From assembly GCF_900141805.1 (NCBI RefSeq), contig NZ_FQYN01000001.1:496001-560000 (forward strand): a stretch of DNA of 64,000 bases, written 5' to 3'. Shown in pieces: positions 1 through 64,000 of the stretch (position 1 is its first letter; each line of letters begins with the position of its first letter). A program made the translations under genes and the position numbers. The notes below the pieces were generated by a model. The model was not told the origin of the DNA and ran no database searches. It worked only from the letters and a program-made list of their open reading frames with translations. Source of the DNA: Hymenobacter daecheongensis DSM 21074. Lineage in GTDB: Bacteria > Bacteroidota > Bacteroidia > Cytophagales > Hymenobacteraceae.

Positions 1-1
1 C

Positions 2-133
2 GGCACCTACCGCGTGCAGGCTTTCCCCACCGTCACGGCCCCCAGCAACCAAAGCCCCTACAAAGTTCAGGAGGCTTCGGGCGTAACGGTGACGACCAAC
101 ACCACGACCACACAGAACTTCACGCTGCAGTAA
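2..133 (+). CDS. C-terminal end of a protein cut by the window edge
   Basis: An open frame enters from the left edge and stops with TAA at 131-133. The last 43 residues are rich in Thr, Val and Asn and end in FTLQ. This looks like the last strand of a beta-sandwich domain such as a carboxypeptidase-regulatory or Ig-like repeat in a secreted protein. The protein cannot be identified from this fragment. A strong terminator follows at once. Confidence 0.6.
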   Translation, partial: GTYRVQAFPTVTAPSNQSPYKVQEASGVTVTTNTTTTQNFTLQ

Positions 134-153
134 GCTTCGCAGTTTTGAATAGC

Positions 154-189
154 AAAAAGCCTGTTTCCAGCATTGGAAACAGGCTTTTT
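154..189 (+). terminator. Intrinsic terminator, probably bidirectional
   Basis: A near-perfect stem (AAAAAGCCTGTTTCCA paired with its complement) with a four-base loop ends in a T run. It lies 21 bases after the stop of the left-edge gene. Confidence 0.85.
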
Positions 190-196
190 GATTTAC

Positions 197-304
197 CGTC
201 TGTCATCCTGAGCTTGCGAAGGACCTTATCACGGTAGAGTAATCATTGTTCTTACAACTCGTTCAGCCGTGATAAGGTCCTTCGCAAGCTCAGGATGACA
301 GACG
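197..304. repeat. Family A inverted repeat (GTCATCCTGAGC type), copy 1
   Basis: The arms begin CGTCTGTCATCCTGAGC, run through GCGAAGGACCTTATCACGG, and return as the reverse complement around a loop of about 35 bases. It lies between two convergent genes. Related copies occur at 6096, 13068, 14711 and 27648. Confidence 0.85.
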
Positions 305-325
305 TATGGTATTTGCCGAAAAGGC

Positions 326-946
326 TCAAGCCAGCCTCTGCAGCAGCGCCAGCAGCTCTCCCTGAGTCGTCTGGGTTTTGTCGTGGGCGTACCAAGCGTG
401 CACCTGCTCGGCGTACTGCTCGTGGGTGGCGCCCTGGGCTTTCAGGTCAAGCAGCAGTTTCTGGGCCGGGGCGGGGCGTGGGCCCCACTGCGCTACTTCG
501 GTCAGCGTATCGGGATGCAGCACCACCAGCTTCGGAATAGCGCGGGCCCCGTTGGTGAGGTAGCGGTCCATGAGGGCGGGATGCTCGTCGCGCAGCACGT
601 AGTGGGTGCTGATTTTGCCGCCCGAGGCCTGCGCTATGGCTTCCAGCACGGGCACAATCTGGGAAGCGTCGCCGCACCAGCCTTCGGTGATGATAAGCCA
701 GACGTAGCGCTGCCGCAGGCCGGCCAGCGCCGTTTGCACGGCCGGCAGCAGGTGCGTGGTTTTGTCGAGGCGACGCATGCGCTGCAAGTTCAGGCGCGTG
801 TAATCGGTCAGGGCTTCCGACTGCTCGGGGCCGGTGGTTTTGCCGTCGGCCAGCAACTCATCAATCAGCTTCCGGTAGGCCGGATAGGAATACGCCGCGG
901 CTAATTGCTCGGCAGAGACGATGGGGGAAACAACAGCGGTAGGCAT
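326..946 (-). CDS. Thioredoxin-family protein
   Basis: A 206-residue protein. After an N-terminal helical part comes a thioredoxin-like core with the active-site-like motif EGWCGDAS near residue 90 and a cis-proline segment RAIPKLVVL near residue 137. The motif has one cysteine where classical thioredoxins have CxxC, so it is probably not a general dithiol reductase. I recall this family in Bacteroidota and Firmicutes as an uncharacterised thioredoxin-family protein. It has no signal peptide and is probably cytoplasmic. It converges on the left-edge gene across a family A repeat. Start: ATG at 944-946. Confidence 0.8.
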   Translation of the reverse strand: MPTAVVSPIVSAEQLAAAYSYPAYRKLIDELLADGKTTGPEQSEALTDYTRLNLQRMRRLDKTTHLLPAVQTALAGLRQRYVWLIITEGWCGDASQIVPVLEAIAQASGGKISTHYVLRDEHPALMDRYLTNGARAIPKLVVLHPDTLTEVAQWGPRPAPAQKLLLDLKAQGATHEQYAEQVHAWYAHDKTQTTQGELLALLQRLA

Positions 947-992
947 AGGGCGAGGCGAAAACGGTGGGAAGGCAGATGCTCCTTAAACCCCA

Positions 993-1024
993 AAACCCCG
1001 GCCGGGTTGCGCCGGTCGGGGTTT
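993..1024 (-). terminator. Intrinsic terminator of the DinB-like gene
   Basis: A GC-rich stem (AAACCCCGGCCGG with its near-complement, one G-U pair) with a five-base loop. On the minus strand it is followed by TTTT. It lies 28 bases beyond the stop of the DinB-like gene. Confidence 0.7.
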
Positions 1025-1052
1025 AGAAGTGTGAATAGAGCAAGCGAAAAAG

Positions 1053-1550
1053 TTACAGGCTCACCGTCTCCTTGCCCGCCGCCGACAGCTCGCGGCAGTA
1101 GGTAATGAAGTCGGTGTTGATGGGCTCCAGCCCCTGCTCGCGCAGCTTAATGGCCACCTGGCCGCGGTGATAATTGCCGTGAATGGGTAGGTGCGTGTAG
1201 ATATCCGATACCTGGCTGGTAAACGACTCGCCGGCCGAGTTGGTGTAGCTAATCAGGCGGTGCAGCTCGGTTTCATCGGCTTCGGCGGCCATGCGGTATA
1301 CGCGGGCCGTCGATTGCTCGTGCCAGTAGTGCAGGCCGGCCAGATCGTGCTCCTGCCACACTTTCACGGGGCTGGGCGTGGCGGTGAGGCGGCCAATCCA
1401 GATAGACTGGGCATTGAGTACGTGGCTGAACAGGCGCAGCACATTGGCCGGAATAGTGGCCCCGCCGGCTACCAGGCGGTCGAGGTGGCTGAGCAGGGTT
1501 TCGTTGGCCCACACGTTGTAAGCCCCCAGTTTTTCAATGGTATTAATCAT
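1053..1550 (-). CDS. DinB-family protein (putative metal-dependent hydrolase)
   Basis: A 165-residue four-helix-bundle protein of the DinB/YfiT superfamily. The metal-binding pattern shows as an N-terminal His after YNVWANETLLSH, a middle helix with FSHVLNAQSIW, and the C-terminal HGNYHRGQVAIKLRE. Members include thiol-dependent S-transferases and bacillithiol enzymes; the substrate here is unknown. The frame is open 12 codons further upstream, but that region contains a TACCTTTG promoter box at 1584-1591. The ATG at 1548-1550 (MINTIEKLG) is therefore the better start. Confidence 0.82.
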   Translation of the reverse strand: MINTIEKLGAYNVWANETLLSHLDRLVAGGATIPANVLRLFSHVLNAQSIWIGRLTATPSPVKVWQEHDLAGLHYWHEQSTARVYRMAAEADETELHRLISYTNSAGESFTSQVSDIYTHLPIHGNYHRGQVAIKLREQGLEPINTDFITYCRELSAAGKETVSL

Positions 1551-1583
1551 GTTCAAGGTGGTATGCGGTACTATACTCAGGGG

Positions 1584-1591
1584 CAAAGGTA
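1584..1591 (-). promoter_or_regulatory. -7 promoter box of the DinB-like gene
   Basis: TACCTTTG on the minus strand matches the Bacteroidota -7 consensus TAnnTTTG. It lies 33 bases before the chosen ATG, which excludes the longer open frame as the translated one. I see no convincing -33 box. Confidence 0.5.
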
Positions 1592-1660
1592 GCCCTCGAA
1601 ACTGAGCGGCGGCCTCGGACGAAACCGTTTTCCGCCTCTGCAGCTACCCCTCGCCGGCCC

Positions 1661-2128
1661 TTACCGGGGGTCTTGCCAGACCAGCATTTCGGCGGTTCGT
1701 TTTTTGGTGAAGTCGGCGCAGTTGCCGTCGCCGCGGCCGGTGATGCCGCCGTCGGGGTGGCAAAGCACCTTGCCTTTGGCATCGTATACGGTGCTAAACT
1801 GGTCGCAGCAGGGTGCGGTTTCGAAGTACACCGCCTCGCCATTGTAGCGGTAGCGGTAGATGTGGATGGGCGGGTTCAGCTTGGGTTCGGCCAGGTGACT
1901 CTGAATACGGGCTTCCAGCCACCGGGGCCGGGCCGTGGTATCGAATGCGGCGGGGCGGTTGCGGGTCAGGTTGGTGGTGTTGGCGCTGGTGGGGTTGGGC
2001 GTATCGGGGCCGCTCACGCTGCCCGATACCGGCGCATCGGTGGGGGTAGTAACGGCCACGCCCCGCTGGCAGGCCCCGGTGAGAAGCAGTGCGGCAGAGC
2101 TAACGGCAAAAAACAGGGTCGGACGCAT
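1661..2128 (-). CDS. Small lipoprotein, DUF6970-like
   Basis: A 155-residue lipoprotein. The signal peptide MRPTLFFAVSSAALLLTGAC has a lipobox ending at Cys20, so the mature protein should be lipid-anchored. A Thr/Asn/Pro-rich linker is followed by a compact domain with PPIHIYRYRYNGEAVY, a Cys-Cys pair (APCCDQF), then VLCHPDGG and GDGNCADF. This four-cysteine pattern resembles, from memory, DUF6970; the function is unknown. ATGs lie at 2132-2134 and 2126-2128; I chose the second for the best signal peptide. The upstream side is a word-array inverted repeat. Confidence 0.75.
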   Translation of the reverse strand: MRPTLFFAVSSAALLLTGACQRGVAVTTPTDAPVSGSVSGPDTPNPTSANTTNLTRNRPAAFDTTARPRWLEARIQSHLAEPKLNPPIHIYRYRYNGEAVYFETAPCCDQFSTVYDAKGKVLCHPDGGITGRGDGNCADFTKKRTAEMLVWQDPR

Positions 2129-2133
2129 GGGCA

Positions 2134-2296
2134 TCAATGAGCAATGAACGATGAGGAATGAGCAGTTGGCTGATCAGGAAACGACCGTACTTGCTTACGC
2201 CGGCCTGACCCAATTGTTCCTGCCGGCCCTTACCTGCTCCTTTCATATTCCTTGCTCATTCTTCCTTGCTGATTGGTCATTGCTCCTTGATCATTG
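2134..2296. repeat. Word-array inverted repeat, 7-nt word AATGAGC
   Basis: The left arm reads ATGAGCA, ATGAACG, ATGAGGA, ATGAGCAG. The right arm, read from the other side, is a longer run of the same kind (AATGATC, AAGGAGC, AATGACC, AATCAGC, AAGGAAG, AATGAGC, AAGGAAT). The period is 7. Read inward, each arm is dense in TGA. The dgkA stop codon is one of these TGA triplets. Confidence 0.75.
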
Positions 2297-2678
2297 CCAG
2301 AAGCGGCGGGCCAAACACCAGCAGCCCCACCACCAGCGCCGCCACCGCTACCACCAGCACCGCGCCGGCCGCCACGTCTTTGGCCCGGCCCGCCAGCGCG
2401 TGGTACTCCGGCGACACCAGATCGGTGAGGGCCTCCACGGCCGTGTTCAGCAGCTCCGCGCTCCACACCACCCCGATGGCCAGCGCCACCAAGGCCCACT
2501 CCAGCCGCGTGATGCCGAGACAAAACCCCAGCCCCACCGCCGCCGCCGTGGCCGCCGCGTGGAAGCGCAGATGCACCTCCGTGCGCAACGCCGCCGCCAC
2601 CCCGCGAAACGCGTGGCCGAAGCTGGCTATGCGGCGGCGCAGCCGGCCAGCGTGGGCATCGGGCTTAGCCCCGGGCAT
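2277..2678 (-). CDS. dgkA: Diacylglycerol kinase family membrane protein
   Basis: A 133-residue DgkA-type integral membrane kinase phosphorylating diacylglycerol or undecaprenol with ATP. The family signature ELLNTAVEALTDLVSPEYHALAGRAKDVAAGAV (residues about 75-108) is clear up to its Ala-rich end, and three hydrophobic segments are present. Length is normal. The start ATG at 2676-2678 overlaps the end of the upstream GNAT gene by 14 bases, suggesting coupled translation. The last residues (IKEQ) and the TGA stop are encoded inside the arm of a word-array repeat, so the natural C-terminus may have been remodelled by that repeat. Confidence 0.9.
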   Translation of the reverse strand: MPGAKPDAHAGRLRRRIASFGHAFRGVAAALRTEVHLRFHAAATAAAVGLGFCLGITRLEWALVALAIGVVWSAELLNTAVEALTDLVSPEYHALAGRAKDVAAGAVLVVAVAALVVGLLVFGPPLLAMIKEQ

Positions 2679-3261
2679 CGAATTCCTGAAAAACTGTTTT
2701 GCGCAGCACGTCCCATTCCGGCTTCAGAATGCTGAAATATACGGAGTCGCGGCGGCGGCCGCCCTGCGTGGGCATGTGGCTGCGCAGGGTGCCCTCCTCG
2801 GTAGCACCCATGCGGCGCATCGCCTCGCGCGACTGCCAGTTCAGGGCATCGGTTTTCAGCTCCACCCGCTCGCAGCCCAGCTCGCCAAAGGCATATTTGA
2901 GCAGCAGGTGCTTCACGGCGCGGTTCAGGCCGGTGCGCTGAAAATCGCGCCCCAGCCACGTCCAGCCGATTTCCAGGCGCTTGTCTTCCAGCGCAAAGCT
3001 GCCGTAGCTGGTGCTGCCCACCACGCGGCCCGAAGTGCGGTCGATGATGGCGAATGGGTAGCGGCGGTGCTGCGCCCGGTCGTGGGCTGCCTGGGTCAGG
3101 TAGGCCGCCAGCCCCACCGCATCGCCGGGATTGGGCGTGGTGGTGAAGCGCCAGATTTCGGGGTCGAAAATAACGGCCTTGAGGTCGTCAAAGTCCGAAG
3201 CTTCCAACGGCCGCAGCCGGACGCGGGCGTTTTCGAGGGTGATGCAGCGGGAGCAGTCCAT
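2665..3261 (-). CDS. GNAT acetyltransferase, RimJ/RimL-like
   Basis: A 198-residue GNAT N-acetyltransferase, probably using acetyl-CoA on a protein N-terminus or small amine. It shows ARVRLRPLEASDFDDL at the N-terminus, a core strand VVGSTSYGSF, the acetyl-CoA loop region WLGRDFQRTGLNRAVKHLLL (a variant of Q/RxxGxG/A), and ELKTDALNWQSREAMRRMGA, typical of RimJ/RimL relatives. The longer frame runs 10 codons back into the terminator of the preceding gene, so the ATG at 3259-3261 (MDCSRC) is preferred. Confidence 0.88.
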   Translation of the reverse strand: MDCSRCITLENARVRLRPLEASDFDDLKAVIFDPEIWRFTTTPNPGDAVGLAAYLTQAAHDRAQHRRYPFAIIDRTSGRVVGSTSYGSFALEDKRLEIGWTWLGRDFQRTGLNRAVKHLLLKYAFGELGCERVELKTDALNWQSREAMRRMGATEEGTLRSHMPTQGGRRRDSVYFSILKPEWDVLRKTVFQEFDARG

Positions 3262-3296
3262 ATGGGGGAGTTGGAGCCGCAAAGATGCCAAAAAAG

Positions 3297-3331
3297 CAAA
3301 AGCCGCTGTTCCGGCGGAATCAGCGGCTTTC
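3297..3331 (-). terminator. Intrinsic terminator of the 62-residue gene
   Basis: The stem AAAGCCGCTG pairs with CAGCGGCTTT. On the minus strand the hairpin runs into TGCTTTTTTGG. It lies about 20 bases beyond the stop of the gene at 3352. Confidence 0.75.
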
Positions 3332-3351
3332 GCGGTGACAGATGTTAACGC

Positions 3352-3540
3352 CTAAAAAGCGTAGGTATAGCCGGGAATTTGCGGCTGAGGCAGCAATTCC
3401 CACACTTCATGGCCGGCTTCCGTCACGAAAGCCAAGCGTGCCTTGCCAGGTTCGAACACCGGCCTGGCTCGCTTGCGGGCCTCCCGCTCCGCCTGACGCG
3501 GGTCGTTGCGCTTAGAAGTTTTCTTGAAAGATGATTTCAT
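3352..3540 (-). CDS. Small basic hypothetical protein
   Basis: A 62-residue protein with a very basic N-terminal half (KKTSKRNDPRQAEREARKRARP) and a C-terminal half with aromatic residues (HEVWELLPQ, GYTYAF). I do not recognise a family. It overlaps the 3' end of the upstream 175-residue gene by 29 bases and has its own terminator, which supports a real two-gene operon. ATGs exist at 3544-3546 and 3538-3540; the second gives MKSSFKK. Confidence 0.55.
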   Translation of the reverse strand: MKSSFKKTSKRNDPRQAEREARKRARPVFEPGKARLAFVTEAGHEVWELLPQPQIPGYTYAF

Positions 3541-4039
3541 ATGCATCAATGATTGCCTGACAAACAGCGGGTTGACGCGCTTTGTTCAGCGGTAAAACAA
3601 ATATACTGCTCTGCTCCGGGATGGTGTCAACAGTGTACCGTTGAGGATCAATCTTTTGTTCGAGCATAGCCTTGTATAGTCTGAACCGTTTGGTATTCTC
3701 ATCCGATGTCTCGTCCAGCATAGCCGCCGCCACAAATCCGAAGCACGCCTCCGGATCGTGGCGGATGGTGCGGGCAATGATGTCGAGTACCGTAGCGCCC
3801 AGCTTGCCGGCCGCGTGCTGGTGCGTGCGCAGCCGGTAGCGGTTCACGTTCTGTACTTTGGCGTAGAAATCAACAGTATAGAGGTGGCCGTCGTAGGCAC
3901 GCACTTCCACCAGATACTTGCGCCGCGAACTGGGCGAGTGCAGAAAGAACTTGTAAATCCACTCGAAGCGCCAGCTGCCCAACCCCGTCCGGTTGCGGTT
4001 GCGCTGCACCAGGCGGTATGGTTGGATGGCGTTGAACAC
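3512..4039 (-). CDS. Hypothetical protein, start possibly displaced by a repeat
   Basis: A 175-residue cytoplasmic protein of no family I recognise. Features: an aromatic/basic region SWRFEWIYKFFLHSPSSRRKYLVEVRAYDGHLYTVDFYAK (given here only as a landmark, residues 22-61), then helical segments and a C-terminus predicted to pack as beta-alpha (SIFVLPLNKARQPA). The first start codon in frame is GTG at 4037-4039. The frame stays open about 17 codons further upstream, up to a TGA lying in the family D repeat, without an ATG. Insertion of that repeat may have removed the original start. The 62-residue gene overlaps its 3' end. Confidence 0.6.
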   Translation of the reverse strand: MFNAIQPYRLVQRNRNRTGLGSWRFEWIYKFFLHSPSSRRKYLVEVRAYDGHLYTVDFYAKVQNVNRYRLRTHQHAAGKLGATVLDIIARTIRHDPEACFGFVAAAMLDETSDENTKRFRLYKAMLEQKIDPQRYTVDTIPEQSSIFVLPLNKARQPAVCQAIIDAYEIIFQENF

Positions 4040-4088
4040 GTGCTTTGGGATGAAGCTGTTTAGGAAGTTGTCTAAACCAGATCCAGCA

Positions 4089-4185
4089 CGTCATTCCGAG
4101 CGAAGCCGAGGAATCTCGCGTGCTGATGTTGGATTACTAATCCCGTGTCAGCACGCGAGATTCCTCGGCTTCGCTCGGAATGACG
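4089..4185. repeat. Family D inverted repeat (GTCATTCCGAGC type)
   Basis: Perfect arms CGTCATTCCGAGCGAAGCCG...GAATCTCGCGTGCTGA return in inverse order around a loop of about 20 bases. It lies 28 bases beyond the fumC stop and just before the 175-residue gene. The termini resemble families A and B (GTCAT, three variable bases, GAG). Confidence 0.85.
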
Positions 4186-4212
4186 CTCTTTTACAGAAGC
4201 TGCTTGGCAGCC

Positions 4213-5619
4213 CTATTTCTTCAGCTCGCCCACCATATCCTCCGGCTTCAGCCACTCATCAAACTCGGCCTCCGTCAGATAGCCGAGCTGCAGGGCCGTT
4301 TCCTTCAGCGTTGAGCCGTTTTTGTGGGCCGTTTGGGCAATTTCGGCAGCTTTGTAGTAGCCGATGTGCGGGTTCAGGGCCGTTACGAGCATCAAGGACG
4401 AATCGACGTGCTTCTTGATGTTGGCCTCGATGGGCTGAATGCCCTCGGCGCACCGGTCGTTGAACGACACGCACACGTCGCCGATGAGGCGGGCCGAGTG
4501 CAGGAAGTTGTAGATCATCACGGGCTTGAACACGTTCAGCTCGAAGTGCCCGCTCATGCCACCAATGTTGATGGCCACGTCGTTGCCCATCACCTGGGCC
4601 GCTACCATCGTCATGGCTTCGCACTGGGTAGGGTTCACCTTGCCGGGCATGATGCTGGAGCCGGGCTCATTGTCGGGAATGTGCAGCTCGCCGATGCCGG
4701 CGCGGGGGCCCGAGGCCAGCAAACGAATATCGTTGCCGATTTTCATCAGCGAAGCGGCCACCGTTTTCAACGCCCCGTGGGCTTCCACAATGGCGTCGTG
4801 GGCGGCCAGGGCCTCAAACTTGTTTTCGGCCGTGATGAAGGGCAGGCCGGTGAGGTCGGCAATGTGCTTGGCTACGTTCTCCGAATAGCCGGCGGGCGTG
4901 TTGATGCCGGTGCCCACGGCCGTGCCGCCCAGGGCCAGCTCGCTCAGGTGAGCCAGCGTGTTTTTGATGGCCCGCAGGCCGTGGTCGAGCTGCGACACGT
5001 AGCCCGAAAACTCCTGCCCCACCGTCAGCGGGGTGGCATCCATGAGGTGCGTGCGGCCGATTTTGACGATGTGCATAAACTGCTGGCTCTTGGCTTTGAG
5101 CGTGTCGCGCAGCTTTTCGATACCGGGAATGGTGACCTCAACCAGAATTTTGTAGGCGGCAATGTGCATGGCCGTCGGGAACGTGTCGTTGGAGCTTTGG
5201 CTCTTGTTCACATCGTCGTTGGGGGCCAATACCTTCTTTTCGTCCTGGAGGCTGCCGCCCTGCAGCACGTGGCCGCGGTAGGCAATTACCTCGTTCACGT
5301 TCATGTTGCTCTGCGTGCCCGAGCCGGTTTGCCACACCACCAGCGGGAATTCCTTATCGAGCTTGCCATCCAGAATCTCGTCGCAGACGCGGCCAATGAG
5401 GTCGGCTTTTTCGGCGGGCAGAATGCCGGCGTCGCGGTTGGTAAGGGCGGCGGCTTTCTTTAGGTAGGCAAAAGCGCGGATGATTTCCTTGGGCATCCGG
5501 TTGATGTCCTGGGCAATCTGGAAGTTGTCGATGCTGCGCTGGGTCTGGGCGCCGAAGTAGGCGTCGGCCGGCACCTGCACGGTGCCCATGGTGTCTTTCT
5601 CGGTGCGGAACTGAGTCAT
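4213..5619 (-). CDS. fumC: Class II fumarate hydratase
   Basis: A 468-residue fumarase converting fumarate to malate in the TCA cycle, homotetrameric and cytoplasmic. The N-terminus [20 protein letters not shown], the GSGTQSNMN motif near residue 100, the [13 protein letters not shown] active-site region near residue 185, and the fumarase/aspartase signature [15 protein letters not shown] near residue 320 are all present. Its length matches FumC. The frame is open 25 codons upstream, but ATG at 5617-5619 gives the usual N-terminus (MTQFRTEKD). A TACTTTTG box lies 63 bases upstream. Confidence 0.97.
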
Positions 5620-5681
5620 GCTGCTGGCGGGGATGAAGAGGATAGGAAAACAAACCGGCGCGGGGCGGAGCCGGCGCGGCG

Positions 5682-5689
5682 CAAAAGTA
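5682..5689 (-). promoter_or_regulatory. -7 promoter box of fumC
   Basis: TACTTTTG on the minus strand matches TAnnTTTG exactly and lies 62 bases before the fumC ATG. It also overlaps the longer open frame, supporting the internal start. Confidence 0.5.
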
Positions 5690-5787
5690 CGCAACTACGC
5701 GCCGGGCACTACGCCTACCCCAAAATTCTGCCCCTCCCCCGCCGCACCGGCTGCGTATAGCCTTGAAACAACCAACCGATACCCGCC

Positions 5788-6027
5788 ATGAAAAAGACCT
5801 TTGAAGACGAATCCGATGCCCTTTCGGCGCAGCCCGATCAGCCTACCACGGCCCAGCCCGCCGCTACCACCACGCCCGGCACCGGCACCACTCCAATACC
5901 CCTGGCCGGCAACGGGGCTCCGGCCTACGGCCAGGTGCCGCTGAAAACGCAGCCCGACCAGCCCCAGGACATAACCCCCGGCGGCAGCGCCACCGCCCCC
6001 GAAAGTGGCGGCGGCTACAGCGGCTAG
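5788..6027 (+). CDS. Short disordered hypothetical protein
   Basis: A 79-residue protein made almost only of Pro, Thr, Ala, Gly, Gln and Asp, with QPDQP twice and a GGGYSG end. There is no signal peptide, hydrophobic core or cysteine, so it should be intrinsically disordered. The ATG at 5788 follows a gap of about 100 bases after the divergent fumC promoter. I do not recognise it. It resembles in style the disordered proteins at 30667 and 31232. Confidence 0.55.
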   Translation: MKKTFEDESDALSAQPDQPTTAQPAATTTPGTGTTPIPLAGNGAPAYGQVPLKTQPDQPQDITPGGSATAPESGGGYSG

Positions 6028-6095
6028 TCTGAGTTACTTCGGCCGCGCCGCCTGTCCTGGTGCCATTTGGCGTATGGAAAACGAAGGACCTTCCC

Positions 6096-6212
6096 GCGCC
6101 GCCTGTCATCCTGAGCTTGCGAAGGACCTTGTCAAGGAATAACGAGTCGTTGTTACGATAGTCGTTCAACTGGCATAAGGTCTTTCGCTGGGCTCAGGAT
6201 GACAGGCGGCGC
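6096..6212. repeat. Family A inverted repeat, copy 2, with a partial second copy
   Basis: Arms GCGCCGCCTGTCATCCTGAGC and its complement enclose GCGAAGGACCTT and a less conserved loop. A partial, diverged duplicate of the left arm (GCCGCCTGTCCTGG ... ACGAAGGACCTTCC) lies just before it at about 6045-6092. It lies between convergent genes, 10 bases from the stop at 6222. Confidence 0.8.
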
Positions 6213-6221
6213 GTCATTACT

Positions 6222-7385
6222 TCAAAAACTCACGGAAATCTCCACCGCCAAGTCGGCGCGGCGGCCGTTGGCGACGCCGGACTGCCAGGCGGGACCTTCG
6301 CAGATGAGGCGAATGGCTTCCGCATCGTAGTCGGGCCGCAGACTGCGCAGCACCCGGAAGTTTTCCAGCTTGCCGGCCGCCGTCACCGTGAATTGCAGGC
6401 GCACCGAGCCATCCAGGCCCTTAGCCGGCGGCTCGGGCCGGAAGTCAATTTCGCGCCGCAGATACTCGCGCAGCTTCCCATAGCCCCCCACGGGCTGCGG
6501 GCTAACGGTGACGGCCATCGGCAGCTTGGCCGGGCGGGCCGCGCCTTCCTCGCGGCTTGTTTTGGCAGTGGTCAAATCGGCTTTGGCGGCAATGCTGCCA
6601 ACTGTTACAGTATCGGGCTGCGGGGCATCGGCAGCTGTTGGCGGCGCTTGCGCAGCCGCAACCCCGGCGGCAGGAGTCGGCGCGGCCTGCGCACTGGCCT
6701 CATTCAGCGCTACTGGCGCCGCAGCCTTACCAGCCGCCACCGGCCCAGCCGCCCCAGTAGCGGCCGGGCGGGCCGGGCGCTTAGCCGCCAGCGCCCGCCG
6801 CCGCGCCGGCCGCCGGTCGGCCACCGGGGCCGGGGCGCGGGCCGGGGCGACAGCCGAAGCCGTTTCAGACCCGGCCATTTCAGGCCCGGCCGCAGCCGGC
6901 GGGCTGGCCGCCGCATCCATTGCCCCGGAGGCTAATGTTTCGGGCGCGGCGACGGGCGGCGCGGGCCGGGCCGGCGTAGCCACGGCTACCTCTTGCTCTT
7001 CCGCCGACTTGCCGTTGGGCCGCAGCCCAAACCAGGCCATGGTGCTCACGGCCAGCACTAGCAGCACCGCCGCCACGGCCCGCCAGCTAGCCGTGCCGCG
7101 CCGAGGCTCCGCTTCCTGCGCCACGCGCTGGTGCAGGCGGGTGCGCAGCGTAGCCAGGGCAGCCTCGGTAGTCGCGGCATCCGACAGGGCCAATCCTTCC
7201 AACACATCATGGCAGCGCGCACAGGCTAGTGTGTGGGCCTCAATACGGTGCTGCTCGGCGGCGGGCAGCGTGCCGGCCACGTACTGCCGCAGCAGGGACA
7301 GCGGCAGGTGCCCGGCCGCTGCCTTGTCGTGGGAGGGGGCAGCGGGGGGCGGCGGGGGCACGGGAGGCTGGTTAGCGGGCCGCAT
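6222..7385 (-). CDS. Anti-sigma factor with C-terminal TonB-like domain
   Basis: A 387-residue protein. Residues about 30-75 hold a zinc-finger anti-sigma-like segment (LLRQYVAGTLPAAEQHRIEAH, then CARC), followed by one transmembrane helix (VAAVLLVLAVSTMAWFGL, about 105-122), a long Ala/Pro-rich periplasmic linker, and a C-terminal TonB-like domain (GYGKLREYLRREI ... GSVRLQFTVTAAGKL ... LICEGPAWQSG). The start overlaps the sigma factor gene by 14 bases (ATG at 7383-7385), which fits coupled sigma/anti-sigma expression. It likely holds the sigma factor at the membrane; the TonB-like domain may sense an envelope partner. Confidence 0.8.
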   Translation of the reverse strand: MRPANQPPVPPPPPAAPSHDKAAAGHLPLSLLRQYVAGTLPAAEQHRIEAHTLACARCHDVLEGLALSDAATTEAALATLRTRLHQRVAQEAEPRRGTASWRAVAAVLLVLAVSTMAWFGLRPNGKSAEEQEVAVATPARPAPPVAAPETLASGAMDAAASPPAAAGPEMAGSETASAVAPARAPAPVADRRPARRRALAAKRPARPAATGAAGPVAAGKAAAPVALNEASAQAAPTPAAGVAAAQAPPTAADAPQPDTVTVGSIAAKADLTTAKTSREEGAARPAKLPMAVTVSPQPVGGYGKLREYLRREIDFRPEPPAKGLDGSVRLQFTVTAAGKLENFRVLRSLRPDYDAEAIRLICEGPAWQSGVANGRRADLAVEISVSF

Positions 7386-8007
7386 TGGCACTGGACGTAT
7401 GGTTGGGAGGTGAGGTGAGGGCGTGGCGGAGGTTACGCTTGCCGTTTTGCAGGTGGCTTTTCACCAGGCTCAGGTCGAAGCCGGTTTCGTGGGCAATGTC
7501 GCGGTAGCACTTTTTTTCGAGGTAAAACAGCTCCAGGCAGCGGCGTTGGGCGGCGGGCAAGCCGGCCAGCGCGTGCTCCAGGGCCTGCAGGCGCGCTTCG
7601 GTCAGCTCCTGCTCCTCGGCGTCATCGGTCAGATGCGCCGCGCCCACCGATTCCACACCGGCGGCATCGGGAAACTGCACCAGCACCGGCCCGCTCTCGG
7701 GTCCGGCCCGCTGGCGGCTGCGCAACATCATGAGGCAATGGTTGCGGGCGGTGGCGTGCAGCCAGGCCGGAAAGTGCGCCACCTCGTGGCGGCGCAGCGT
7801 GTCAATTAGCTTCTCGAATAGCTGCATCACGGCATCCTGCGCGTCTTCGTCGGGGCGCAGATACTTGCGGCAAATGGCAAATACCACCGGCATGTGCCGC
7901 TCATAGAGCACACCCAGGTCGGCCACCGCGCCGTGCTGGCGGTAGCGGGCGAGCAGCTCCGCATCGGAAAGCTCGGTGGGCGACGGGGGACGGCGGGAGA
8001 AAAACAT
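7372..8007 (-). CDS. ECF-type RNA polymerase sigma factor
   Basis: A 211-residue sigma-70 family factor. Region 2 shows LLARYRQHGAVADLGVLYE and CRKYLRPDEDAQDAVMQLFEKL. Region 4 shows LPAAQRRCLELFYLEKKCYRDIAHETGF followed by a recognition helix (LSLVKSHLQNGKRNLR). It directs transcription of an unknown regulon and is probably inhibited by the anti-sigma encoded immediately downstream. The ATG at 8005-8007 (MFFSRRPPSPTELSD) is chosen; the longer frame adds a non-conserved 62 residues through the probable promoter region. Confidence 0.88.
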   Translation of the reverse strand: MFFSRRPPSPTELSDAELLARYRQHGAVADLGVLYERHMPVVFAICRKYLRPDEDAQDAVMQLFEKLIDTLRRHEVAHFPAWLHATARNHCLMMLRSRQRAGPESGPVLVQFPDAAGVESVGAAHLTDDAEEQELTEARLQALEHALAGLPAAQRRCLELFYLEKKCYRDIAHETGFDLSLVKSHLQNGKRNLRHALTSPPNHTSSANAAR

Positions 8008-8373
8008 GACGAACGAGCCAGAGACGAAATGTACGCATTTGGCCGCGCTGAAACGCCGCCTTCTATCCCCATTCACCGACCACGAAAACCCGCTCGGGCT
8101 TTGACCCTGGCGCAGAATATTTTTGGCTGGATGTGTGGAATAAGCGGCCCCAGCGCATCTGGTCTTTGCAACGCTCCACTCCTGCTTCAGCATCTTCTGG
8201 CAGAGGGGGCCAGGTATCGGCGGGGAGGTGGCGGAACTTAAGAAACCGGCGGGCGCGGGCTGTTGCAGCAGCCGCGGCGGCCGGCTCCGCGCCTCCCCGC
8301 TCTGCGCTGGGTTCTGGGGTGGCCGCGTTAGCGCGCTTTTCTAGTGTTTCACAATAATTTACCTCACCATTCA
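8008..8373. other. Intergenic region between divergent genes
   Basis: A 366-base divergent region with no gene I can support. It should contain promoters for the sigma factor and for the gene at 8374. The best box on the minus strand is TACATTTC at 8029-8036, one mismatch from TAnnTTTG. Several GC-rich frames cross it but show no protein-like composition. Confidence 0.5.
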
Positions 8374-9180
8374 ATGCATATTTCTTCCCTCCAGATTCCA
8401 AGTCCCTGCGCTGAAAGCTGGGAAGCCATGACCCCGCAGGGTGCGGGCCGGCACTGCGCCAGCTGCCAGCAGGTCGTGATAGATTTCACCCAGAAAACCG
8501 ATGCGGAAATACTGGCCATTCTCGGCGCGACGGCGGCGGCGGGCCACGTCTGCGGGCGGCTGCGGAGCACCCAGTTGAACCGCCCTTTGCGCGGCCTGGC
8601 AACCGGCAGCCGGGCCAGCGGCTGGCGCACGATGCTGGCGGCCACGGCAGCGCTGTTGGGTCTGCGCGAGCTGGTGGCCCCGGCCGCGGCCCGCGCCCAG
8701 AGCTACAAAGTACACCAGCCCAACTTCGGCCGCCACTCCTTCCAGCACCCGCTGTCCGCGCCGCGGCCCGCAGCGGCGACGGCAGCAACAGTAGAAGCCG
8801 CCCCGGCCGACACGGCTTTTCATAGTCAGCTCAGCGGGCAGGTGACGGATGAAAAAGGCCAGCCGCTGCCGGGCGTCACGGTGCTGCTGCAAGGCACCCA
8901 AAACGGCATTTCGAGCGATGCTGACGGCCGTTTTACGCTGACGGTAGCACGGGCCGAGCGGGCTATTCCCATTGGGTTTCATTCCATCGGCTACGTCACC
9001 AGCTTTATTCCTCAGCCGGCTGATGGGCAGCCGCTGCGGGTGGTGCTGAGGGAGGATATGCGGGATTTGGGCGGCGTGATTGTCGTAGGTGGCCCTGCCT
9101 ACGGCCCCATTTATACCCCACGCGGCATCTGGAGCCGGTTGCGCAGCATTCCGTACCGCATCGGCGGCCTGTTTCGGTAG
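8374..9180 (+). CDS. Membrane-anchored protein with Cys motif and CarboxypepD_reg-like domain
   Basis: A 268-residue protein. The first 40 residues hold a conserved-looking cysteine motif (PSPCAESWEAM, then GRHCASCQQVVIDFT) that could bind a metal on the cytoplasmic side. A hydrophobic segment (TMLAATAALLGLRELVA, about residues 88-104) follows, then a linker and a carboxypeptidase-regulatory-like beta-sandwich (LSGQVTDEKGQPLPGVTVLLQGTQ and onward, about 155-225). I recall this N-terminal motif in several Hymenobacter proteins without known function. ATG at 8374-8376. It diverges from the sigma factor and may belong to its regulon. Confidence 0.7.
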   Translation: MHISSLQIPSPCAESWEAMTPQGAGRHCASCQQVVIDFTQKTDAEILAILGATAAAGHVCGRLRSTQLNRPLRGLATGSRASGWRTMLAATAALLGLRELVAPAAARAQSYKVHQPNFGRHSFQHPLSAPRPAAATAATVEAAPADTAFHSQLSGQVTDEKGQPLPGVTVLLQGTQNGISSDADGRFTLTVARAERAIPIGFHSIGYVTSFIPQPADGQPLRVVLREDMRDLGGVIVVGGPAYGPIYTPRGIWSRLRSIPYRIGGLFR

Positions 9181-9223
9181 CACGCAGCACTGGCCCGGCC
9201 GAAACTTATTTTGCCGACTAACG

Positions 9224-9254
9224 CTTGTTATCAGCCAATCCTTTTTCACCTTTG
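9224..9254 (+). promoter_or_regulatory. Possible promoter of the aromatic amino acid operon
   Basis: CTTG at 9224-9227, a 19-base spacer, then CACCTTTG at 9247-9254, one mismatch from TAnnTTTG. Transcription would start about 30 bases before the first leader peptide. Confidence 0.35.
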
Positions 9255-9290
9255 GTCCGTTCAACCCTCGAACACAACTCCGATTTTCTG

Positions 9291-9350
9291 ATGCGTACCG
9301 GCTTGGCTCAGTATTATTTCAACTACTACTTTTTCTACGCCACCGCGTAG
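9291..9350 (+). CDS. Leader peptide 1, Tyr/Phe-rich
   Basis: A 19-codon frame encodes MRTGLAQYYFNYYFFYATA. Five Tyr and three Phe codons lie within nine residues (8-16). It sits 340 bases before the aminotransferase-tyrA-DAHP synthase operon and directly before alternative hairpins and a terminator. This is the layout of a classical ribosome-stalling attenuator: shortage of charged tRNA-Tyr or tRNA-Phe would stall the ribosome at the YYFNYYFFY run. The last codons overlap the first stem. Confidence 0.85.
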   Translation: MRTGLAQYYFNYYFFYATA

Positions 9351-9424
9351 AAACGAGGCCGTATGTGGTAGCATCCCCAGCATACTTCAAAAGAGCCTCT
9401 CGCATCCCGGGAGGCTCTTTTTTT
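9332..9424 (+). promoter_or_regulatory. Attenuator 1: pause hairpin, antiterminator and terminator
   Basis: Segment 1 (9332-9340, TTTCTACGC) pairs with segment 2 (9345-9353, GCGTAGAAA), a 9-bp stem over the end of leader 1. Segment 2 continues as GAGGC (9355-9359) and GTATG (9361-9365), which can pair with CATAC (9381-9385) and GCCTC (9395-9399) as an antiterminator. The same GCCTC forms the left arm of the terminator at 9389-9424. A ribosome stalled on the Tyr/Phe codons would cover segment 1 and favour antitermination. The pairings were found by eye; no energies were calculated. Confidence 0.8.
9389..9424 (+). terminator. Attenuator 1 terminator
   Basis: The 11-bp stem AAAAGAGCCTC / GAGGCTCTTTT with an 11-base loop is followed by a run of T. 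Confidence 0.85.
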
Positions 9425-9445
9425 GGTTTTAACTCCCACGTTCCC

Positions 9446-9523
9446 ATGTTCCATCAGCACCGCGCTTATTACGGGTATTGCTCCTGCTACCGCAAGCAGC
9501 GGCTGCCCTATTGCTGTATCTGA
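9446..9523 (+). CDS. Leader peptide 2, Tyr-rich with Cys
   Basis: A 25-codon frame begins MFHQHRAYYGYCSCY and ends PYCCI. It has five Tyr codons (positions 8, 9, 11, 15, 22), one Phe and four Cys codons. It starts 20 bases after the T run of terminator 1 and is followed by a second antiterminator/terminator pair, so it appears to be a second leader peptide in series. The Tyr density suggests tyrosine sensing; whether Cys matters is unknown. Confidence 0.75.
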   Translation: MFHQHRAYYGYCSCYRKQRLPYCCI

Positions 9524-9583
9524 GCGTTTCAGAACCACTTTTCAGCAAAAGACCAGGGCCCCGCACACCGGAGGCCCTTTTTT
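9505..9583 (+). promoter_or_regulatory. Attenuator 2: antiterminator and terminator
   Basis: GCCCT (9505-9509) and TTGCTG (9511-9516), inside the end of leader 2, can pair with AGGGC (9555-9559) and CAGCAA (9543-9548). A small inner hairpin TCTGA-GCGTT-TCAGA lies between. The competing form is the terminator at 9555-9583, which uses the same AGGGC. A further stem, CTGCT (9484-9488) with AGCAG (9495-9499), may act as a pause hairpin. Found by eye, not folded. Confidence 0.7.
9555..9583 (+). terminator. Attenuator 2 terminator
   Basis: AGGGCC plus CCG pairs with CGG plus GGCCCT, with one bulged A, followed by TTTTTT. It lies 50 bases before the aminotransferase ATG. Confidence 0.8.
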
Positions 9584-9632
9584 ATTGCCTTTTCTCTACC
9601 GACTTCACCCAATCTTCCCTCCTCACGCTTCC

Positions 9633-10811
9633 ATGAATATCTCCGTAGCCAGCCGCCTGCAGCATACCAGCGAATACTACTTCTCCCAGAAGCTGCGCGA
9701 AATTGAAGCGCTGAACCAGACCGGGGCGCAAGTCATCAACCTCGGCATTGGCAGCCCGGATAGGCCGCCCCACCCCCGCGTGGTGGCGGCCCTGACCGAG
9801 GCCGCCCGCCAGCCACATACCCACGCCTACCAGAGCTACAAAGGCGCGCCGGCCCTGCGCCAGGCTATGGCGGCCTGGTACGGGCACCACTACGGCGTGG
9901 CGCTGGATGCCGACTCGGAAATTCTGCCTTTGCTGGGCTCCAAAGAAGGTATTATGCACCTGAGCATGACGTTTCTGGAGGCCGGCGACGAGGTGCTGAT
10001 TCCGAACCCCGGCTACCCGGCCTACCGCGCCGCCGCCCAGCTCAGCGGGGCCACGCCCGTCGAATACGACCTCACGGCCGCCGATAGCTGGCTGCCCGAC
10101 CTCGACGCGCTGGCCCGCCGCGACTTGCGCCGCGTGAAGCTGATGTGGGTGAACTACCCGCACATGCCCACCGGCACGCCCGCCGAGCCGGGGTTTTTCG
10201 CGCGGCTGGTGGCCTTCGCCACGGCCCACGATATTCTGCTGGTGCACGACAATCCGTACGGCTTCATCCTGAACAACGACCCGCCGCAAAGCCTGTTGGC
10301 GGTGCCGGGGGCGCGGGAAGTGGCGCTGGAGCTGAACTCGCTGAGCAAGTCGCACAACATGGCGGGCTGGCGCGTGGGCATGCTGGCCGGCCGCGCCGAC
10401 CTGTTGCAGCAGGTGCTGCGCTTCAAGAGCAACCTCGACTCAGGCATGTTTCTGCCGGTGCAGCTGGCGGCCGTGGCGGCCCTGGAGCTAGGTGAGGAGT
10501 GGTACGCCGAATTGAACGCCCACTACCGCGCCCGCCGGGAGCTGGTATTCGCGTTGCTCGATGCCATTGGCTGCCCCTACGCGCCAAACCAGGTGAGCCT
10601 GTTCGTGTGGGCCGCCATTCCGGCCGGCTACGCCGATGGCTACGCGCTGAGCGACCGGCTGCTGCACGCGGCCCGCGTGTTCATCACGCCCGGCGGCATC
10701 TTCGGTTCCAATGGCAACGGCTTCATCCGCGTGAGTCTGTGCCAGCCAACGCAAGTGCTGCAAGAGGCGCTGGCCCGGATTACGAATGCCCGCCTGAACG
10801 AAGCCAACTGA
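9633..10811 (+). CDS. Class I/II PLP-dependent aminotransferase, probably aromatic
   Basis: A 392-residue fold-type I aminotransferase. The catalytic lysine lies in NSLSKSHNMAGWRVG near residue 240; NPGYPAY (residues about 125-131), NYPHMPTG and HDNPYGF also mark the PLP site. As the first gene before tyrA and DAHP synthase/chorismate mutase it most likely transaminates phenylpyruvate and hydroxyphenylpyruvate. By sequence alone an aspartate or LL-diaminopimelate-type role cannot be excluded. The frame is open 70 codons upstream through terminator 2; ATG at 9633-9635 (MNISVASRL) is the sensible start. Expression should depend on the two upstream attenuators. Confidence 0.88.
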   Translation: MNISVASRLQHTSEYYFSQKLREIEALNQTGAQVINLGIGSPDRPPHPRVVAALTEAARQPHTHAYQSYKGAPALRQAMAAWYGHHYGVALDADSEILPLLGSKEGIMHLSMTFLEAGDEVLIPNPGYPAYRAAAQLSGATPVEYDLTAADSWLPDLDALARRDLRRVKLMWVNYPHMPTGTPAEPGFFARLVAFATAHDILLVHDNPYGFILNNDPPQSLLAVPGAREVALELNSLSKSHNMAGWRVGMLAGRADLLQQVLRFKSNLDSGMFLPVQLAAVAALELGEEWYAELNAHYRARRELVFALLDAIGCPYAPNQVSLFVWAAIPAGYADGYALSDRLLHAARVFITPGGIFGSNGNGFIRVSLCQPTQVLQEALARITNARLNEAN

Positions 10812-10882
10812 ACGACCTCCCTTTCCCTCTGCGCAACCCTCCGCGAACCTCTGCGGGAAAACTCCTCCAAACGATCTTCCCC

Positions 10883-11725
10883 ATGATTGTCACTATAATT
10901 GGCCTGGGCCTGATCGGCGGCTCCCTCGCCATCAGCCTCAAAGAAAAAGGCCTCGTCACCCACCGCATCGGCGTCGATCTGAGCCCCGAGAACTGCCGGA
11001 AAGCCCTGGCACTGGGCTTCATCGACGAAATAAGCCCCGACCTGGCCGCCGCCGTGCAACGCGCCGATCTGGTGGTGGTGGCCGTGCCGATGGATGCCAT
11101 GCTCACGGTGCTGCCCCAGGTGCTGGATGCCGTGGAAAACCAGGTGGTTATCGATGTAGGCTCCACTAAATCGATGCTGCTGGCGGCCGTGGCCGGGCAC
11201 CTGCGGCGGGGCCGGTTTGTGGCCGTGCACCCCATGGCGGGCACCGAATACTCGGGGCCGGAGGCGGCCGTAGCGGGCCTGTTCGAGGATAAAACGCTGG
11301 TAATCTGCGATGCCGACCAGAGCGACGCGGATGCGGTGGCGCAGGTCAAGCAGCTTTTCACGCAGCTGGCTATGCGCATTGAATACCTCGATGCCGCGGC
11401 CCACGATCTGCACACGGCCTACGTGTCGCACATCTCGCACATCACTTCCTTTGCCCTGGCCCTCACGGTGTTGGAGAAAGAAAAAGAAGTGGACCAGATT
11501 TTCGCGCTGGCCAGCGGGGGCTTTGCCTCCACGGTGCGCCTGGCCAAAAGCTCGCCCGCCATGTGGGTGCCCATCTTCCGCCAAAACCGCGTGAACGTGC
11601 TTGATGTGCTCGATGAGCACATCAAGCAGCTGCAGCATTTGCGGCAATTGATTGACCATGAAGATTTTGCCGCGGTTTATCAGCAGATAGAGCAGGCGAA
11701 TCTGATTAAGAAGATTTTGAAGTAA
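10883..11725 (+). CDS. tyrA: Prephenate dehydrogenase
   Basis: A 280-residue enzyme for NAD(P)-dependent oxidative decarboxylation of prephenate to 4-hydroxyphenylpyruvate in tyrosine synthesis. The Rossmann motif GLGLIGGSLA is at residues 7-16. DVGSTKS near residue 95, HPMAGTEYSGP near residue 117 and SHISHITSFAL near residue 180 are family hallmarks. There is no ACT or chorismate mutase domain; the mutase is on the third gene. It lies 71 bases after the aminotransferase. ATG at 10883-10885. Confidence 0.95.
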   Translation: MIVTIIGLGLIGGSLAISLKEKGLVTHRIGVDLSPENCRKALALGFIDEISPDLAAAVQRADLVVVAVPMDAMLTVLPQVLDAVENQVVIDVGSTKSMLLAAVAGHLRRGRFVAVHPMAGTEYSGPEAAVAGLFEDKTLVICDADQSDADAVAQVKQLFTQLAMRIEYLDAAAHDLHTAYVSHISHITSFALALTVLEKEKEVDQIFALASGGFASTVRLAKSSPAMWVPIFRQNRVNVLDVLDEHIKQLQHLRQLIDHEDFAAVYQQIEQANLIKKILK

Positions 11726-11736
11726 ACAACAAGCCC

Positions 11737-11946
11737 GAGCTAAGAAGCTACAAGCTAGAAAAGCTAGTTCCCCTCCTTTTTTCAAATTCCGCGCATCAAG
11801 CGGCGTGGGTGCCCGAAGGGCGGGGTGGTTAGCTAGAGCTAGAGAACTAGAGTTAGCCTTCGTTCAACGATTGCCCCCCCCCCAACCCCTCCTTGAAAAA
11901 AGGAGGGGAGCTTAACCTTAGCCTTAGCTCTAACATCCTCTCCCCC
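11737..11946. repeat. Nested inverted repeats with a C10 tract
   Basis: The outer arms are word arrays (AAGCTAC, AAGCTAG on the left; runs such as CTAGAGAA and TTAGC in the middle and right). Inside, CCCCTCCTTTTTTCAA at about 11769 pairs with TTGAAAAAAGGAGGGG at about 11893-11908. A run of ten C lies at 11874-11883. It separates tyrA and the DAHP synthase gene. Confidence 0.65.
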
Positions 11947-11970
11947 AAAACTCAAACCCCAACATACATC

Positions 11971-13041
11971 ATGCAATCCGCTCTTTTCAACCGCCAGCCC
12001 GACGACAAACCTTACCTGATTGCCGGGCCGTGCTCGGCCGAAACCGAGGAGCAGGTGCTCGATACCTGCCAGCGCTTGGCCGCCACTGGCAAAGTGCAGG
12101 CCCTGCGCGCGGGCATCTGGAAACCCCGCACCAAGCCCGGCGGCTTCGAGGGCGTGGGCACCAAGGGCCTGCCGTGGCTCAAGAAAGCCAGCGAGCTGAC
12201 CGGCCTGCCCATTGCCGTGGAAGTGGCCACCGCCAAGCACGTGGAGGACTGTCTGGCCTTCGGCGTCGATATTTTGTGGGTGGGCGCGCGCACTACCGGG
12301 AACCCGTTTTCGGTGCAGGAAATTGCCAACGTGCTGCGCGGCGTGCAGGTGCCGGTGTTGGTCAAAAATCCCATTCACCCGGAGCTGGAGCTGTGGACGG
12401 GGGCCGTGGAGCGCCTGCAAAAGGCCGGGCTGGCGCAGGTCGGGCTCATTCACCGCGGCTTCAGCAGCTACGGCAACACCGATTTCCGCAACGCGCCGAT
12501 GTGGCATCTGCCCATCGAAATGAAGCGCCGCCACCCCGAAATGCCGCTGCTCTGCGACCCCAGCCACATCTGCGGCCGCCGCGATACGCTGTTCGGGGTG
12601 GCCCAGCAGGCGCTCAATTTGGGCTTCGAGGGCAACATGATTGAAAGCCACCAGAACCCCGACGCGGCCTGGAGCGACGCCAAGCAGCAGATAACGCCTG
12701 AGGTGCTCCGCGACCTGATCGAAGCGCTGGTGTGGCGGCACGAAACCACCGACCAGCGCGAGTTTCTCACGGCCCTGGCCGGCCTGCGCGAGCAGATCAA
12801 TCAGATTGATGCCGAAATCATTCAGCTGCTGGGCCGCCGCATGGGCGTGGCCGAGAAGATTGGGGAATACAAAAAGGAAAACGACATCACCATTCTGCAG
12901 ACCAGCCGCTGGAACGAGGTGCTGGAGCGTGCCCAGCGCCAGGGCTCGGCCGTGGGCCTCACGCCCGGGTTTGTGGAGCAATACCTGGCGGCGGTGCATC
13001 TGGAGTCGATTAACCGGCAGAATGGGGTGATGGAGCGGTAA
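11971..13041 (+). CDS. Bifunctional DAHP synthase / chorismate mutase
   Basis: A 356-residue fusion. Residues about 15-260 form a type I-beta (KDO8P synthase-like) DAHP synthase: LIAGPCSAET, AGIWKPRTKPGGFEGVG, VKNPIHPELELW, HRGFSSYGN and LLCDPSHICGRRD. Residues about 270-350 form an AroQ chorismate mutase (LREQINQIDAEIIQLLGRRM and on through ITILQTSRW). It condenses PEP and erythrose-4-phosphate and also converts chorismate to prephenate, so it feeds tyrA directly. Third gene of the operon. The longer frame upstream is repeat sequence; ATG at 11971-11973. Confidence 0.95.
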   Translation: MQSALFNRQPDDKPYLIAGPCSAETEEQVLDTCQRLAATGKVQALRAGIWKPRTKPGGFEGVGTKGLPWLKKASELTGLPIAVEVATAKHVEDCLAFGVDILWVGARTTGNPFSVQEIANVLRGVQVPVLVKNPIHPELELWTGAVERLQKAGLAQVGLIHRGFSSYGNTDFRNAPMWHLPIEMKRRHPEMPLLCDPSHICGRRDTLFGVAQQALNLGFEGNMIESHQNPDAAWSDAKQQITPEVLRDLIEALVWRHETTDQREFLTALAGLREQINQIDAEIIQLLGRRMGVAEKIGEYKKENDITILQTSRWNEVLERAQRQGSAVGLTPGFVEQYLAAVHLESINRQNGVMER

Positions 13042-13067
13042 GGGCCTTATCGACTGTTCCTTCTCGG

Positions 13068-13223
13068 CTGTCATCCTGGGCAGAGCGAAGGACCTTCCTC
13101 GTAGTTTCCTACAACCGTCTTTCAATGAGCAAAGCCCTTTACTACGCGCAGTAAAGAGCTTTGCTCATTTCACAAGGCTGGTTTCTTAACGGAGGAAGGT
13201 CCTTCGCAAGCTCAGGATGACAG
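13068..13223. repeat. Family A composite repeat, copy 3
   Basis: Outer arms CTGTCATCCTGGG...GAAGGACCTTCCTC and their inverse flank an inner hairpin (CAATGAGCAAAGCCCTTTACT / AGTAAAGAGCTTTGCTCATT, split here by its loop, about 13123-13168). Its reverse complement aligns along its whole length with the element at 14711, so the two are copies of one unit in opposite orientation on either side of the acyltransferase gene. Confidence 0.85.
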
Positions 13224-13291
13224 ATGTGGGCAGGTATAAACACAACGGCCGCCCATTTGCCCATCCGGGCCAATTGGCCGTACTTACGCCC

Positions 13292-14668
13292 ATGCTCTTC
13301 TATACCGTGATGAAGCCCGTGGTGCAGGTGGCGCTGCGCGTGTTCTTTCGCCGCCTCGAAATCCGCCGCCGCGAGCGGCTGGAGCTGCCGGGCCCGATGC
13401 TGATTGTGTCGAACCACCCCAACACGCTGATGGACCCGCTGGTGGTGGCCGCCAATCGCCGCCAGCCCATTGCATTTCTGGCCAAGAGCACATTTTTCAA
13501 AAACCCTGTTTCCAGGGCCATTTTTACCTCCGGCAACTGCATCCCGATTTACCGGCGGCAGGATGCGGAGAGCGGCGATGCGGGTATCTCGCCCGAGGAG
13601 CTGGCCCGCCGCAACGAGGCCGCCTTCGGGCAGTGCTACGACTACTTCGACAAGGGCGGCGTCATCCAGATTTTCCCCGAGGGCACCAGCGTGAGCGAGC
13701 GGCGCCTGCGCCCGCTCAAAACCGGCGCGGCCCGCATCTCGCTCGGGGCCGAGGCCCGCCACGATTTTCGGCTGGGCCTGCGCATCCTGCCCATCGGCAT
13801 CAACTACTTCGACCCCAGCCGCTTCCGCTCCGATGTATTCGTGAACGTGGGCCAGCCCATTGTGGTGGCCGACTACGCCGCCGCCTACCGCGCCGACCCC
13901 GAAGCCGCCGCCGCCGCCCTCACCGAAGAAATCCGGCGGCGGCTGGAGCGGCGCCTCATTATCACGCGCGACGCGGCCGAAGACGAGCTGGTGCAGCAGG
14001 TAGAGCGCACCTTCGGCGAGCACCTGGTGCCGGACGACGAAGAAACGCTGTATGATAATTTCCTGCTCAGCCGCACACTGCTGGAAGCGGTGCTGTATTT
14101 TGAGCAGCACGCCCCCGGCCGCCTCACCGAGCTGCGCGAGCTGCTCCGGCAGTATCTGCACACGCTCGGCCGCCTGCGCCTCACCGACGAAGCCCTGGAA
14201 GCCAGCAAGGGCCACGGCCAGCGCTGGACGCGGGCCACGGTTTCGGCCCTCAAGCTGGTGCTGGGCCTGCCGCTGTACCTATATGGGCTGCTGAACAACT
14301 ACCTGCCTTATATTCTGCCCTCGCTCATTGCCAAAAGAGCCACCAAAGACTTGGAGTTCGTGGCCCCCATTATGATGGTGACGGGCATTCTCACGTTCGG
14401 CCTCTGCTACGCGGCTCAGATTGGGCTGGTGCATCACTTCACCCAAAGCTGGCTCTGGACCACGCTCTACGGCCTGAGTCTGCCCCCCGCCGGCTTCTAC
14501 GCCCTCAGCTACTGGAACAGCCTCGCCGCCCGTCTGCGCCGGCTGCGGGCGCTGCGCCTGTTTCGCACGCAGCCGGCAGTTATGGAGAAGCTGCTGCTGC
14601 AGCGCGCCGCTATTCTGGGCCTGCTCAGCGAGCTGCGGGAAGCTTATTTGACGGCAACGGCGAGGTGA
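13292..14668 (+). CDS. PlsC-like phospholipid acyltransferase
   Basis: A 458-residue membrane-associated acyltransferase of the lysophosphatidic/glycerol-3-phosphate acyltransferase superfamily. The catalytic motif is NHPNTLMD (HX4D) near residue 42; the second block is GNCIPIYRR, the third FPEGTS near residue 130. The C-terminal 150 residues contain hydrophobic segments (LVLGLPLYLYGLLNNYLPY, MMVTGILTFGLCYAAQIG), not part of the small PlsC family, so this is a longer variant. It probably acylates a glycerophospholipid precursor. The longer frame begins in the family A repeat; ATG at 13292-13294. Confidence 0.85.
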   Translation: MLFYTVMKPVVQVALRVFFRRLEIRRRERLELPGPMLIVSNHPNTLMDPLVVAANRRQPIAFLAKSTFFKNPVSRAIFTSGNCIPIYRRQDAESGDAGISPEELARRNEAAFGQCYDYFDKGGVIQIFPEGTSVSERRLRPLKTGAARISLGAEARHDFRLGLRILPIGINYFDPSRFRSDVFVNVGQPIVVADYAAAYRADPEAAAAALTEEIRRRLERRLIITRDAAEDELVQQVERTFGEHLVPDDEETLYDNFLLSRTLLEAVLYFEQHAPGRLTELRELLRQYLHTLGRLRLTDEALEASKGHGQRWTRATVSALKLVLGLPLYLYGLLNNYLPYILPSLIAKRATKDLEFVAPIMMVTGILTFGLCYAAQIGLVHHFTQSWLWTTLYGLSLPPAGFYALSYWNSLAARLRRLRALRLFRTQPAVMEKLLLQRAAILGLLSELREAYLTATAR

Positions 14669-14710
14669 GCCGCCGCTATCCTGTCGCTGTACTTGTCACT
14701 GTTACTGTCA

Positions 14711-14877
14711 CTGTCATCCTGAGCGGCGCGAAGCAAAGCGAAGGGCCTTCCTCCGTTAAGTGACCAGCCTTTTGAAATGAGCAAAGCCCTTTACCAACGT
14801 GCGGTAAAGGGCTTTGTGCGTTGAAAGGCGGTTGCAGAGAACTACGAGGAAGGTCCTTCGCAAGCTCAGGATGACAG
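14711..14877. repeat. Family A composite repeat, copy 4
   Basis: Same structure as the element at 13068, in reverse: CTGTCATCCTGAGC...AAGGGCCTTCCTCCGTTAAG on the left, inner hairpin AAATGAGCAAAGCCCTTTACC / GGTAAAGGGCTTTG, and GAGGAAGGTCCTTCGCAAGC...ATGACAG on the right. It lies between convergent genes. Confidence 0.85.
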
Positions 14878-14904
14878 ACGACGTGGAGAAGAAAGTCTTT
14901 CGCC

Positions 14905-15540
14905 TCAAAAATCTGCCTTCAGCCCCAGCGCCAGCGTGAGCACTTGCCCGAACTTGAGGCCGTTGCGGTTCTGCGCGTAGCTGATCAGGTACAAGTCATT
15001 GCTGCCCAACTCGTAGTAGAACGACACATGGCGCGGCTCTTCGCGGGTGCTGCCGGGGCGCACGTACGATAAGCGCCCACCGGCCAGCGGCCCGTAGCGC
15101 GTATCGGTCGAAAACCAGTAGTAGCCTTTCGTGTACTGCCCGCGCTCCTCGTCGTTGAGGGTGCCGTGGGTGTAGCTGAAATACGCGCCCACTGTGAGGG
15201 GCTTGAGCTGCCATTGCTCGGCCAGCTGCACGGTGAAGGGCGAGTAGAGCATTTTGGCCGAGGCCAGCGTGAGCGTGGAGCCGGCAAAGCGCTTGGGCAC
15301 GTAGCCCAGCAGAATATCGGTTTCCACCTTGTTGTTGGCGTAAGCATAGCCCGCCCCGGCCGCCACCATGCCCAGGCCGCCGCCCGTTTGCAGCACCAGG
15401 TGGCGCGGCCGATACCAAGGGTGCGCGGCCGTTGGGGCTTTCGTTTTTTTCGGAGCCTGCTCGGGTTCCGAGGCGGCCTGCGCGGCGGGGGCCAGCAGCA
15501 CCGCCGCCGTGGCCAGAAGAAGAGAAAAGGGCCGCACCAT
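14905..15540 (-). CDS. Predicted outer-membrane beta-barrel protein
   Basis: A 211-residue exported protein. The signal peptide MVRPFSLLLATAAVLLAPAAQA is followed by a charged linker and alternating aromatic/glycine strands (GGGLGMVAAGAGYAYA, VGAYFSYTHG, HVSFYYELGSNDLYLISY), ending in Phe (LGLKADF), as outer-membrane barrels do. No specific family recognised. Its ATG overlaps the stop of the upstream phosphoesterase gene by one base (TAATG), so the two are probably translated as a coupled pair. Confidence 0.7.
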   Translation of the reverse strand: MVRPFSLLLATAAVLLAPAAQAASEPEQAPKKTKAPTAAHPWYRPRHLVLQTGGGLGMVAAGAGYAYANNKVETDILLGYVPKRFAGSTLTLASAKMLYSPFTVQLAEQWQLKPLTVGAYFSYTHGTLNDEERGQYTKGYYWFSTDTRYGPLAGGRLSYVRPGSTREEPRHVSFYYELGSNDLYLISYAQNRNGLKFGQVLTLALGLKADF

Positions 15541-16370
15541 TAGAATTTTACTTGTTTGAGGCGGAACTGCTTATCGCCCCACACAGTCAGGACGATGTAC
15601 ATGCGCTCCGAAAAGGCCGAGGAATTAATGTAGGTCACGCCGTCGTTGAAGGGCTGGCCGATGCTGAAGCTGTGGCGGTGGCCGTTCAGCTCGAAGGCCA
15701 GCTTGGGGGCTTCCTTCAGGGTACGGGCGTAGCTCTGGCGCAGGCTGGGGTCAAAGTCATCGTCCTGCGGGGGCACGTGCGAAACCACAATCTGGCGGCG
15801 GGCGCCGCCCAGGCTGCTCAGCTGCTGCTGCACCCACGGAATGTTGGGCGTGCTGCCATCGAAGTTGGCTTCGCGGCTGTTGGTATCCACCATAATGAAC
15901 TTCGTGTCGCCGTATACAAAGGAGTAGTTCAGCGGCCCGAAAATGTGCTGATACGCCTCGCGGCCGTTGCCGATGGCGTCGTGGTTGCCGATAACAGTGA
16001 GGTAGGGCACTTTTAGCTTGCTCAGGTGGTCATCTACCCAGCGCATTTCGCGGCCCATACCGAAGTCGGAGATGTCGCCGGCCACTACCAGAAACTGGAT
16101 ACCGGGCTGCTGGTTCACGCTGGCTACCAGGTCTTCGGCCTCGTCGTAGAAGCGCTGGGAGTCGCCGGTAAATACGAAGCGGAGTGTGTCGCCGGCGGGC
16201 ACTGGCTGCTGGCGCAGGCGTTCCAGGTGCTTGGCGGTCAGGTCAGTCTGGCTCTTGGGCGAGCGGTAATCGTTGGGGCTGAATTCCAGCATCTCGCAGC
16301 CGCCCAAAGCCAGGGCAGCGGCGGCGGAAAGCAGCGAAAGTCGGGGTTGGAAGCGTAGGCGGTTCAACAT
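15540..16370 (-). CDS. Metallophosphoesterase lipoprotein
   Basis: A 276-residue calcineurin-like phosphoesterase anchored as a lipoprotein (signal peptide with lipobox ALGGC, residues 21-25). The dimetal site is complete: TGDSQ (where many members have GDxH), GDISD, GNHD, SHVPP and GHRHSF. It would hydrolyse a phosphate ester on the periplasmic side; the substrate is unknown. The start at 16370 (ATG) is preferred over a TTG three codons upstream. The downstream beta-barrel gene is coupled through TAATG. Confidence 0.85.
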   Translation of the reverse strand: MLNRLRFQPRLSLLSAAAALALGGCEMLEFSPNDYRSPKSQTDLTAKHLERLRQQPVPAGDTLRFVFTGDSQRFYDEAEDLVASVNQQPGIQFLVVAGDISDFGMGREMRWVDDHLSKLKVPYLTVIGNHDAIGNGREAYQHIFGPLNYSFVYGDTKFIMVDTNSREANFDGSTPNIPWVQQQLSSLGGARRQIVVSHVPPQDDDFDPSLRQSYARTLKEAPKLAFELNGHRHSFSIGQPFNDGVTYINSSAFSERMYIVLTVWGDKQFRLKQVKF

Positions 16371-16470
16371 CACAGGCAATGGCAGGTAGTCAGCAGGTGG
16401 CCCTGGAAAGCCAGGACGGCCCCTTATACTGCGTTAGCCGGGCAAGTGTTTTGGCGGGCATCCACGGCCC

Positions 16471-18123
16471 CTATTCGTCCAGGTACTGGTGCACGAACTT
16501 GATGGCCATGCTGCCCTCGCCCACGGCCGAGGCCACGCGGGCCATGGCTCCGGCGCGGCTGTCGCCGGCGGCGAAGATGCCGGGCACGCAGGTTTCGAGC
16601 AGGTAGGGCTCCCGGTTGTGCTTCCAGGCGGTGGGGTAGCGCGGGTCCGTCACCAGGTCGCGGCCGGTGAGCAGGTAGCCTTTGCCGTCGCAGAGCACGG
16701 TGTGGCAGAGCCACTCGGTGCTGGGCCGGGCCCCGATGAACACGAACAGGGCCCGGGCGGGCCGCACCTCGGCCTGGCCGTGGTTGTCGAGTACCACTTC
16801 TTCCAGGTGGTCCTGCCCGCGCACTGCGGTTACCTGGGAGCCGGGCAGAATTTCCACGTTGGCGGTCTGGGCCAGCTGCTCGATCAGGTAGGCCGACATG
16901 GAAGCCGCCAGCGACGCGCCCCGAATGACGATGAACACCCGGCGGGCGTAGCTGGCTAGGTACATGGCGGCCTGCCCGGCCGAGTTGCCCCCGCCCACGA
17001 TGTACACGTCCTGCTGGTCGCAGGAGCGGGCCTCGGTGCGGGCGGCCCCGTAGTACACGCCGGCCCCGCTGAGCTGGTCGATGCCGGGCACGTCGAGCTT
17101 GCGGTAGCTCACGCCGGTGGTGAGCACCACGGCGCGGGTGCGCACCTCGGTGCCGCTGCTCAGGGTGAGCACCTTGTAGCCGTCCTGCACGCAGATACCC
17201 GTTACTTCCTCGGGCAGAAACTCGGCCCCCAGGCGCACGGCCTGGGCCCAGGCGCGGTGGGCCAGCTCGGCCCCGCTCAGCCCGGTGGGGAAGCCCAGGT
17301 AGTTTTCGATGCGGGAGCTGGTGCCGGCCTGCCCGCCGGGGGTCTGCCGCTCGATAATCAGGGTTTTGAGCCCCTCTGAAGCCCCGTACACCGCCGAGGC
17401 CAGCCCCGACGGCCCGGCCCCGACCACCACCACGTCGTACAGGGCTTCGGCGGGCTGGGCGGTGAGGCCCAGCTGTTCCAGCAGGGCCGTGCGGTCGGGG
17501 TGGGCCAGAGCCTGGCCCTCGGCATTGACTACTACCGGCAGGTCGGCGGCGGTGAAGCCGGTGGTAGCCAGCAGGAGCTTGGCCTCGGGGTTGGTTTCGA
17601 AGTCGAGCCACTGGAAGGCCACCAGGTAGCCGGCCAGCAGATCCTTGAGGTCGTGGGAGAGCGGCGACCACTGAAACCCGATGAGGCGCACACCCTGGAA
17701 GCGGGGCCGGTGCTGGGCCTGCCAGGCGTTCAGCAGATCGTGCAGGGTGGGGTAGAGCAGCTGCTGGGGCGGATCCCAGGGCTTCATCAGGTAGTGGTCG
17801 AGGCGGGCGTTGTTGATGGCGCGGATGGCGGCCTCGGTGTCGGCGTAGGCGGTGAGCAGCACGCGCTTGGCGTCGGGGTAGATGGTCCGGGCCTGCTCGA
17901 GCAGCTCCACGCCCTCCATGCCGGGCATGCGCTGGTCGGCCAGAATCAGGGCCAGGGGCTCCTCGCGGCGCTTCAGCTCGCGCAGGGTGTCGAGGGCTTC
18001 GGCCCCGGAGCTGGCCCGCAGCACCCGGTAGTCGCGGCGGAACTCGGTGCGCAAATCCCGGTCGATGGCCCCCAGCACCTGCAGGTCGTCGTCAACGGTG
18101 AGAAGAACGGGTTTCTTTTCCAT
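16471..18123 (-). CDS. Response-regulator receiver domain fused to a thioredoxin-reductase-like flavoprotein
   Basis: A 550-residue protein. Residues 1-130 are a receiver domain (acidic DDD near residue 11, phospho-Asp in ILADQRMPG near 62, LLTAY, MKPWDPP). Residues about 140-215 look thioredoxin-like but lack CxxC. Residues about 228-550 are a two-dinucleotide flavoprotein (VVGAGPSGLASAVYG; VYIVGGGNSAGQAAMYL; PGIFAAGDSRAG). The thioredoxin reductase redox CxxC is absent; the corresponding region has a single Cys (ARSCDQQD). It probably outputs phosphorylation-controlled redox or NADPH chemistry rather than DNA binding. The histidine kinase gene lies upstream on the same strand, split off by a family B repeat. 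Confidence 0.88.
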   Translation of the reverse strand: MEKKPVLLTVDDDLQVLGAIDRDLRTEFRRDYRVLRASSGAEALDTLRELKRREEPLALILADQRMPGMEGVELLEQARTIYPDAKRVLLTAYADTEAAIRAINNARLDHYLMKPWDPPQQLLYPTLHDLLNAWQAQHRPRFQGVRLIGFQWSPLSHDLKDLLAGYLVAFQWLDFETNPEAKLLLATTGFTAADLPVVVNAEGQALAHPDRTALLEQLGLTAQPAEALYDVVVVGAGPSGLASAVYGASEGLKTLIIERQTPGGQAGTSSRIENYLGFPTGLSGAELAHRAWAQAVRLGAEFLPEEVTGICVQDGYKVLTLSSGTEVRTRAVVLTTGVSYRKLDVPGIDQLSGAGVYYGAARTEARSCDQQDVYIVGGGNSAGQAAMYLASYARRVFIVIRGASLAASMSAYLIEQLAQTANVEILPGSQVTAVRGQDHLEEVVLDNHGQAEVRPARALFVFIGARPSTEWLCHTVLCDGKGYLLTGRDLVTDPRYPTAWKHNREPYLLETCVPGIFAAGDSRAGAMARVASAVGEGSMAIKFVHQYLDE

Positions 18124-18290
18124 GGGGTCGGGAGTGGTGAGGCAATAAGGCCGGAGCCTGGTTTAGTACAATATCAGCGGTTTTGCAGGCGAGGTCCGGC
18201 GGGGTGGTTTCCGAGAAGGCACAGAATAGGCACTCCGAACTCACCCCCAAGGGCCCCCATCGGGAAACTACAATTTAGGTGGAGCAGGAA

Positions 18291-18451
18291 CTGTCATTGC
18301 GAGGCGTAGGCCGAAGCAATCCGTCCTCTGAAATGTGGTGGGCACTGTTTACCCGCCAAACACCTACCTGGCTAGCGGTAAAGGGTTACTGCGTCAACAG
18401 GGCGTGGCGCATTGTTCAGGACGGATTGCTTCGCTTCGCTCGCAATGACAG
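18291..18451. repeat. Family B inverted repeat (GTCATTGCGAG type), copy 1
   Basis: Arms CTGTCATTGCGAGG...GAAGCAATCCGTCCT and their inverse. The interior contains TTTACCCGCC and GGTAAAGGGTTACTG. It is followed at about 18460-18488 by a lone word array of the family C type (read on the minus strand: GTGAGTAG, TGAGATGG, TAAAGTGG, TGAG). The histidine kinase stop codon lies in that array. Confidence 0.85.
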
Positions 18452-18479
18452 CACGACAACTCACCACTTTACCATCTCA

Positions 18480-19871
18480 CTACTCACCAACCGGCAGCCA
18501 GGCGCAGAACTCGGTGTGGCCGGGGGCCGACTTCACTTCCAGCCGGCCCCCGTGGTCACGAATGATGCGCTGGGCAATGTCGAGGCCGAGGCCGGTGCCC
18601 TCGCCGGCCTGCTTGGTGGTATAGAAGGGCTCGAAGATGCGCGGCAGCACCTCGGGGGCGATGCCGGGGCCGTTGTCGATGACGAACACGCGCACGAAGC
18701 CTCCCTCCAGGCGGGTACGCAGCGTGATTTCGCCTCCCGGGGGCAGCGCGTCGATGGCGTTGTCGAGCAGGTTGGTCCACACCTGGTTGAGGCTGCTGAC
18801 CTGCCCGCGCACGGGCGGCAGGTCGGGGGCGTAGTCGCGGCGGAGGGTGAGTTTCTGCTCGCGCAGGGCAAAGCCGAGCATGTTCACGGTGCTGTCGAGG
18901 CCGCTGGGCACGTCGAGCAGGGTGAAGTCGCCACCGCGGTCCATGTGGGAGTAGGTTTTCACGTTGCTCACCAGCTGGCTGATGCGGCCCCCTGCCTCCT
19001 GCACGTCCCTAATCAGGTGCATGGTCACGAGCTGGCCTTCGAGCCAGGCGAAGGCCGGGGCCCGGGCCCCGGCGGGCAACAGGGCCGCCACCGGCTCCAG
19101 CGCCGGCAGCGTGAGGCTGGCCTCCAGCAGGCCCGCGGCCAGGCGGTAGCCGTCGGGCACGCCCTGGGCTTCGAGCCAGTCGGCCAACTCATCTTCGCGG
19201 TCGGCTTCTTCCAGCGCCGACAGGGTGCGGGCGGCGGGCTCGCCGGGCCGGGCCAGGGCCGTGAGGGCGTGCATGGCCGCGGGGGAGGGGCAGTGGCCCA
19301 CCAGCTCCACAAACAGGGCGGGCTTGGCCAGGGCCCGCTCGGCCAGGGCTTCGGCGGCGCGGGCAATGGCGGCGGCGGGGTTGTTCAGCTCGTGGGCCAG
19401 GCCGGCGGCGAGCTTGCCCAGGGCCCGCAGCTTTTCGTCGCGCTCCTGCCCGCGGGCTTCCTCGCGGGCCCGGTCGCTCATCAGCCCCACCAGGCGCTGC
19501 ACCAGCTCGGGGCTGGCGTGCTCCAGCTCCGGAAACCGGTCGCGGTGCAGCAGGTACAGCTCGGTGGGGCCGGTAGCCAGGGCCAGGCCGTTCAGCGTCC
19601 GCAGCCGCGAGTAGGGCAGCACCCCGCTCACCTGGCCCGCTTCGAGGCGGAAGCGGGGCTCCCGGCTGCCCTTGTCGAGGCTAAAAAACTGCACGCCGCC
19701 CCGCAGCACGGCCATCATAAACTCGGCCGGGGCCCCAGGCTGGGCCAGGGCCTCGCCGTCGGCGAGTACGCGCCGCTCGCCGTGGGTGAGCAGCCAGGTG
19801 ATGGCCTGAGGCGGCAGCTCCTGGAAGGTGGGAATAGTGAGCAGTTCTTCCGAAGTGAGGGGAGCGGGCAT
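18480..19871 (-). CDS. Histidine kinase with N-terminal cyclic-nucleotide-binding domain
   Basis: A 463-residue soluble kinase. Residues about 10-125 form a cNMP-binding (Crp-like) fold (FQELPPQAITWLLTHGERRVLADGEALAQPG). The phosphoacceptor region LGKLAAGLAHELNNPAAAIARA places His near residue 160. A helical insertion of over 100 residues follows before a second helix with SQLVSNVKTYSHMD, then the HATPase domain (NLLDNAIDA, DNGPGI, FEPFYTTK, GTGLGLDIAQRI). It should phosphorylate the receiver domain of the flavoprotein encoded downstream. ATG at 19869-19871. The stop (TAG) is inside a word array. Confidence 0.88.
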   Translation of the reverse strand: MPAPLTSEELLTIPTFQELPPQAITWLLTHGERRVLADGEALAQPGAPAEFMMAVLRGGVQFFSLDKGSREPRFRLEAGQVSGVLPYSRLRTLNGLALATGPTELYLLHRDRFPELEHASPELVQRLVGLMSDRAREEARGQERDEKLRALGKLAAGLAHELNNPAAAIARAAEALAERALAKPALFVELVGHCPSPAAMHALTALARPGEPAARTLSALEEADREDELADWLEAQGVPDGYRLAAGLLEASLTLPALEPVAALLPAGARAPAFAWLEGQLVTMHLIRDVQEAGGRISQLVSNVKTYSHMDRGGDFTLLDVPSGLDSTVNMLGFALREQKLTLRRDYAPDLPPVRGQVSSLNQVWTNLLDNAIDALPPGGEITLRTRLEGGFVRVFVIDNGPGIAPEVLPRIFEPFYTTKQAGEGTGLGLDIAQRIIRDHGGRLEVKSAPGHTEFCAWLPVGE

Positions 19872-20063
19872 AGGCGGAAGGGAAAAGAGAGCCGGAAGTA
19901 TGCTAAACTCTGCGAAGGGGGCAGAGGTTTGGCGCAGCCGGGCTGGGGCGGCCGACGGTGCCCGGCCGCAGACCTTCGGGCCGATACCCCACCAAAAACC
20001 CGTTTCTTGCCAAACTTTTTAGCCGCCCGCCGCCTTCTTTAGTTTCTCCTCTATTTCTGTTCT

Positions 20064-21449
20064 ATGGCCAAGCTCAAGACCCTTTACTTCTGCCAGAATT
20101 GCGGCGCGCAGTCCGCCAAGTGGATTGGCCGCTGCCCCAGCTGCGGCGAGTGGAACACCTACGTGGAAGAAGTCATTCAGAAGGACGACACCCAGGCGGC
20201 CGGCTCGTGGAAGCCGCCGACTAGCGGCCCCGGCACCAAGGCGGCCAGCAAGCCCCGTCCCATCGGCGAAATTCACTACGAGGAAGAGTCCCGCTTCGAC
20301 ACCAACGACGGGGAGCTGAACCGCGTGCTGGGCGGCGGCCTCGTGCCGGGCTCTTTGGTGCTCATCGGTGGTGAGCCCGGCATCGGCAAAAGCACGCTGA
20401 TGCTGCAGATTGCCATGAGCCTCAAGCAAATGAAGGTGCTCTACATTTCGGGCGAGGAAAGCGAGCAGCAGATCAAGATGCGGGCCGAGCGGCTGGGGCC
20501 CCAGCACCCGCAGTGCTACATTCTCACCGAAACCAACACCCAGAACATCTTCAAGCAGATCGACCAGCTCCAGCCCAACGTGGTCATCGTCGATTCCATT
20601 CAGACGCTGCACTCGGGGCTGGTGGAGTCGGGGGCGGGGTCGGTGAGCCAGGTGCGCGAATGCACCGCCGAGCTGCTCAAATACGCCAAGGAAACCGGCG
20701 TGCCGGTGCTGCTCATCGGCCACATCACTAAGGACGGCTCCATTGCCGGCCCCAAGATTCTGGAGCATATGGTGGACACGGTTTTGCAGTTTGAGGGCGA
20801 CCGGCACCTGAGCTACCGCATCCTGCGCACCACCAAAAACCGCTTCGGATCTACCTCGGAGCTAGGCATATACGAGATGCAAGGCACGGGTTTGCGGCAG
20901 GTAAGCAACCCCTCCGAGATTCTGCTTTCGCAGCGCACCGAGAGCCTGAGCGGCATGGCCATCGGGGCTACGCTGGAAGGCAACCGGCCCCTGCTGGTGG
21001 AGGTGCAGGCCCTCGTGACGCCCGCCACCTACGGCACGCCCCAGCGCTCGGCCACCGGCTTCGATGCCAAGCGCCTGAATATGCTGCTGGCCGTGCTCGA
21101 AAAGCGTAGCGGCCTGCGCCTGGGCCAGCACGACGTGTTTCTGAACATTGCCGGCGGCCTGCGCCTTGATGATCCAGCCCTGGACATTGCCGTGTGCGCC
21201 GCCGTAGTATCGTCCTTGAACGACCTGCCGATTCCGGGGCACGTGTGCCTGGCGGCCGAGGTGGGGCTGAGCGGCGAAATCCGGGCCGTGAGCCGGCTAG
21301 ACCAGCGGCTGAGCGAAGCTGAGAAGCTGGGTTTCAGGGAAATGTACATCTCGCAGTTCAACGCCCGCGGCCTCGACCTGGCCCGCTACGGCATTCGGGC
21401 GCAGCCGGTAGGCCGCCTGGACGAAGTGCTGAGCGGATTGTTCGGATAG
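20064..21449 (+). CDS. radA: DNA repair protein RadA
   Basis: A 461-residue RadA/Sms ATPase that processes recombination intermediates with RecA. The N-terminal zinc finger has CxxC at residues 10-13 and 24-27. The Walker A motif GGEPGIGKST is near residue 95, the RadA-specific KNRFGS near residue 258, and the C-terminal third is the Lon-like domain (LGQHDVFLNIAGGLRLDDPALD). All family hallmarks are present and length is normal. ATG at 20064-20066 after a gap from the divergent histidine kinase. Confidence 0.97.
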   Translation: MAKLKTLYFCQNCGAQSAKWIGRCPSCGEWNTYVEEVIQKDDTQAAGSWKPPTSGPGTKAASKPRPIGEIHYEEESRFDTNDGELNRVLGGGLVPGSLVLIGGEPGIGKSTLMLQIAMSLKQMKVLYISGEESEQQIKMRAERLGPQHPQCYILTETNTQNIFKQIDQLQPNVVIVDSIQTLHSGLVESGAGSVSQVRECTAELLKYAKETGVPVLLIGHITKDGSIAGPKILEHMVDTVLQFEGDRHLSYRILRTTKNRFGSTSELGIYEMQGTGLRQVSNPSEILLSQRTESLSGMAIGATLEGNRPLLVEVQALVTPATYGTPQRSATGFDAKRLNMLLAVLEKRSGLRLGQHDVFLNIAGGLRLDDPALDIAVCAAVVSSLNDLPIPGHVCLAAEVGLSGEIRAVSRLDQRLSEAEKLGFREMYISQFNARGLDLARYGIRAQPVGRLDEVLSGLFG

Positions 21450-21728
21450 GATTTATACAGGAACCATTTGCCCACCTGTCAGAGTTTTGTCCCCGTTGGT
21501 GCTGCCTATTCAGCGCAGTCCGCGGGTCGAAAATTCCACTCACAATCAAGGCAATGCGCATTCCTGAAAGGACTTAACAAAAAAGCCATAATCTGGATTG
21601 TCCGATCTAAACCGGAATGCCGTATCTTCGGTACACGAGTTGGCTTTTCCCACGAAGCCTTCCGGGTCCTTCCAGCCCGGATAGCTTGGGCAAGCTTTTT
21701 CGTCGCACCCTGACAGACCTTTCTTTCG
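21450..21728 (+). other. Intergenic region between radA and the TlpA-like gene
   Basis: There is no gene here that I can support. A possible promoter is ATTG at 21597-21600, 22 bases, TATCTTCG at 21623-21630 (one mismatch from TAnnTTTG). A short hairpin AGCTTGGGCAAGCT followed by TTTT lies near 21684-21701. Confidence 0.4.
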
Positions 21729-23201
21729 ATGGCATATTCTCTTCGTATTCCGGGCACGGGCCTGCTGTTGGCCGTGCTGCTGACGGCCGCCCCGCTGGCC
21801 AGCCGCGCCCAGGGCACGGTGACTCTGGTGGGCAAAGTCAGTGGCAAAACGGCTGACTCCGTGGCCGTTTCGATTCGGGAAAATCTGCTGGACCCGAAGG
21901 AGCAAACCACCTACGCCGCCGTGAATGACCGGGGCGAGTTCCGGCTGGCCGTGCAGGTTAGTGGCCCCACCCGCGCCGATCTGGTGTACGACGATGACGT
22001 GGCCGACCTGTTTTTGGAGCCCGGCATGGCGCTGGAAGTCAAATTTAAAGGCAACGATCTGGCCGCCACGGTGCGCTACAAGGGCAAGGGCGCCGAGCCC
22101 AACACCTTTCTGGCCGAAATGGATGAGCGCTTCACCGAAGTCGACGGCTTTCAGGTGCTCCCTGAAAACATCATGTTTTACGAAGCCGGCTTCCTGCACT
22201 TCCTCGACTATCGGCGCAAGGAGCAGCGCAAATTCTATGAAAACACCATCGACAACGAGCACTATTCGGCCGCTTTCCGCGACTACATCAACTCCGAAAT
22301 CGATTACAGCTACGCCAACGACCGGCTGACCTACCAGGACCTGCGCGAGCAGGTGGTAGCCACCGAGGGCCGGCTGAAAATGACCCCCACGTACTACGAT
22401 TTTCTCAACGACAAAGCCCTGATCAACAACCCGGTGGCTTTACGCAGCGAGCTGTACCAGGAATTCTTGCTCAACTACGTGCATTATATGGCCACTTCCG
22501 GCGGCCACCAGCGCACCGACCCCAGCTTCTACCAGGTGTGCTACGATATAGCCAAGAGCCAGCTCAGCGGCCCCACCCGCCCGATTATTATGGGGCGCGT
22601 GTTGCAGGAGTCGTTCCGGTTTGGGCACGTGAAGCAATCGGCGGCCATGCTGGCTGATTTCCGCGCGGCGGATGCGAAGAACGAGTACTTCCCGGTGCTG
22701 CAGCAGGATTTTGAAACCCACAAGGCCTTCGCCATCGGTGCGCCGGCTCCCAACTTCCACCTCACGACGGCCAGCGGCGACTCGGTTTCGCTGCGCAGCT
22801 TCGCGGGCAAGCTGGTCTACATCAATTTCTGGCGCACCACCAGCGGCCTGGCCCTGCGCGACCTGCCCTACGCCGCCGACCTGATTAAGCGCTTCGACGG
22901 CAAGAATATCGTGTTTCTGAACGTGGCCCTCGACGAGAACGAGCCGGCCTGGAAGCAGCTGGTGCTGGGCAAAAAGCTGCCGGGCGTGCACGTGCGGGCC
23001 GCCGGGGGCATGCGCTCAGCCATTGCTAAGGCCTACGCCATTCAGGACGTGCCGGCGTATTTCCTGCTGGCTGAAGACGGAACTTTCCTCAACACCAAGC
23101 CCAAACGCCTGAGCAGCCGCGCCGCTGTGGACGAAATCAAGCAGTCGTTTGGTAAAGCTGGTACGTATAGCAGCACGTTGCCTTCGTCGGCTGGCAAGTA
23201 A
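21729..23201 (+). CDS. TlpA-like thioredoxin-fold protein lacking the CxxC
   Basis: A 490-residue exported protein. The signal peptide MAYSLRIPGTGLLLAVLLTAAPLASRA precedes a beta-rich N-terminal domain of the kind found in Bacteroidota TlpA/DUF4369-type proteins, then a helical region. A thioredoxin/AhpC-type domain starts near residue 330 (IGAPAPNFHLTTASGDSVSLRSFAGKLV). Where TlpA proteins have WCxxC this one has FWRTTSGLA, so the disulfide chemistry is lost. It may be a structural or binding paralogue. ATG at 21729-21731; a terminator follows. Confidence 0.82.
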   Translation: MAYSLRIPGTGLLLAVLLTAAPLASRAQGTVTLVGKVSGKTADSVAVSIRENLLDPKEQTTYAAVNDRGEFRLAVQVSGPTRADLVYDDDVADLFLEPGMALEVKFKGNDLAATVRYKGKGAEPNTFLAEMDERFTEVDGFQVLPENIMFYEAGFLHFLDYRRKEQRKFYENTIDNEHYSAAFRDYINSEIDYSYANDRLTYQDLREQVVATEGRLKMTPTYYDFLNDKALINNPVALRSELYQEFLLNYVHYMATSGGHQRTDPSFYQVCYDIAKSQLSGPTRPIIMGRVLQESFRFGHVKQSAAMLADFRAADAKNEYFPVLQQDFETHKAFAIGAPAPNFHLTTASGDSVSLRSFAGKLVYINFWRTTSGLALRDLPYAADLIKRFDGKNIVFLNVALDENEPAWKQLVLGKKLPGVHVRAAGGMRSAIAKAYAIQDVPAYFLLAEDGTFLNTKPKRLSSRAAVDEIKQSFGKAGTYSSTLPSSAGK

Positions 23202-23228
23202 GAGCTTAACTTCATCACTTCTAAAAAT

Positions 23229-23252
23229 CCTCCTGGATAGCCTGGGAGGTCT
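23229..23252 (+). terminator. Probable terminator after the TlpA-like gene
   Basis: An imperfect stem CCTCCTGG / CCTGGGAGG followed by a T-rich stretch. Confidence 0.5.
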
Positions 23253-23279
23253 TTATTCTTACAAAATATTCTCCTGATC

Positions 23280-23287
23280 TAAATTTG
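23280..23287 (+). promoter_or_regulatory. -7 promoter box of the T9SS cargo gene
   Basis: TAAATTTG matches TAnnTTTG exactly. It sets transcription start near 23294, so translation should start at the ATG at 23348 rather than further upstream. I see no clear -33 box. Confidence 0.45.
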
Positions 23288-23347
23288 TCAGGAATGCTAT
23301 CTTCCAAGCTTCAGAGGATTACCTTTGAAGCTGATCTTCTACTCGAT

Positions 23348-24712
23348 ATGCAATCAGGTCTACGTATTTGCGCGCTTCTTTTCGTGACGGCTGTGGCGCA
23401 GGCCCAACAGCCGCAGCTGCCCGTCCGCCAGTTTAACCCATTCGGCTTGGGTGAGAATCCTGCTCCCTCATCGTTTCATCGGACTGCGGCAGCTACGAGC
23501 TTGCCACACCAAGCCACGGCTTACTATCGGAATTACGCTACCACTGGCCTGCCATTGAAACAGGCTTTTACAGAATACTACACCTACGACGCGCAAGGGC
23601 GCCGAACGGAGGAAGTAGTAACTGATTCAGCAACGGCTACGCCCCTCTACCGCAACCGATATGTCTACAATAGCCAGGGGCAGGAAACCAGCTACAGCAA
23701 TGATCTGTGGGGCAATAATGTGTGGGCCACCTATATCAAGCGGGAGCAGGACTATGACAGCCACGGTAACGTCTTTGAAGCTCGCTCCTACCGTTCTTCT
23801 GGTATTCCGGCCGCCTTGCAGCTAAACCGCACCACCTATTACCGACGCACATACAGCGCCAGCGGCGTACTGACCTCTACACTGACTGAGGGCCTAGATA
23901 ACTACCCTGGCGCAACGCTGCAGCCTGAGGAGCGCGTAACCTACACGCTGACTAACGACCAGTGGGCCAGCAGTGTGTATGACGTTTTTATCACCAACGC
24001 TGGCTGGGTGCTGGGGGCCGCCCGGGTTTCGCAGTATACTTGGCACAACTGGCCTACCCGGCAAGTAGCATCCTACGACTGGGAAGTATACCAAGGACCC
24101 CAGCGCCGCAATACCGTGACTTACTACCCCAACAACGCTGGGCAGCGCGACTATGGTGAAGCCCGGACAACGGCAACTGCCAGTTGGCAGCCCGAGCAGC
24201 GCTACACCGTGCGCTACGATGTGGAGGGCAACCTTGTATTGGACCTACACGAAATATGGAAGGCTGGTTCTGGGCGCTGGGAAGCCAATCAGAACTGGGC
24301 TTACGACGACAGCCTGACACTGAGCTATGACGCCCAGCGCCGGGTAGTTCAACGTATTTCGCAGTCCATTGCCCCTGATGGCAGCCTGAGTGTTCGTTCC
24401 CGCCATGTATACAGAGACTTCCGGTCAGTGGCCCTGGCCAATGCCTCACAAGCACCGGCCGGAATGACCCTGCGTGTGTATCCGAATCCAGCAAAGGCAA
24501 CAGCCCTGCTGGAGCTTACTGGGTCTGCCAGGGCGGAAACGCTGCACGGTAGTTTGCTCAATAGTGTAGGACAAGAGGTGCAACAGTTTGTGGTCGGCCC
24601 GCAGTCGAATCGGGCAATAGAGCTTGACCTGACTACCTTGCCTAGTGGGTTATATTTGGTTAAAATTCAGACTACTGGTGGTCTAATGCAACAGCAGTTG
24701 CTCCACGAATAA
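23348..24712 (+). CDS. Secreted YD-repeat-like protein with T9SS sorting domain
   Basis: A 454-residue protein exported by Sec and then the type IX secretion system. The signal peptide is MQSGLRICALLFVTAVAQA. The middle is built of repeats resembling RHS/YD units (YTYDAQGRRTEEVVTDS, YVYNSQGQETSY, YDSHGNVFEARS, LSYDAQRRVVQR). The C-terminal 80 residues are a type A sorting domain (LRVYPNPAKATALLEL ... LPSGLYLVKIQT). Function unknown; probably surface-exposed or released. Base composition is somewhat less GC-rich than its neighbours. Confidence 0.82.
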   Translation: MQSGLRICALLFVTAVAQAQQPQLPVRQFNPFGLGENPAPSSFHRTAAATSLPHQATAYYRNYATTGLPLKQAFTEYYTYDAQGRRTEEVVTDSATATPLYRNRYVYNSQGQETSYSNDLWGNNVWATYIKREQDYDSHGNVFEARSYRSSGIPAALQLNRTTYYRRTYSASGVLTSTLTEGLDNYPGATLQPEERVTYTLTNDQWASSVYDVFITNAGWVLGAARVSQYTWHNWPTRQVASYDWEVYQGPQRRNTVTYYPNNAGQRDYGEARTTATASWQPEQRYTVRYDVEGNLVLDLHEIWKAGSGRWEANQNWAYDDSLTLSYDAQRRVVQRISQSIAPDGSLSVRSRHVYRDFRSVALANASQAPAGMTLRVYPNPAKATALLELTGSARAETLHGSLLNSVGQEVQQFVVGPQSNRAIELDLTTLPSGLYLVKIQTTGGLMQQQLLHE

Positions 24713-24833
24713 ATTACGTTTCAAAACAGATCGACCCAAGTCCGGCAGACGGTGCCTGAACTAAAGACAGAAATTGAGGTTAGTGGTAGCTGGCCGCCGT
24801 TATACTTTAGGGTGCTGCCGACCATTACCTTGC

Positions 24834-25853
24834 ATGTCTTCCCTCCTCACCGACGGTCTGAATTTCGTTTCCAAGCTCACCCCGCGCCGCGCCCTGAACG
24901 CGGCCCAGGTGGTAGGCAGCTACGCCCTGAGCAAAGCCACTGGCAAAGCCCGGCACTGGGGCCTGCCGCTGGCCCTGAGCTTCGAGCCCACCACCAGCTG
25001 CAACCTGCGCTGCCCGGAGTGCCCCAGCGGCCTGCGCAGCTTCACGCGCCCCACCGGTATGCTGCCCGATGCGCTGTTCAAGCGCACCATCGACGAGCTG
25101 CACCAGCGGCTGTGGTACCTGATTTTCTATTTCCAGGGCGAGCCGTATCTGCACCCCAACTTCCTGGATCTGGTGAAATACGCGGCCGACAAGGGCATTT
25201 ACACGGCCACCAGCACCAACGCCCACTACCTGAATGACAGCAACGCCCGCCGCACGGTAGAGTCGGGCCTCGACCGGCTGATTATCTCGCTCGATGGCAC
25301 CACGCAGGAAGTGTATCAGCAGTACCGGGTGGGTGGCAAGCTGGATAAAGTATTGGAGGGTACGAAGAACGTGGTGCGCTGGCGCAAAGAGCTGAAATCC
25401 AGCACGCCGCGCATTATATTCCAGTTTCTGGTGGTGCGGCCCAACGAGCACCAGATTGAGGAAGCCAAAACGCTGGCTCAAGAGTTGGGGGTGGACGACG
25501 TGTGGTTCAAAACCGCCCAGATCTACGACTACGAGCAGGGCTCCCCGCTCATCCCCACCATCGACTACTACTCGCGCTACGAGAACAACAACGGCACCTG
25601 GAGCATCAAAAACAAGCTCCTGAACCACTGCTGGAAGATGTGGCACAGCTGCGTGATTACCTGGGACGGGCTGGTAGTGCCCTGCTGCTTCGACAAGGAC
25701 GCCGAATACCGCCAGGGCGACCTCAAAACTGAAACCTTCCGCCAGCTCTGGCACGGCCCCAAATACCGCACCTTCCGCGCCTCCCTCCTCAAAGGCCGCG
25801 ACCAGATAGACATGTGCCGCAACTGCACCGAAGGCACGAAAGTGTGGGGATGA
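24834..25853 (+). CDS. Radical SAM / SPASM domain protein
   Basis: A 339-residue radical SAM enzyme. The 4Fe-4S/SAM motif is CNLRCPEC (CxxxCxxC, near residue 54). The barrel shows IISLDGTTQEVYQQYR. The C-terminal SPASM region has Cys residues in HCWKMWHSCVITWDGLVVPCC and MCRNCTEG, which would bind auxiliary clusters. Substrate unknown; the absence of a precursor peptide gene argues mildly against a RiPP role. Start: ATG at 24834-24836, chosen over a longer frame that adds a Cys/Arg-rich tail. The stop TGA is the first triplet of a family C repeat arm. Confidence 0.88.
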   Translation: MSSLLTDGLNFVSKLTPRRALNAAQVVGSYALSKATGKARHWGLPLALSFEPTTSCNLRCPECPSGLRSFTRPTGMLPDALFKRTIDELHQRLWYLIFYFQGEPYLHPNFLDLVKYAADKGIYTATSTNAHYLNDSNARRTVESGLDRLIISLDGTTQEVYQQYRVGGKLDKVLEGTKNVVRWRKELKSSTPRIIFQFLVVRPNEHQIEEAKTLAQELGVDDVWFKTAQIYDYEQGSPLIPTIDYYSRYENNNGTWSIKNKLLNHCWKMWHSCVITWDGLVVPCCFDKDAEYRQGDLKTETFRQLWHGPKYRTFRASLLKGRDQIDMCRNCTEGTKVWG

Positions 25854-25971
25854 AAGTGAAATAGTGAGATAGTGAAATGGTGAGTTTGATGTTCGGTTTG
25901 CGCTAGATGCGCCGCATGCGCGGAATGCGCAGCAAGAAAATCAAACTCACCATCTCACTATTTCACTACTT
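25851..25971. repeat. Word-array inverted repeat, 8-nt word GTGARATR (family C), copy 1
   Basis: The left arm is TGAAA then GTGAAATA, GTGAGATA, GTGAAATG, GTGAGTTTGATGTTCGG; the right arm is the same array on the other strand. The period is 8, so the TGA of successive words falls in all three frames. Both flanking convergent genes stop inside the arms. Confidence 0.85.
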
Positions 25972-26307
25972 GTGTGCTTTCGTGAGGTTTTTGCCGAGGT
26001 CGTCCACTTTTTTCAGGAACTCGTCGGTTTCGGCATCGGCGTAGGTGCCGAAGGAGTTGGATATGGTGCCACGCACGCCGTCGGCGCACTCGATGGCGTA
26101 AAGGATGGACATATCGTCGGGGTCACTTTCGCCCTCGAAGCGGTAGAAGTCCACGATGGTCACTTCCTCCGGGGCGTAGCTCTTTTTCGACTCGGTATCC
26201 ATGGTTTGCAGGCGGCCGTCGCACACATTGAAATCCTGGGTGAACCCGTCGCTGTTCAGCTTTTTCTCGACGTTAATCAGCGAGCGTTCCTCTTCTTTGT
26301 CTTGCAT
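25966..26307 (-). CDS. Conserved small Bacteroidota protein
   Basis: A 113-residue acidic protein. The core (LNSDGFTQDFNVCDGRL ... EEVTIVDFYRFEGESDPDDMSILYAI ... VRGTISNSFGTYAD) matches, from memory, a family of about 100 residues common in Bacteroidota and often labelled phosphoribosylpyrophosphate synthetase. It has no PRPP-binding motif, so that name is almost certainly wrong; the function is unknown. ATG at 26305-26307. The TAG stop is the first triplet of the repeat arm. Confidence 0.75.
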   Translation of the reverse strand: MQDKEEERSLINVEKKLNSDGFTQDFNVCDGRLQTMDTESKKSYAPEEVTIVDFYRFEGESDPDDMSILYAIECADGVRGTISNSFGTYADAETDEFLKKVDDLGKNLTKAHK

Positions 26308-26359
26308 CGTGGTAGTGTTTTGGTAGGGAGCGAAAATAGCGCGGGGCCGCAAAAGCGAA

Positions 26360-26395
26360 GCCCCCGCGCCGGCTATACGCAGCCGGGGCGGGGGC
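26360..26395 (-). terminator. GC-rich hairpin after the FeoB-associated gene
   Basis: GCCCCCGCGCCGGCT pairs with AGCCGGGGCGGGGGC around a six-base loop. On the minus strand a TTTT follows a few bases later, so it is a weak intrinsic terminator candidate. Confidence 0.5.
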
Positions 26396-26419
26396 AGGTT
26401 GTCTGAACTTGAGCGGCAG

Positions 26420-26608
26420 CTAGCCGCGGGCCGGGGCCGCCTTTTCGATGGTGCGTTGCAAACGGTCAACATCGAGCGTGCCGCACGCGCCGCAGCCCTT
26501 GGCACAGCCGCCCTCCGCCTTCACAAAGAAGGCCCGCCAGAAAATGCGCCCGACGTAGAACATAGCCGCCAGAAACAGCAGGCCGATGATGAGGTATTGG
26601 AAGATCAT
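26420..26608 (-). CDS. FeoB-associated Cys-rich membrane protein
   Basis: A 62-residue protein with one N-terminal transmembrane helix (MIFQYLIIGLLFLAAMFYVG) and a short cytoplasmic tail with the cysteine cluster GGCAKGCGACG. This matches the small proteins usually found near ferrous iron transporters, but no feo genes are nearby here. A role in iron handling is inferred from the family only. The longer frame upstream is family B repeat sequence; ATG at 26606-26608. Confidence 0.8.
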   Translation of the reverse strand: MIFQYLIIGLLFLAAMFYVGRIFWRAFFVKAEGGCAKGCGACGTLDVDRLQRTIEKAAPARG

Positions 26609-26649
26609 AGTGCGGGCAAAACTACGCCCAGCGCGGAAAAGTTTGCACC

Positions 26650-26811
26650 CTGTCATTGCGAGGAGGCACGACGAAGCAATCCGTCCTGGACAATGAGTTG
26701 AGCCTTGTAAACCGAAAAGCTTCAACGTATGCCTGCGCCGGGGCTTTGTAGGTTAACAGGGCTTTTTACATTTAAGAGGACGGATTGCTTCGCGCTGCTC
26801 GCAATGACAGG
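26650..26811. repeat. Family B inverted repeat, copy 2
   Basis: Arms CTGTCATTGCGAGGAGG...GAAGCAATCCGTCC and their inverse. The interior (ACAATGAGTTGAGCCTTGTAAACC ... GGTTAACAGGGCTTTT, shown in pieces) is shared with the element at 32240. It ends one base before the suhB stop. Confidence 0.85.
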
Positions 26812-27630
26812 TTATTTCACTTCCCAAAACTCCCCGATAACACCCTGCATTTCAGCATGCAGCGTGCCGTTGGAGGCCAGCACTTCGCGGCCGAATATCG
26901 GGTCGCCGTCGTGCAGGAACTGCGTGACGTGGCCGCCGGCTTCGCGCACCAGCAGGATGCCGGCGGCCACGTCGTAGGAGTTGATGTTGAACTCGAAGTA
27001 GCCGTCGAAGCGGCCGGCAGCGGTCCAGGCCAGGTCGACGGCGGCGGAACCCACGCGGCGGATGCCGTTGGTGCTGCTCATAAACTGCTTCAGAATGCTC
27101 AGGTAGTCATCGACGCGGTGGAAATTGCTGTAGGGAAACCCAGTGGCTATCAGCGACTGGCTGAGCGCGGGAGCCGCCGATACCCGGATGGGCTGCTCGT
27201 TGCAGAAGGCCCCGCCGCCGCGCACGGCCCGGAAGCACTCATCTAGGTTCACCTCATACACCACCCCAATCACCAGTTCCGGGCCTTCCATGAGGGCTAC
27301 GCTCACCGAGTAGCAGGGCAGGCCGTGGATGAAGTTGGTGGTGCCGTCGAGCGGGTCGATAATCCAGGTGAGGGCCGTGCCGACGCTGGTAGCTTGGCTG
27401 TCGGCGCCGGTAGTGCCTTCTTCGGTGATGAAGCCGGCCTGGGGCAGCAGCTCGCGCAGCCCGGCCACCAGCATTTTTTCCGCTTCCTGATCGACGTACG
27501 ACACCATATCGTGCAGGCCCTTGTGCTGGATGCGGCCGCGGTCGAAGGTGGCGGCCTCCTGGCGAATGAACTGGCCGGCCCGGCGGGCTACGTCGGCGAC
27601 CTGGTGGCTGAGGGCGGTGAAATCGGTCAT
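26812..27630 (-). CDS. suhB: Inositol monophosphatase family protein
   Basis: A 272-residue magnesium-dependent phosphatase. The metal site shows EEGTTG (near residue 75), IIDPLDGTTNF (near residue 95) and the C-terminal signature GSAAVDLAWTAAGRFDGYFE followed by NINSYDVAAGILLVREAGG. It dephosphorylates inositol-1-phosphate or a related sugar phosphate, and SuhB homologues can also assist ribosome biogenesis. Length is typical. ATG at 27628-27630; nine codons of extra open frame lead into the promoter-side sequence and a family A repeat. Confidence 0.93.
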   Translation of the reverse strand: MTDFTALSHQVADVARRAGQFIRQEAATFDRGRIQHKGLHDMVSYVDQEAEKMLVAGLRELLPQAGFITEEGTTGADSQATSVGTALTWIIDPLDGTTNFIHGLPCYSVSVALMEGPELVIGVVYEVNLDECFRAVRGGGAFCNEQPIRVSAAPALSQSLIATGFPYSNFHRVDDYLSILKQFMSSTNGIRRVGSAAVDLAWTAAGRFDGYFEFNINSYDVAAGILLVREAGGHVTQFLHDGDPIFGREVLASNGTLHAEMQGVIGEFWEVK

Positions 27631-27647
27631 GGGGTACGGATTGTTTA

Positions 27648-27748
27648 CGTCTGTCATCCTGAGCAGAGCGAAGGACCTCTCCCGCTTCGTTGGATTGCCA
27701 TTGCAACGAAGCGGGAGAGGTCCTTCGCTCTGCTCAGGATGACAGACG
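27648..27748. repeat. Family A inverted repeat, copy 5
   Basis: Perfect arms CGTCTGTCATCCTGAGCAGAGC...GGACCTCTCCCGCTTCGTTG (shown in pieces) and their inverse with a loop of only a few bases. It lies between the suhB start and the lnt stop, 14 bases from the latter. Confidence 0.88.
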
Positions 27749-27761
27749 ATTTATGAGTTAT

Positions 27762-29492
27762 CTAAACAGCAAAGCGCCGGTTCAGCGCGCGCACCATCAC
27801 GAAGGCCAGCAGCAGCACGGCCAGCACCTGCGCCCCGCGCCCGATCAGCTCGCCGTAGCGGACGTAGAACGTCATTTCCGTGTTCAGGCGCACGGTGCCG
27901 CGCAGGGCAGCAGGCACCCACCAGCCGGTTTGCTGAATTATTTCGCCCTTCTGGTTGATGAAGGCCGAAATGCCGGTGTTGGCGGAGCGGGCAATGGCGC
28001 GGCGGGTTTCGATGGCGCGGAGCGTGGCGTAGTGCAGGTGCTGCAGGTGGCCGGGCGAATCGCTCCACCAGCCGTCGTTGGTGATGATGCCGATGAGCGT
28101 GGCTCCGCGCCGGATGTATTGGCTTACGTAGTCGCCATACACCGATTCGTAGCAGATGACCGGGGCCGTGCGCAGGGTCGAATCGGGGGCGGTGGTGCGG
28201 AACACGCCGGCCTGCGCCTGCCGGCCCAGCCCGCCGGCCGCCCCGCCCAGATCAATCACGAAGGCCGACAGCCAGTGCGGCACGCCCTCCACCCCCGGCA
28301 CCAGCCGCGACTTGTGGTAGAACTGCACCGGCTGCGCGGCGTTGCCGAAAAACACGGCCGTGTTAAAGAAGTCGTAATACCCGATATCGTCGCGGTAGCG
28401 GGAAGATTCGCTGGCGGTTTCCTTGCTGGGGTAGGTGGTGAGGGTGGTGGCGCCGGTTATCAGCTCTAGGCCGGGATGACGAGCCAGAAAGCTCCGGATT
28501 TGCAGGGCTTTGGGATTGGCTTCGAAGGTGGCTTCCCAGTTATTCTCTTCCAGCGAGGTTTCGGGCCAGAGCACCAGCTTGGTCTGCGGGGTCAGGTTTT
28601 GCTCGGTGAGCCGGAACATGCGCTGCAGTTGCTCGTGGTAAGGAATGAACTTCGCCCCGCCCTCAAACTTCTCCTGAAACGGGTCGAAGTTGGGCTGAAT
28701 GACCAGCACCTCCGCCGCCTGCCCCTTTTCCTGGTAGCGGCTGCTGATGATTTTGGACACTACGATTGGGAGCAGAATAGCCACTAGCGTGGCAATTAAA
28801 AATTGAGAATTAAAAATTAAAAAAGGCTTACGACGCATTGTCGAGGCTTGCTCTGCTGACTCCTGAGCTTCATTTTTAATTCTTAATTCATCATTTTCAA
28901 TTGAAAAGAACACCAGCAGGTTCACTACCCAAATCCAGACAGAGCCGCCCAGAAAGCCGGTGTATTCATACCACTGCACCCACTCGGTGGCGGTAGCGAA
29001 GCCGTTGCCGAGCGTGAGCCAGGGCCAGGTGAAATCCCAGTGCAGATGCAGCTGCTCGAAGGCAATCCAGTAGATGGGTAGCGAGACGTAGCCCAGGCGC
29101 GGGCCGGCCAGTCGCTTGGTGTGATAGAAGGCCATGGTGGGCAGGCACATCAGCAACGCATTGAGCACCACGGCCGCAATGCCGCCGCCGAGCGTGCTGT
29201 AGCTCACCCACCAGGTGGTAAAGGCGTTCCAGAGTACCAGTGTGAGGTAGGTGTAGCGAAACACTTTCCAGCCCGTAGCGCCGCGCCGCACCAGCGCGGC
29301 CTCCAAATACAGATATGGCACCCAGCCTACCAGCAGCACCAGCGCCAGCGGAGCGGGGTGCACCGGCCAGCCCAGCCACAGCAGCCCGGCGCTGAGCAGC
29401 GCCAGCAGCGCGGGCGGCCAGGAGGCGGGGCGCGTCCAAGTGAAGGCCGGGGCGGTAGATAGCACGGAAGTTTCAGCAGGTTTAGTCAGCAC
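27762..29492 (-). CDS. lnt: Apolipoprotein N-acyltransferase carrying an in-frame repeat insertion
   Basis: A 576-residue inner-membrane enzyme that N-acylates lipoproteins. The N-terminal half has several membrane segments; the nitrilase-like periplasmic domain starts near residue 262 (VLVIQPNFDPFQEKF), with KLVLWPETSLEE and the catalytic Cys in VICYESVYGDYV. Residues about 198-233 (IENDELRIKNE ... FNSQFLIA) are encoded by a word-array inverted repeat sitting in frame between the last membrane segment and the catalytic domain. The start is GTG at 29490-29492; it overlaps the end of rsmI by 11 bases. Confidence 0.92.
   Translation of the reverse strand: MLTKPAETSVLSTAPAFTWTRPASWPPALLALLSAGLLWLGWPVHPAPLALVLLVGWVPYLYLEAALVRRGATGWKVFRYTYLTLVLWNAFTTWWVSYSTLGGGIAAVVLNALLMCLPTMAFYHTKRLAGPRLGYVSLPIYWIAFEQLHLHWDFTWPWLTLGNGFATATEWVQWYEYTGFLGGSVWIWVVNLLVFFSIENDELRIKNEAQESAEQASTMRRKPFLIFNSQFLIATLVAILLPIVVSKIISSRYQEKGQAAEVLVIQPNFDPFQEKFEGGAKFIPYHEQLQRMFRLTEQNLTPQTKLVLWPETSLEENNWEATFEANPKALQIRSFLARHPGLELITGATTLTTYPSKETASESSRYRDDIGYYDFFNTAVFFGNAAQPVQFYHKSRLVPGVEGVPHWLSAFVIDLGGAAGGLGRQAQAGVFRTTAPDSTLRTAPVICYESVYGDYVSQYIRRGATLIGIITNDGWWSDSPGHLQHLHYATLRAIETRRAIARSANTGISAFINQKGEIIQQTGWWVPAALRGTVRLNTEMTFYVRYGELIGRGAQVLAVLLLAFVMVRALNRRFAV
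28792..28906. repeat. Word-array inverted repeat, 7-nt word AATTRAR, inside lnt
   Basis: The plus-strand left arm reads AATTAAA, AATTGAG, AATTAAA, AATTAAA. The right arm, read on the minus strand, is AATTGAA, AATGATG, AATTAAG, AATTAAA, AATGAAG. Between them is a loop of about 40 bases. Only one reading frame through each arm is free of stops, and lnt uses it, giving ENDELRIKNE and FNSQFLI. Confidence 0.85.
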
Positions 29493-30189
29493 GGCGCTCT
29501 TCTTTATGGCCCTGAACTACGAGTACGATTTCGCCTTTGATGCTGGCGCGGGCCGCGAAATTGGCCGCCAGCTCGGGCAGCGTGCCGTTCAAAGTTTCTT
29601 CAAACAGCTTGGTCAGTTCACGACTCACGGAAGCTTGTCGCTCCGGCCCCAACGCCTCGGCCAGCTGCTCCAGCGTCTTCACAATGCGGTGCGGCGACTC
29701 GTAGAAAATCATGGTGCGGGTTTCCAGCTGCAGCTCCCGGATGCGGGTCTGGCGGCCCTTTTTCACCGGCAAAAAGCCCTCGAACGTGAACCGCTCGGCC
29801 CCGAAGCCCGACTTGAGCAGGGCCGGCACGAAGGCCGTAGCGCCGGGCAGGCATTCCACTTTCAGGCCTTTGGCCAGGCACTCGCGCACCAGCAGAAAGC
29901 CGGGGTCGGAGATGCCGGGCGTGCCGGCATCGGATACCAGGGCCATTTTCTCGCCCTTTTCCAGTCGGTCGAGGATGCGCTGCACGGTCTGGTGCTCGTT
30001 GTGCAGATGGTAGCTGAGCAGGGGCTTTTTCAGGCCCAGGTGCTGCAGCAGCCGGCCGCTGGTGCGGGTGTCTTCGGCCAGCACCACATCTACCTCGCCC
30101 AGAATGCGGATGGCCCGCAGGGTAATATCCTCCAGGTTGCCGATGGGCGTGGGCACGAGGTACAAAACGGTAGGCGTGGCGTCAGACAT
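29482..30189 (-). CDS. rsmI: 16S rRNA (cytidine-1402-2'-O)-methyltransferase
   Basis: A 235-residue SAM-dependent tetrapyrrole-methylase-fold enzyme. The N-terminus LYLVPTPIGNLEDITLRAIRIL, LAEDTRTSGRLL, SDAGTPGISDPGFLLVR and FYESPHRIVKTLEQL are RsmI signatures. It methylates the 2'-OH of C1402 in the decoding centre. The frame is open 15 codons upstream, but TACCTTTG at 30195-30202 points to the ATG at 30187-30189 (MSDATPT). Downstream, lnt overlaps its 3' end by 11 bases. Confidence 0.95.
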   Translation of the reverse strand: MSDATPTVLYLVPTPIGNLEDITLRAIRILGEVDVVLAEDTRTSGRLLQHLGLKKPLLSYHLHNEHQTVQRILDRLEKGEKMALVSDAGTPGISDPGFLLVRECLAKGLKVECLPGATAFVPALLKSGFGAERFTFEGFLPVKKGRQTRIRELQLETRTMIFYESPHRIVKTLEQLAEALGPERQASVSRELTKLFEETLNGTLPELAANFAARASIKGEIVLVVQGHKEERRAD

Positions 30190-30194
30190 AAGCA

Positions 30195-30202
30195 CAAAGG
30201 TA
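30195..30202 (-). promoter_or_regulatory. -7 promoter box of rsmI
   Basis: TACCTTTG on the minus strand lies only five bases before the ATG. Transcription would start about at the start codon, implying a leaderless or nearly leaderless mRNA. Confidence 0.45.
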
Positions 30203-30239
30203 GCACGCCGGCAGGCTACGGGCGGAAGCAGCAAGCATC

Positions 30240-30488
30240 CTATTCTGCCCCATGCCGCGCCGCCACGGCGTCAATGGCGGCAGCCAGGCGATGGTCGCGG
30301 CGGGTTACGGTGTTGCCGGCATCGTGGGTGCGCAGGCGAAACTCGACGGTGTTGTACTCATTAGCCCACCACGGATGATGGTCGAGGCGCTCGGCTTCGA
30401 CGGCCACTTCGGTCATGAAGGCGAAGGCCGTGCGAAAATCCGGGAAGCGAAAGGTGCGGGTGAGGGCATTGTTGTGTTCGGTCCACAT
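30240..30488 (-). CDS. Pterin-4a-carbinolamine dehydratase
   Basis: An 82-residue protein of the PCD/DCoH family, dehydrating 4a-hydroxytetrahydrobiopterin. Recognisable are RTFRFPDFRTAFAFMTEVAVEAERLDHHPWW and NTVEFRLRTHDAGNTVTRRDHRLA (shown as landmarks); the HHPWW and TxxD residues form the active site. It is slightly shorter than usual at the N-terminus. No phenylalanine hydroxylase lies nearby. ATG at 30486-30488; the longer frame lacks family similarity. Confidence 0.88.
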   Translation of the reverse strand: MWTEHNNALTRTFRFPDFRTAFAFMTEVAVEAERLDHHPWWANEYNTVEFRLRTHDAGNTVTRRDHRLAAAIDAVAARHGAE

Positions 30489-30666
30489 AGCTGGGGGGAG
30501 TTGGATGAATTCAGAAAAAAGCCAGAGACATAACGGTTTGCGGCAGGGCAACTGCCATTTGGGCGGGGCCGGAGGAAAGAAGCAGCGGCTGAGCTAAACC
30601 CAAAATCCCAAACCACAGTACACTTCCTTACCCACCCATCACCTCCACCTCTAATCTTTCCGCCTC

Positions 30667-31173
30667 ATGGCCATTGACCCCAATAATCGTCCCGTACGCG
30701 TCATAAACGACGATACCACCGACCAGGAATTTACGGAAGGCCACATCATTCCGGGGGCCAATCCGCCCAAGAACGAAGCCGCCCGCGGTGGTTTCGGCAA
30801 CCGCGACGGCAAGGAAGGCTTCGGCACCGACAGCGGCAGCGGCAGCACGGCCGTATCGGTGAATGAGGATAGTGACCGCGCCGAGCGCCCCGCCGACAAC
30901 ATACGCACTGCCGACGAAGGGGCCGACCAGCGCCCCAACCAGGATATGCCCGCCGATGACGAACTGAGCCAGCGCCGCGTCACTGGCCCCGTAGACGAGC
31001 TGGATGCCGATGACCGCAACGCCAGCCGCGACGAGATGCGCAACCCCAACTCACGCGTAGGCATGGGCCAGATGGAACAGGTGCAGCCCGACTCGGCCAA
31101 GACCGGGGCCACTACCCAGACCAACGCCGAGCTGACCGACCCGAACGCCTCCGATACGGCTATCGACCAGTAG
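30667..31173 (+). CDS. Hydrophilic disordered protein
   Basis: A 168-residue protein dominated by Asp, Asn, Glu, Arg, Gly and Ser with no cysteine and no hydrophobic stretch. Segments such as FGNRDGKEGFGTDSGSGS and DNIRTADEGADQRPNQD suggest an intrinsically disordered, highly soluble protein. No family recognised. The composition resembles hydrophilin-type stress proteins, which is only a suggestion. ATG at 30667-30669; the disordered 70-residue gene follows 58 bases later on the same strand. Confidence 0.6.
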   Translation: MAIDPNNRPVRVINDDTTDQEFTEGHIIPGANPPKNEAARGGFGNRDGKEGFGTDSGSGSTAVSVNEDSDRAERPADNIRTADEGADQRPNQDMPADDELSQRRVTGPVDELDADDRNASRDEMRNPNSRVGMGQMEQVQPDSAKTGATTQTNAELTDPNASDTAIDQ

Positions 31174-31231
31174 GCAGCTCGACGAGCCACATCTTTTTGC
31201 CCTGGTTTTCACTCCTTAAAAGCAACAAGAC

Positions 31232-31444
31232 ATGCCATCGCACCATAATGAATCGGACCCCAAAGCAAAGGTAAAGCACAACACGCCGGCCGCAGAAGGC
31301 CAGCCCAAAGCCGACGCGCTGCCCACCAACCAGCTCGACCCTGAAACCGAAGACCGCTTGGAACAGGAAGCCACCGATGCCGGTCTGCGCCACCCCAACC
31401 GCAACCTCAACAAGCCCGATATCGACAAGCCGGCCTACAGCTGA
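31232..31444 (+). CDS. Short hydrophilic protein
   Basis: A 70-residue, Asp/Lys/Asn/Pro-rich protein without cysteine or hydrophobic core (SDPKAKVKHNTPAAEGQPK; LDPETEDRLEQEATDAG). Function unknown. It lies directly behind the disordered 168-residue gene and is followed by a good terminator, so the two probably form one transcript. ATG at 31232-31234. Confidence 0.6.
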   Translation: MPSHHNESDPKAKVKHNTPAAEGQPKADALPTNQLDPETEDRLEQEATDAGLRHPNRNLNKPDIDKPAYS

Positions 31445-31466
31445 ACCCCGCCCGGCTACCAAACAG

Positions 31467-31500
31467 CGAAAGCACCTGCCTTATTTGCGGGTGCTTTTTC
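31467..31500 (+). terminator. Intrinsic terminator
   Basis: The stem GAAAGCACC pairs with GGTGCTTTTTC; a T run follows. It ends the transcript of the two disordered-protein genes. Confidence 0.8.
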
Positions 31501-31533
31501 TTTGTCTCACCGTCTGATTTCGCTCCTTAACTT

Positions 31534-32232
31534 ATGGCCCGCTACGTCCTCACCGATTTGCACGGCTGCCTGCACACCACGCGCCACCTGCTCGAAAACG
31601 TGCTTCGCCTGCGCCCCCAGGATGAGCTGTATGTGCTGGGCGACTACGTGAACAAGGGCCCCGACAGCCGCGGCGTGCTCGACTTGCTGATGCAGCTACC
31701 CCAGCGCGGCTATCAGCTCTGGTGCCTGCGCGGCAACCACGACCAGGAGCTGCTCGATGCCGCTCAGGGCCGCGCCGACGTGCTCTGGGCCTCCGCCGCC
31801 GACCGCCAGCTCACGCTGCAAAGCTTCGGTGTAGCCGAGGCCACCGCCATTCCCTCGTCCTACCTGCAGTGGCTGGCAAGCCTGCCCTACCAGTTCGATA
31901 TCCCCGGCTTCACCCTCGTTCATGCCGGTTTCGACTTCCGTCTGCCCCCCGCCGAAATGCGTCAGGACCCGCACACGATGATGAATATCAAGCAATTCAC
32001 CTTCGATGCATCTCGTCTGCAGGGCCGGCGGCTCCTTCACGGACACGTACCCACGCCCACCGCCGAGGTGCAGCAGCAGGTAGCAGAAAAAGCCGGCAGC
32101 ATCTGCCTCGATACCGGCTGTGTGTACCGTCACAACCCCGAGCTGGCCCACCTGGCTGCTTTAGAGCTGGATTCCTTCCACCTCACCCTCCAACCCAACA
32201 TCGAGCTGCCGTATCCTATTGCCGTGCGGTAG
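31534..32232 (+). CDS. PPP-family metallophosphatase
   Basis: A 232-residue phosphoesterase of the bacterial PrpE / PPP serine-threonine phosphatase type. Motifs: TDLHG (usually DxHG), GDYVNKGPDSRGV, RGNHD, HAGF and LLHGHVPT, giving a complete two-metal site. It could dephosphorylate proteins or cleave diadenosine tetraphosphate; the sequence does not decide this. It is cytoplasmic with no signal peptide. ATG at 31534-31536. A truncated family B repeat follows the stop. Confidence 0.88.
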   Translation: MARYVLTDLHGCLHTTRHLLENVLRLRPQDELYVLGDYVNKGPDSRGVLDLLMQLPQRGYQLWCLRGNHDQELLDAAQGRADVLWASAADRQLTLQSFGVAEATAIPSSYLQWLASLPYQFDIPGFTLVHAGFDFRLPPAEMRQDPHTMMNIKQFTFDASRLQGRRLLHGHVPTPTAEVQQQVAEKAGSICLDTGCVYRHNPELAHLAALELDSFHLTLQPNIELPYPIAVR

Positions 32233-32239
32233 GAGAACT

Positions 32240-32357
32240 GGCATTGCGAGGACGAAGGACGAAGCAATCCGTCCTAGACAATGAGCTGAGTCTTGTAAAC
32301 AGAAAAGCCCTGACGTATGCGTTGCGTCAGGACTTTAAGGTTTAACAGAGCTTTCTA
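32240..32357. repeat. Family B repeat, truncated copy 3
   Basis: The left arm (GGCATTGCGAGGACG...GAAGCAATCCGTCCT) and the interior (ACAATGAGCTGAGTCTTGTAAAC ... GGTTTAACAGAGCTTT, in pieces) match copy 2, but the right terminal arm is missing. It is replaced by a short CTACCTCACCACTTACC tail. It lies between convergent genes, 10 bases from the stop at 32367. Confidence 0.75.
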
Positions 32358-32366
32358 CCTCACCAC

Positions 32367-33173
32367 TTACCGCGAAGAATCCTGGGGTTGAATGACTTTG
32401 GCGTCCAGCACCCGGCGGGCGGGCTTGCGGTAGGGGTTGAGCGAGTCGGAGGCTACTTCGCGCAGGGCGGCGCGGGCTTCGGTGGCCTGGTTGGCCATCC
32501 AATAGGCCATGCCCAGATGGTAGCGGGCCTTGCTGGTCAGGTTCGACTGCGGCATCTGGCTCACGCGCTTCAGATACGAGCGGGCGGCCACCGGCTGGTT
32601 TTGGCGCAGCAGAATAATACCGTTGTAATACAGCACCGTATCCTGGCCCAGGTTGTCGGTGGGCACGCGGCGCAGGGCGTGCAGCGCGGCCGGGAAGTGG
32701 CCCGCGCGGTACTGCTGCATGGCCTCGGCCAGCAGCGGCCGGTGGCTGCTCAGGCCCGCCGACTCGGGCAGGCCCGGATCGGGCACGTAGTAGCGGGCCC
32801 AGTCGCGCTGGGCGTTGGGCGGCGGTGTGCGCAGGGCCAGCCACAGGCCCAAGGCCGCCAGCACTACCGCCGCCGCCACTAGGCCCCAGCGCCGCTGCTG
32901 CCGCCGCTGGCGGCGGTGCATCCGGTCCAGCGCATCCTGGCGCTGGTCGAGGCGCATATCCAGGCCCTGCAGGCGGTGGCGCAGGGTTTCGTGGCCGGCC
33001 ACCCAGCGCAGGTCGGAGGTTATTTGCTCATATAGCTCATAGGCCCGCTGCAGGTCGGCGTCCTGCTCCAGTCGTAGCTCGAAGGCCTCCTGCTCGGCGG
33101 GCGTCATCAGGCCGTCGTCGAAACGCTCCAGCTCATCCAGGTAAGGGCGCAGGTCAATAGGCGGCGGCGTCAT
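32367..33173 (-). CDS. Membrane protein with anti-sigma-like N-terminus and TPR-like periplasmic part
   Basis: A 268-residue protein. The N-terminal 60 residues (YLDELERFDDGLMTPAEQEAFELRL) resemble the cytoplasmic domains of Bacteroidota anti-sigma or TPR regulators. A basic stretch (RRQRRQQRRW) precedes one membrane helix (GLVAAAVVLAALGLWLAL, about residues 97-114). The periplasmic part looks like TPR units (EAMQQYRAGHFPAALHALRRV, ARYHLGMAYWMANQATEARAAL). It lies directly downstream of a sigma-like gene, so an anti-sigma role is inferred. ATG at 33171-33173. Confidence 0.72.
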   Translation of the reverse strand: MTPPPIDLRPYLDELERFDDGLMTPAEQEAFELRLEQDADLQRAYELYEQITSDLRWVAGHETLRHRLQGLDMRLDQRQDALDRMHRRQRRQQRRWGLVAAAVVLAALGLWLALRTPPPNAQRDWARYYVPDPGLPESAGLSSHRPLLAEAMQQYRAGHFPAALHALRRVPTDNLGQDTVLYYNGIILLRQNQPVAARSYLKRVSQMPQSNLTSKARYHLGMAYWMANQATEARAALREVASDSLNPYRKPARRVLDAKVIQPQDSSR

Positions 33174-33242
33174 GGGCGGCGGAGAAGCGGGTAAGCAGGA
33201 AAACTGGGCAACAACTGAAAGCGGGGGCTAAACTACGCAGAA

Positions 33243-33803
33243 TCAGGTAGCCAGGGCCGCAGCACCGGCCCCATCGTCGGCCGAGTTCTGGTCGCGGCTC
33301 ATAATCTCGTAAAGCTTGCGCAGGCAATTGGCCTTTTGCAGGCGGGCCACGTTGGCATTGGCGTAGCCCATCTTGCCGGCTACTTTATCGAAGCTGAAGG
33401 CTTTGAAATAGAAGTACATAAGCAGCAGCTGACTATCGGAACCCAGCTGGCGAAACAGGCGCAGCATGCGCTGGCGGCGGCTGGCCTCCACCACTGGCAG
33501 CTCCTCGGTGCCGGTGCTCACGCGCGAGGCGGCTTCCATGCGCTCCTGGCCCATACCGTAGAGGTGCGCCCGCATATCGGCGGGCATTTTGGTGAGGCGG
33601 CCATCGGCTACCTGGTCGTAGAAATCGACCAGCACGGTGCGCAGCAGCTCGTGGGCCGCGGCGGGCTCCAGCTGGTGCTGGCGGCGGGCCCAGCGGGCGA
33701 AATGGTCGCGGCGGTCCTGGTAGAACTTGATCAGAAACGACTGATTGCCAACGCGCATCTGCGTCAGAATTTCGGCAAGCGGCTGGTTCGCGGTGGTCGG
33801 CAT
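33243..33803 (-). CDS. Divergent sigma-70-like factor
   Basis: A 186-residue protein with a helical N-terminal half compatible with sigma region 2 (FLIKFYQDRRDHFARWARRQ ... ELLRTVLVDFYDQV) and a C-terminal region-4-like HTH (LLLMYFYFKAFSFDKVAGKMGYANANVARLQ, then KANCLRKLYEIM). It is weaker than the sigma factor at 7372 but the HTH is convincing. The membrane protein downstream may regulate it. The ATG at 33801-33803 (MPTTANQ) is preferred over a longer frame. Confidence 0.7.
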   Translation of the reverse strand: MPTTANQPLAEILTQMRVGNQSFLIKFYQDRRDHFARWARRQHQLEPAAAHELLRTVLVDFYDQVADGRLTKMPADMRAHLYGMGQERMEAASRVSTGTEELPVVEASRRQRMLRLFRQLGSDSQLLLMYFYFKAFSFDKVAGKMGYANANVARLQKANCLRKLYEIMSRDQNSADDGAGAAALAT

Positions 33804-33944
33804 GGGGCTGATAGCTAGGCTCCTGCGGGCAGGCAGGCCCGCCGGACGGAACAAGATAAGGCAGAAGTGCCACAATTTGCCACAATCCGGCCCGGCGCCC
33901 CGGTTGGGCCGGCCCCGATAGCCATTGGGCAGCCGGCTGCGTAA

Positions 33945-33976
33945 GTTGGTAGTTCCCTACCCCCGCCGTACTTTTG
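33945..33976 (+). promoter_or_regulatory. Promoter of glyA
   Basis: GTTG at 33945-33948, a 20-base spacer, then TACTTTTG at 33969-33976. This is a very good Bacteroidota promoter. The ATG follows after only five bases, so the transcript is probably leaderless or nearly so. Confidence 0.65.
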
Positions 33977-33981
33977 ACTTT

Positions 33982-35271
33982 ATGGAAACCCGCACCGCAA
34001 TTGCCCAGGACACGGTCCTGTTCGACCTCATTCGCCAGGAAAAAGAGCGCCAGACGCACGGAATTGAGCTTATTGCTTCCGAAAACTACGTCTCCGAGCA
34101 AGTGATGCGGGCCCAGGGCTCCATCCTGACCAACAAGTACGCCGAGGGCCTGCCCGGCAAGCGCTACTACGGCGGCTGCGAAATCGTGGATCAGGTGGAG
34201 CAGCTGGCCATCGACCGGGCCAAGGAGCTGTTTGGCGTGGAGTGGGTGAACGTGCAGCCCCATTCCGGCGCCCAGGCCAACGCGGCCGTGATGCTGGCCG
34301 TGCTCAACGCCGGCGACAAGATTCTGGGCTTCGACCTGAGCCACGGCGGCCACCTCACCCACGGCTCGTCGGTGAACTTCTCGGGCAAGCTCTATAAGCC
34401 GTCCTTCTATGGCGTGGAGCCCGAAACCGGCCTGATTGACTGGCAGAAGGTGAAGGAAACTGCCCGCCGCGAGCAGCCCAAACTCATCATCTGCGGTGCC
34501 TCGGCCTACTCCCGCGACTGGGACTACAAAGCCCTGCGCGAAGCCGCCGACGAGGTGGGCGCGCTGCTGCTGGCCGATATTTCGCACCCGTCCGGCCTCA
34601 TTGCCAAGGGGTTGCTCAACTCGCCCTTCGAGCATTGCCACATCGTGACGACCACCACCCACAAAACCCTGCGCGGCCCCCGCGGCGGCCTGATTATGCT
34701 GGGCAAGGACTTCGAGAATCCCTTCGGGCTGAAAACCCCGAAAGGCGAAATCCGGATGATGTCGGCGCTGCTCGATTCGGGCGTGTTTCCCGGCACCCAG
34801 GGCGGGCCGCTGGAGCACGTGATTGGGGCCAAGGCCGTAGCCTTCGGCGAATGCCTGACCGATGCCTACACCGATTACACCCATCAGGTCATCAAGAATG
34901 CCCAGGCGCTGGCCGGCGCGTTTGTGGAGCGCGGCTACCAGATCATCTCCGGCGGAACCGACAACCATTTGATGCTCATTGATCTGCGCAGCAAGGGCCT
35001 GACCGGCAAGTTGGCCGAAAATACGCTCATCAAGGCCGACATCACCATCAACAAGAACATGGTGCCTTTTGATGACAAGTCGCCGTTCGTGACCTCGGGG
35101 ATGCGCATCGGCTCGGCCGCCGTGACTACCCGTGGCCTGCGTGAGGCCGACATGGGGCGCATCGTAGGCTTCATTGACGAGGTGCTCACCAACCACACCG
35201 ACGAGGCTCACCTGCTGCGCGTGCGTCGGCAGGTAAACGAGTGGATGCAGCAGTATCCGCTGTTCGCCTAA
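33982..35271 (+). CDS. glyA: Serine hydroxymethyltransferase
   Basis: A 429-residue PLP enzyme interconverting serine and glycine with tetrahydrofolate. Hallmarks: [15 protein letters not shown] near residue 30, [40 protein letters not shown], the lysine signature [13 protein letters not shown] near residue 228, and [13 protein letters not shown]. Length and order are normal. ATG at 33982-33984, immediately after the promoter box; the frame open upstream overlaps the promoter. Confidence 0.97.
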
Positions 35272-35415
35272 CTTCCTGGAAGGCTGCGCGGTTAGGCAGT
35301 ATTTCGGCCGAAAGCCGGCCCGGCAGCATCCTGTTCGGGCTGGTTTTCGTTTGTGATGCACTCCTTTCTGTTCCGTCCTTCCTTCATTTTCTCATTTCCC
35401 GCTACTGTGGATCAA

Positions 35416-36279
35416 ATGCAAAACCAGCCGGGCGCCCCGCTGGGCGAAGCACCCGAAATGTCGTTTATCGACCATCTGGAGGCGCTACGGTGGCACATCA
35501 TCCGCTCGGCCATTGCCATCGTGGTCTTCACCACGGCCGCCTTTCTGGCCAAGGACTTTCTGTTTCACGACCTGATTTTGGGCCCTTCGCGCGGCGACTT
35601 CTGGACATACCGCGCCTTTTGCGACTTCGGCCGCTGGATCGGGGCCGACACCTTGTGCATCGGCAAGCCCACCTTCGATTTGCAGAACCGCCAGATGAGC
35701 GGGCAGCTTTCCATGCACATCAGCTCCTCCTTCGTGGTGGGGCTGGCTATGGCGTTTCCCTACACGTTCTGGGAAATCTGGCGGTTTGTGAAGCCGGGCT
35801 TGTACCCGCATGAGCAGGCCAACTCGCGCGGGGCGGTTTTCTTCGTGTCGGTGCTGTTTGTGCTTGGGCTGATGTTCGGCTATTTCATCGCGGCCCCATT
35901 GAGCATCAACTTCTTAGCTTCCTATCAGCTCGATGCCAGCATCGAAAACCAGATCGACCTGCAGAGCTATATCAGCACCCTGACGACGATGAGCCTTTCG
36001 TGTGCTTTCGTGTTTGAGCTGCCCATGATTGTGTTTTTCCTGGCTAAAGCCGGCCTGATTACGCCCGAAATCATGCGCCTCTACCGCAAGCACGCCATCG
36101 TGGTCATCCTCATCATCGCGGCCATCATCACGCCCCCCGACATTTCGGCCCAGATCATCGTCACTATCCCGATTCTGATTCTCTACGAGCTGAGCATCAA
36201 CATTGCCCGCGTAGTAACCCGCAACCGCACCCAGCGCCTCAACGACGCGCTAGCCACAAACGGCGGAGTCTCTTCTTAA
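35416..36279 (+). CDS. tatC: Twin-arginine translocase subunit TatC
   Basis: A 287-residue inner-membrane protein with six hydrophobic segments. The N-terminal signature MSFIDHLEALRWHIIRSAIAI contains the TatC-typical F-x-x-HL-x-ELR-like motif, and the middle shows FVKPGLYPHEQ. It is the receptor for Tat signal peptides. tatA/B genes are not in the window. The ATG at 35416-35418 (MQNQPGAPL) is chosen over a longer frame with a non-conserved start. The TAA stop is the first triplet of a repeat word TAATGTGC. Confidence 0.92.
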   Translation: MQNQPGAPLGEAPEMSFIDHLEALRWHIIRSAIAIVVFTTAAFLAKDFLFHDLILGPSRGDFWTYRAFCDFGRWIGADTLCIGKPTFDLQNRQMSGQLSMHISSSFVVGLAMAFPYTFWEIWRFVKPGLYPHEQANSRGAVFFVSVLFVLGLMFGYFIAAPLSINFLASYQLDASIENQIDLQSYISTLTTMSLSCAFVFELPMIVFFLAKAGLITPEIMRLYRKHAIVVILIIAAIITPPDISAQIIVTIPILILYELSINIARVVTRNRTQRLNDALATNGGVSS

Positions 36280-36392
36280 TGTGCTAATGTGGAAAACGTG
36301 TGTGGTGCATTTTCAAATTCCGCTCAATCTTTACACTAAATCTCACTAGCACATCAGCAAATTAGCACATCAACAAATCAGCACATTAAAAG
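36277..36392. repeat. Word-array inverted repeat, 8-nt word TRATKTGC
   Basis: The left arm is TAATGTGC, TAATGTGG. The right arm, read on the minus strand, is TAATGTGC, TGATTTGT, TGATGTGC, TAATTTGC, TGATGTGC, TAG. Every word begins with TAA or TGA. The tatC stop is the first word's TAA. Confidence 0.8.
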
Positions 36393-36393
36393 A

Positions 36394-36828
36394 ATGAAAA
36401 CCATTGCCATCGGCTCCGATCATGCCGGCTTTGAGTACAAGCAGATGCTAGCCGAGTGGCTGCGCGGCAAGGGCTACGCCGTGCGCGACTTCGGCACCCA
36501 CTCCCCCGCCTCCGTCGATTACCCTGACTTCGTGCATCCGCTGGCGCTGGCCATCACGGGTGGCGAGCTGACGCGCGGCATTCTGGTGTGCGGCTCGGCC
36601 AATGGTGTGTGCATCACGGCCAACAAGCACCAGGGGATTCGGGCCGCGTTGGCCTGGGAGCCGGAAGTAGCCGCCCTGGCCCGGCAGCACAATGATGCCA
36701 ACATCATCTGCGTTCCGGCCCGTTTTGTGAGTGAAGAAGCCGCCCGCGCCATCGTCAGTAAGTTCCTGAACACCGATTTCGAAGGCGGCCGCCACCAGAA
36801 GCGAGTTGATAAAATAGTGAAATGGTGA
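36394..36828 (+). CDS. rpiB: Ribose-5-phosphate isomerase B
   Basis: A 144-residue isomerase interconverting ribose-5-phosphate and ribulose-5-phosphate. SDHAGFEYKQML at the N-terminus, DYPDFVHPLA and the catalytic-cysteine loop VCGSANGVCITANKHQGIRAAL identify the RpiB/LacAB family. Length is typical. ATG at 36394-36396. The last residues (KIVKW) and the TGA stop are encoded by the first words of a family C repeat arm, so the C-terminal end is probably repeat-derived. Confidence 0.95.
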   Translation: MKTIAIGSDHAGFEYKQMLAEWLRGKGYAVRDFGTHSPASVDYPDFVHPLALAITGGELTRGILVCGSANGVCITANKHQGIRAALAWEPEVAALARQHNDANIICVPARFVSEEAARAIVSKFLNTDFEGGRHQKRVDKIVKW

Positions 36829-36911
36829 AATAGTGAGTTTGATGTTCTGTCTGCACTAATTGCGCGGATCGAACATCAAACTCACTATTTCACCATTTCA
36901 CCATTTCACCG
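36811..36911. repeat. Word-array inverted repeat, family C, copy 2
   Basis: The left arm is ATAGTGAA, ATGGTGAA, ATAGTGAGTTTGATGTTC. The right arm is the inverse array ending CACCATTTCACCATTTCACC. Core and word match the copies at 25851 and 49598. Both flanking convergent genes end inside it. Confidence 0.85.
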
Positions 36912-38318
36912 CCTCCGGTACACGTTGGGGGTGGCGGTTTTCTGGTAGCGGCCGAACACGGCGGGCACTTTGTATTGCAGTTCGCGCATCAGCCGCGCTT
37001 CGTCGATGATGTAATCCGGGGGGAGCTGGGCGAAGCTTTGGGCGAGTCGGAAGATGGCGGCATACTCATTCAGATGGCCAAAATCGGCCTGCGACAGTTG
37101 CCAGTCGAGGTAGGGCGTGGCGGCGCGATTTTGCAGGTAGGGGCGGCGGTCGGGACCCAGCACCAGTAGGCGCTGACCCCGCAGGGCGGCATACGCGGGG
37201 TTAGGCTGCACAGCATAATGCTGCTCGGGCGGAATGGGCAAGGCTTTTTCCAGGGGCAACAGCGTGCGGTAGCGCACCACCACCACCACGCTCAGCAGAG
37301 CAATGAGCAGCACCTCCACCAGCCACGGATGGCGGGCTTTCTGCCACAGAAACAGGCTGAAATACGTGAGCGGCGGCAGCGCCAGCACAAACGTGCCGGG
37401 CGCTACACCCCGCCCCGCCGCCGCCATAGCCACCGCCACCAGCAGCCACACCAGCATCAACTGCTGAAACTTCACCTGAAATACCAGCCCCAGCGACGTG
37501 GTGAACGAGCGGCCCAGGGCCAGCAGCAGCACCAGACCCGGCACAATGAGCAGCCGCAGCTGCACGAACAGCGGCAGCCCATCGGCCCCGGCCACCAGCC
37601 CGCTCAGCGTGGGGCGCAGATGAAACTGCGCGAAAGCCGGCAGCGCCTCCTTGTACAGAAAGAAGGTGCCCGCCACGGCATACGGAAACAGAAACCCGCA
37701 CACCAGCAGCAGAAAGCTTCGAAACGAGTTGGCCGCGAAGATGATAACAGCAAACAGCCCCACTAGCAGAAACAGCGCCAGCGGCAGGTAGCACAGCGCC
37801 GCTACCCCAACCAGGAAGCCCGCCCGGAACAGGCGGCGGTTGTCGTAGCCCTCGCGGGAGGTGGGCAGCAGCGCACTCAGGGCAATGATGATGAACGTAT
37901 GCCCAATAAGCAGCGGCGAAAGGGTGTCGAGGTCGGCGGTGAGGCTGCCCAGCACCAGGTAGGTGAGCGCCGCTACGAAGCCGCGCTCGGGGTGCACGTC
38001 GGCGCGGTTGAGCACCAGGTTCAGACGCAGGGCCTGGAAAAACAGCAGCGCCAGCGCCAGCGTTCGGTAGAGCCAGAGCGGGCGACTGGCCACGGCCTCC
38101 AGCGCCCCGAAAAGCAGGGCGGCCAGCGGAGCGGTGCTGTCGTAGAGGCCGCGGTAGAGCAGCGCGCCTTCGTGCAGCCGCTCGCCCACCAGCATGGCCC
38201 GCAGCTCGGCCGCCGTGAGCGGCACGCCCAGCCACAGCAGCGGCAGGCGCACGGCCAGCACCAACAGCACCAGCAGCACCAGCCGCGACGGCAGCGGACT
38301 TTTGAAGAAACGAAGCAA
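36906..38318 (-). CDS. Polytopic membrane protein of unknown function
   Basis: About 470 residues with roughly ten hydrophobic segments, followed by a C-terminal soluble tail (YAVQPNPAYAALRGQRLLVLGPDRRPYL ... LPPDYIIDEARLM). The layout resembles GT-C-type glycosyltransferase-like proteins of Bacteroidota, but I see no decisive catalytic motif. The frame extends to a TTG at 38339 inside the adjoining repeat; the TTG at 38318 is the first possible start outside the arm, and no ATG is near. The true start is uncertain. The stop TGA lies in a family C arm. Confidence 0.7.
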   Translation of the reverse strand: MLRFFKSPLPSRLVLLVLLVLAVRLPLLWLGVPLTAAELRAMLVGERLHEGALLYRGLYDSTAPLAALLFGALEAVASRPLWLYRTLALALLFFQALRLNLVLNRADVHPERGFVAALTYLVLGSLTADLDTLSPLLIGHTFIIIALSALLPTSREGYDNRRLFRAGFLVGVAALCYLPLALFLLVGLFAVIIFAANSFRSFLLLVCGFLFPYAVAGTFFLYKEALPAFAQFHLRPTLSGLVAGADGLPLFVQLRLLIVPGLVLLLALGRSFTTSLGLVFQVKFQQLMLVWLLVAVAMAAAGRGVAPGTFVLALPPLTYFSLFLWQKARHPWLVEVLLIALLSVVVVVRYRTLLPLEKALPIPPEQHYAVQPNPAYAALRGQRLLVLGPDRRPYLQNRAATPYLDWQLSQADFGHLNEYAAIFRLAQSFAQLPPDYIIDEARLMRELQYKVPAVFGRYQKTATPNVYRRR

Positions 38319-38326
38319 AGCGAAGG

Positions 38327-38450
38327 TTTTAAGCTGCAAGCTACAAGCTTGGAGCTACAAGCCGCAAGCCATATGCTTTTGACGCTTTCACGGATTGCCG
38401 TTCGTAGCCTGAAGCTTGCGGCTTGTAGCTTGAGGCTTGCAGCTACAACC
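38327..38450. repeat. Word-array inverted repeat, 7-nt word AAGCTRC
   Basis: The left arm reads AAGCTGC, AAGCTAC, AAGCTTGG, AGCTAC, AAGCCGC, AAGCC; the right arm on the minus strand reads AAGCCTC, AAGCTAC, AAGCCGC, AAGC. Unusually, it lies between two divergent genes. A TATCTTTG promoter box for rbfA follows at 38455-38462. Confidence 0.8.
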
Positions 38451-38471
38451 TTCCTATCTTTGCTAATTCTT

Positions 38472-38903
38472 ATGGAAAGTAAACGACAGCAAAAGTTTGC
38501 CAGCCTGCTGCAGCAGGATCTGGCCGCCGTATTTCAGCGCGACCTGCCGCACCTGTTTCCGGGCCTGCCGCCCGGCATCAGCACCGTGCGCATCTCCCCC
38601 GACCTCGGCGTGGCCCGCATCTACCTGAGCGCTCTGCTCGCCGGCAGCGGCGAAGGTCTGCTGGCCAACGTGCAGGATAACAGCAAAGCCATACGGCATG
38701 CGCTGGCCAAACGCATTCACAAGCAGGTGCGCATCATTCCCGAGCTGGTCTTCTTCCTCGACGACAGTGCCCAATACGCGGCCCACATGGATGCCGTGCT
38801 GGGTACACTCCACATTCCGGCCGAAACGCCCGATGCCCCCGCCGAGCCCGAAGCCCAAGATGCCCCCCAGCGCCCCAAGCTGTTTGCTGACGAAGATGAG
38901 TAA
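38472..38903 (+). CDS. rbfA: Ribosome-binding factor A
   Basis: A 143-residue KH-fold 30S maturation factor. SKRQQKFASLLQQDLAAVFQRD at the N-terminus, TVRISPDLGVARIYLS, AIRHALAKRIHKQVRIIPELVFFLDDS are typical of RbfA. The C-terminus carries an acidic Pro/Ala tail. ATG at 38472-38474. A TATCTTTG box at 38455-38462 lies nine bases upstream, so its 5' leader is very short. Confidence 0.93.
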   Translation: MESKRQQKFASLLQQDLAAVFQRDLPHLFPGLPPGISTVRISPDLGVARIYLSALLAGSGEGLLANVQDNSKAIRHALAKRIHKQVRIIPELVFFLDDSAQYAAHMDAVLGTLHIPAETPDAPAEPEAQDAPQRPKLFADEDE

Positions 38904-38904
38904 A

Positions 38905-38998
38905 AGTGACGTTGTGGGATTGTGAATTTGTGGGCCTTCCGGCCGATTCGTCACAATTTCCCCGCGCTTCACAATTTCACAATCTCACAATTTCACCT
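38905..38998. repeat. Word-array inverted repeat, 8-nt words ATTGTGRR / GTGARATT
   Basis: The left arm reads GTTGTGGG, ATTGTGAA, TTTGTGGG; the right arm on the minus strand reads GTGAAATT, GTGAGATT, GTGAAATT, GTGAAG. The period is 8. It fills the gap between rbfA and the methyltransferase gene. Confidence 0.8.
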
Positions 38999-38999
38999 C

Positions 39000-39809
39000 T
39001 TGTACTACGACCCGATTAAGAAGTCTTTGGGCGAAGTGTTTAACCGCACGCCGCTGCTGCGCCGCGTTTTCTACTTCCTGCTCGATTTGCTGCTGCTGCG
39101 CACCTGGCACGTACACCGCGAGCTGCGCCAGTGGGCCGCCGGCCGGCAAGACGAGGCCCTGACCATCCTGGATGCCGGCTCCGGCTACGGGCAGTACACG
39201 TACTGGATGAGCGGCCTGAGCAAGAAATGGCAGATTCTGGCCGTCGATGTGAAGGACGAGCAGATTGCCGATTCCAACCGGTTCTTCCGCCAGATCGGGC
39301 GCACCAACGTGCAGTTTGCCGTGCAGGATCTGGTGCTGTACCAGGAGCCCAACACCTTCGACCTGGCCCTGTCGGTAGATGTGATGGAGCACATTCTGGA
39401 AGACGTGGAAGTGTTCCGCAACATCCACGCCTCCCTCAAAGATGGCGGCATGCTGCTCATTTCGACCCCCAGTGACCAGGGCGGCTCCGACGTGCACTCC
39501 GACGGCGAAACCAGCTTCATCGAGGAGCACGTGCGCGACGGCTACAACATTCACGAGATTCAGCAGAAGCTGCGCACCGCCGGCTTCGAGCGCATCGAGG
39601 CCCGCTACAGCTACGGCGAGCCGGGCCAGATTTCGTGGCGCCTGAGCATGAAATACCCCATTCTGATGCTGGGCGCGTCGAAGTGGTTTTTCCTGCTGCT
39701 GCCATTCTACTACCTCGTCACCTTCCCCTTCTGCCTCATCCTGAACTGGATTGACTCGACCAGCAAGCACGACTCGGGCACTGGTCTGATTGTGAAGGCC
39801 TGGAAGTAA
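39000..39809 (+). CDS. Class I SAM-dependent methyltransferase
   Basis: A 269-residue methyltransferase. The SAM-binding motif ILDAGSGYGQYTYWMS is near residue 60, followed by AVDVKDEQIADSN, LSVDVMEHI and LKDGGMLLISTPS. A C-terminal hydrophobic segment (WFFLLLPFYYLVTFPFCLIL) suggests membrane association, so a lipid or glycan substrate is plausible. The frame extends 26 codons upstream but those residues are repeat sequence; TTG at 39000-39002 (YYDPIKKSLG) is the first start after the arm. Confidence 0.85.
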   Translation: MYYDPIKKSLGEVFNRTPLLRRVFYFLLDLLLLRTWHVHRELRQWAAGRQDEALTILDAGSGYGQYTYWMSGLSKKWQILAVDVKDEQIADSNRFFRQIGRTNVQFAVQDLVLYQEPNTFDLALSVDVMEHILEDVEVFRNIHASLKDGGMLLISTPSDQGGSDVHSDGETSFIEEHVRDGYNIHEIQQKLRTAGFERIEARYSYGEPGQISWRLSMKYPILMLGASKWFFLLLPFYYLVTFPFCLILNWIDSTSKHDSGTGLIVKAWK

Positions 39810-39871
39810 GCACGACCTTTTGAGCGCAGACCCGTATCTTGGGACGCTATCTTTTTCTCCGCTCCTGAATC

Positions 39872-40288
39872 ATGGCCGACCAACCCGAACTCCTTCATGT
39901 CCTGCAACAGCTAGTGACACGGCTTGATAGTCAGGAACAGCTAAATGAGCGGATTTTGGCCCGTCTCGACCACACCAGCGGCACTATCGAAGCCGTAGCT
40001 TCTACTTTGGAAACGGTAGTAGTGGTGCAGAATAAGATGCTGGATCAGATGCAGCTTATCTATGAGGAGCAGCAGGTAAACCGCGACCAGCGGGCTTTCA
40101 ACGAGAAGCAAATTGCTTTTAATGAGCGCCAAACCGCTTTCAATAACCGCCAGGAGGAAACCGATGCCATTCTGCTGTCGGAGCTGCGCGAAATCAAGAC
40201 GGATCTGCGGGAGTTGAAAACCATCGTCCTCACCGACCACGAGGAGCGCCTGCGCCGCCTCGAAGACTTCATGCGCCGCGCTAGCTAG
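39872..40288 (+). CDS. Coiled-coil hypothetical protein
   Basis: A 138-residue protein, almost entirely helical. It contains a heptad-like N-terminal region (LLHVLQQLVTRLDSQEQLNERIL) and a charged middle with near repeats of FNEKQIAFNERQTAFNNRQ, then LLSELREIKTDLRELKTIV. No family is recognised. ATG at 39872-39874; the gene stands alone between the methyltransferase and the permease. Confidence 0.6.
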   Translation: MADQPELLHVLQQLVTRLDSQEQLNERILARLDHTSGTIEAVASTLETVVVVQNKMLDQMQLIYEEQQVNRDQRAFNEKQIAFNERQTAFNNRQEETDAILLSELREIKTDLRELKTIVLTDHEERLRRLEDFMRRAS

Positions 40289-40336
40289 CATTTTTCTCAC
40301 AGTTTCTACCATCGCCTCCTTTCGCCTACGCCCTGC

Positions 40337-41566
40337 ATGAACGTTCCCTTGCTCATTGCCCGGCGTTATTTCTCGTCCAAGAATAAGCGCAACATCATCA
40401 GTATCATCTCCAACATCTCGATGGTGGGGGTAGCCGTGGGCACGATGGCGCTCATTATCGTGCTGTCGGTGTTCAATGGGCTCGAAGATCTGGTGCGCAC
40501 GCTTTACGGCAAATCGGACCCCGATCTGCTGGTTTCGGCGGTGAAAGGCAAATCATTTGAAACCAACGAGCAGCTGCTCAACCGCATCCGCGCCACGCCC
40601 GGCGTAGCCCTGCTCACGGAAGTGATTGAGGACAACGCCCTGCTGCAATACCACGACCGCCAGATGGTGGTGAAGCTCAAAGGTGTGAGCGACAACTATT
40701 TCGCCCAAAGCCACATCGACTCCGCCATCGTGGAGGGCGACCACCGCCTCACGCGCAACGAGGAGCCCTACGCCCTCATTGGGGCCGGTGTGCAGCACGA
40801 GCTCAGCATTGCCATCGACAATAAGTTTGCGCCCCTGCGCCTGCTCTATCCGCGCAACACGGGCAAGAAAACTCTCTCGATGAACCCCGAAACGGCCTTC
40901 ACCGAGCAAAGCATCGTGGCCGGCGGCGTATTTCTGATTGAGCAGCACATCGACGACAGCTACATCTTCGTGCCCATCGACTTTGCCGAGCGCCTGCTCA
41001 AATACGGCACCCGCCGCACGGCTTTGGAAGTGAAGGTGGGTGAAAGCCGGCAGATCGAAGACGTGCAGCAGGATCTGCAGAAGCTGCTGGGCGCGGACTT
41101 TCACGTCTACAACTCCGATGAGCAGCACGTGAGCCTGCTCAAGGCCATTAAAGTGGAGAAGATGTTCGTGTTCATCACCTTCACCTTCATCCTGCTCATT
41201 GCCTCGCTCAATATCTTCTTCTCGCTCTCGATGCTGGTTATCGATAAGAAAAAAGACATTGCCATTCTCATGGCGATGGGCGCTACTAGTCGCACGGTAC
41301 GCAACATTTTTCTGTTCGAAGGGGCCATTGTGGCGCAGGTGGGGGCTATTGTGGGCCTCACGCTGGGCATTCTGATCTGCTGGCTGCAGCAAACCTTCCA
41401 TATCGTGAGCATGGGTATGGCCACCAGCGTGGTAGACTCTTACCCCGTGAAAATGCAACTCTCCGATATCATCCTCACGGGCGTGGCCATTGTGGTCATC
41501 ACCATCACCGTGTCTATCCGCCCGGCCCTAACGGCCTCGCGCTTCGCCCTTCGCGACAACCTGTAA
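40337..41566 (+). CDS. FtsX-like ABC transporter permease (LolC/E type)
   Basis: A 409-residue membrane protein. The N-terminal segment ARRYFSSKNKRNIISIISNISMVGVAVGTMALIIVLSVFNG is the LolC/LolE/MacB-type start with the first membrane helix. A periplasmic domain (about residues 50-270) is followed by three more helices (FITFTFILLIASLNIFFSLSMLV; VGAIVGLTLGILICWL; IILTGVAIVVITITVSI). It probably takes part in moving lipoproteins out of the inner membrane. No ATPase partner is adjacent. ATG at 40337-40339. Confidence 0.88.
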   Translation: MNVPLLIARRYFSSKNKRNIISIISNISMVGVAVGTMALIIVLSVFNGLEDLVRTLYGKSDPDLLVSAVKGKSFETNEQLLNRIRATPGVALLTEVIEDNALLQYHDRQMVVKLKGVSDNYFAQSHIDSAIVEGDHRLTRNEEPYALIGAGVQHELSIAIDNKFAPLRLLYPRNTGKKTLSMNPETAFTEQSIVAGGVFLIEQHIDDSYIFVPIDFAERLLKYGTRRTALEVKVGESRQIEDVQQDLQKLLGADFHVYNSDEQHVSLLKAIKVEKMFVFITFTFILLIASLNIFFSLSMLVIDKKKDIAILMAMGATSRTVRNIFLFEGAIVAQVGAIVGLTLGILICWLQQTFHIVSMGMATSVVDSYPVKMQLSDIILTGVAIVVITITVSIRPALTASRFALRDNL

Positions 41567-41744
41567 CCCTTTACCGGCCGAATCAGTATTTCGTCTACCT
41601 CCCAGTAGCATCCGACTACTGGAAACGGGGATTCATTCTATTTATGTGATTATTTATATAAAAAATTTTACTTTTTGCTAAAAAATATACTACTTAGTGT
41701 TTACACCCTACTTTTAACCCTCATTTTCCGCTGGATATACGACT

Positions 41745-44700
41745 ATGAAGGTCTCAACTTCACAGCCTTTTCAAATCGTTTATTCGCTGCTTGAGCACGA
41801 ATATCTGGGCTATTTGTTTGAGTCCTATGTCGTACAGCGCAATGCCCGCGGGCAGCTCACGCTCCAGCACCAGACCGTATCGGCCAAGAACGCGCCGGAG
41901 TTTGCCGATGGCCTGGATGAAACTGATTTTGAGCTAATTGCTCTCACCGACCAGATTCAGCAGGATGCGGTTATTAAGGAATTCTGGGCGAAGAAAACCA
42001 CGCCGGCCGATTTCTTCCTGAAGATCTATGATGCCGAAAAAGGCGACAAAGTCCTGCAGGATGCCATTTGCCGCTATGTGCAGGAGCGCATGGGCCAGAT
42101 TCTGGCCCGTCTGCGCGGCAAGCTGGTCTTTATAACGGGCAAAGACGGCGAGCCGACCTGGAAGGAAATCGGGGTGGCACCGGAGCCAGCATCGGTGCTG
42201 TTTCATTTCCGACGCAACGAAGACAGCACGCACTATTTCCCCACCATTCAGTACCAGGGTCAGAAGCTGGATTTCCAGTTCAAAAACGCCGTGCTCGTAT
42301 GCACCCAGCCCGCCTGGATGCTGCTCGACGACCGGCTCTACGACTTCCGCAACGACGTGGACGGCAAGAAGCTCCAGCCGTTTCTGAACAAGAAGTTCAT
42401 CATCATTCCGCGGCAGGTTGAAGACAGCTACTTTCAGCGCTTCGTGGCTCCGCTGGTCGAGTCGTTTGATGTGCACGCCCGCGGCTTCGATATTCGCTCG
42501 GAGCGCTACGTGGCCCGCCCCCAACTCACGTTTTCCGACACGCCGGGGGCCGTCATCGTGCCGGCGGAGGAAGAGCGCAGCCGCGCCTCCGCGCGCCGCA
42601 CCAGCGACATCAGCAGCGCCCTCACCGTCGCGCCCTCCGACCACATTCACTTCGACCTGAGCTTCCGCTACGGCGACCATACCGTGCACAACAGCTACGA
42701 CAAGCGGGTGTGCGTGAAGCTGGAAAAGAACGAGGACTCTTACATTTTCCACCGCCTCGTCCGCAACCTCGACCACGAGCAGGAAATTATCCGCGAGTTG
42801 GCCGACCGGGCGCTGGAAGTGCGCAACGGCCGGGCGGTGCTGGAAAAAGCCACCGCCTTCCGCTGGCTGCACAGCCACGCCGAGGAACTGGCCCGCCTGG
42901 GCTTCACGGTGCAGCAGGGCACTACCTCCAGCAAAGACTACTTCATTGGGGCCGTGACGGTGCAGGTGGGCATCACGGAGGGCAACGACTGGTTCGACGT
43001 GCATGGCACGGTGCGCTTCGGCGAGTTCGAAATCCCGTTTATCAAGCTGCGGCCCTACATTCTGGGCCGCCGCCATGAGTACCGCCTGCCCAACGGCCAG
43101 ATTGCCGTGATTCCGGAGGAGTGGTTTACGCAGTACCTGGAGCTGTTTGCCTTTTCCGAGGAGCACCAGCACCACCTCACGCTGCGCAAGCACCATCTGG
43201 CCCTGGTTTCGGACTTGCAGAATGGCAACCTGGCCACCGTGACCATGTCGCAGAAGCTGGAAAAGCTGCGCGAGTTTGAGGCCGTGGAAGACCGGCCCAT
43301 GCCCGTGGGCTTTCAGGGCCAGCTGCGGCCCTACCAGAAGGCTGGCTACAACTGGCTGCACTTTGTGAAGGACTACCAGTTTGGCGGCTGCCTGGCCGAC
43401 GATATGGGGCTTGGAAAAGCCCAGCCGCTACACGCCAACATCCTGACGCCCAACGGTTGGAAGCAGATGGGCGAGATGCGCGTCGGCGACTCAGTTATTA
43501 ATTCCCAGGGCCTCACCAGCCGCGTAACGGGCGTATTTCCGCAGGGCGAGAAGGAAATTTTCAAGGTCACGTTCACCGATAATTCTACTGCCGAATGCTG
43601 CGCTGAGCACCTATGGGCCGTGCAAAGTCCGGTGCAGAAGTATCGGAAGCAAGAGTACCGAGTGAAGTCACTGGAGGAATTGCGCCACGACCTGCACGAC
43701 CGGCACGGCAATACAAAGTGGTTTATCCCGATGGTGAAGCCCGTAGTGCTGCCCGCGCAGCCGGTACCGGTCGACCCCTACTTTATGGGCCTGCTGCTTG
43801 GCGATGGTTGTTTCCGGCAAAACAGCATCATGCTATCGACGGCGGATGTGGAAATAGTGAACTACGTAGCGCAGGATTTGCCGCCGGGCCTGACGATGCG
43901 TCGGCAGGGCCCTACCTGCGACTATACGTTTGTCAAAAGCGGGGCGGGCTGGACCAACGAGCTGATGCAGACGATTCAGGCGCTGGGCTTGAAAGGCAAG
44001 GGGTCGAAGGACAAATTCATTCCTGAAGTGTACTTGTACAACGACCCGGCTACGCGCCTGGCCGTGCTGCAAGGGCTGATGGACTCCGACGGTTACATGT
44101 CGGTGAAGGGGGATGTCTGCCAGTTTACCTCTGTTTCTGTTGAGTTGATTGCGGGGGTTACTTTCTTGGTGCAGTCGTTGGGCGGCACTGTGAAAAAGTC
44201 ATCCAAAATGCCTTCCTACACGCACAACGGTGAGAGTCGGACCGGGCAGCTGGCTTACACGCTCACACTGAGCCTGCCACCTCATACTCAGCCCTTCCGA
44301 CTGGCCCGCAAGGCGGCTCTCTACCGGCCCAAGACGAAATATCAACCCTACAGGGGCATTAAGGCGGTGGAGTTGGTAGGCACTATGTCGGCGCAATGCA
44401 TTTCCGTGGATGCGCCCGACCGCCTGTATGTGACGGATAACTTTGTGCTCACGCATAATACCATTCAAACGCTGGCGCTGCTGCTGGAGCGCAAGGAAAG
44501 CGGCGACGCTATCGGTGCGGCCACGCTGCTGGTGATGCCTACTTCACTGGTATACAACTGGTTGAGTGAGGCGCAGAAGTTTACGCCCGGCCTGCGCATT
44601 CTGACTTATACCGGCACCTACCGCGACAAAAACGTGGCGCAGTTTGCCGACTACGACGTAGTGCTGACCAGCTACGGCATCGTGCGGCTGGATGTGGAGC

Positions 44701-45749
44701 TGCTGCGCACCTACGGCTTCGATTACGTGATTCTGGACGAGTCGCAGGCTATCAAAAACCCCAGCTCAACTACCTCGCAGGCCGTGCGCAACCTCCGCTC
44801 ACGCCACCGGCTGATTCTGACCGGTACCCCGGTCGAAAACAGCACCATGGACCTGTGGTCGCAGATGTCGTTTATCAATCCCGGTTTGCTGGGCACCCAG
44901 ACGTTTTTCCGTAAGGAATTCCTCAAGCCCATTGAGAAAGGCAAGGACGAAGGCCGCACCCGCAAGCTCCACGCCCTTATCAAGCCTTTCATTCTGCGCC
45001 GGCATAAAGCCCAGGTAGCCACCGAGTTGCCGGCCAAGATTGAGCACCTGAGCTACTGTCACATGACGGAGGAGCAGGCCCAGTGCTACGAGGAAACCAA
45101 GAGCTACTACCGCAATAAGATCCTCAAGAATATTGAGGAGCACGGCACGGCCGGCACCCAGTTTATGCTGCTGCAGGGCCTTACCAAGCTGCGCCAGATT
45201 GCCAACCATCCGCGCATGGCCCACGAGGACTACGAGCACGAGTCGGGCAAGCTGCGCGAGGTGATTCGCATGATCCGTAGTGTAGTGGCCGAGGGTCACA
45301 AGGTACTTGTATTCAGCCAGTTCGTGAAGCACCTCGACATCGTGCGGGCCTCACTCGATGAGAAGCAGGTGGAGTACGCTTACCTCGATGGCAACACCCG
45401 CGACCGGCATAAAGAGGTTATCCGCTTCCAAGAAACCGAGGCGTTGCGCGTGTTCCTTATTAGCCTCAAAGCGGGCGGCGTGGGCCTCAACCTCACCGCC
45501 GCCGACTATGTGTTCATCCTCGACCCGTGGTGGAACCCCGCCGTGGAGGCCCAGGCCGTGGACCGCGCCCACCGCATCGGCCAGCAGCGCACGGTGTTCA
45601 CTTACAAGTTTATCAGTAAGAACACCGTAGAAGAGAAAATCCTGGCCCTGCAGCACAAAAAGATTCAGCTGGTTACGGATTTGATTACGACCGATGAGGC
45701 GATAATCAAGAGCCTGACCAAGGAGGATATTGAGGAATTGCTGGGATAA
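41745..45749 (+). CDS. SNF2-family helicase interrupted by an intein
   Basis: A 1334-residue precursor; 987 residues remain after removal of the intein. The N-terminal 520 residues are the Bacteroidota-type SNF2 accessory region. The ATPase starts with LRPYQKAGYNWLHF and LADDMGLGK (Walker A), broken by 347 intein residues (559-905), and resumes with TIQTLALLLERK. Motif II is VILDESQAIKN (DESQ), then LILTGTPVEN. The helicase C lobe has VLVFSQFVKHLD, LISLKAGGVGLNLTAADYV and AVDRAHRIGQ. It is a DNA-dependent ATPase of unknown remodelling role. It is active only if the intein is spliced, as the Walker A lysine and threonine are separated by it. ATG at 41745-41747, after an AT-rich leader. Confidence 0.95.
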   Translation: MKVSTSQPFQIVYSLLEHEYLGYLFESYVVQRNARGQLTLQHQTVSAKNAPEFADGLDETDFELIALTDQIQQDAVIKEFWAKKTTPADFFLKIYDAEKGDKVLQDAICRYVQERMGQILARLRGKLVFITGKDGEPTWKEIGVAPEPASVLFHFRRNEDSTHYFPTIQYQGQKLDFQFKNAVLVCTQPAWMLLDDRLYDFRNDVDGKKLQPFLNKKFIIIPRQVEDSYFQRFVAPLVESFDVHARGFDIRSERYVARPQLTFSDTPGAVIVPAEEERSRASARRTSDISSALTVAPSDHIHFDLSFRYGDHTVHNSYDKRVCVKLEKNEDSYIFHRLVRNLDHEQEIIRELADRALEVRNGRAVLEKATAFRWLHSHAEELARLGFTVQQGTTSSKDYFIGAVTVQVGITEGNDWFDVHGTVRFGEFEIPFIKLRPYILGRRHEYRLPNGQIAVIPEEWFTQYLELFAFSEEHQHHLTLRKHHLALVSDLQNGNLATVTMSQKLEKLREFEAVEDRPMPVGFQGQLRPYQKAGYNWLHFVKDYQFGGCLADDMGLGKAQPLHANILTPNGWKQMGEMRVGDSVINSQGLTSRVTGVFPQGEKEIFKVTFTDNSTAECCAEHLWAVQSPVQKYRKQEYRVKSLEELRHDLHDRHGNTKWFIPMVKPVVLPAQPVPVDPYFMGLLLGDGCFRQNSIMLSTADVEIVNYVAQDLPPGLTMRRQGPTCDYTFVKSGAGWTNELMQTIQALGLKGKGSKDKFIPEVYLYNDPATRLAVLQGLMDSDGYMSVKGDVCQFTSVSVELIAGVTFLVQSLGGTVKKSSKMPSYTHNGESRTGQLAYTLTLSLPPHTQPFRLARKAALYRPKTKYQPYRGIKAVELVGTMSAQCISVDAPDRLYVTDNFVLTHNTIQTLALLLERKESGDAIGAATLLVMPTSLVYNWLSEAQKFTPGLRILTYTGTYRDKNVAQFADYDVVLTSYGIVRLDVELLRTYGFDYVILDESQAIKNPSSTTSQAVRNLRSRHRLILTGTPVENSTMDLWSQMSFINPGLLGTQTFFRKEFLKPIEKGKDEGRTRKLHALIKPFILRRHKAQVATELPAKIEHLSYCHMTEEQAQCYEETKSYYRNKILKNIEEHGTAGTQFMLLQGLTKLRQIANHPRMAHEDYEHESGKLREVIRMIRSVVAEGHKVLVFSQFVKHLDIVRASLDEKQVEYAYLDGNTRDRHKEVIRFQETEALRVFLISLKAGGVGLNLTAADYVFILDPWWNPAVEAQAVDRAHRIGQQRTVFTYKFISKNTVEEKILALQHKKIQLVTDLITTDEAIIKSLTKEDIEELLG
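43419..44459 (+). mobile_element. Class 3 type intein with LAGLIDADG homing endonuclease domain
   Basis: Residues 559-905 of the helicase precursor. The first residue is Ala, not Cys or Ser. Block B ends CAEHLW, with His64 and Trp66 of the intein. The C-terminal part has AQCISVDAPDRLYVTD with Cys327, and ends LTHN with Thr345 and Asn347; the next extein residue is Thr. Trp, Cys and Thr at these places are the WCT triplet of class 3 inteins, in which the internal Cys makes the first branched ester. A two-motif LAGLIDADG endonuclease is visible (YFMGLLLGDG at 121-130, VLQGLMDSDG at 216-225). Confidence 0.93.
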
Positions 45750-45816
45750 ACTGAGAGGTTGCTTGCAAGCTAACCACAAGGCTGCTTGTGAAATACAAAT
45801 CCAGTCAACCCAGCTT

Positions 45817-46956
45817 CTAAGCTTCCAGCATCTCCGCCGCCCGCCGGCCCACCCCTGCCCCCATTGCCACGCCCATGCCATTGCAGCGCAGCGCCCCGAA
45901 AATACCGGGAGCCAGCGGCTGAATGATAGGAGCCAGATCTGCCCCGAAGGCCATAACCCCGCTCCAACGGTAGTCGATGCGGGGGCGCTGACCGGGTAGA
46001 ATTACTTCGTACAGCAGCTGTTCCAGCTTTTGCTGCACCAAATCGGTGAGGCCGGGCTCCGTAGTAGCTTCGGTGGCGAAGTCGAGGTTTCGGCCGCCGC
46101 CGAGCAGAATGCGGCCATCTACCTGCCGGAAATAGTAGTAGCCTTTGTCGTAGTGAAACGTGCCGAGCAGGCGCAGGCCAGCAATGGGCTCGGTCACGAG
46201 CACTTGCCCGCGGCCGGGCTGCACATCCAGCGCCGGAAAAAACTGCCGGCTGAAGGCATTGGTGGCCAGCAGCACCTGTCCGGCTTCGATGGTGGCCGAC
46301 GGCGTGCGCAGGCGCATAGTGGGCCCGGCCTCCTCTATGGCCAGCACCGGGCAGCTATGCAGCACCACAATATCATGCTGCCAGGCCAGCTTCAGCAGTG
46401 CGTGCATCAGGCGGCCGGTATCCAGGGCTCCTTCGGCCTGGTTTTCCAGCATCGTAGTCACCTGGCCCAGGCCGAAGCGGGAAATGTTGGCGGTGGCATC
46501 ACGAAAAACGTCGGGACGGCCGATGATGGGGGCAAGCAGGTCGTTGAAATAGCCTATATGGGCTTGACAGGTGTGGGCCAGCGCCGCTTCCTCGGGCCGG
46601 AATAGCTCGTAGCTCCCTGCGTCTTCATAAAGCAGGGCCTCGTCGCCGAGCAGCTCGCGCAACAACGCCAAGCCTTCCCAGCGGGCGCGCACCACGTTGA
46701 GCAGCGCGGCGGTGCCGCCCTTTTTTTCCTGCTCCAGCAGCTCCGAAATGCTGCCGAAACAGGCGAAGCCCGCGTTTTTGGTACTGGCCCCGTTGGGCAG
46801 TATATCGCGCTCCAGCACGCACACGCGGGCCTGGGGCCGCAGCCGCTTGGTAAAAATAGCCGCCGTGAGCCCCACGATGCCCGCGCCTACAACGGCCACA
46901 TCGAACCCTTGCAAAAACTGCTGATGCTCCCAGTACGAAAATGCTTGCTCGGCCAT
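45817..46956 (-). CDS. FAD-dependent amine oxidoreductase (DAO family)
   Basis: A 379-residue flavoprotein of the D-amino-acid-oxidase/glycine-oxidase family. The FAD-binding site is VAVVGAGIVGLTAAIFTKRL near residue 20; NGASTKNAGFACFGS and VLLATNAFSRQFFPALDVQPGRGQ follow, and the C-terminal FAD loop is near GALRCNGMGVAMGAG. It would oxidise a secondary or primary amine. Substrate unknown. The longer frame upstream overlaps a TACCTTTG promoter box; ATG at 46954-46956. Confidence 0.88.
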   Translation of the reverse strand: MAEQAFSYWEHQQFLQGFDVAVVGAGIVGLTAAIFTKRLRPQARVCVLERDILPNGASTKNAGFACFGSISELLEQEKKGGTAALLNVVRARWEGLALLRELLGDEALLYEDAGSYELFRPEEAALAHTCQAHIGYFNDLLAPIIGRPDVFRDATANISRFGLGQVTTMLENQAEGALDTGRLMHALLKLAWQHDIVVLHSCPVLAIEEAGPTMRLRTPSATIEAGQVLLATNAFSRQFFPALDVQPGRGQVLVTEPIAGLRLLGTFHYDKGYYYFRQVDGRILLGGGRNLDFATEATTEPGLTDLVQQKLEQLLYEVILPGQRPRIDYRWSGVMAFGADLAPIIQPLAPGIFGALRCNGMGVAMGAGVGRRAAEMLEA

Positions 46957-46959
46957 AGT

Positions 46960-46967
46960 CAAAGGTA
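46960..46967 (-). promoter_or_regulatory. -7 promoter box of the DAO-family gene
   Basis: TACCTTTG on the minus strand, three bases before the ATG. This implies a leaderless mRNA or translation from the next start. Confidence 0.4.
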
Positions 46968-47002
46968 ACAGGCCGAAGCAAGTACGCACCCCGCTACACA
47001 GC

Positions 47003-47037
47003 AAAGCCCGGAAACGCAGAGGCATTTCCGGGCTTTA
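47003..47037 (-). terminator. Intrinsic terminator
   Basis: AAAGCCCGGAAA pairs with TTTCCGGGCTTT around a ten-base loop. It lies 21 bases beyond the stop of the gene at 47058. Confidence 0.75.
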
Positions 47038-47057
47038 GCTCTGACTGGGCAGACCGT

Positions 47058-47537
47058 CTATTGGCCGACCAGCACGCGGCGCATACCGCTGCGGCTGCCC
47101 GCCGTGCAATGCACGATGTAGTAGCCCGGTGGCAGGCTGCTCACATCCAACACGGTAGCCTCGTCGCCGGCTATCAGGTCGCGGGTGATGACGGGGCGGC
47201 CCTCTGCGTCGTTGACTTCCACGCGGGTGGGGCCGGCTACGTCGGTGCGCACCGTGAGGCGGTGCGTGAGCGGATTGGCTTCGGCCCGCACTTTTATAGC
47301 ATCGGTGGAAGGCGGGGCCTGCTCCATCTTACTGGTTATCAGCTCCACCGGGGCCGGCTTGGCTTCGGCGGCCGCAACGGCCACAGGGGGTTTGGCGGCC
47401 GTGGTAGCAGCCGCTTTCACCGGCTCCTTGGCGGCTGGCTTCGCAGTGGCCGGCTTGGCCGATTTGGTTTGGGCCTGGGCTGAACCGGCCAGCAGCGCCG
47501 CACCAAGCAAAATGAGCGTTAGAGTAGCTGTTTTCAT
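47058..47537 (-). CDS. Secreted Ala/Lys/Pro-rich protein with a C-terminal beta domain
   Basis: A 159-residue exported protein. The signal peptide MKTATLTLILLGAALLAGSAQA is followed by a low-complexity Ala/Lys/Pro/Thr region (residues about 24-65). The C-terminal 75 residues (ANPLTHRLTVRTDVAGPTRVEV ... VLDVSSLPPGYYIVHCTAG ... RRVLVGQ) resemble a type IX sorting-domain fold, although the usual PNP motif is replaced by ANPL. Export to the surface is therefore possible but unproven. ATG at 47535-47537. Confidence 0.7.
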   Translation of the reverse strand: MKTATLTLILLGAALLAGSAQAQTKSAKPATAKPAAKEPVKAAATTAAKPPVAVAAAEAKPAPVELITSKMEQAPPSTDAIKVRAEANPLTHRLTVRTDVAGPTRVEVNDAEGRPVITRDLIAGDEATVLDVSSLPPGYYIVHCTAGSRSGMRRVLVGQ

Positions 47538-47809
47538 ACGCGTCGTAAACGCTGGGTTGAAGGAACCAGTGCCTGGTAAAAGTAAAAAATCCTTGCCTGT
47601 CTTGGCCAGTAAATCCGCCGAACCGGGCCGAAATGTCGACCAAGCAACTGATGGCTACCATATTTTTTCCGCCACAGCTATTTTCAGGCCACATTCTCCA
47701 AGCTCCACACCCAGAACAACTTCCCGACCTGGAATGCGTGCTTTAGCGGCAACAGCCGACCTACCGTACCCGAATTTTGGCAGGCTTCGGCAAAAATATC
47801 GGGGCAGAA

Positions 47810-47842
47810 GTTGCGCCGCACGCTGATTGTGCCTTACATTTG
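47810..47842 (+). promoter_or_regulatory. Promoter of tRNA-Pro(GGG)
   Basis: GTTG at 47810-47813, 21 bases, TACATTTG at 47835-47842. The tRNA begins 13 bases later. The remaining sequence from 47538 to 47809 holds no gene I can support. Confidence 0.6.
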
Positions 47843-47855
47843 CAACTCAATTCCT

Positions 47856-47929
47856 CGGGGTGTAGCGTAGCCTGGTATCGCGCCAGCATGGGGTGCTGGA
47901 GGTCGTAGGTTCGAATCCTGCCACTCCGA
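47856..47929 (+). tRNA. tRNA-Pro, anticodon GGG
   Basis: 74 bases. The acceptor CGGGGTG pairs with CACTCCG. The anticodon stem is CCAGC / GCTGG with loop ATGGGGT, giving GGG at positions 34-36. The T arm contains GGTTCGAATCC. CCA is not encoded. Confidence 0.93.
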
Positions 47930-47944
47930 CGGAGCAGTTTGCTG

Positions 47945-47982
47945 CCAAAAGGCCTCCGAATTTCGGTTCGGAGGCTTTTTTT
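47945..47982 (+). terminator. Terminator between the two tRNA-Pro genes
   Basis: GCCTCCGAA / TTCGGAGGC stem with flanking A and T runs. Confidence 0.8.
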
Positions 47983-48027
47983 GGCCGTGACTATTGAAAG
48001 TACCTGTGCACTACGCAGCACAGTTTT

Positions 48028-48101
48028 CGGGGTGTAGCGTAGCCCGGTATCGCGCCTGCTTTGGGAGCAGGAGGCCGCAAGTTCGAATCTTGCCACCCCG
48101 A
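48028..48101 (+). tRNA. tRNA-Pro, anticodon TGG
   Basis: 74 bases. The acceptor CGGGGTG pairs with CACCCCG. The anticodon stem is CCTGC / GCAGG with loop TTTGGGA, giving TGG. The T arm contains AGTTCGAATCT. CCA is not encoded. Confidence 0.93.
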
Positions 48102-48123
48102 CACTGATTTATTCAGGTCATTC

Positions 48124-48162
48124 AAAAAGCCCGCTGAACTTCGGTTCAGCGGGCTTTTTTGG
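48124..48162 (+). terminator. Terminator after tRNA-Pro(TGG)
   Basis: A perfect stem AAAAAGCCCGCTGAAC / GTTCAGCGGGCTTTTT closed by a TTCG tetraloop. Confidence 0.9.
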
Positions 48163-48298
48163 CTTTCGGGGTCGTGAAAACTTATTTTTTGCTGCTCATT
48201 TTCAGCTATATGCCTTTTTAAACATTTTGCGGCTAATAATGCGACGCGACCGGCCGTTGAGAGGGAGCATTTCTTTTTACTCTCTCCAATTTATTTCA

Positions 48299-49003
48299 AT
48301 GCAAAAATTCGTGTTGAGTACTCTGCTCGCAGGTGCTACCATCAGTGTCGCCCAGGCGCAGACCAAACCCGGTACGGTGCTCCTGGGCGGCAGCGTCAGC
48401 TACAACAGTGGCAAGTCGGAAGCCACTACCTCGCAGGCATCTACCATCCCCAAGCTGGCAACCGATATCAGTAGCCGTCAGGTATCGTTCAGTCCGCAAG
48501 TAGGTTTCTTTGTAGCCAATAACCTGGTGCTGGGACTGAATGCGGGAGTATCATCAGACAAGACCACTTCCTCGCAGGATAGCTATTCCGGGGTGGGTAC
48601 GCCCGTTGCCTATGCCAACGAGGAGATACTGAAAGAACTGCATTTAGGGCCTTTTGTGCGCTATTACCACATGTTTGGCGAGAAGGCGGGCCTTTATGGG
48701 CAAGTAGGCGGAGGCTACCATCGTAGCACCCGCGAAAATAGCAGTGAGGTTCCCTTCTCGTATGATAGCGAGAGCAAAACCACCGGTGGCTATGCCAACC
48801 TGCTGCCGGGGTTCGTGTATTTCCCAACTCCGAAGATTGGGCTGGAACTGACGATGGGCAATATATTCTACTCCAAAAGTAGCTACACCTCGCAGGTGCT
48901 TTCACCGAACAAGTCGGAGTCGAAAGGCAACAGCAATAGATTTGGGGCGAATTTTGGCCTGCACCAACTGGCGGTTGGCGCTTCTTTTCACCTGGGTAAC
49001 TAA
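48299..49003 (+). CDS. Outer-membrane beta-barrel protein
   Basis: A 234-residue exported protein. The signal peptide MQKFVLSTLLAGATISVAQA is followed by alternating strands (VLLGGSVSYNSG, QVSFSPQVGFFVANNLVLGLNAG, GLYGQVGGGYH, LLPGFVYFPTPKIGLEL) and a final strand LAVGASFHLGN. This is the pattern of the OmpA-like/DUF-type small barrels of Bacteroidota. The longer frame upstream is Arg-rich and unlikely; ATG at 48299-48301. Confidence 0.8.
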   Translation: MQKFVLSTLLAGATISVAQAQTKPGTVLLGGSVSYNSGKSEATTSQASTIPKLATDISSRQVSFSPQVGFFVANNLVLGLNAGVSSDKTTSSQDSYSGVGTPVAYANEEILKELHLGPFVRYYHMFGEKAGLYGQVGGGYHRSTRENSSEVPFSYDSESKTTGGYANLLPGFVYFPTPKIGLELTMGNIFYSKSSYTSQVLSPNKSESKGNSNRFGANFGLHQLAVGASFHLGN

Positions 49004-49022
49004 ACCGGACGCAGATTTTATC

Positions 49023-49057
49023 AAGGGGCTTCCTCGCAGTCAGCGGGGAAGCCCCTT
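49023..49057. terminator. Terminator between convergent genes
   Basis: AAGGGGCTTCC pairs with GGAAGCCCCTT. It probably serves both sides. Confidence 0.7.
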
Positions 49058-49068
49058 CGCGTTTGGGA

Positions 49069-49593
49069 CTACTTTACCACTGCCAGCACTTCGGCTCTGT
49101 CATCATCTCCGAACCGCTCCAGATATACTTGCCGCAGTTTCAGCTGCTCCTTTTCGGCGAAGTTTTTCACGCCGCTGTAGAGCTTATCGGGAGCCACCAT
49201 GTAGCTGGCCTGGATGCGGGCGTGTAGCACGCGCTGGCCGGCGGCGAAGGTGCGGTAGTGGTAGTTGGCGGGGAGCTGCTGGGAGGTTGTATCGGCCACC
49301 ACTAGGCCCACGAAGGCTTTTACGGTGTCCTTGGCGGCGGCGGGGTCGTTGTAGTAGATGTTGGCCAGGTCGCCGCGGAGCTGGCCGCTCTGGCGCAGCT
49401 GCTGGGCCTGGCGGAACAATGGCCCGAACTCGTCGCTGCTTACGGGGCCAGCAAAGTAGCGCCCAGCCAGAAAGATGGGCTGCGGAATGGTTTCGAGCGT
49501 GACGGCGGCGGCGCGGAAGCCGCCCAGATAGGTATAGAAGCCAGCAAAGCCAAAGGCGATGAGCAGGGCGGCAAGAAAAATCCAGCGGGTCAT
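49069..49593 (-). CDS. GyrI-like small-molecule-binding domain protein, membrane-anchored
   Basis: A 174-residue protein with one N-terminal membrane anchor (MTRWIFLAALLIAFGFAGFYTYLGGF). The soluble part (LETIPQPIFLAGRYFAGPVSSDEFGPLFRQA ... ARIQASYMVAPDKLYS ... LRQVYLERFGDDDRAEVLAVV, as landmarks) resembles the GyrI-like/SOUL-type fold. The assignment is by fold impression, not by a diagnostic motif. ATG at 49591-49593. Confidence 0.6.
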   Translation of the reverse strand: MTRWIFLAALLIAFGFAGFYTYLGGFRAAAVTLETIPQPIFLAGRYFAGPVSSDEFGPLFRQAQQLRQSGQLRGDLANIYYNDPAAAKDTVKAFVGLVVADTTSQQLPANYHYRTFAAGQRVLHARIQASYMVAPDKLYSGVKNFAEKEQLKLRQVYLERFGDDDRAEVLAVVK

Positions 49594-49597
49594 GGAT

Positions 49598-49737
49598 GGT
49601 GAAGTGGTGAGATAGTGAAATAGTGAGATGGTGAACTGGTGAGATAGTGAGTTTGACCTTCTGTTAGCGCAAGTGGCGCAGTTGGCGCAAGCCGAACATC
49701 AAACTCACTATCTCACCGGTTCACCATCTCACTACCT
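49598..49737. repeat. Word-array inverted repeat, family C, copy 3
   Basis: The left arm reads GTGAAGTG, GTGAGATA, GTGAAATA, GTGAGATG, GTGAACTG, GTGAGATA, GTGAGTTTGACCTTC. The right arm on the minus strand reads GTGAGATG, GTGAACCG, GTGAGATA, GTGAGTTTGATGTTCGG. The period is exactly 8 throughout. The ABC gene stop TAG abuts the right array. Confidence 0.88.
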
Positions 49738-51492
49738 GTACTGCATCTGGTAGAGCTGCTGGTAGAAGCCGCCGTGGCGCAGCAGTTCCTCGTGGGTGCC
49801 GGCTTCCTTTATTTCGCCCCGATCCAGCACGATGATGCGGTCGGCTTTTTGGATGGTACTGAGGCGGTGAGCAATGACGAGCGAGGTGCGGCCCTGCATC
49901 AGCTTCTCGATGGCCTGCTGAATTAATTCCTCCGTCTCCGAATCGACTGACGACGTGGCTTCATCCAGAATGATGATGCGGGGCTGATACACCATCGCCC
50001 GCACGAAGCTGATGAGCTGGCGCTGGCCCACAGAAAGCGTAGCGCCGCGCTCCATCACGGGGTATTCCAGCCCGCCGGGCAGCCGCTCGATGAAGCGGCG
50101 GGCCCCTACCAAATCGGCGGCGGCCCAGATCTGCTCGTCGGTTATGTCCTTACTACCCAGCGTGATGTTGTCCTTGATGGTGCCGGCGAAGAGGAATACA
50201 TCCTGTAGCACCACACCGATGTGGCGGCGCAACTCCTTGAGGTCATATTCGCGCAGGTCGTGGCCGTCGATGGCAATGGTGCCTTTGTTGATTTCGTAGA
50301 AGCGGCTGAGCAGGTTGATGATGCTGGTTTTACCCGCGCCAGTAGCGCCCACGAAGGCGATGGTCTGGCCGGCCTGCACGCTGAAGTTCACGTCGCGCAA
50401 CACCCACTCTTCGTCGTTGTAGGCAAACCAGACGTGGTCGAACTGCACGTCGCCGCGGATGGTGGCCGGGGCGTACGTGCCGTTGTCGGCAATCAGCTCC
50501 TTGCTGTCGAGCAGTTTCAGTAGGCGCTCAGTGCTCACCAGGCCCAGCTGCAGCGTATTGAAGCGGTCGGCAATCTGGCGGATGGGGCGGAAGAACAGCG
50601 CATTATACATAATGAAGGCGATGAGCGCACCCTTGGAAATGGTGCCCTCAATCTGGCCCTGCGCGGCGTACCACACCAGCAGCCCCACCCCTACCGCCGC
50701 CAGCACTTCGGCCACCGGAAAGTAGATGCTGTAGTAGAGCACCGAACGAATATTGGCACGGGTGTGCTCCTGGTTGATGGCCTTGAACTTGGTGAATTCG
50801 CGCTCCTCGTTGTTGAAAATCTGCACCACGTTCATGCCCGTCAGGTGCTCCTGCACGAAGGAATTCAGATTGGCTACGGCCGTGCGCACTTCCTGAAACG
50901 ACTTTTTGACCTTCTCCTTAAACACGTAGGTGCTGAACAGCAGCAGCGGAATCACGGACAAGCTCACCAGCGTCAGCCGCCAGTCGATGTAGAACATGAA
51001 GGCCATGATGAACACCAGCTGCAGAATGTCGCCGATCATGGCCGCCAGCCCTTCGCTGAACACATCGGACAGCGTTTCCACGTCGGAGATGTTGCGCGTG
51101 ACGAGCACGCCGATGGGCGTGCGGTCGAAGAACTTGAGGCGCAGATTCAGAATGTGCTTGTAGAGGTCTACGCGAATGTCGCGCACGATGTACTGGCCCA
51201 GCCAGCCACCAAAGTAGGTTTGCAGGTAGCTAACCAGCGCATGGGCCACCAACAGCACCAGCAGCAGCCCAAACATCTTGTTCAGCCCCAGCATGTCGCC
51301 CTGCTCGATACTCACGTCCACCATCTGTTGAATCAGGAAGGGGCGCAGCGTGCCCAGCGCGGCGGTGGCCACGGTGAGGAAAATCAGGAAGTAGAACACG
51401 CGCCGATAGGGCCGCACGTACTGCATCAGCCGGCTCAGCACCTGCCAGTCGAAGATATTGCCGGTTTTGGTGGCGGTAGTTGCTTGCTCCAT
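49732..51492 (-). CDS. ABC exporter, fused permease and ATPase (MsbA-like)
   Basis: A 586-residue half-transporter. The transmembrane domain spans residues about 20-330 with six helices, including the loop motif FFDRTPIGVLVTRNISDVETL. The ATPase domain shows GATGAGKTSI (Walker A, near residue 385), LSVGQRQLISF (signature with LSxGQ), IIILDEATSSVD (Walker B) and AHRLSTIQ (H loop). It likely exports lipids or drugs as a homodimer. ATG at 51490-51492. The TAG stop adjoins a family C arm. Confidence 0.93.
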   Translation of the reverse strand: MEQATTATKTGNIFDWQVLSRLMQYVRPYRRVFYFLIFLTVATAALGTLRPFLIQQMVDVSIEQGDMLGLNKMFGLLLVLLVAHALVSYLQTYFGGWLGQYIVRDIRVDLYKHILNLRLKFFDRTPIGVLVTRNISDVETLSDVFSEGLAAMIGDILQLVFIMAFMFYIDWRLTLVSLSVIPLLLFSTYVFKEKVKKSFQEVRTAVANLNSFVQEHLTGMNVVQIFNNEEREFTKFKAINQEHTRANIRSVLYYSIYFPVAEVLAAVGVGLLVWYAAQGQIEGTISKGALIAFIMYNALFFRPIRQIADRFNTLQLGLVSTERLLKLLDSKELIADNGTYAPATIRGDVQFDHVWFAYNDEEWVLRDVNFSVQAGQTIAFVGATGAGKTSIINLLSRFYEINKGTIAIDGHDLREYDLKELRRHIGVVLQDVFLFAGTIKDNITLGSKDITDEQIWAAADLVGARRFIERLPGGLEYPVMERGATLSVGQRQLISFVRAMVYQPRIIILDEATSSVDSETEELIQQAIEKLMQGRTSLVIAHRLSTIQKADRIIVLDRGEIKEAGTHEELLRHGGFYQQLYQMQYR

Positions 51493-51537
51493 GGGTGTGC
51501 TTAGGGCTTATTCAATAGCGGGGCTTGTTACGGGTAT

Positions 51538-51577
51538 TGTCATGCTTGATCTGGCGTCTGCTTGTCGAAGCATGACA
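51538..51577. repeat. Short inverted repeat with GTCAT terminus
   Basis: TGTCATGCTTGATC ... CGAAGCATGACA, 40 bases. The ends are an inverted repeat of TGTCATGCTT with GTCAT as in families A, B and D. It lies between the start of the ABC gene and the truA stop. Confidence 0.5.
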
Positions 51578-51618
51578 GTTCTGGATAACCAATAAAAGCC
51601 CGCCAAGTTGCCTGCCTC

Positions 51619-52416
51619 TCAACGAGGCCGTCCCGCAAAATACGGCATTCCGACCGGCGCGGCCGTCTCGGGCACCAAGCCTTCCGGATACTCCACGCGG
51701 CTCAGAAACAGCCCTTGGGCCGGCGCGGCGCTGCCCGCATCTACCCGGTTCTGGGCCAATAAAATGGCTTTAAACTCCGCGGGCGTGATTTTGCCGCGAC
51801 CCACGGCCAGCAGCGTGCCCACCACCAGCCGCACCATGCCGCGCACAAAGCGGTTGGCCCGGATGCGGAACACCAGCCCGCCCGGTGCCTCGTGCCAGCC
51901 CGCCTCGTAGCAGGTGCAGACGTAATGATTTTCGCCCCCCTTCACCTTCGAGAAGCTGGTAAAATCGAAGGAGCCAATCATACTGGCCGCCGCTTCGTTC
52001 ATGGCCGCTACGTCGGGTTGGCGGTCGAGGTAGAGGCTGTGGCCCACGCTGAACGGGTCGGGCACGGTGCGCACGTGGTACTCGTAGGTGCGGGCCTCGG
52101 CATCGAAGCGGGCGTGGGCGCGGGCCGGCACCGGGTGCAGCAGGCGCGTAGCAATATCCTTGGGCAGGGCACGGTTGAGGCGGTACACCACGGTAGCCTC
52201 ATCCAGCCCAGCGGGCAGCTCGGCATCAAAGTGAATCACCTGGTGGCTGGCGTGCACGCCGGTATCGGTGCGGCCGCTGCCCAGCGTGCTGATGGGCTGG
52301 CGCAGCACCTGCGCCAGGCAGCGCTCCACTTCCCGCTGCACCGTAAGCGTGTTGGGCTGCACCTGCCAGCCGTGGTAAAGCGTGCCGTCGTAGGCCAGAT
52401 GAAGGAAATACCTCAC
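51619..52416 (-). CDS. truA: tRNA pseudouridine(38-40) synthase
   Basis: A 265-residue TruA enzyme modifying the tRNA anticodon arm. LHLAYDGTLYHGWQVQP near the N-terminus, the catalytic-Asp motif GSGRTDTGVHA (Asp near residue 50), EARTYEYHV and FRIRANRFVRGMVRLVVG are family hallmarks. The frame is open 29 codons upstream, but these are a word-array repeat (giving LNSEFLIPNSEF). GTG at 52414-52416 (VRYFLHLAYDG) places the N-terminus correctly. Confidence 0.95.
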   Translation of the reverse strand: MRYFLHLAYDGTLYHGWQVQPNTLTVQREVERCLAQVLRQPISTLGSGRTDTGVHASHQVIHFDAELPAGLDEATVVYRLNRALPKDIATRLLHPVPARAHARFDAEARTYEYHVRTVPDPFSVGHSLYLDRQPDVAAMNEAAASMIGSFDFTSFSKVKGGENHYVCTCYEAGWHEAPGGLVFRIRANRFVRGMVRLVVGTLLAVGRGKITPAEFKAILLAQNRVDAGSAAPAQGLFLSRVEYPEGLVPETAAPVGMPYFAGRPR

Positions 52417-52419
52417 TTG

Positions 52420-52528
52420 TTGGAATTCTGAATTAGGAATTAAGAATTCTGAATTGAGTAGAACAACGAATTCCTCTGCTCCGATGGACCAGCGACAATT
52501 CATAATTCAGAATTCAACATTCAGACTT
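52420..52528. repeat. Word-array inverted repeat, 7-nt word GAATTNN
   Basis: The plus-strand arm reads GAATTCT, GAATTAG, GAATTAA, GAATTCT, GAATTGA. The other arm, on the minus strand, reads TGAATGT, TGAATTC, TGAATTATGAATTG. The period is 7. The upstream GNAT gene stops inside it and truA starts four bases after it. Confidence 0.85.
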
Positions 52529-53081
52529 TGAGCAACGCGAACAACAGCGCGTCCAGCGTTTCACCGTCTTTGGTGATGCTCTGGCGTAAGCGGCCTTCAA
52601 GCGCGTAGCCGGCCTTTTCCAGCACCCGCGCCGAGCCGGCATTGCGGGCAAAGATGGAGGCATAGAGCCGACAGACATCAAAATGCGCAAATGTATAGTC
52701 CGACAGCGCCCGCACGGCCGCCGTGGCAATGCCGCGCCCCCAGTACGCCCGCCCCAGCCAATACCCGATTTCGGCGCTCCGGTGGTGAACATCCGTCTGA
52801 AAAAGGATACTGATGCTGCCTACCGCCGCGCCGTCTACTTCAAAAGCCAGATGAATATCCGGGGATTTCGGGCGCGTCGCGAAGCTGATGTACTGCTGCG
52901 CGTCGGCCAGCGTGTAGGGGTGCGGAAACACGTCCCGTAAGTTCAGCCACACGCCCCGGTCGTTGGCGTGAGCGGCCAGACCAGGCGCATCCGTTGCCAG
53001 CCAGGGCCGCAGCCGCACGCCCGCCACCGGCAGCGCCAGCGTGGGGCGCAAAGCGTTATCGGTGACGATGGGCGCGGCCAT
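52521..53081 (-). CDS. GNAT acetyltransferase
   Basis: A 186-residue RimJ/RimL-type acetyltransferase. VRLRPWLATDAPGLAAHAND at the N-terminus, AEIGYWLGRAYWGRGIATAAVRALSDYTF with the acetyl-CoA loop (RGIATAA), and FARNAGSARVLEKAGYALEG are typical. ATG at 53079-53081 leaves four bases after the thiolase stop; an alternative start at 53099 would overlap the thiolase by 14 bases. The TGA stop is part of a repeat word. Confidence 0.9.
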   Translation of the reverse strand: MAAPIVTDNALRPTLALPVAGVRLRPWLATDAPGLAAHANDRGVWLNLRDVFPHPYTLADAQQYISFATRPKSPDIHLAFEVDGAAVGSISILFQTDVHHRSAEIGYWLGRAYWGRGIATAAVRALSDYTFAHFDVCRLYASIFARNAGSARVLEKAGYALEGRLRQSITKDGETLDALLFALLKV

Positions 53082-53085
53082 CAGC

Positions 53086-54288
53086 CTAGAGCTTTTCAAA
53101 AACCATGGCCGCGCCCTGCCCCACGCCCACGCAGAGCGTGGCCAGGCCGTAGCGCACGCCTTCGCGGCGCTGCATCTCGTGCATCAAGGTAGCCGTGATG
53201 CGGGCCCCGCTGGCCCCGAGCGGGTGCCCAATGGCAATAGAGCCGCCGTTCACGTTCACTTTCTCCGGGTTCAGATCCAGGTCGCGCAGGCAGGCAATGG
53301 TCTGGGAGGCAAAGGCTTCGTTCAGCTCAATCAGGTCCAGATCCGCCACCGTCAGGCCAGCGCGCTGCAGAGCTTTCTGAGTGGCCGGCACCGGCCCGAT
53401 GCCCATCAGGGCCGGATCGACGCCCGCCACGGCCGTGGCCATAATGCGGGCCAGCGGCTTCAGATTGTAGCGCTTCAAGGCTTCCTCACTCACTACCAGC
53501 ACGGCCGCGGCCCCGTCGTTGATGCCCGACGAGTTGCCGGCCGTCACGGTGCCATCTACGGGCAGAAAGGCGGGGCGAATGCTGGCCAGCTTCTCCATCG
53601 AAGATAAGCGCGGGGGCTCGTCGGCATCAAACAAAGCCGTGTCGCCCTTCGGATTGGGCACGAACACAGGCACGATTTCGCGGCGAAAACGGCCTTTTTC
53701 CAGGGCCCGCTGGTATTTGCGCTGCGAGTGAAAGGCGTACTCATCCTGCTCCTGCCGCGTGATGCCGTATTTGCGGGCCACGTTCTCGGCCGTTTCGCCC
53801 ATCGTGTAGGGGTGGTGAAGCTTGGAGAGCTTGTGGTTGGTGAAGCGCCAACCCAACGTAGTATCGTGGGCCGTCAGCTCGCGGCCAAACGCCGTTTCCG
53901 ACTTGGCCATCACAAACGGGGCGCGGGTCATGTTTTCGGAGCCACCGGCGAGGTACACGTCGCCCTCGCCGCACCGAATGGCGCGGGAAGCATCGATGAT
54001 GCTCTGCAGGCCCGAAGCGCAGAGCCGGTTTACGGTGATGCCGGGCACCGTGATGGGCAGCCCGGCCAGCAGCGCGGCCATACGGGCCACGTTGCGGTTG
54101 TCTTCGCCGGCCTGGTTGGCAGCGCCCATTATCACGTCTTCTACGGCCGATTTATCCAGGGAAGGATTACGGCGCAGCAACTCGCGCAGCACGTGCGCGG
54201 CCAGGTCGTCGGGGCGCACGCTGCTGAGGGCACCCCCGAATTTGCCGATGGGAGTGCGGACGGCGTCCACGATATAAGCAGTTTGCAT
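53086..54288 (-). CDS. Thiolase (acetyl-CoA/3-oxoadipyl-CoA acyltransferase type)
   Basis: A 400-residue thiolase. The acylated cysteine is in [10 protein letters not shown] near residue 90. The C-terminal [17 protein letters not shown] (His) and [11 protein letters not shown] (second Cys) complete the site. The N-terminal stretch [22 protein letters not shown] and [20 protein letters not shown] are closer to PcaF/PaaJ (3-oxoadipyl-CoA thiolase) than to PhaA, as I recall those sequences. Without aromatic degradation genes nearby, a general acetyl-CoA acyltransferase role remains possible. ATG at 54286-54288. Confidence 0.92.
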
Positions 54289-54323
54289 TAGGTTGAAATG
54301 CGGTTATTCCGATCGTTGTTGGC

Positions 54324-54331
54324 TACTTTTG
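54324..54331 (+). promoter_or_regulatory. -7 promoter box of the DUF4293 gene
   Basis: TACTTTTG matches TAnnTTTG. It lies 48 bases before the ATG at 54380 and so supports that start over earlier ones. Confidence 0.45.
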
Positions 54332-54379
54332 CCCGCCTGCCACCCAATCGGGCAGGGCCGAACTGATTCAACCACAAAG

Positions 54380-54856
54380 ATGATACAAAGAATTCAAAGC
54401 GTGTTTCTGCTGCTGCTGGCGCTGGCCATGCTCAGCGTGCTGTTCCTGCCCCTGTGGAGCAAGCTCGACCCTCTCAGCAACCAGGAACTGGTACTCACCG
54501 CCACCAAGCTAACCTACGCCCACGCCGACGCGGGCATGTCGGTGCCCACACCTACCTACATCATTGCCGTGCTGGCCGTGGCCTCGGCGGCGGTGGCGCT
54601 GTTCGAGATTTTCCAGTTCCGCAACCGCTTCCTGCAGCTCAAATTGGGCATTCTCAACTTCCTGCTCATCGTGGCCACCATCGGCGCGAGCTTCTACTTT
54701 TCGGGAGTAGGCGAGAAAATGCTCAACATCAAAATCCCCGGCACCTTCGAAGCCGGCTTCTACCTGCCCACCCTGGCCCTGATGCTGAACCTGCTGGCCA
54801 ACCGCTTCATCCGCCGCGACGAGCAGCTGGTGCGCTCAATTGACCGGCTGCGCTAG
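54380..54856 (+). CDS. DUF4293 membrane protein
   Basis: A 158-residue protein with four membrane segments: MIQRIQSVFLLLLALAMLSVLFLPLW, TYIIAVLAVASAAVALFEIF, LGILNFLLIVATIGASFYF and GFYLPTLALMLNLLANRFI. The start MIQRIQSV and the FRNRFLQLKLG segment are characteristic of DUF4293, found only in Bacteroidota as far as I know. Function unknown. ATG at 54380-54382. Confidence 0.88.
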   Translation: MIQRIQSVFLLLLALAMLSVLFLPLWSKLDPLSNQELVLTATKLTYAHADAGMSVPTPTYIIAVLAVASAAVALFEIFQFRNRFLQLKLGILNFLLIVATIGASFYFSGVGEKMLNIKIPGTFEAGFYLPTLALMLNLLANRFIRRDEQLVRSIDRLR

Positions 54857-54893
54857 GTTATAAGCCGCAAGTTTTAAGCTGCAAACCACAAGC
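54857..54893. repeat. Single word-array arm, 7-nt word AAGCTGC
   Basis: AAGCCGC, AAGTTTT, AAGCTGC, AAACCAC, AAGCTT directly after the DUF4293 stop. The word matches the inverted repeat at 38327, but I do not see the second arm here. Confidence 0.6.
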
Positions 54894-54960
54894 TTCTGGG
54901 GTTTAGTTGTCTGTGGTCCGCGCTACTCCTGGCTAGCCATTTGAGCTGTCATTTACACTC

Positions 54961-55000
54961 ACAAAAAAGGCTTCCGTGCCGTACGGAAGCCTTTTTTGTG
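54961..55000. terminator. Bidirectional terminator
   Basis: ACAAAAAAGGCTTCCGT and its inverse around a short loop, with A and T runs on the two sides. It serves the convergent DUF4293 and DUF4476 genes. Confidence 0.85.
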
Positions 55001-55014
55001 CTTTAAAAGCTCGC

Positions 55015-55812
55015 TCAATTCCGGCCACCACCCACGGCCCGCTGCACTTCCTGCACGCTCGACTGAAAGTCGAAGGCATCATACAAGCGGTAGAAATTCT
55101 GCCGGTCGGCTACGTGCGGGTAAGCGTATTTGGCCAGCTCCACCCGCGAGGTTTCAAAGTCGAAGCTGGCCAGCAGCAGTTTCAGGTCGTTGGCTTGAAT
55201 ATAGGACTGCTCCAGCGCCTGCTTCGCGATGCTGAGGCGGTTGCTGTCGAAGGAGGTACGTTTGAGGGTTTCGGCCAGCTGGTCTACGTCCTGCGGGCGT
55301 AGCACGCGGTTGCGGTCAGCCCCGCCGTATGGGTCGCCGTAGGGGCCGGAGCCGCCGGCGGGTGGGCCGCCGTAGCCATCGGCAGGCAAGTCGCGGTCCT
55401 CGTCGCGGTAGCCGTAGTCCTGCTCATACTCGTCCTCACGGCCGCCGTGCTGGTAGCCGCCGTATCCGGGGCCGCAACGCAGCGCCACGGCGGCCACTTT
55501 GCGCAGCTGGGGCGGGTAGCCGGAGCGCGTAATCAGCACGAAGCTGGTTTCCAGGCCGGGGTCCAGGAATACGCGGGTGCGAAAGCTGTAGGGCCGGCCG
55601 TAGGGGGTCGGCAGCAGAAACTCGGCCCAGTGGTAACCGGGCGCGAGACGGTCGAGGTGAATCTGGGTGGTGCCGCGGCTGAGCGGGCGGCCATCGAAGA
55701 TAAGCCGGAACGGCAGGCCGCGCTCCGAGGCAAAATTGACGTTGGCCGGCGCGGCCCGCAGGCCGGCGGCCAGCAGCAGCAATGTAAGGCTGAGAAGTAG
55801 GGCTTTTTTCAT
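55015..55812 (-). CDS. Exported DUF4476 protein
   Basis: A 265-residue secreted protein. The signal peptide MKKALLLSLTLLLLAAGLRA precedes a beta-rich domain (residues about 22-110) with NFASERGLPFRLIFDGRPL. A Gly/Tyr/Asp-rich disordered linker follows (about 120-165). The C-terminal DUF4476 domain (VDQLAETLKRTSFDSNRLSIAKQALEQSYI ... LLASFDFETSRVELAKYAYPHV) is clear. Function unknown. ATG at 55810-55812; a terminator precedes the gene on the coding side. Confidence 0.88.
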   Translation of the reverse strand: MKKALLLSLTLLLLAAGLRAAPANVNFASERGLPFRLIFDGRPLSRGTTQIHLDRLAPGYHWAEFLLPTPYGRPYSFRTRVFLDPGLETSFVLITRSGYPPQLRKVAAVALRCGPGYGGYQHGGREDEYEQDYGYRDEDRDLPADGYGGPPAGGSGPYGDPYGGADRNRVLRPQDVDQLAETLKRTSFDSNRLSIAKQALEQSYIQANDLKLLLASFDFETSRVELAKYAYPHVADRQNFYRLYDAFDFQSSVQEVQRAVGGGRN

Positions 55813-55962
55813 GACAATGGCAACTGGCGCGAAAGCCATTCAGCAGCTCTCGTCGGGCAGCCAAAGCCAAGGATTATGCCACAATCGGAACTTTACGACC
55901 CGCACCAGCCCGTCGCCCCCGCTTTCGGCCAGATACTCTGCCTTCGTGGCCCCAACAAGCAA

Positions 55963-55996
55963 AAAAGGGCCTGCATCCGTGAATGCAGGCCCTTTT
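55963..55996 (-). terminator. Intrinsic terminator of the OmpA-family gene
   Basis: AAAAGGGCCTGCAT pairs with ATGCAGGCCCTTT; on the minus strand TTTTTT follows. It lies 24 bases beyond the stop. Confidence 0.85.
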
Positions 55997-56019
55997 AGCC
56001 ATCGAGCTACCGCTAGCGG

Positions 56020-57948
56020 CTATTCGTCGATCTTGGTCACTTTGAACTCCGTACGGCGGTTGCGCTGGAATTCGTCTTCGGTTTTGGCGGCCTTCAGCAC
56101 GGGGCGGGTTTCGCCGTAGCCTTTGGCCGTAATCCGGCTCTTGTCGATGCCCTTGCTGATGATGTAGTCTACGGCTGACTGTGCCCGCTTCTGCGACAGT
56201 GCCATGTTATAGGCATCCTTGCCGCGTGAGTCGGTGTGCGAGCTTAGCTCGATGGTGATTTTGGGGTTGTCCACCAGCGTCTGCACCATCTTGTCCAGCT
56301 CCAGAGCTGCGTCGGGCCTGATATCAGCCTTGTCGTAATCGTAGAAAATGTTTTCGACCACAATGGCCTTGTTCTTCACAATCTTGGTGAGCGTGAGCGT
56401 GACGGGCACGCGCACGTCGTTCATCTCGTTGGGCAGCTGGTCCTGAGTTGGCTTGCGGCCAATGGTGCTCACCGAGTTGCGGGCCGTGAAGTAACCGGCG
56501 CGGTCGGCCAGCAGGCCGTAGCTGGCGGCCGCTGAATCCAGCTTGATGCTGAACTTGCCATCAGCGCCGGTGGTCACTTCCTGCAGCTTCTGGCCGGTAG
56601 TGCTCAGCAGCGCCACGGTTTCGTTGGCCACGGGCAGGGTTTCGCCGGTCTTGTCGTTGCGCTCCAGCAGCGTGCCATCGGCGTAGAACGTGACTAGCTT
56701 CAGCAGCTTTTTGTGGAACATGTACAGGTCGTCGGAGCCCTTGCCGCCGGCGCGGTTCGAGGAAAACACGCCCATGTCCTTGCCCGTGAAGTAGGGAGCA
56801 AAGTCGTCGCCGTTGCTGTTGATGGGCGCACCCAGGTTCTTCACTTTGCCCTTCTCCACCATAAAGATGTCGAGCTTGCCGAGGCCAGCGTGCCCGTCGG
56901 AGGAGAAGTAGAGCGTGCCATCGGGTGCCACGGCCGGGAAGTTGTCGTTGCCGGCCGTGTTGATCTGGTCGCCCAGGTTTTCGGCGGGCGAAAAGCGGCC
57001 GTTGGGGCTCATCGTGGCCTTATACAGGTCGATGCCGCCCAGCCCGCCCTTGCGGCCCGAAGCGAAATACAGCGTTTGGCCGTCGGGAGCAAATACCGGC
57101 GAGAAGTCGTCGGCGGTCCGGTCGTTGATGTTGATGAGCTTGGGCTCTTCCCACACGCCGTTTTTGTAAAACGACGACCACAGATCCACGCTCAGGTAGC
57201 CTTTCTTCGAGCCGTTGTTGGAGCGGGCAAACACCACCATCTTACCGTCGGGCGAGTAGGTGGCGCTGGCTTCGTGCTTGTCGTCGCTGTTGAACAGGGG
57301 CTCGAGCTTGCGCACGGTGCCGCCCGTCATCTTGGCCGCATCATCAAATTTGATGGCGTACAGGTCGTTAAATCCTTCGCCGTTGCCGGCGTACTTCTTG
57401 CCTTCGCGCCCCGAGGCAAACACCAGCTCCTTGGTTTCCGGCATCATGGTCGCGCTGAAATCGGAGGAAGGCGAGTTCACCTGATCCAGCGCCATGATTT
57501 CGTTGTTGGTGACCATGGCCACGATGTCCTTGCCGGCGCGGGCATTTTTGGCTTCCATCTCGGCGCGGGCGGCCAGCGTGCGGTTGGCCCCACTCTGGGC
57601 GTAGCTGTCAAATTGGGTAGCCGCCTCGTCAAATTTGCCGTTGGCTTTCAGAGCCAGCCCGTAGTAGAACGGGGCTTCGCCGGCCTTCACTCCCCCATCA
57701 ATGGCGGCCTTGTAGAAAGGCTCGGCCTGCTCAATGCGGTTCGAGAGCCGGTAGGCCTCTCCCACCCGGTAGTTGGAGGTTGCCACGTTTTTGCCGTGGG
57801 CTACGTCCGCCTTGTAAAGCTCAATGGCCGTTTCATACTCGCCGCGGGCAAACCGCTTGTCCGCTTTGCTCAGGCTGCCAGAAGCTGCGCAGCCGTTCAG
57901 CAGGGCAGCGGAGCCCGCCGCAACGCATACAAATAGTAATTTCCTCAT
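56020..57948 (-). CDS. OmpA-family lipoprotein with TPR and PD40 repeats (PorE-like layout)
   Basis: A 642-residue lipoprotein (lipobox LLNGC, Cys20). Order of domains: TPR-like repeats (residues about 25-130), six-bladed PD40/WD40-like propeller (about 150-430: SATMMPETKELVFASGREG, ASATYSPDGKMVVFARSNN, FSPVFAPDGQTLYFASGRKGG, FPAVAPDGTLYFSSDGHAG), a carboxypeptidase-regulatory-like domain (about 445-520), and a C-terminal OmpA peptidoglycan-binding domain (ITIELSSHTDSRGKDAYNMALSQKRAQSAVDYI). The same order is known for PorE of the type IX secretion system, so a T9SS or cell-wall anchoring role is plausible. ATG at 57946-57948. Confidence 0.9.
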   Translation of the reverse strand: MRKLLFVCVAAGSAALLNGCAASGSLSKADKRFARGEYETAIELYKADVAHGKNVATSNYRVGEAYRLSNRIEQAEPFYKAAIDGGVKAGEAPFYYGLALKANGKFDEAATQFDSYAQSGANRTLAARAEMEAKNARAGKDIVAMVTNNEIMALDQVNSPSSDFSATMMPETKELVFASGREGKKYAGNGEGFNDLYAIKFDDAAKMTGGTVRKLEPLFNSDDKHEASATYSPDGKMVVFARSNNGSKKGYLSVDLWSSFYKNGVWEEPKLININDRTADDFSPVFAPDGQTLYFASGRKGGLGGIDLYKATMSPNGRFSPAENLGDQINTAGNDNFPAVAPDGTLYFSSDGHAGLGKLDIFMVEKGKVKNLGAPINSNGDDFAPYFTGKDMGVFSSNRAGGKGSDDLYMFHKKLLKLVTFYADGTLLERNDKTGETLPVANETVALLSTTGQKLQEVTTGADGKFSIKLDSAAASYGLLADRAGYFTARNSVSTIGRKPTQDQLPNEMNDVRVPVTLTLTKIVKNKAIVVENIFYDYDKADIRPDAALELDKMVQTLVDNPKITIELSSHTDSRGKDAYNMALSQKRAQSAVDYIISKGIDKSRITAKGYGETRPVLKAAKTEDEFQRNRRTEFKVTKIDE

Positions 57949-58021
57949 GGGTGGTGGGGTGGAATAAAATACAGAGAAGGCGCTGTATCCGGCCAACTTG
58001 AGCCTAGCAATAATACTAAGT

Positions 58022-58546
58022 TTACCTATGATTTCTGCTAGGGTCCTGGTTTTTTGCTTCGGCGGCAAAATACTTAGCCAGCCAGGTAGTGGCGGCCGGG
58101 GCCGGCCAGGCCTGCTGCAGCTGTCCGCGCTGGGCTATCGTATTATCAAAATAGAGCGTTTCAGGAGTCAGCGTTCCGTCGGCTACAGCCTGGCGCAACT
58201 CCTGGCGGCCCAGCAGCCGCACCTCTCCCCCCACCAAAAACGCCAGCCGCGACTTTTCCAGCAGCTCCACGCCCAACTGCTGCTCTACCTGCTGCACAAA
58301 GCGTACCGAGGCATCGATGGAGCAGCCGCTGGCATCGGCCACGGCTTCGTTCAGACCGATAACCAGAAACTGCCGATGCAGAATGGCCGCGGAAGCCTGC
58401 AACGTACGGCCGTGGCTGGTCCAGGCCTCCGCAAACTGCGCCAGGGCTGGCTGTACGGCGGCTATTTCGGCGGCCGTGAGCGGGCGGCCGGCCTGATAAA
58501 TCCAGATGCGGGCCGCATCTGGTAATTGATCGAAAGGAACAAACAT
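58022..58546 (-). CDS. Conserved Bacteroidota protein of unknown function
   Basis: A 174-residue cytoplasmic protein. The N-terminus MFVPFDQLPDAARIWIYQAGRPLTAAE, HGRTLQASAAILHRQFLVIGLNEAVADASGCSIDASVRFVQQVE (landmark regions) and the C-terminal ETLYFDNTIAQ are, from memory, shared by a Bacteroidota family often labelled ABC transporter ATPase. No Walker motif is present, so that label is unsupported. ATG at 58544-58546. The gene precedes the OmpA-family gene with a 73-base gap. Confidence 0.75.
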   Translation of the reverse strand: MFVPFDQLPDAARIWIYQAGRPLTAAEIAAVQPALAQFAEAWTSHGRTLQASAAILHRQFLVIGLNEAVADASGCSIDASVRFVQQVEQQLGVELLEKSRLAFLVGGEVRLLGRQELRQAVADGTLTPETLYFDNTIAQRGQLQQAWPAPAATTWLAKYFAAEAKNQDPSRNHR

Positions 58547-58616
58547 GGGTTGGGGTCTTGGTTGCTTAGGAACTTGGGGCGAGTGTAACGGGCTGATGAT
58601 TCCTAATTCCTACAAA

Positions 58617-58655
58617 ATAAACAGCCCCGGCCAGAAGTTCCGGCCGGGGCTGTTT
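58617..58655 (-). terminator. Intrinsic terminator of the Fe-S protein gene
   Basis: AAACAGCCCCGGCC pairs with GGCCGGGGCTGTTT; on the minus strand a TTTATTTT run follows. It lies 20 bases beyond the stop. Confidence 0.82.
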
Positions 58656-58675
58656 GCAGTGGGTTGAAAGGACGG

Positions 58676-59575
58676 CTAGGCGTTCAGGCCTTCAGCGGTA
58701 GCAATCAGCTCAGCAATGTCGAAAACCTGCACTGAGGATTCGCGCTCCTTGTTCTTCACGCCGTCGCTCATCATGGTCATGCAGAACGGGCACGATACGG
58801 CGATGATGCCGCGCTGATCGGTGCGGGCCGAGGGCGTAGCGCCGGCGTTGCCACTTTCCACGCCATTGAGGTTGGCCAGGGCCGCCGCGTTGCCGTCGAG
58901 GGTGGCCAGGGCTTCCTCGGTGCGCTCCACGTTGATGTCTTTTTTGCCGGGCTCGGGCTCTTTCCACATCTGCGCACCGCCAGCGCCGCAGCACAGGCCG
59001 TTGGCTTTGCTACGCTTCATTTCTACAAGGTCAGCATCTAGGGTGGCCAGCACGTCGCGGGGAGCTTCGTAGATGTTGTTGGAACGGCCCAGGTAGCAGG
59101 AATCGTGAAAGGTGATGCGCTGGCCCTTGAACTCGCCGCCGCCCGACACGCCCACGCGGCCCTCGTTGATGAGCTGCTGTAGGAAAGTGCTGTGGTGAAT
59201 GACTTCGTAGTTGCCACCCAGCGCAGGGTACTCGTTCTTAATGGTGTTGAAGCAGTGCGGACAGGCCGTCACAATCTTCTTGATGCCGTAGCCCTCGAAG
59301 GTGGTGATGTTCTGCATGGCCTGCATCTGAAACAGGAACTCGTTGCCGGCGCGCTTGGCTGGGTCGCCGGTGCAGGTTTCTTCCATGCCCAGCACGGCGT
59401 ATTTCACGCCCACGTGCTCCAGAATCTGCACGAAGGCCCGCGTCACGCGCTTGTAGCGGTCGTCGAAAGCGCCGGCGCAGCCCACCCAAAACAGGATTTC
59501 GGGCTCCTCCCCAGCCGCCGCCAGGTTGGACATGAGGGGGACATTGATGGGTCGCTTGGCAAGTTGCTCAGCCAT
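58676..59575 (-). CDS. CCG-domain Fe-S protein (HdrB/LutA-like)
   Basis: A 299-residue protein of the heterodisulfide reductase subunit B superfamily. Cysteine-rich blocks: FWVGCAGAFD, EETCTGDPAKRAGN, ACPHCFNTIKNEY, HDSCYLGRSN, LCCGAGGAQMWKE and SCPFCMTMMSDG, enough for the two CCG cluster-binding domains. Residues about 225-255 hold a low-complexity Ala/Asn/Gly-rich insertion between cysteine blocks that I do not expect in the family. With the membrane Fe-S protein encoded upstream it probably moves electrons to or from quinone. ATG at 59573-59575. Confidence 0.88.
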   Translation of the reverse strand: MAEQLAKRPINVPLMSNLAAAGEEPEILFWVGCAGAFDDRYKRVTRAFVQILEHVGVKYAVLGMEETCTGDPAKRAGNEFLFQMQAMQNITTFEGYGIKKIVTACPHCFNTIKNEYPALGGNYEVIHHSTFLQQLINEGRVGVSGGGEFKGQRITFHDSCYLGRSNNIYEAPRDVLATLDADLVEMKRSKANGLCCGAGGAQMWKEPEPGKKDINVERTEEALATLDGNAAALANLNGVESGNAGATPSARTDQRGIIAVSCPFCMTMMSDGVKNKERESSVQVFDIAELIATAEGLNA

Positions 59576-59585
59576 ATTTTTGGGA

Positions 59586-59667
59586 AGCTAGAAGTCAGGA
59601 GTTAGAAGATAGGAGCAAAGGTGGCACAGGAGTCGAGCAGAAGCATTCTAGCTCCTAACTCCTGTCT
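59586..59667. repeat. Word-array inverted repeat, 7-nt word GNTAGRA
   Basis: The left arm reads GCTAGAA, GTCAGGA, GTTAGAA, GATAGGA; the right arm on the minus strand reads GAGACAG, GAGTTAG, GAGCTAG. The period is 7. In its loop lies CACCTTTG (59616-59623, minus strand), a possible promoter box for the Fe-S gene at 58676. The membrane Fe-S gene stops inside the right arm. Confidence 0.78.
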
Positions 59668-61051
59668 CCTTCTCCGTCACGTACAGGTCATCGGCCCAGT
59701 TGAAGCGGTCGGAGGGCGAGAAGGCCCACGGGGCGCCGTTGTTTTCGATGTTGGAGAACATCACGTTCAGCGAGTTCGGCGCGGCCGACTCTTCCAGCAC
59801 CAGGAAGCGGCGCATCTCGATAATGCTTTCCAGCGGGTTGATGTTCACGGGGCAGGCTTCCACGCAGGCATTGCAGGTGGTGCAGGCCCACAGTTCTTCG
59901 GGCGTCACGTAGCCGCGCAGCAGCGTATGATTTTCTTTATCAAGCACTTCCTGCTCGGCGTGCTTGGCTTCGGCGCCGTACAGGTTAGGCTGGAAAATCA
60001 GCGGCGAGTTGTACTTCTCCTCCACCCGGTCACGCGTATCCATGATGATTTTGCGCGGCGAGAGCAGCTTGCCCGTCAGGTTAGCGGGGCACACCGAGGT
60101 GCAGCGGCCGCACTCGGTGCAGGAGTAGGCGTTGAGCAGGTTGGTCCAGGCCAGGTCGTCTACGTCCTTGGCCCCGAAAGGCGTGGGCGCCATAGCCGAG
60201 CCGTCGGGGTTGGTAGCCGGAGCCGGCACCACATAGGTCGGGTCCATCATGGCCTTCACTTCATGGGTAATGCTGTCCACGTTCGAAAACTGCCCCTGGG
60301 GCACCAGCCGTGAGTACCACACGTTCGGAAACGCCAGGATAATGTGGAAGTGCTTGCTGCTGGGCAGATAGTTTAGAAAGCATAGGATGCCCACGATGTG
60401 CGCCCACCAGCCCACGCGCTCCAGCGCGTGCAGAGCTGTTACGCTATCCGGAAACAAGCCCGTGAGCAGGCTGCTGATGGGGAAAGTGCCCGGCAGATCC
60501 ACGCCTTCCAGCTGGTGCAGCTTCAGGTCGGCGGTGTTCATGGTGAACAGCGCCGCCATCAAAATCACCTCTATATAAAGAATCACGTTGGCATCTAGCT
60601 TGGGCCAGGCCCGCAGTTCGGGGCCGGTAAAGCGCTTCACCGGCGGCTTCGAATTGCGCCGCCACCAGAAGGCGGCCACCGCAATAATCACCAGTGCGCC
60701 GAGAATCTCGTTGGTCGCCATCAGCACATCGTACACCGGACCGAGGAAACTCAGGGCCCGGTGGGTGCCAAAGATGCCGTCAATCATGATTTCGATGACC
60801 TCGATGTTGATGACCAGAAAGCCCACATACACCACCATATGCAGCAAAGCCGGCGTGATGCGCTTGAACATTTTCTGCTGGCCGAAGGCTACGAGCAGGG
60901 TTTTGTTGAGCCGTTCGCTCACGTTGCCGGACATATCCCGGTCGCGCCCGACGAGGATATTGGCCCGAACTTTCCGGGCCTGCCACACGAACAGGCCGAA
61001 GCCCGCGATGGCAACCAACAGAAACAGCAGGTTTTGGATGGAGAAGTGCAC
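59648..61051 (-). CDS. Membrane-bound 4Fe-4S protein (heterodisulfide-reductase-like)
   Basis: A 467-residue protein. The N-terminal 260 residues have about five membrane helices (NLLFLLVAIAGFGLFVW, LLHMVVYVGFLVINIEVI, ILGALVIIAVAAFWW, VILYIEVILMAALFTM, WWAHIVGILCFLNYL). The C-terminal part holds two 4Fe-4S motifs (CTECGRCTSVCP, CTTCNACVEACP). With the CCG protein encoded next it resembles HdrDE/GlpC-type quinone-linked oxidoreductases. The start is GTG at 61049-61051. The final residues ETGVRS and the TAG stop are encoded by a repeat arm. Confidence 0.88.
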   Translation of the reverse strand: MHFSIQNLLFLLVAIAGFGLFVWQARKVRANILVGRDRDMSGNVSERLNKTLLVAFGQQKMFKRITPALLHMVVYVGFLVINIEVIEIMIDGIFGTHRALSFLGPVYDVLMATNEILGALVIIAVAAFWWRRNSKPPVKRFTGPELRAWPKLDANVILYIEVILMAALFTMNTADLKLHQLEGVDLPGTFPISSLLTGLFPDSVTALHALERVGWWAHIVGILCFLNYLPSSKHFHIILAFPNVWYSRLVPQGQFSNVDSITHEVKAMMDPTYVVPAPATNPDGSAMAPTPFGAKDVDDLAWTNLLNAYSCTECGRCTSVCPANLTGKLLSPRKIIMDTRDRVEEKYNSPLIFQPNLYGAEAKHAEQEVLDKENHTLLRGYVTPEELWACTTCNACVEACPVNINPLESIIEMRRFLVLEESAAPNSLNVMFSNIENNGAPWAFSPSDRFNWADDLYVTEKETGVRS

Positions 61052-61143
61052 AGCAGTGGGTAGGTTTGGGAATCAGACCGAAATATACTCGGTATGCATA
61101 ATAATTTACGGGTTTTCTGCGGAAAGATTTTTTTACCGGAAGC

Positions 61144-61174
61144 CTTGCAGGTCCGATTGGGTTTACTACTTTTG
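61144..61174 (+). promoter_or_regulatory. Promoter of tRNA-Phe
   Basis: CTTG at 61144-61147, 19 bases, TACTTTTG at 61167-61174. It lies 43 bases before the tRNA and diverges from the Fe-S gene. Confidence 0.6.
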
Positions 61175-61217
61175 TGCTCCCCAATGGCCAAAAGGCCCGC
61201 GGGGAATACCAAGAGCT

Positions 61218-61290
<73 letters not shown>

Positions 61291-61292
61291 CT

Positions 61293-61328
61293 AAAAAGCC
61301 CTTCTGCAGCACGCGGAAGGGCTTTTTT
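61293..61328 (+). terminator. Terminator after tRNA-Phe
   Basis: AAAAAGCCCTTC pairs with GAAGGGCTTTTT; a T run follows. Confidence 0.85.
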
Positions 61329-61330
61329 GT

Positions 61331-61586
61331 TGTTTGGGGCATGAATTGGGGTATGTGGGGCGTTGCCTATATGCATCTGTTATATGCGATACTAAAGGAC
61401 TACGAAGTCATTTGGGAAGCATGTACCAGGGGCTGTTGCCTTACGCCCTCTCCTATTTGAGTACCTATCAAGCCTTCACTATTTCTGCTCTCAAGGAATT
61501 TAAGCCTTTATTCCGACGCTTGTTTGAGCCCCTCTTTGTGTAGGCTACCTTAGCAGAAAAATTCCTTTAGTAACCCTGCTGTTGAT
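61331..61586 (+). other. AT-richer leader region before the DUF4007 gene
   Basis: No gene I can support. A 69-codon open frame at 61334-61543 lacks family similarity that I can see. Composition shifts here from the GC-rich backbone to the AT-richer segment. No integrase and no copy of the tRNA 3' end is visible. Confidence 0.4.
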
Positions 61587-62489
61587 ATGGAGCGCCTAAT
61601 ATTCAGTGGACACGATACGTTTACGTGTAAGCACAGTTGGCTGAAAAAAGGCTATGATTTCTTAAACACTGGGCATAGCTTCACCGATGCGGATGCAGTC
61701 GTAAAGCTTGGCGTAGGCAAGAACATGGTCACGGCTATTCGCTACTGGCTTCGCTCCTTTGGCTTAACAGATGAAAGCGATACCCTGCAGGAGGAAGCTC
61801 ATCTCTTTCTTTCTACCGACGAAGGATATGACCCTTATATTGAAGACAATGCGACACTTTACTACCTGCATTATCTGTTAGTCAAGACGAATAGGGCTTC
61901 GCTTTACAGTATAGTTTTTAACGAATTGCGAAAAGAGAGCTTTGGCTTTAGCCGGAAGCATCTGCAGCAATTCGTGGTCCGCAAGTGTGAGGAGGTGGGG
62001 GCCCCTCTGGTCAACGACAACACGCTAGATACTGACATCACAGTATTCGTGCGAAGCTATTCCGCTAGTAATCGAAGCAAGCCTGATGTGGAAGAAGATT
62101 CAACGGGCCTCCTGCAGGACCTCTCGCTACTCAGCGTTGACCGTACTACGGAGAGGGTAGACAACAAGGAAACTTCCATTGAATGGTACCGGCTAGAAAA
62201 TCAAGAGCGTAACGACATACCCTGGCAGGTTGTCCTAATGATTATTCTGGACAACCCTACCTGGGGTGAAGTTATCAGCTTCCGGGACTTGGAGGCTGCT
62301 CCTAATTCACCGGGGTTAGTGTTTGCGCTGAATGAAAAAGGCCTCTATTACAAGATCGAAGAGATGATAGAGCGTTACCCAAAAGACATTGTTTATTCCA
62401 GCACAGCTGGCAACCGGGTTTTAACAATCAAAAAAGACCGAGTGCAACTCGCAGAGGTCATGCAAGAATATTATGGCCAAACGGTTTAG
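61587..62489 (+). CDS. DUF4007 family protein, defence-associated
   Basis: A 300-residue protein. FSGHDTFTCKHSWLKKGYDFL at the N-terminus and AVVKLGVGKNMVTAIRYWLRSFGL (shown as landmarks) are the DUF4007 signature; the C-terminus has a possible winged-helix part (DIPWQVVLMIILDNPTWGEVISFRDLE). From memory, DUF4007 genes occur beside PAPS-reductase (DndC-like) and ATPase genes in Dnd-like phosphorothioation or related defence islands. A role in sensing or marking DNA is inferred. ATG at 61587-61589. The next gene overlaps its end by 17 bases. Base composition is AT-richer than the backbone. Confidence 0.85.
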   Translation: MERLIFSGHDTFTCKHSWLKKGYDFLNTGHSFTDADAVVKLGVGKNMVTAIRYWLRSFGLTDESDTLQEEAHLFLSTDEGYDPYIEDNATLYYLHYLLVKTNRASLYSIVFNELRKESFGFSRKHLQQFVVRKCEEVGAPLVNDNTLDTDITVFVRSYSASNRSKPDVEEDSTGLLQDLSLLSVDRTTERVDNKETSIEWYRLENQERNDIPWQVVLMIILDNPTWGEVISFRDLEAAPNSPGLVFALNEKGLYYKIEEMIERYPKDIVYSSTAGNRVLTIKKDRVQLAEVMQEYYGQTV

Positions 62490-64000
62490 TCCTTCTGTCA
62501 ATATCGTTCGGGATGCAACTCATGAGCTTTCCTACTTGCCTACGCCCAATGCGAAGGCTGTTTTTGGGCAACTTGTCAACAACTACCTATCTGGCACCCA
62601 CTGCTTCAATATAGTAGGTGCTTACGGCACGGGTAAGTCGGCCTTCCTGTGGGCTTTCGAGCAAACCTTAATGAACAAGAAAACCTACTTCCAATCAGAA
62701 GTCGGTTTTAAGAATGTAGCCGCTTTTAAGTTTGAGCACTATGTTGGTCAATATGCCTCCCTAAAAGAGACCTTGGCCCAACGCTTTATGCCTGATGGCA
62801 ATGCTGAAGCAAACTCAAAGGCTGTAATTAATGCCCTTGACAAAGAGTACCATAACCTTGCTGCCAAGCAAACAGCATTGGTTTTAGTAATCGACGAGTT
62901 CGGTAAGTTTCTAGAGTACGCCGCCAATGAGAACCCTGACGAAGAACTTTACTTCATCCAGGAGCTAGCAGAGTATATCAACGACTCTTCCAAGGAAATT
63001 CTCTTACTAACTACCGTCCACCAAGACTTCAGCAATTATGGCTTCGCGTTAAGTCGTACCCAACAGCAGGAGTGGGCGAAGGTGAAAGGACGTTTGAAAG
63101 AGTTGCCTTTCAACGAACCGGTAGAGCAGCTACTCTATCTAGCGGCTCAGCAACTAGCTACTTCTCAGGAGTCAAAGGCTGACCTGTCACTCAACCAGCA
63201 GCTTTTTGAGGCCATTAGCGCCGCGAAGGCGTTTCCGCTGCATGATTACTTCACTCCCGAGGTACAACGGGACGTATGGCCGCTAGACATACTCTCAGCT
63301 GCTGTGATGGTGTTGGCCCTGCAGCGTTACGGGCAAAACGAACGGTCACTGTTTTCCTTTCTACGCTCAGATGACTACTTAGGTCTTCAGGATCATCCAG
63401 CCGATGGCACCTACTATGGTGTTAGTAGTGTATACGACTACCTACTTTACCACTATTACTCGCTGCTGTCCTCGCGCCATAATCCACATGCGGCACATTG
63501 GGCCAGCATAAAGGAAACTTTGGACTTGCTAGAGGCTGGCTTCCATGAAAAAGCCGGCCTAGATGCCGCACGTAAGCTAGTTAAGACCATAGGTCTCCTA
63601 TCTCTTTTCGCGCCAGCTGGTGCTGAGTTAGACTCAGACTTCCTCACTACTTATGCCCGACTCAGCTTAAGCATACCCAATGCTGAACCTATATTGACCG
63701 TGCTCACTAGGCGTAAGCTGATCCGGTTTGTAGACTACAAGAAGAGTTATGTTCTATTTGCTGGAACTGACCTCGATATAGAGTTGGCCATTGACGAGGC
63801 CGGCAGCTTAGTAGAGCAAGTAACGGATGTAGCTACTCGTCTCAGCACCTTCTTCTCTTTCCCATACGTCGCTGCCAAACGCATCTCTTTTGAAGTTGGG
63901 ACGCCCCGAATCTTCAAAATCGTAATGACGGAGCACCCTCTACTGGAGCAGCCGCAAGGGGAAATTGATGGCTACGTGAACCTGATTTTCTCCGATACCT
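62473..64000 (+). CDS. Large P-loop ATPase of a putative defence island, cut by the window edge
   Basis: An open frame of 509 codons running off the right edge. It begins MAKRFSPSVNIVRDATHEL. The P-loop is VGAYGTGKSAFLWAFE near residue 53, Walker B is LVLVIDEFGKFLEY near residue 141, and sensor-1-like LLLTTVHQDFSNYG follows. The middle is helical (DYFTPEVQRDVWPLDILSAAVMVLALQRYG, as landmark). This looks like a STAND/AAA-type ATPase of the kind found with DUF4007. ATG at 62473-62475 overlaps the DUF4007 gene by 17 bases, pointing to one operon. The C-terminal part is missing. Confidence 0.85.
   Translation, partial: MAKRFSPSVNIVRDATHELSYLPTPNAKAVFGQLVNNYLSGTHCFNIVGAYGTGKSAFLWAFEQTLMNKKTYFQSEVGFKNVAAFKFEHYVGQYASLKETLAQRFMPDGNAEANSKAVINALDKEYHNLAAKQTALVLVIDEFGKFLEYAANENPDEELYFIQELAEYINDSSKEILLLTTVHQDFSNYGFALSRTQQQEWAKVKGRLKELPFNEPVEQLLYLAAQQLATSQESKADLSLNQQLFEAISAAKAFPLHDYFTPEVQRDVWPLDILSAAVMVLALQRYGQNERSLFSFLRSDDYLGLQDHPADGTYYGVSSVYDYLLYHYYSLLSSRHNPHAAHWASIKETLDLLEAGFHEKAGLDAARKLVKTIGLLSLFAPAGAELDSDFLTTYARLSLSIPNAEPILTVLTRRKLIRFVDYKKSYVLFAGTDLDIELAIDEAGSLVEQVTDVATRLSTFFSFPYVAAKRISFEVGTPRIFKIVMTEHPLLEQPQGEIDGYVNLIFSDT

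Follow-up and report, generated by a model that had tools for sequence, protein, structure and literature searches.

Putative tandem leader-peptide attenuators with Tyr/Phe codons precede an aromatic amino acid operon in Hymenobacter

The trp, his, pheA and pheST operons of enteric bacteria are controlled by ribosome-mediated transcription attenuation, and most descriptions of leader-peptide attenuation concern one switch. Tandem attenuators are known from the Salmonella mgtCBR operon, in which the signals are ATP and proline, the two effects are additive and the genes serve virulence and Mg2+ transport; its authors contrast these attenuators with intrinsic terminators, raise Rho and term the tandem attenuators a singular example (Lee and Groisman, 2012; PMC3641672). 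Within Bacteroidota, a study of Flavobacterium psychrophilum reports a structured 5′ element upstream of pheA, without an Rfam hit, in this species and other Flavobacteriaceae, and suggests leader-peptide attenuation upstream of amino acid operons (PMC9723704). The Bacteroid-trp RNA motif is a cis-regulatory RNA candidate in Bacteroidetes (Weinberg, 2010; PMC2864571). Our literature search, with most subscription journals outside its reach, turned up no account of serial amino acid leader attenuators in this phylum and, beyond the Flavobacterium study, none of attenuation by Tyr/Phe leaders. The mechanism itself is textbook.

The window analyzed here is a 64,000-nt stretch of Hymenobacter daecheongensis DSM 21074 (contig NZ_FQYN01000001.1, positions 496,001 to 560,000). 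It contains an aromatic amino acid operon preceded by two short leader ORFs with codons for the end products, each followed by an intrinsic terminator ahead of the structural genes and provided with an antiterminator that competes with it (Table 1). The two units, here called gates 1 and 2, very probably act in series on a single transcript, each as a ribosome-mediated transcription attenuator. At gate 1, GAGGC pairs with GCCTC and GTATG with CATAC; at gate 2, GCCCT pairs with AGGGC and TTGCTG with CAGCAA. Both the folds and the cross-genome complementarity indicate that the antiterminator and the terminator are mutually exclusive. A preliminary description had placed here a 19-codon leader with a YYFNYYFFY run and a 9-bp pause stem at its end, a contest between antiterminator and terminator for GCCTC, and a 25-codon second leader with its own terminator and competing antiterminator; all of these elements are found where it put them. 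Its assignment of the aminotransferase, tyrA and DAHP synthase/chorismate mutase genes agrees with the Pfam domains. A simple terminator scan detects terminator 1 and misses terminator 2.

Table 1. Features of the leader region and operon of H. daecheongensis DSM 21074 (window coordinates).
Feature	Position	Strand	Details
Promoter-like site, Bacteroidota type	9225..9254	+	TTG 9225-9227, 19-nt spacer, CACCTTTG 9247-9254; consensus match only
Leader peptide 1, MRTGLAQYYFNYYFFYATA	9291..9350	+	19 codons, YYFNYYFFY run; orthologs in genus and sister genus have a Tyr/Phe run in the same place
Pause-type hairpin spanning the leader 1 end and stop codon	9332..9353	+	core CTACGC CACC GCGTAG 9335-9350
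Gate 1 antiterminator 5′ arm, directly 3′ of the stop codon	9355..9365	+	GAGGC 9355-9359, GTATG 9361-9365
Gate 1 antiterminator 3′ arm	9381..9399	+	CATAC 9381-9385; GCCTC 9395-9399, common to the terminator
Gate 1 intrinsic terminator	9389..9424	+	14-bp stem 9389-9421, T run 9418-9424
Leader peptide 2, MFHQHRAYYGYCSCYRKQRLPYCCI	9446..9523	+	25 codons; orthologs mostly Phe- and Tyr-rich
Gate 2 antiterminator 5′ arm, within the final leader 2 codons	9505..9516	+	GCCCT 9505-9509, TTGCTG 9511-9516
Gate 2 antiterminator 3′ arm	9543..9559	+	CAGCAA 9543-9548; AGGGC 9555-9559, common to the terminator
Gate 2 intrinsic terminator	9555..9583	+	stem 9555-9578, T run 9578-9583
Aminotransferase class I/II, first structural gene	9633..10811	+	Pfam PF00155, E 2.7e-60
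tyrA, prephenate dehydrogenase	10883..11725	+	PF02153, PF20463
DAHP synthase fused to chorismate mutase	11971..13041	+	PF00793, PF01817

As in the enteric attenuators, the leader ORFs carry codons for the product amino acids, an antiterminator competes with an intrinsic terminator, and gate 1 has a candidate pause hairpin. In contrast to them, Hymenobacter has two complete units in series, mixes Tyr and Phe codons, uses two arm placements and belongs to another phylum. The likeness to mgtCBR lies in two leader ORFs on one leader RNA (in Hymenobacter, a probable single transcript), each with its own attenuator; unlike mgtCBR, Hymenobacter has an intrinsic terminator at the end of both gates and, in most species, codons for one and the same pair of amino acids in both. 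The Flavobacterium psychrophilum element, as far as the available text goes, shares the phylum and the target gene pheA, while the tandem layout, codon content and mechanism given here for Hymenobacter are absent from that text (PMC9723704). Bacteroid-trp is by name a trp motif (PMC2864571), and Rfam does not match our region to it. The Rfam search of the region returned sub-threshold matches only and no match to the T-box model; Thr_leader (RF00506) was rejected at 27.7 bits against a cut-off of 55.

To describe the distribution of the tandem arrangement, we used 120 genomes of the genus, of which 111 have the aminotransferase ortholog and 95 have a leader region that was read. Leaders were sought 5′ of pheA where pheA separates them from the aminotransferase gene, as it does in most relatives. 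Two Tyr/Phe-rich leaders in series occur in 74 of the 95 genomes (73 by an automatic rule and G037 by eye) and one leader occurs in 20; in the remaining genome, G321, the second leader has no nearby stop codon. The pair is also present in all five genomes of g103, a genus of the same family that we call the sister genus for short (one of the five, L257, is recorded as Hymenobacter jeollabukensis), and in six genomes of g101, another genus of the family, which form what we label a Pontibacter-like subclade; the other g101 members are single. Outside the family, it is found in 11/11 analyzed Chitinophaga, in two Saprospiraceae/Saprospirales MAGs and in a further genome of the class, L034. Elsewhere in Bacteroidia, a lone Tyr/Phe leader and its terminator are common, as a rule 5′ of pheA, and two Hymenobacter subclades have a single gate. 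The fixed score cut-offs for terminators undercount short or bulged stems, and a single-gate label for several Chitinophaga and Hymenobacter loci was dropped after their sequences were read by eye. The aminotransferase tree, which does not include the Pontibacter-like subclade, holds four changes between tandem and single, counted without direction. The comparison of genomes indicates that the tandem pair is ancient.

The two gates are built differently. The antiterminator 5′ arm of gate 1 lies 3′ of the stop codon in 69/69 genomes of Hymenobacter and g103, 6/6 of g101 and 11/11 of Chitinophaga, and the arm of gate 2 lies in the last leader codons in 72/73, 6/6 and 11/11, respectively. The order of the gates is constant across these three groups. 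Because the two architectures differ, the pair is not a recent duplication of one unit. Single gates mostly have the gate 2 architecture. The L034 and Saprospiraceae pairs deviate from the rule of arm placement and may have an independent origin. One single-gate Hymenobacter subclade (G008, G030, G323, G324, G326 and G330; e.g. L014) has a leader, MLQPTARFFFSYYFYYLPGSRAAVL, that apparently skips the usual stop codon, continues across what was once the antiterminator arm and ends at a TAG further 3′, and its competing arm sits in the leader end.

These single-gate lineages bear on the question of whether both gates work. If only one gate worked per species, the second would be a relic or a backup and the serial layout would have no regulatory meaning; the two Hymenobacter subclades that manage with one gate, the stop codon lost from leader 2 of G321 and the single gate of most other Bacteroidia fit such a reading. 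Nevertheless, Tyr/Phe codons, arm complementarity and terminators are kept at both gates across most of the genus, and the order of two distinct architectures is kept in three groups, which makes a relic gate improbable, although it is the strongest of the competitors to double attenuation.

The amino acids that the leaders read are best seen against the history of pheA. This gene lies directly 5′ of the aminotransferase gene in most relatives and is missing from the operon of H. daecheongensis. No protein of this genome, which is 100% complete, matches PF00800 (prephenate dehydratase, pheA); the domain is found in 106/120 genomes of the genus, and the search recovered all 14 controls. pheA is also missing in G037, G048 and G319, and G004 has a fragment of it. 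Nine other genomes of the genus have neither pheA nor the aminotransferase ortholog. With tyrA kept, H. daecheongensis is predicted to be a Phe auxotroph or to have a non-homologous route to Phe.

In 75 pheA-bearing genomes of the genus and sister genus, leader 1 has a median of 4 Phe and 4 Tyr codons and leader 2 a median of 5 Phe and 4 Tyr codons. The preliminary description had read gate 1 as Tyr/Phe and gate 2 as mainly Tyr; as a general design, this reading does not stand, as both leaders are mixed in these genomes. The run of leader 2 is AYYGYCSCY in H. daecheongensis compared with FFYYGFTYRFY in its nearest relative, G017, so that the Phe codons of the run are gone; three Phe codons are kept in leader 1. 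The Tyr bias of gate 2 in this species is a derived state of a genome without pheA. Likewise, leader 1 of G048 and G319 contains no Phe, and G037 has lost most Phe codons of leader 2. More distantly, Arcicella, Pseudarcicella, Flectobacillus and related MAGs have operons without pheA and mostly Tyr-only leaders (YYYYYGQ); the four such genomes tested carry pheA elsewhere, and no Tyr/Phe leader was seen 5′ of the relocated gene in these four. In six loci of Arcicella, Flectobacillus and relatives (L239, L242, L245, L248, L259 and L262), the Tyr-only leaders are single and the antiterminator arm follows the stop codon. Leaders of L037 and L039, from another family, lean towards Tyr, and pheA was not found anywhere in these two genomes.

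Overall, F/(F+Y) has a median of 0 (range 0 to 0.40, n=13) for leaders of operons without pheA and 0.56 (n=202) for leaders of operons with pheA (Mann-Whitney p 1.5e-9, on rows that are not independent and include four pheA-less lineages). An independent-pairs phylogenetic test of pheA against Phe codons yields three pairs, which are unanimous in most pairings (p 0.25), and is underpowered because there are only four pheA-less lineages. That Phe codons have been lost in the absence of pheA is an indirect hint that termination may respond to the charging of the cognate tRNAs. The link between the two losses amounts to a natural experiment on the signals that the leaders sense.

The two attenuators of mgtCBR respond to different signals. 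In the pheA-bearing relatives, both leaders carry Tyr and Phe codons, which suggests that the two gates read the same signals. One gate could instead report Tyr/Phe charging and the other general translation, another amino acid such as Cys or a bound factor. The differing architectures, the four Cys codons in gate 2 of H. daecheongensis, the CC that is common near the end of gate 2 leaders and the precedent of the Salmonella mgtCBR leader (PMC3641672) point in that direction. However, both runs are about equally dense in Tyr/Phe in the pheA-bearing relatives. A ribosome stalled on the CC codons near the leader end would mask the antiterminator arm, since these codons are in the arm or 3′ of it, and codon choice there is bound by RNA pairing. 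Separate signals are a marginally poorer explanation than a relic gate, and we regard them as unlikely.

Serial control presupposes one transcript. The Bacteroidota promoter consensus is TTTG-N19-TAnnTTTG. In a scan with this consensus, 50 of 85 tandem genomes have a site scoring at least 8 ahead of leader 1, compared with 6% of shuffles, and 0/85 have one between the gates. A single transcript through both gates, from a promoter upstream of leader 1, is thus likely. Were leader 2 on a separate transcript with its own promoter, the gates would act in parallel rather than in series. The scan is blind to promoters unlike the consensus and would miss such a promoter, but the contrast of 0/85 with 50/85 and the conserved stop-to-stop distance of the two leaders (150–185 nt) make this arrangement very unlikely. 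A relic gate, a different signal and a second promoter are each less likely than double attenuation.

Conservation of the RNA pairing is apparent at both gates. When the antiterminator arm of each genome is paired with its own terminator arm, the summed complementarity is reached by 0/5000 permutations at either gate, in a test that is alignment-free and does not fully remove shared ancestry. The mean pairing energy is -12.6 kcal/mol with the own terminator and -9.7 kcal/mol with clearly different terminators at gate 1, and -17.9 and -16.2 kcal/mol, respectively, at gate 2. The alignment-free test was used because register shifts between clades defeat RNAalifold and column counts. For the same reason, RNAalifold on gate 2 recovers the terminator and not the antiterminator, and antiterminator 1 is weaker by alignment columns, where pairing is 69.7% compared with 35–48% in slid versions and the covariation score is reached by 21/500 shuffles. 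The gate 1 terminator and the stop-codon hairpin together contain 20 cells with two-sided compensatory changes, compared with 3.8 in shuffles (0/500 as high). Six pairs of this hairpin are present in 70/80 genomes and in 0.6% of background windows. The innermost position of the hairpin is occupied by C-G, G-C, A-U or U-A, with a peptide end that shifts among ATA, GKP, EQS and VTT. Since the pairs are kept while the end of the leader 1 peptide varies, selection acts on the RNA rather than on the peptide. The hairpin is of the pause type and may synchronize the ribosome and RNA polymerase; no pause hairpin was established at gate 2. Conserved Tyr/Phe codons and covarying stems in orthologous leaders, which the preliminary description had set as a check on its two ribosome-stalling gates in series, are both present.

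The folds of the H. daecheongensis RNA are consistent with a switch. Leaders with their terminators fold more stably than shuffled sequences (z -4.3 and -2.2), and the antiterminator stretches folded alone show no significant excess over shuffles (z -1.25 and -1.12), so that support for the antiterminators comes from the comparison of genomes. Taken singly, short ORFs and hairpins are frequent, and the antiterminator folds are not significant alone, but the conservation and compensatory change over many genomes refute a chance origin of the ORFs and of the terminator-like hairpins in an intergenic region rich in GC.

In snapshot folds with the ribosome placed on the Tyr/Phe run, the antiterminator (core) is the minimum-energy fold up to the terminator 5′ arm (-14.6 and -17.9 kcal/mol); when the ribosome sits on the stop codon instead, the antiterminator is lost and the terminator forms. 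Counted from the first nucleotide of the final Tyr/Phe codon, the antiterminator arm starts at a median of 15 nt at gate 1 (82 genomes) and 13 nt at gate 2 (83 genomes). A distance of 13–15 nt is just past the leading edge of a stalled ribosome. With a leading edge of 12 nt assumed, the arm is free on stalling and covered at the stop codon, both in these 82–83 genomes and in the snapshot folds. At equilibrium, the terminator is more stable than the antiterminator at each gate, and the switch must therefore be under kinetic control, which is the norm for switches of this kind. Two gate 2 codons 3′ of the Tyr/Phe run (window 9491–9499, CGCAAGCAG) are strongly conserved among leader 2 orthologs, mostly Lys-Lys and usually AAGAAG; RNA pairing, spacing or slow translation are candidate reasons.

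Double attenuation would operate as follows. At each gate, a ribosome would translate the short leader and, when charged tRNA-Tyr (or tRNA-Phe where its codons exist) is scarce, stall on the Tyr/Phe run with its leading edge stopping shortly before the antiterminator 5′ arm. This arm would then be free to form the antiterminator with the emerging terminator 5′ arm, and RNA polymerase would continue. A ribosome that reaches the stop codon would mask the arm, and the terminator would form and end the transcript near 9424 or 9583. The operon would be transcribed only when both gates are passed, so the output would approximate the product of the two read-through probabilities, which would make shut-off tight and the starvation response steeper. 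Both amino acids would be sensed by each gate in pheA-bearing relatives. In H. daecheongensis, where pheA is lost and the gate 2 run has no Phe codon, the series should open on Tyr shortage and no longer on Phe shortage alone.

With serial gates, a change of codons in a single gate would be enough to retarget the whole operon. This raises the tentative idea, which we hold to be somewhat doubtful, that stacking is an evolvable design: a gate with a post-stop arm is placed before the widespread gate with a leader-end arm, an order shared by three groups; multiplication of the two gates yields a steep response to two amino acids; and recoding of one gate retargets the operon, as the genomes without pheA appear to have done (gate 2 in H. 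daecheongensis, gate 1 in G048 and G319). The value of serial gates in tightness, steepness and ease of retargeting is testable, since the genus is culturable and has close relatives with single and double gates. The conserved pair, with intrinsic terminators at both gates, would give many Bacteroidota a regulatory mechanism for aromatic amino acid synthesis, for which none is apparently described in the literature searched.

The aminotransferase of Hymenobacter is 66–69% identical to that of Chitinophaga, and its pheA is 35–47% identical to that of family-mates outside g103; because of these values, the operon and its tandem leader may have moved horizontally. Elsewhere in the H. daecheongensis genome, a His-rich leader ORF (HHHVHGHH) lies 5′ of hisG (L276, about 1028–1147), with no clear T run seen 3′ of it at this locus. 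The trp operon carries one leader, MTFQNLQQAWWWPLRNSGRESLCVR (L275, about 2122–2199, minus strand), which contains WWW codons and is accompanied by a terminator.
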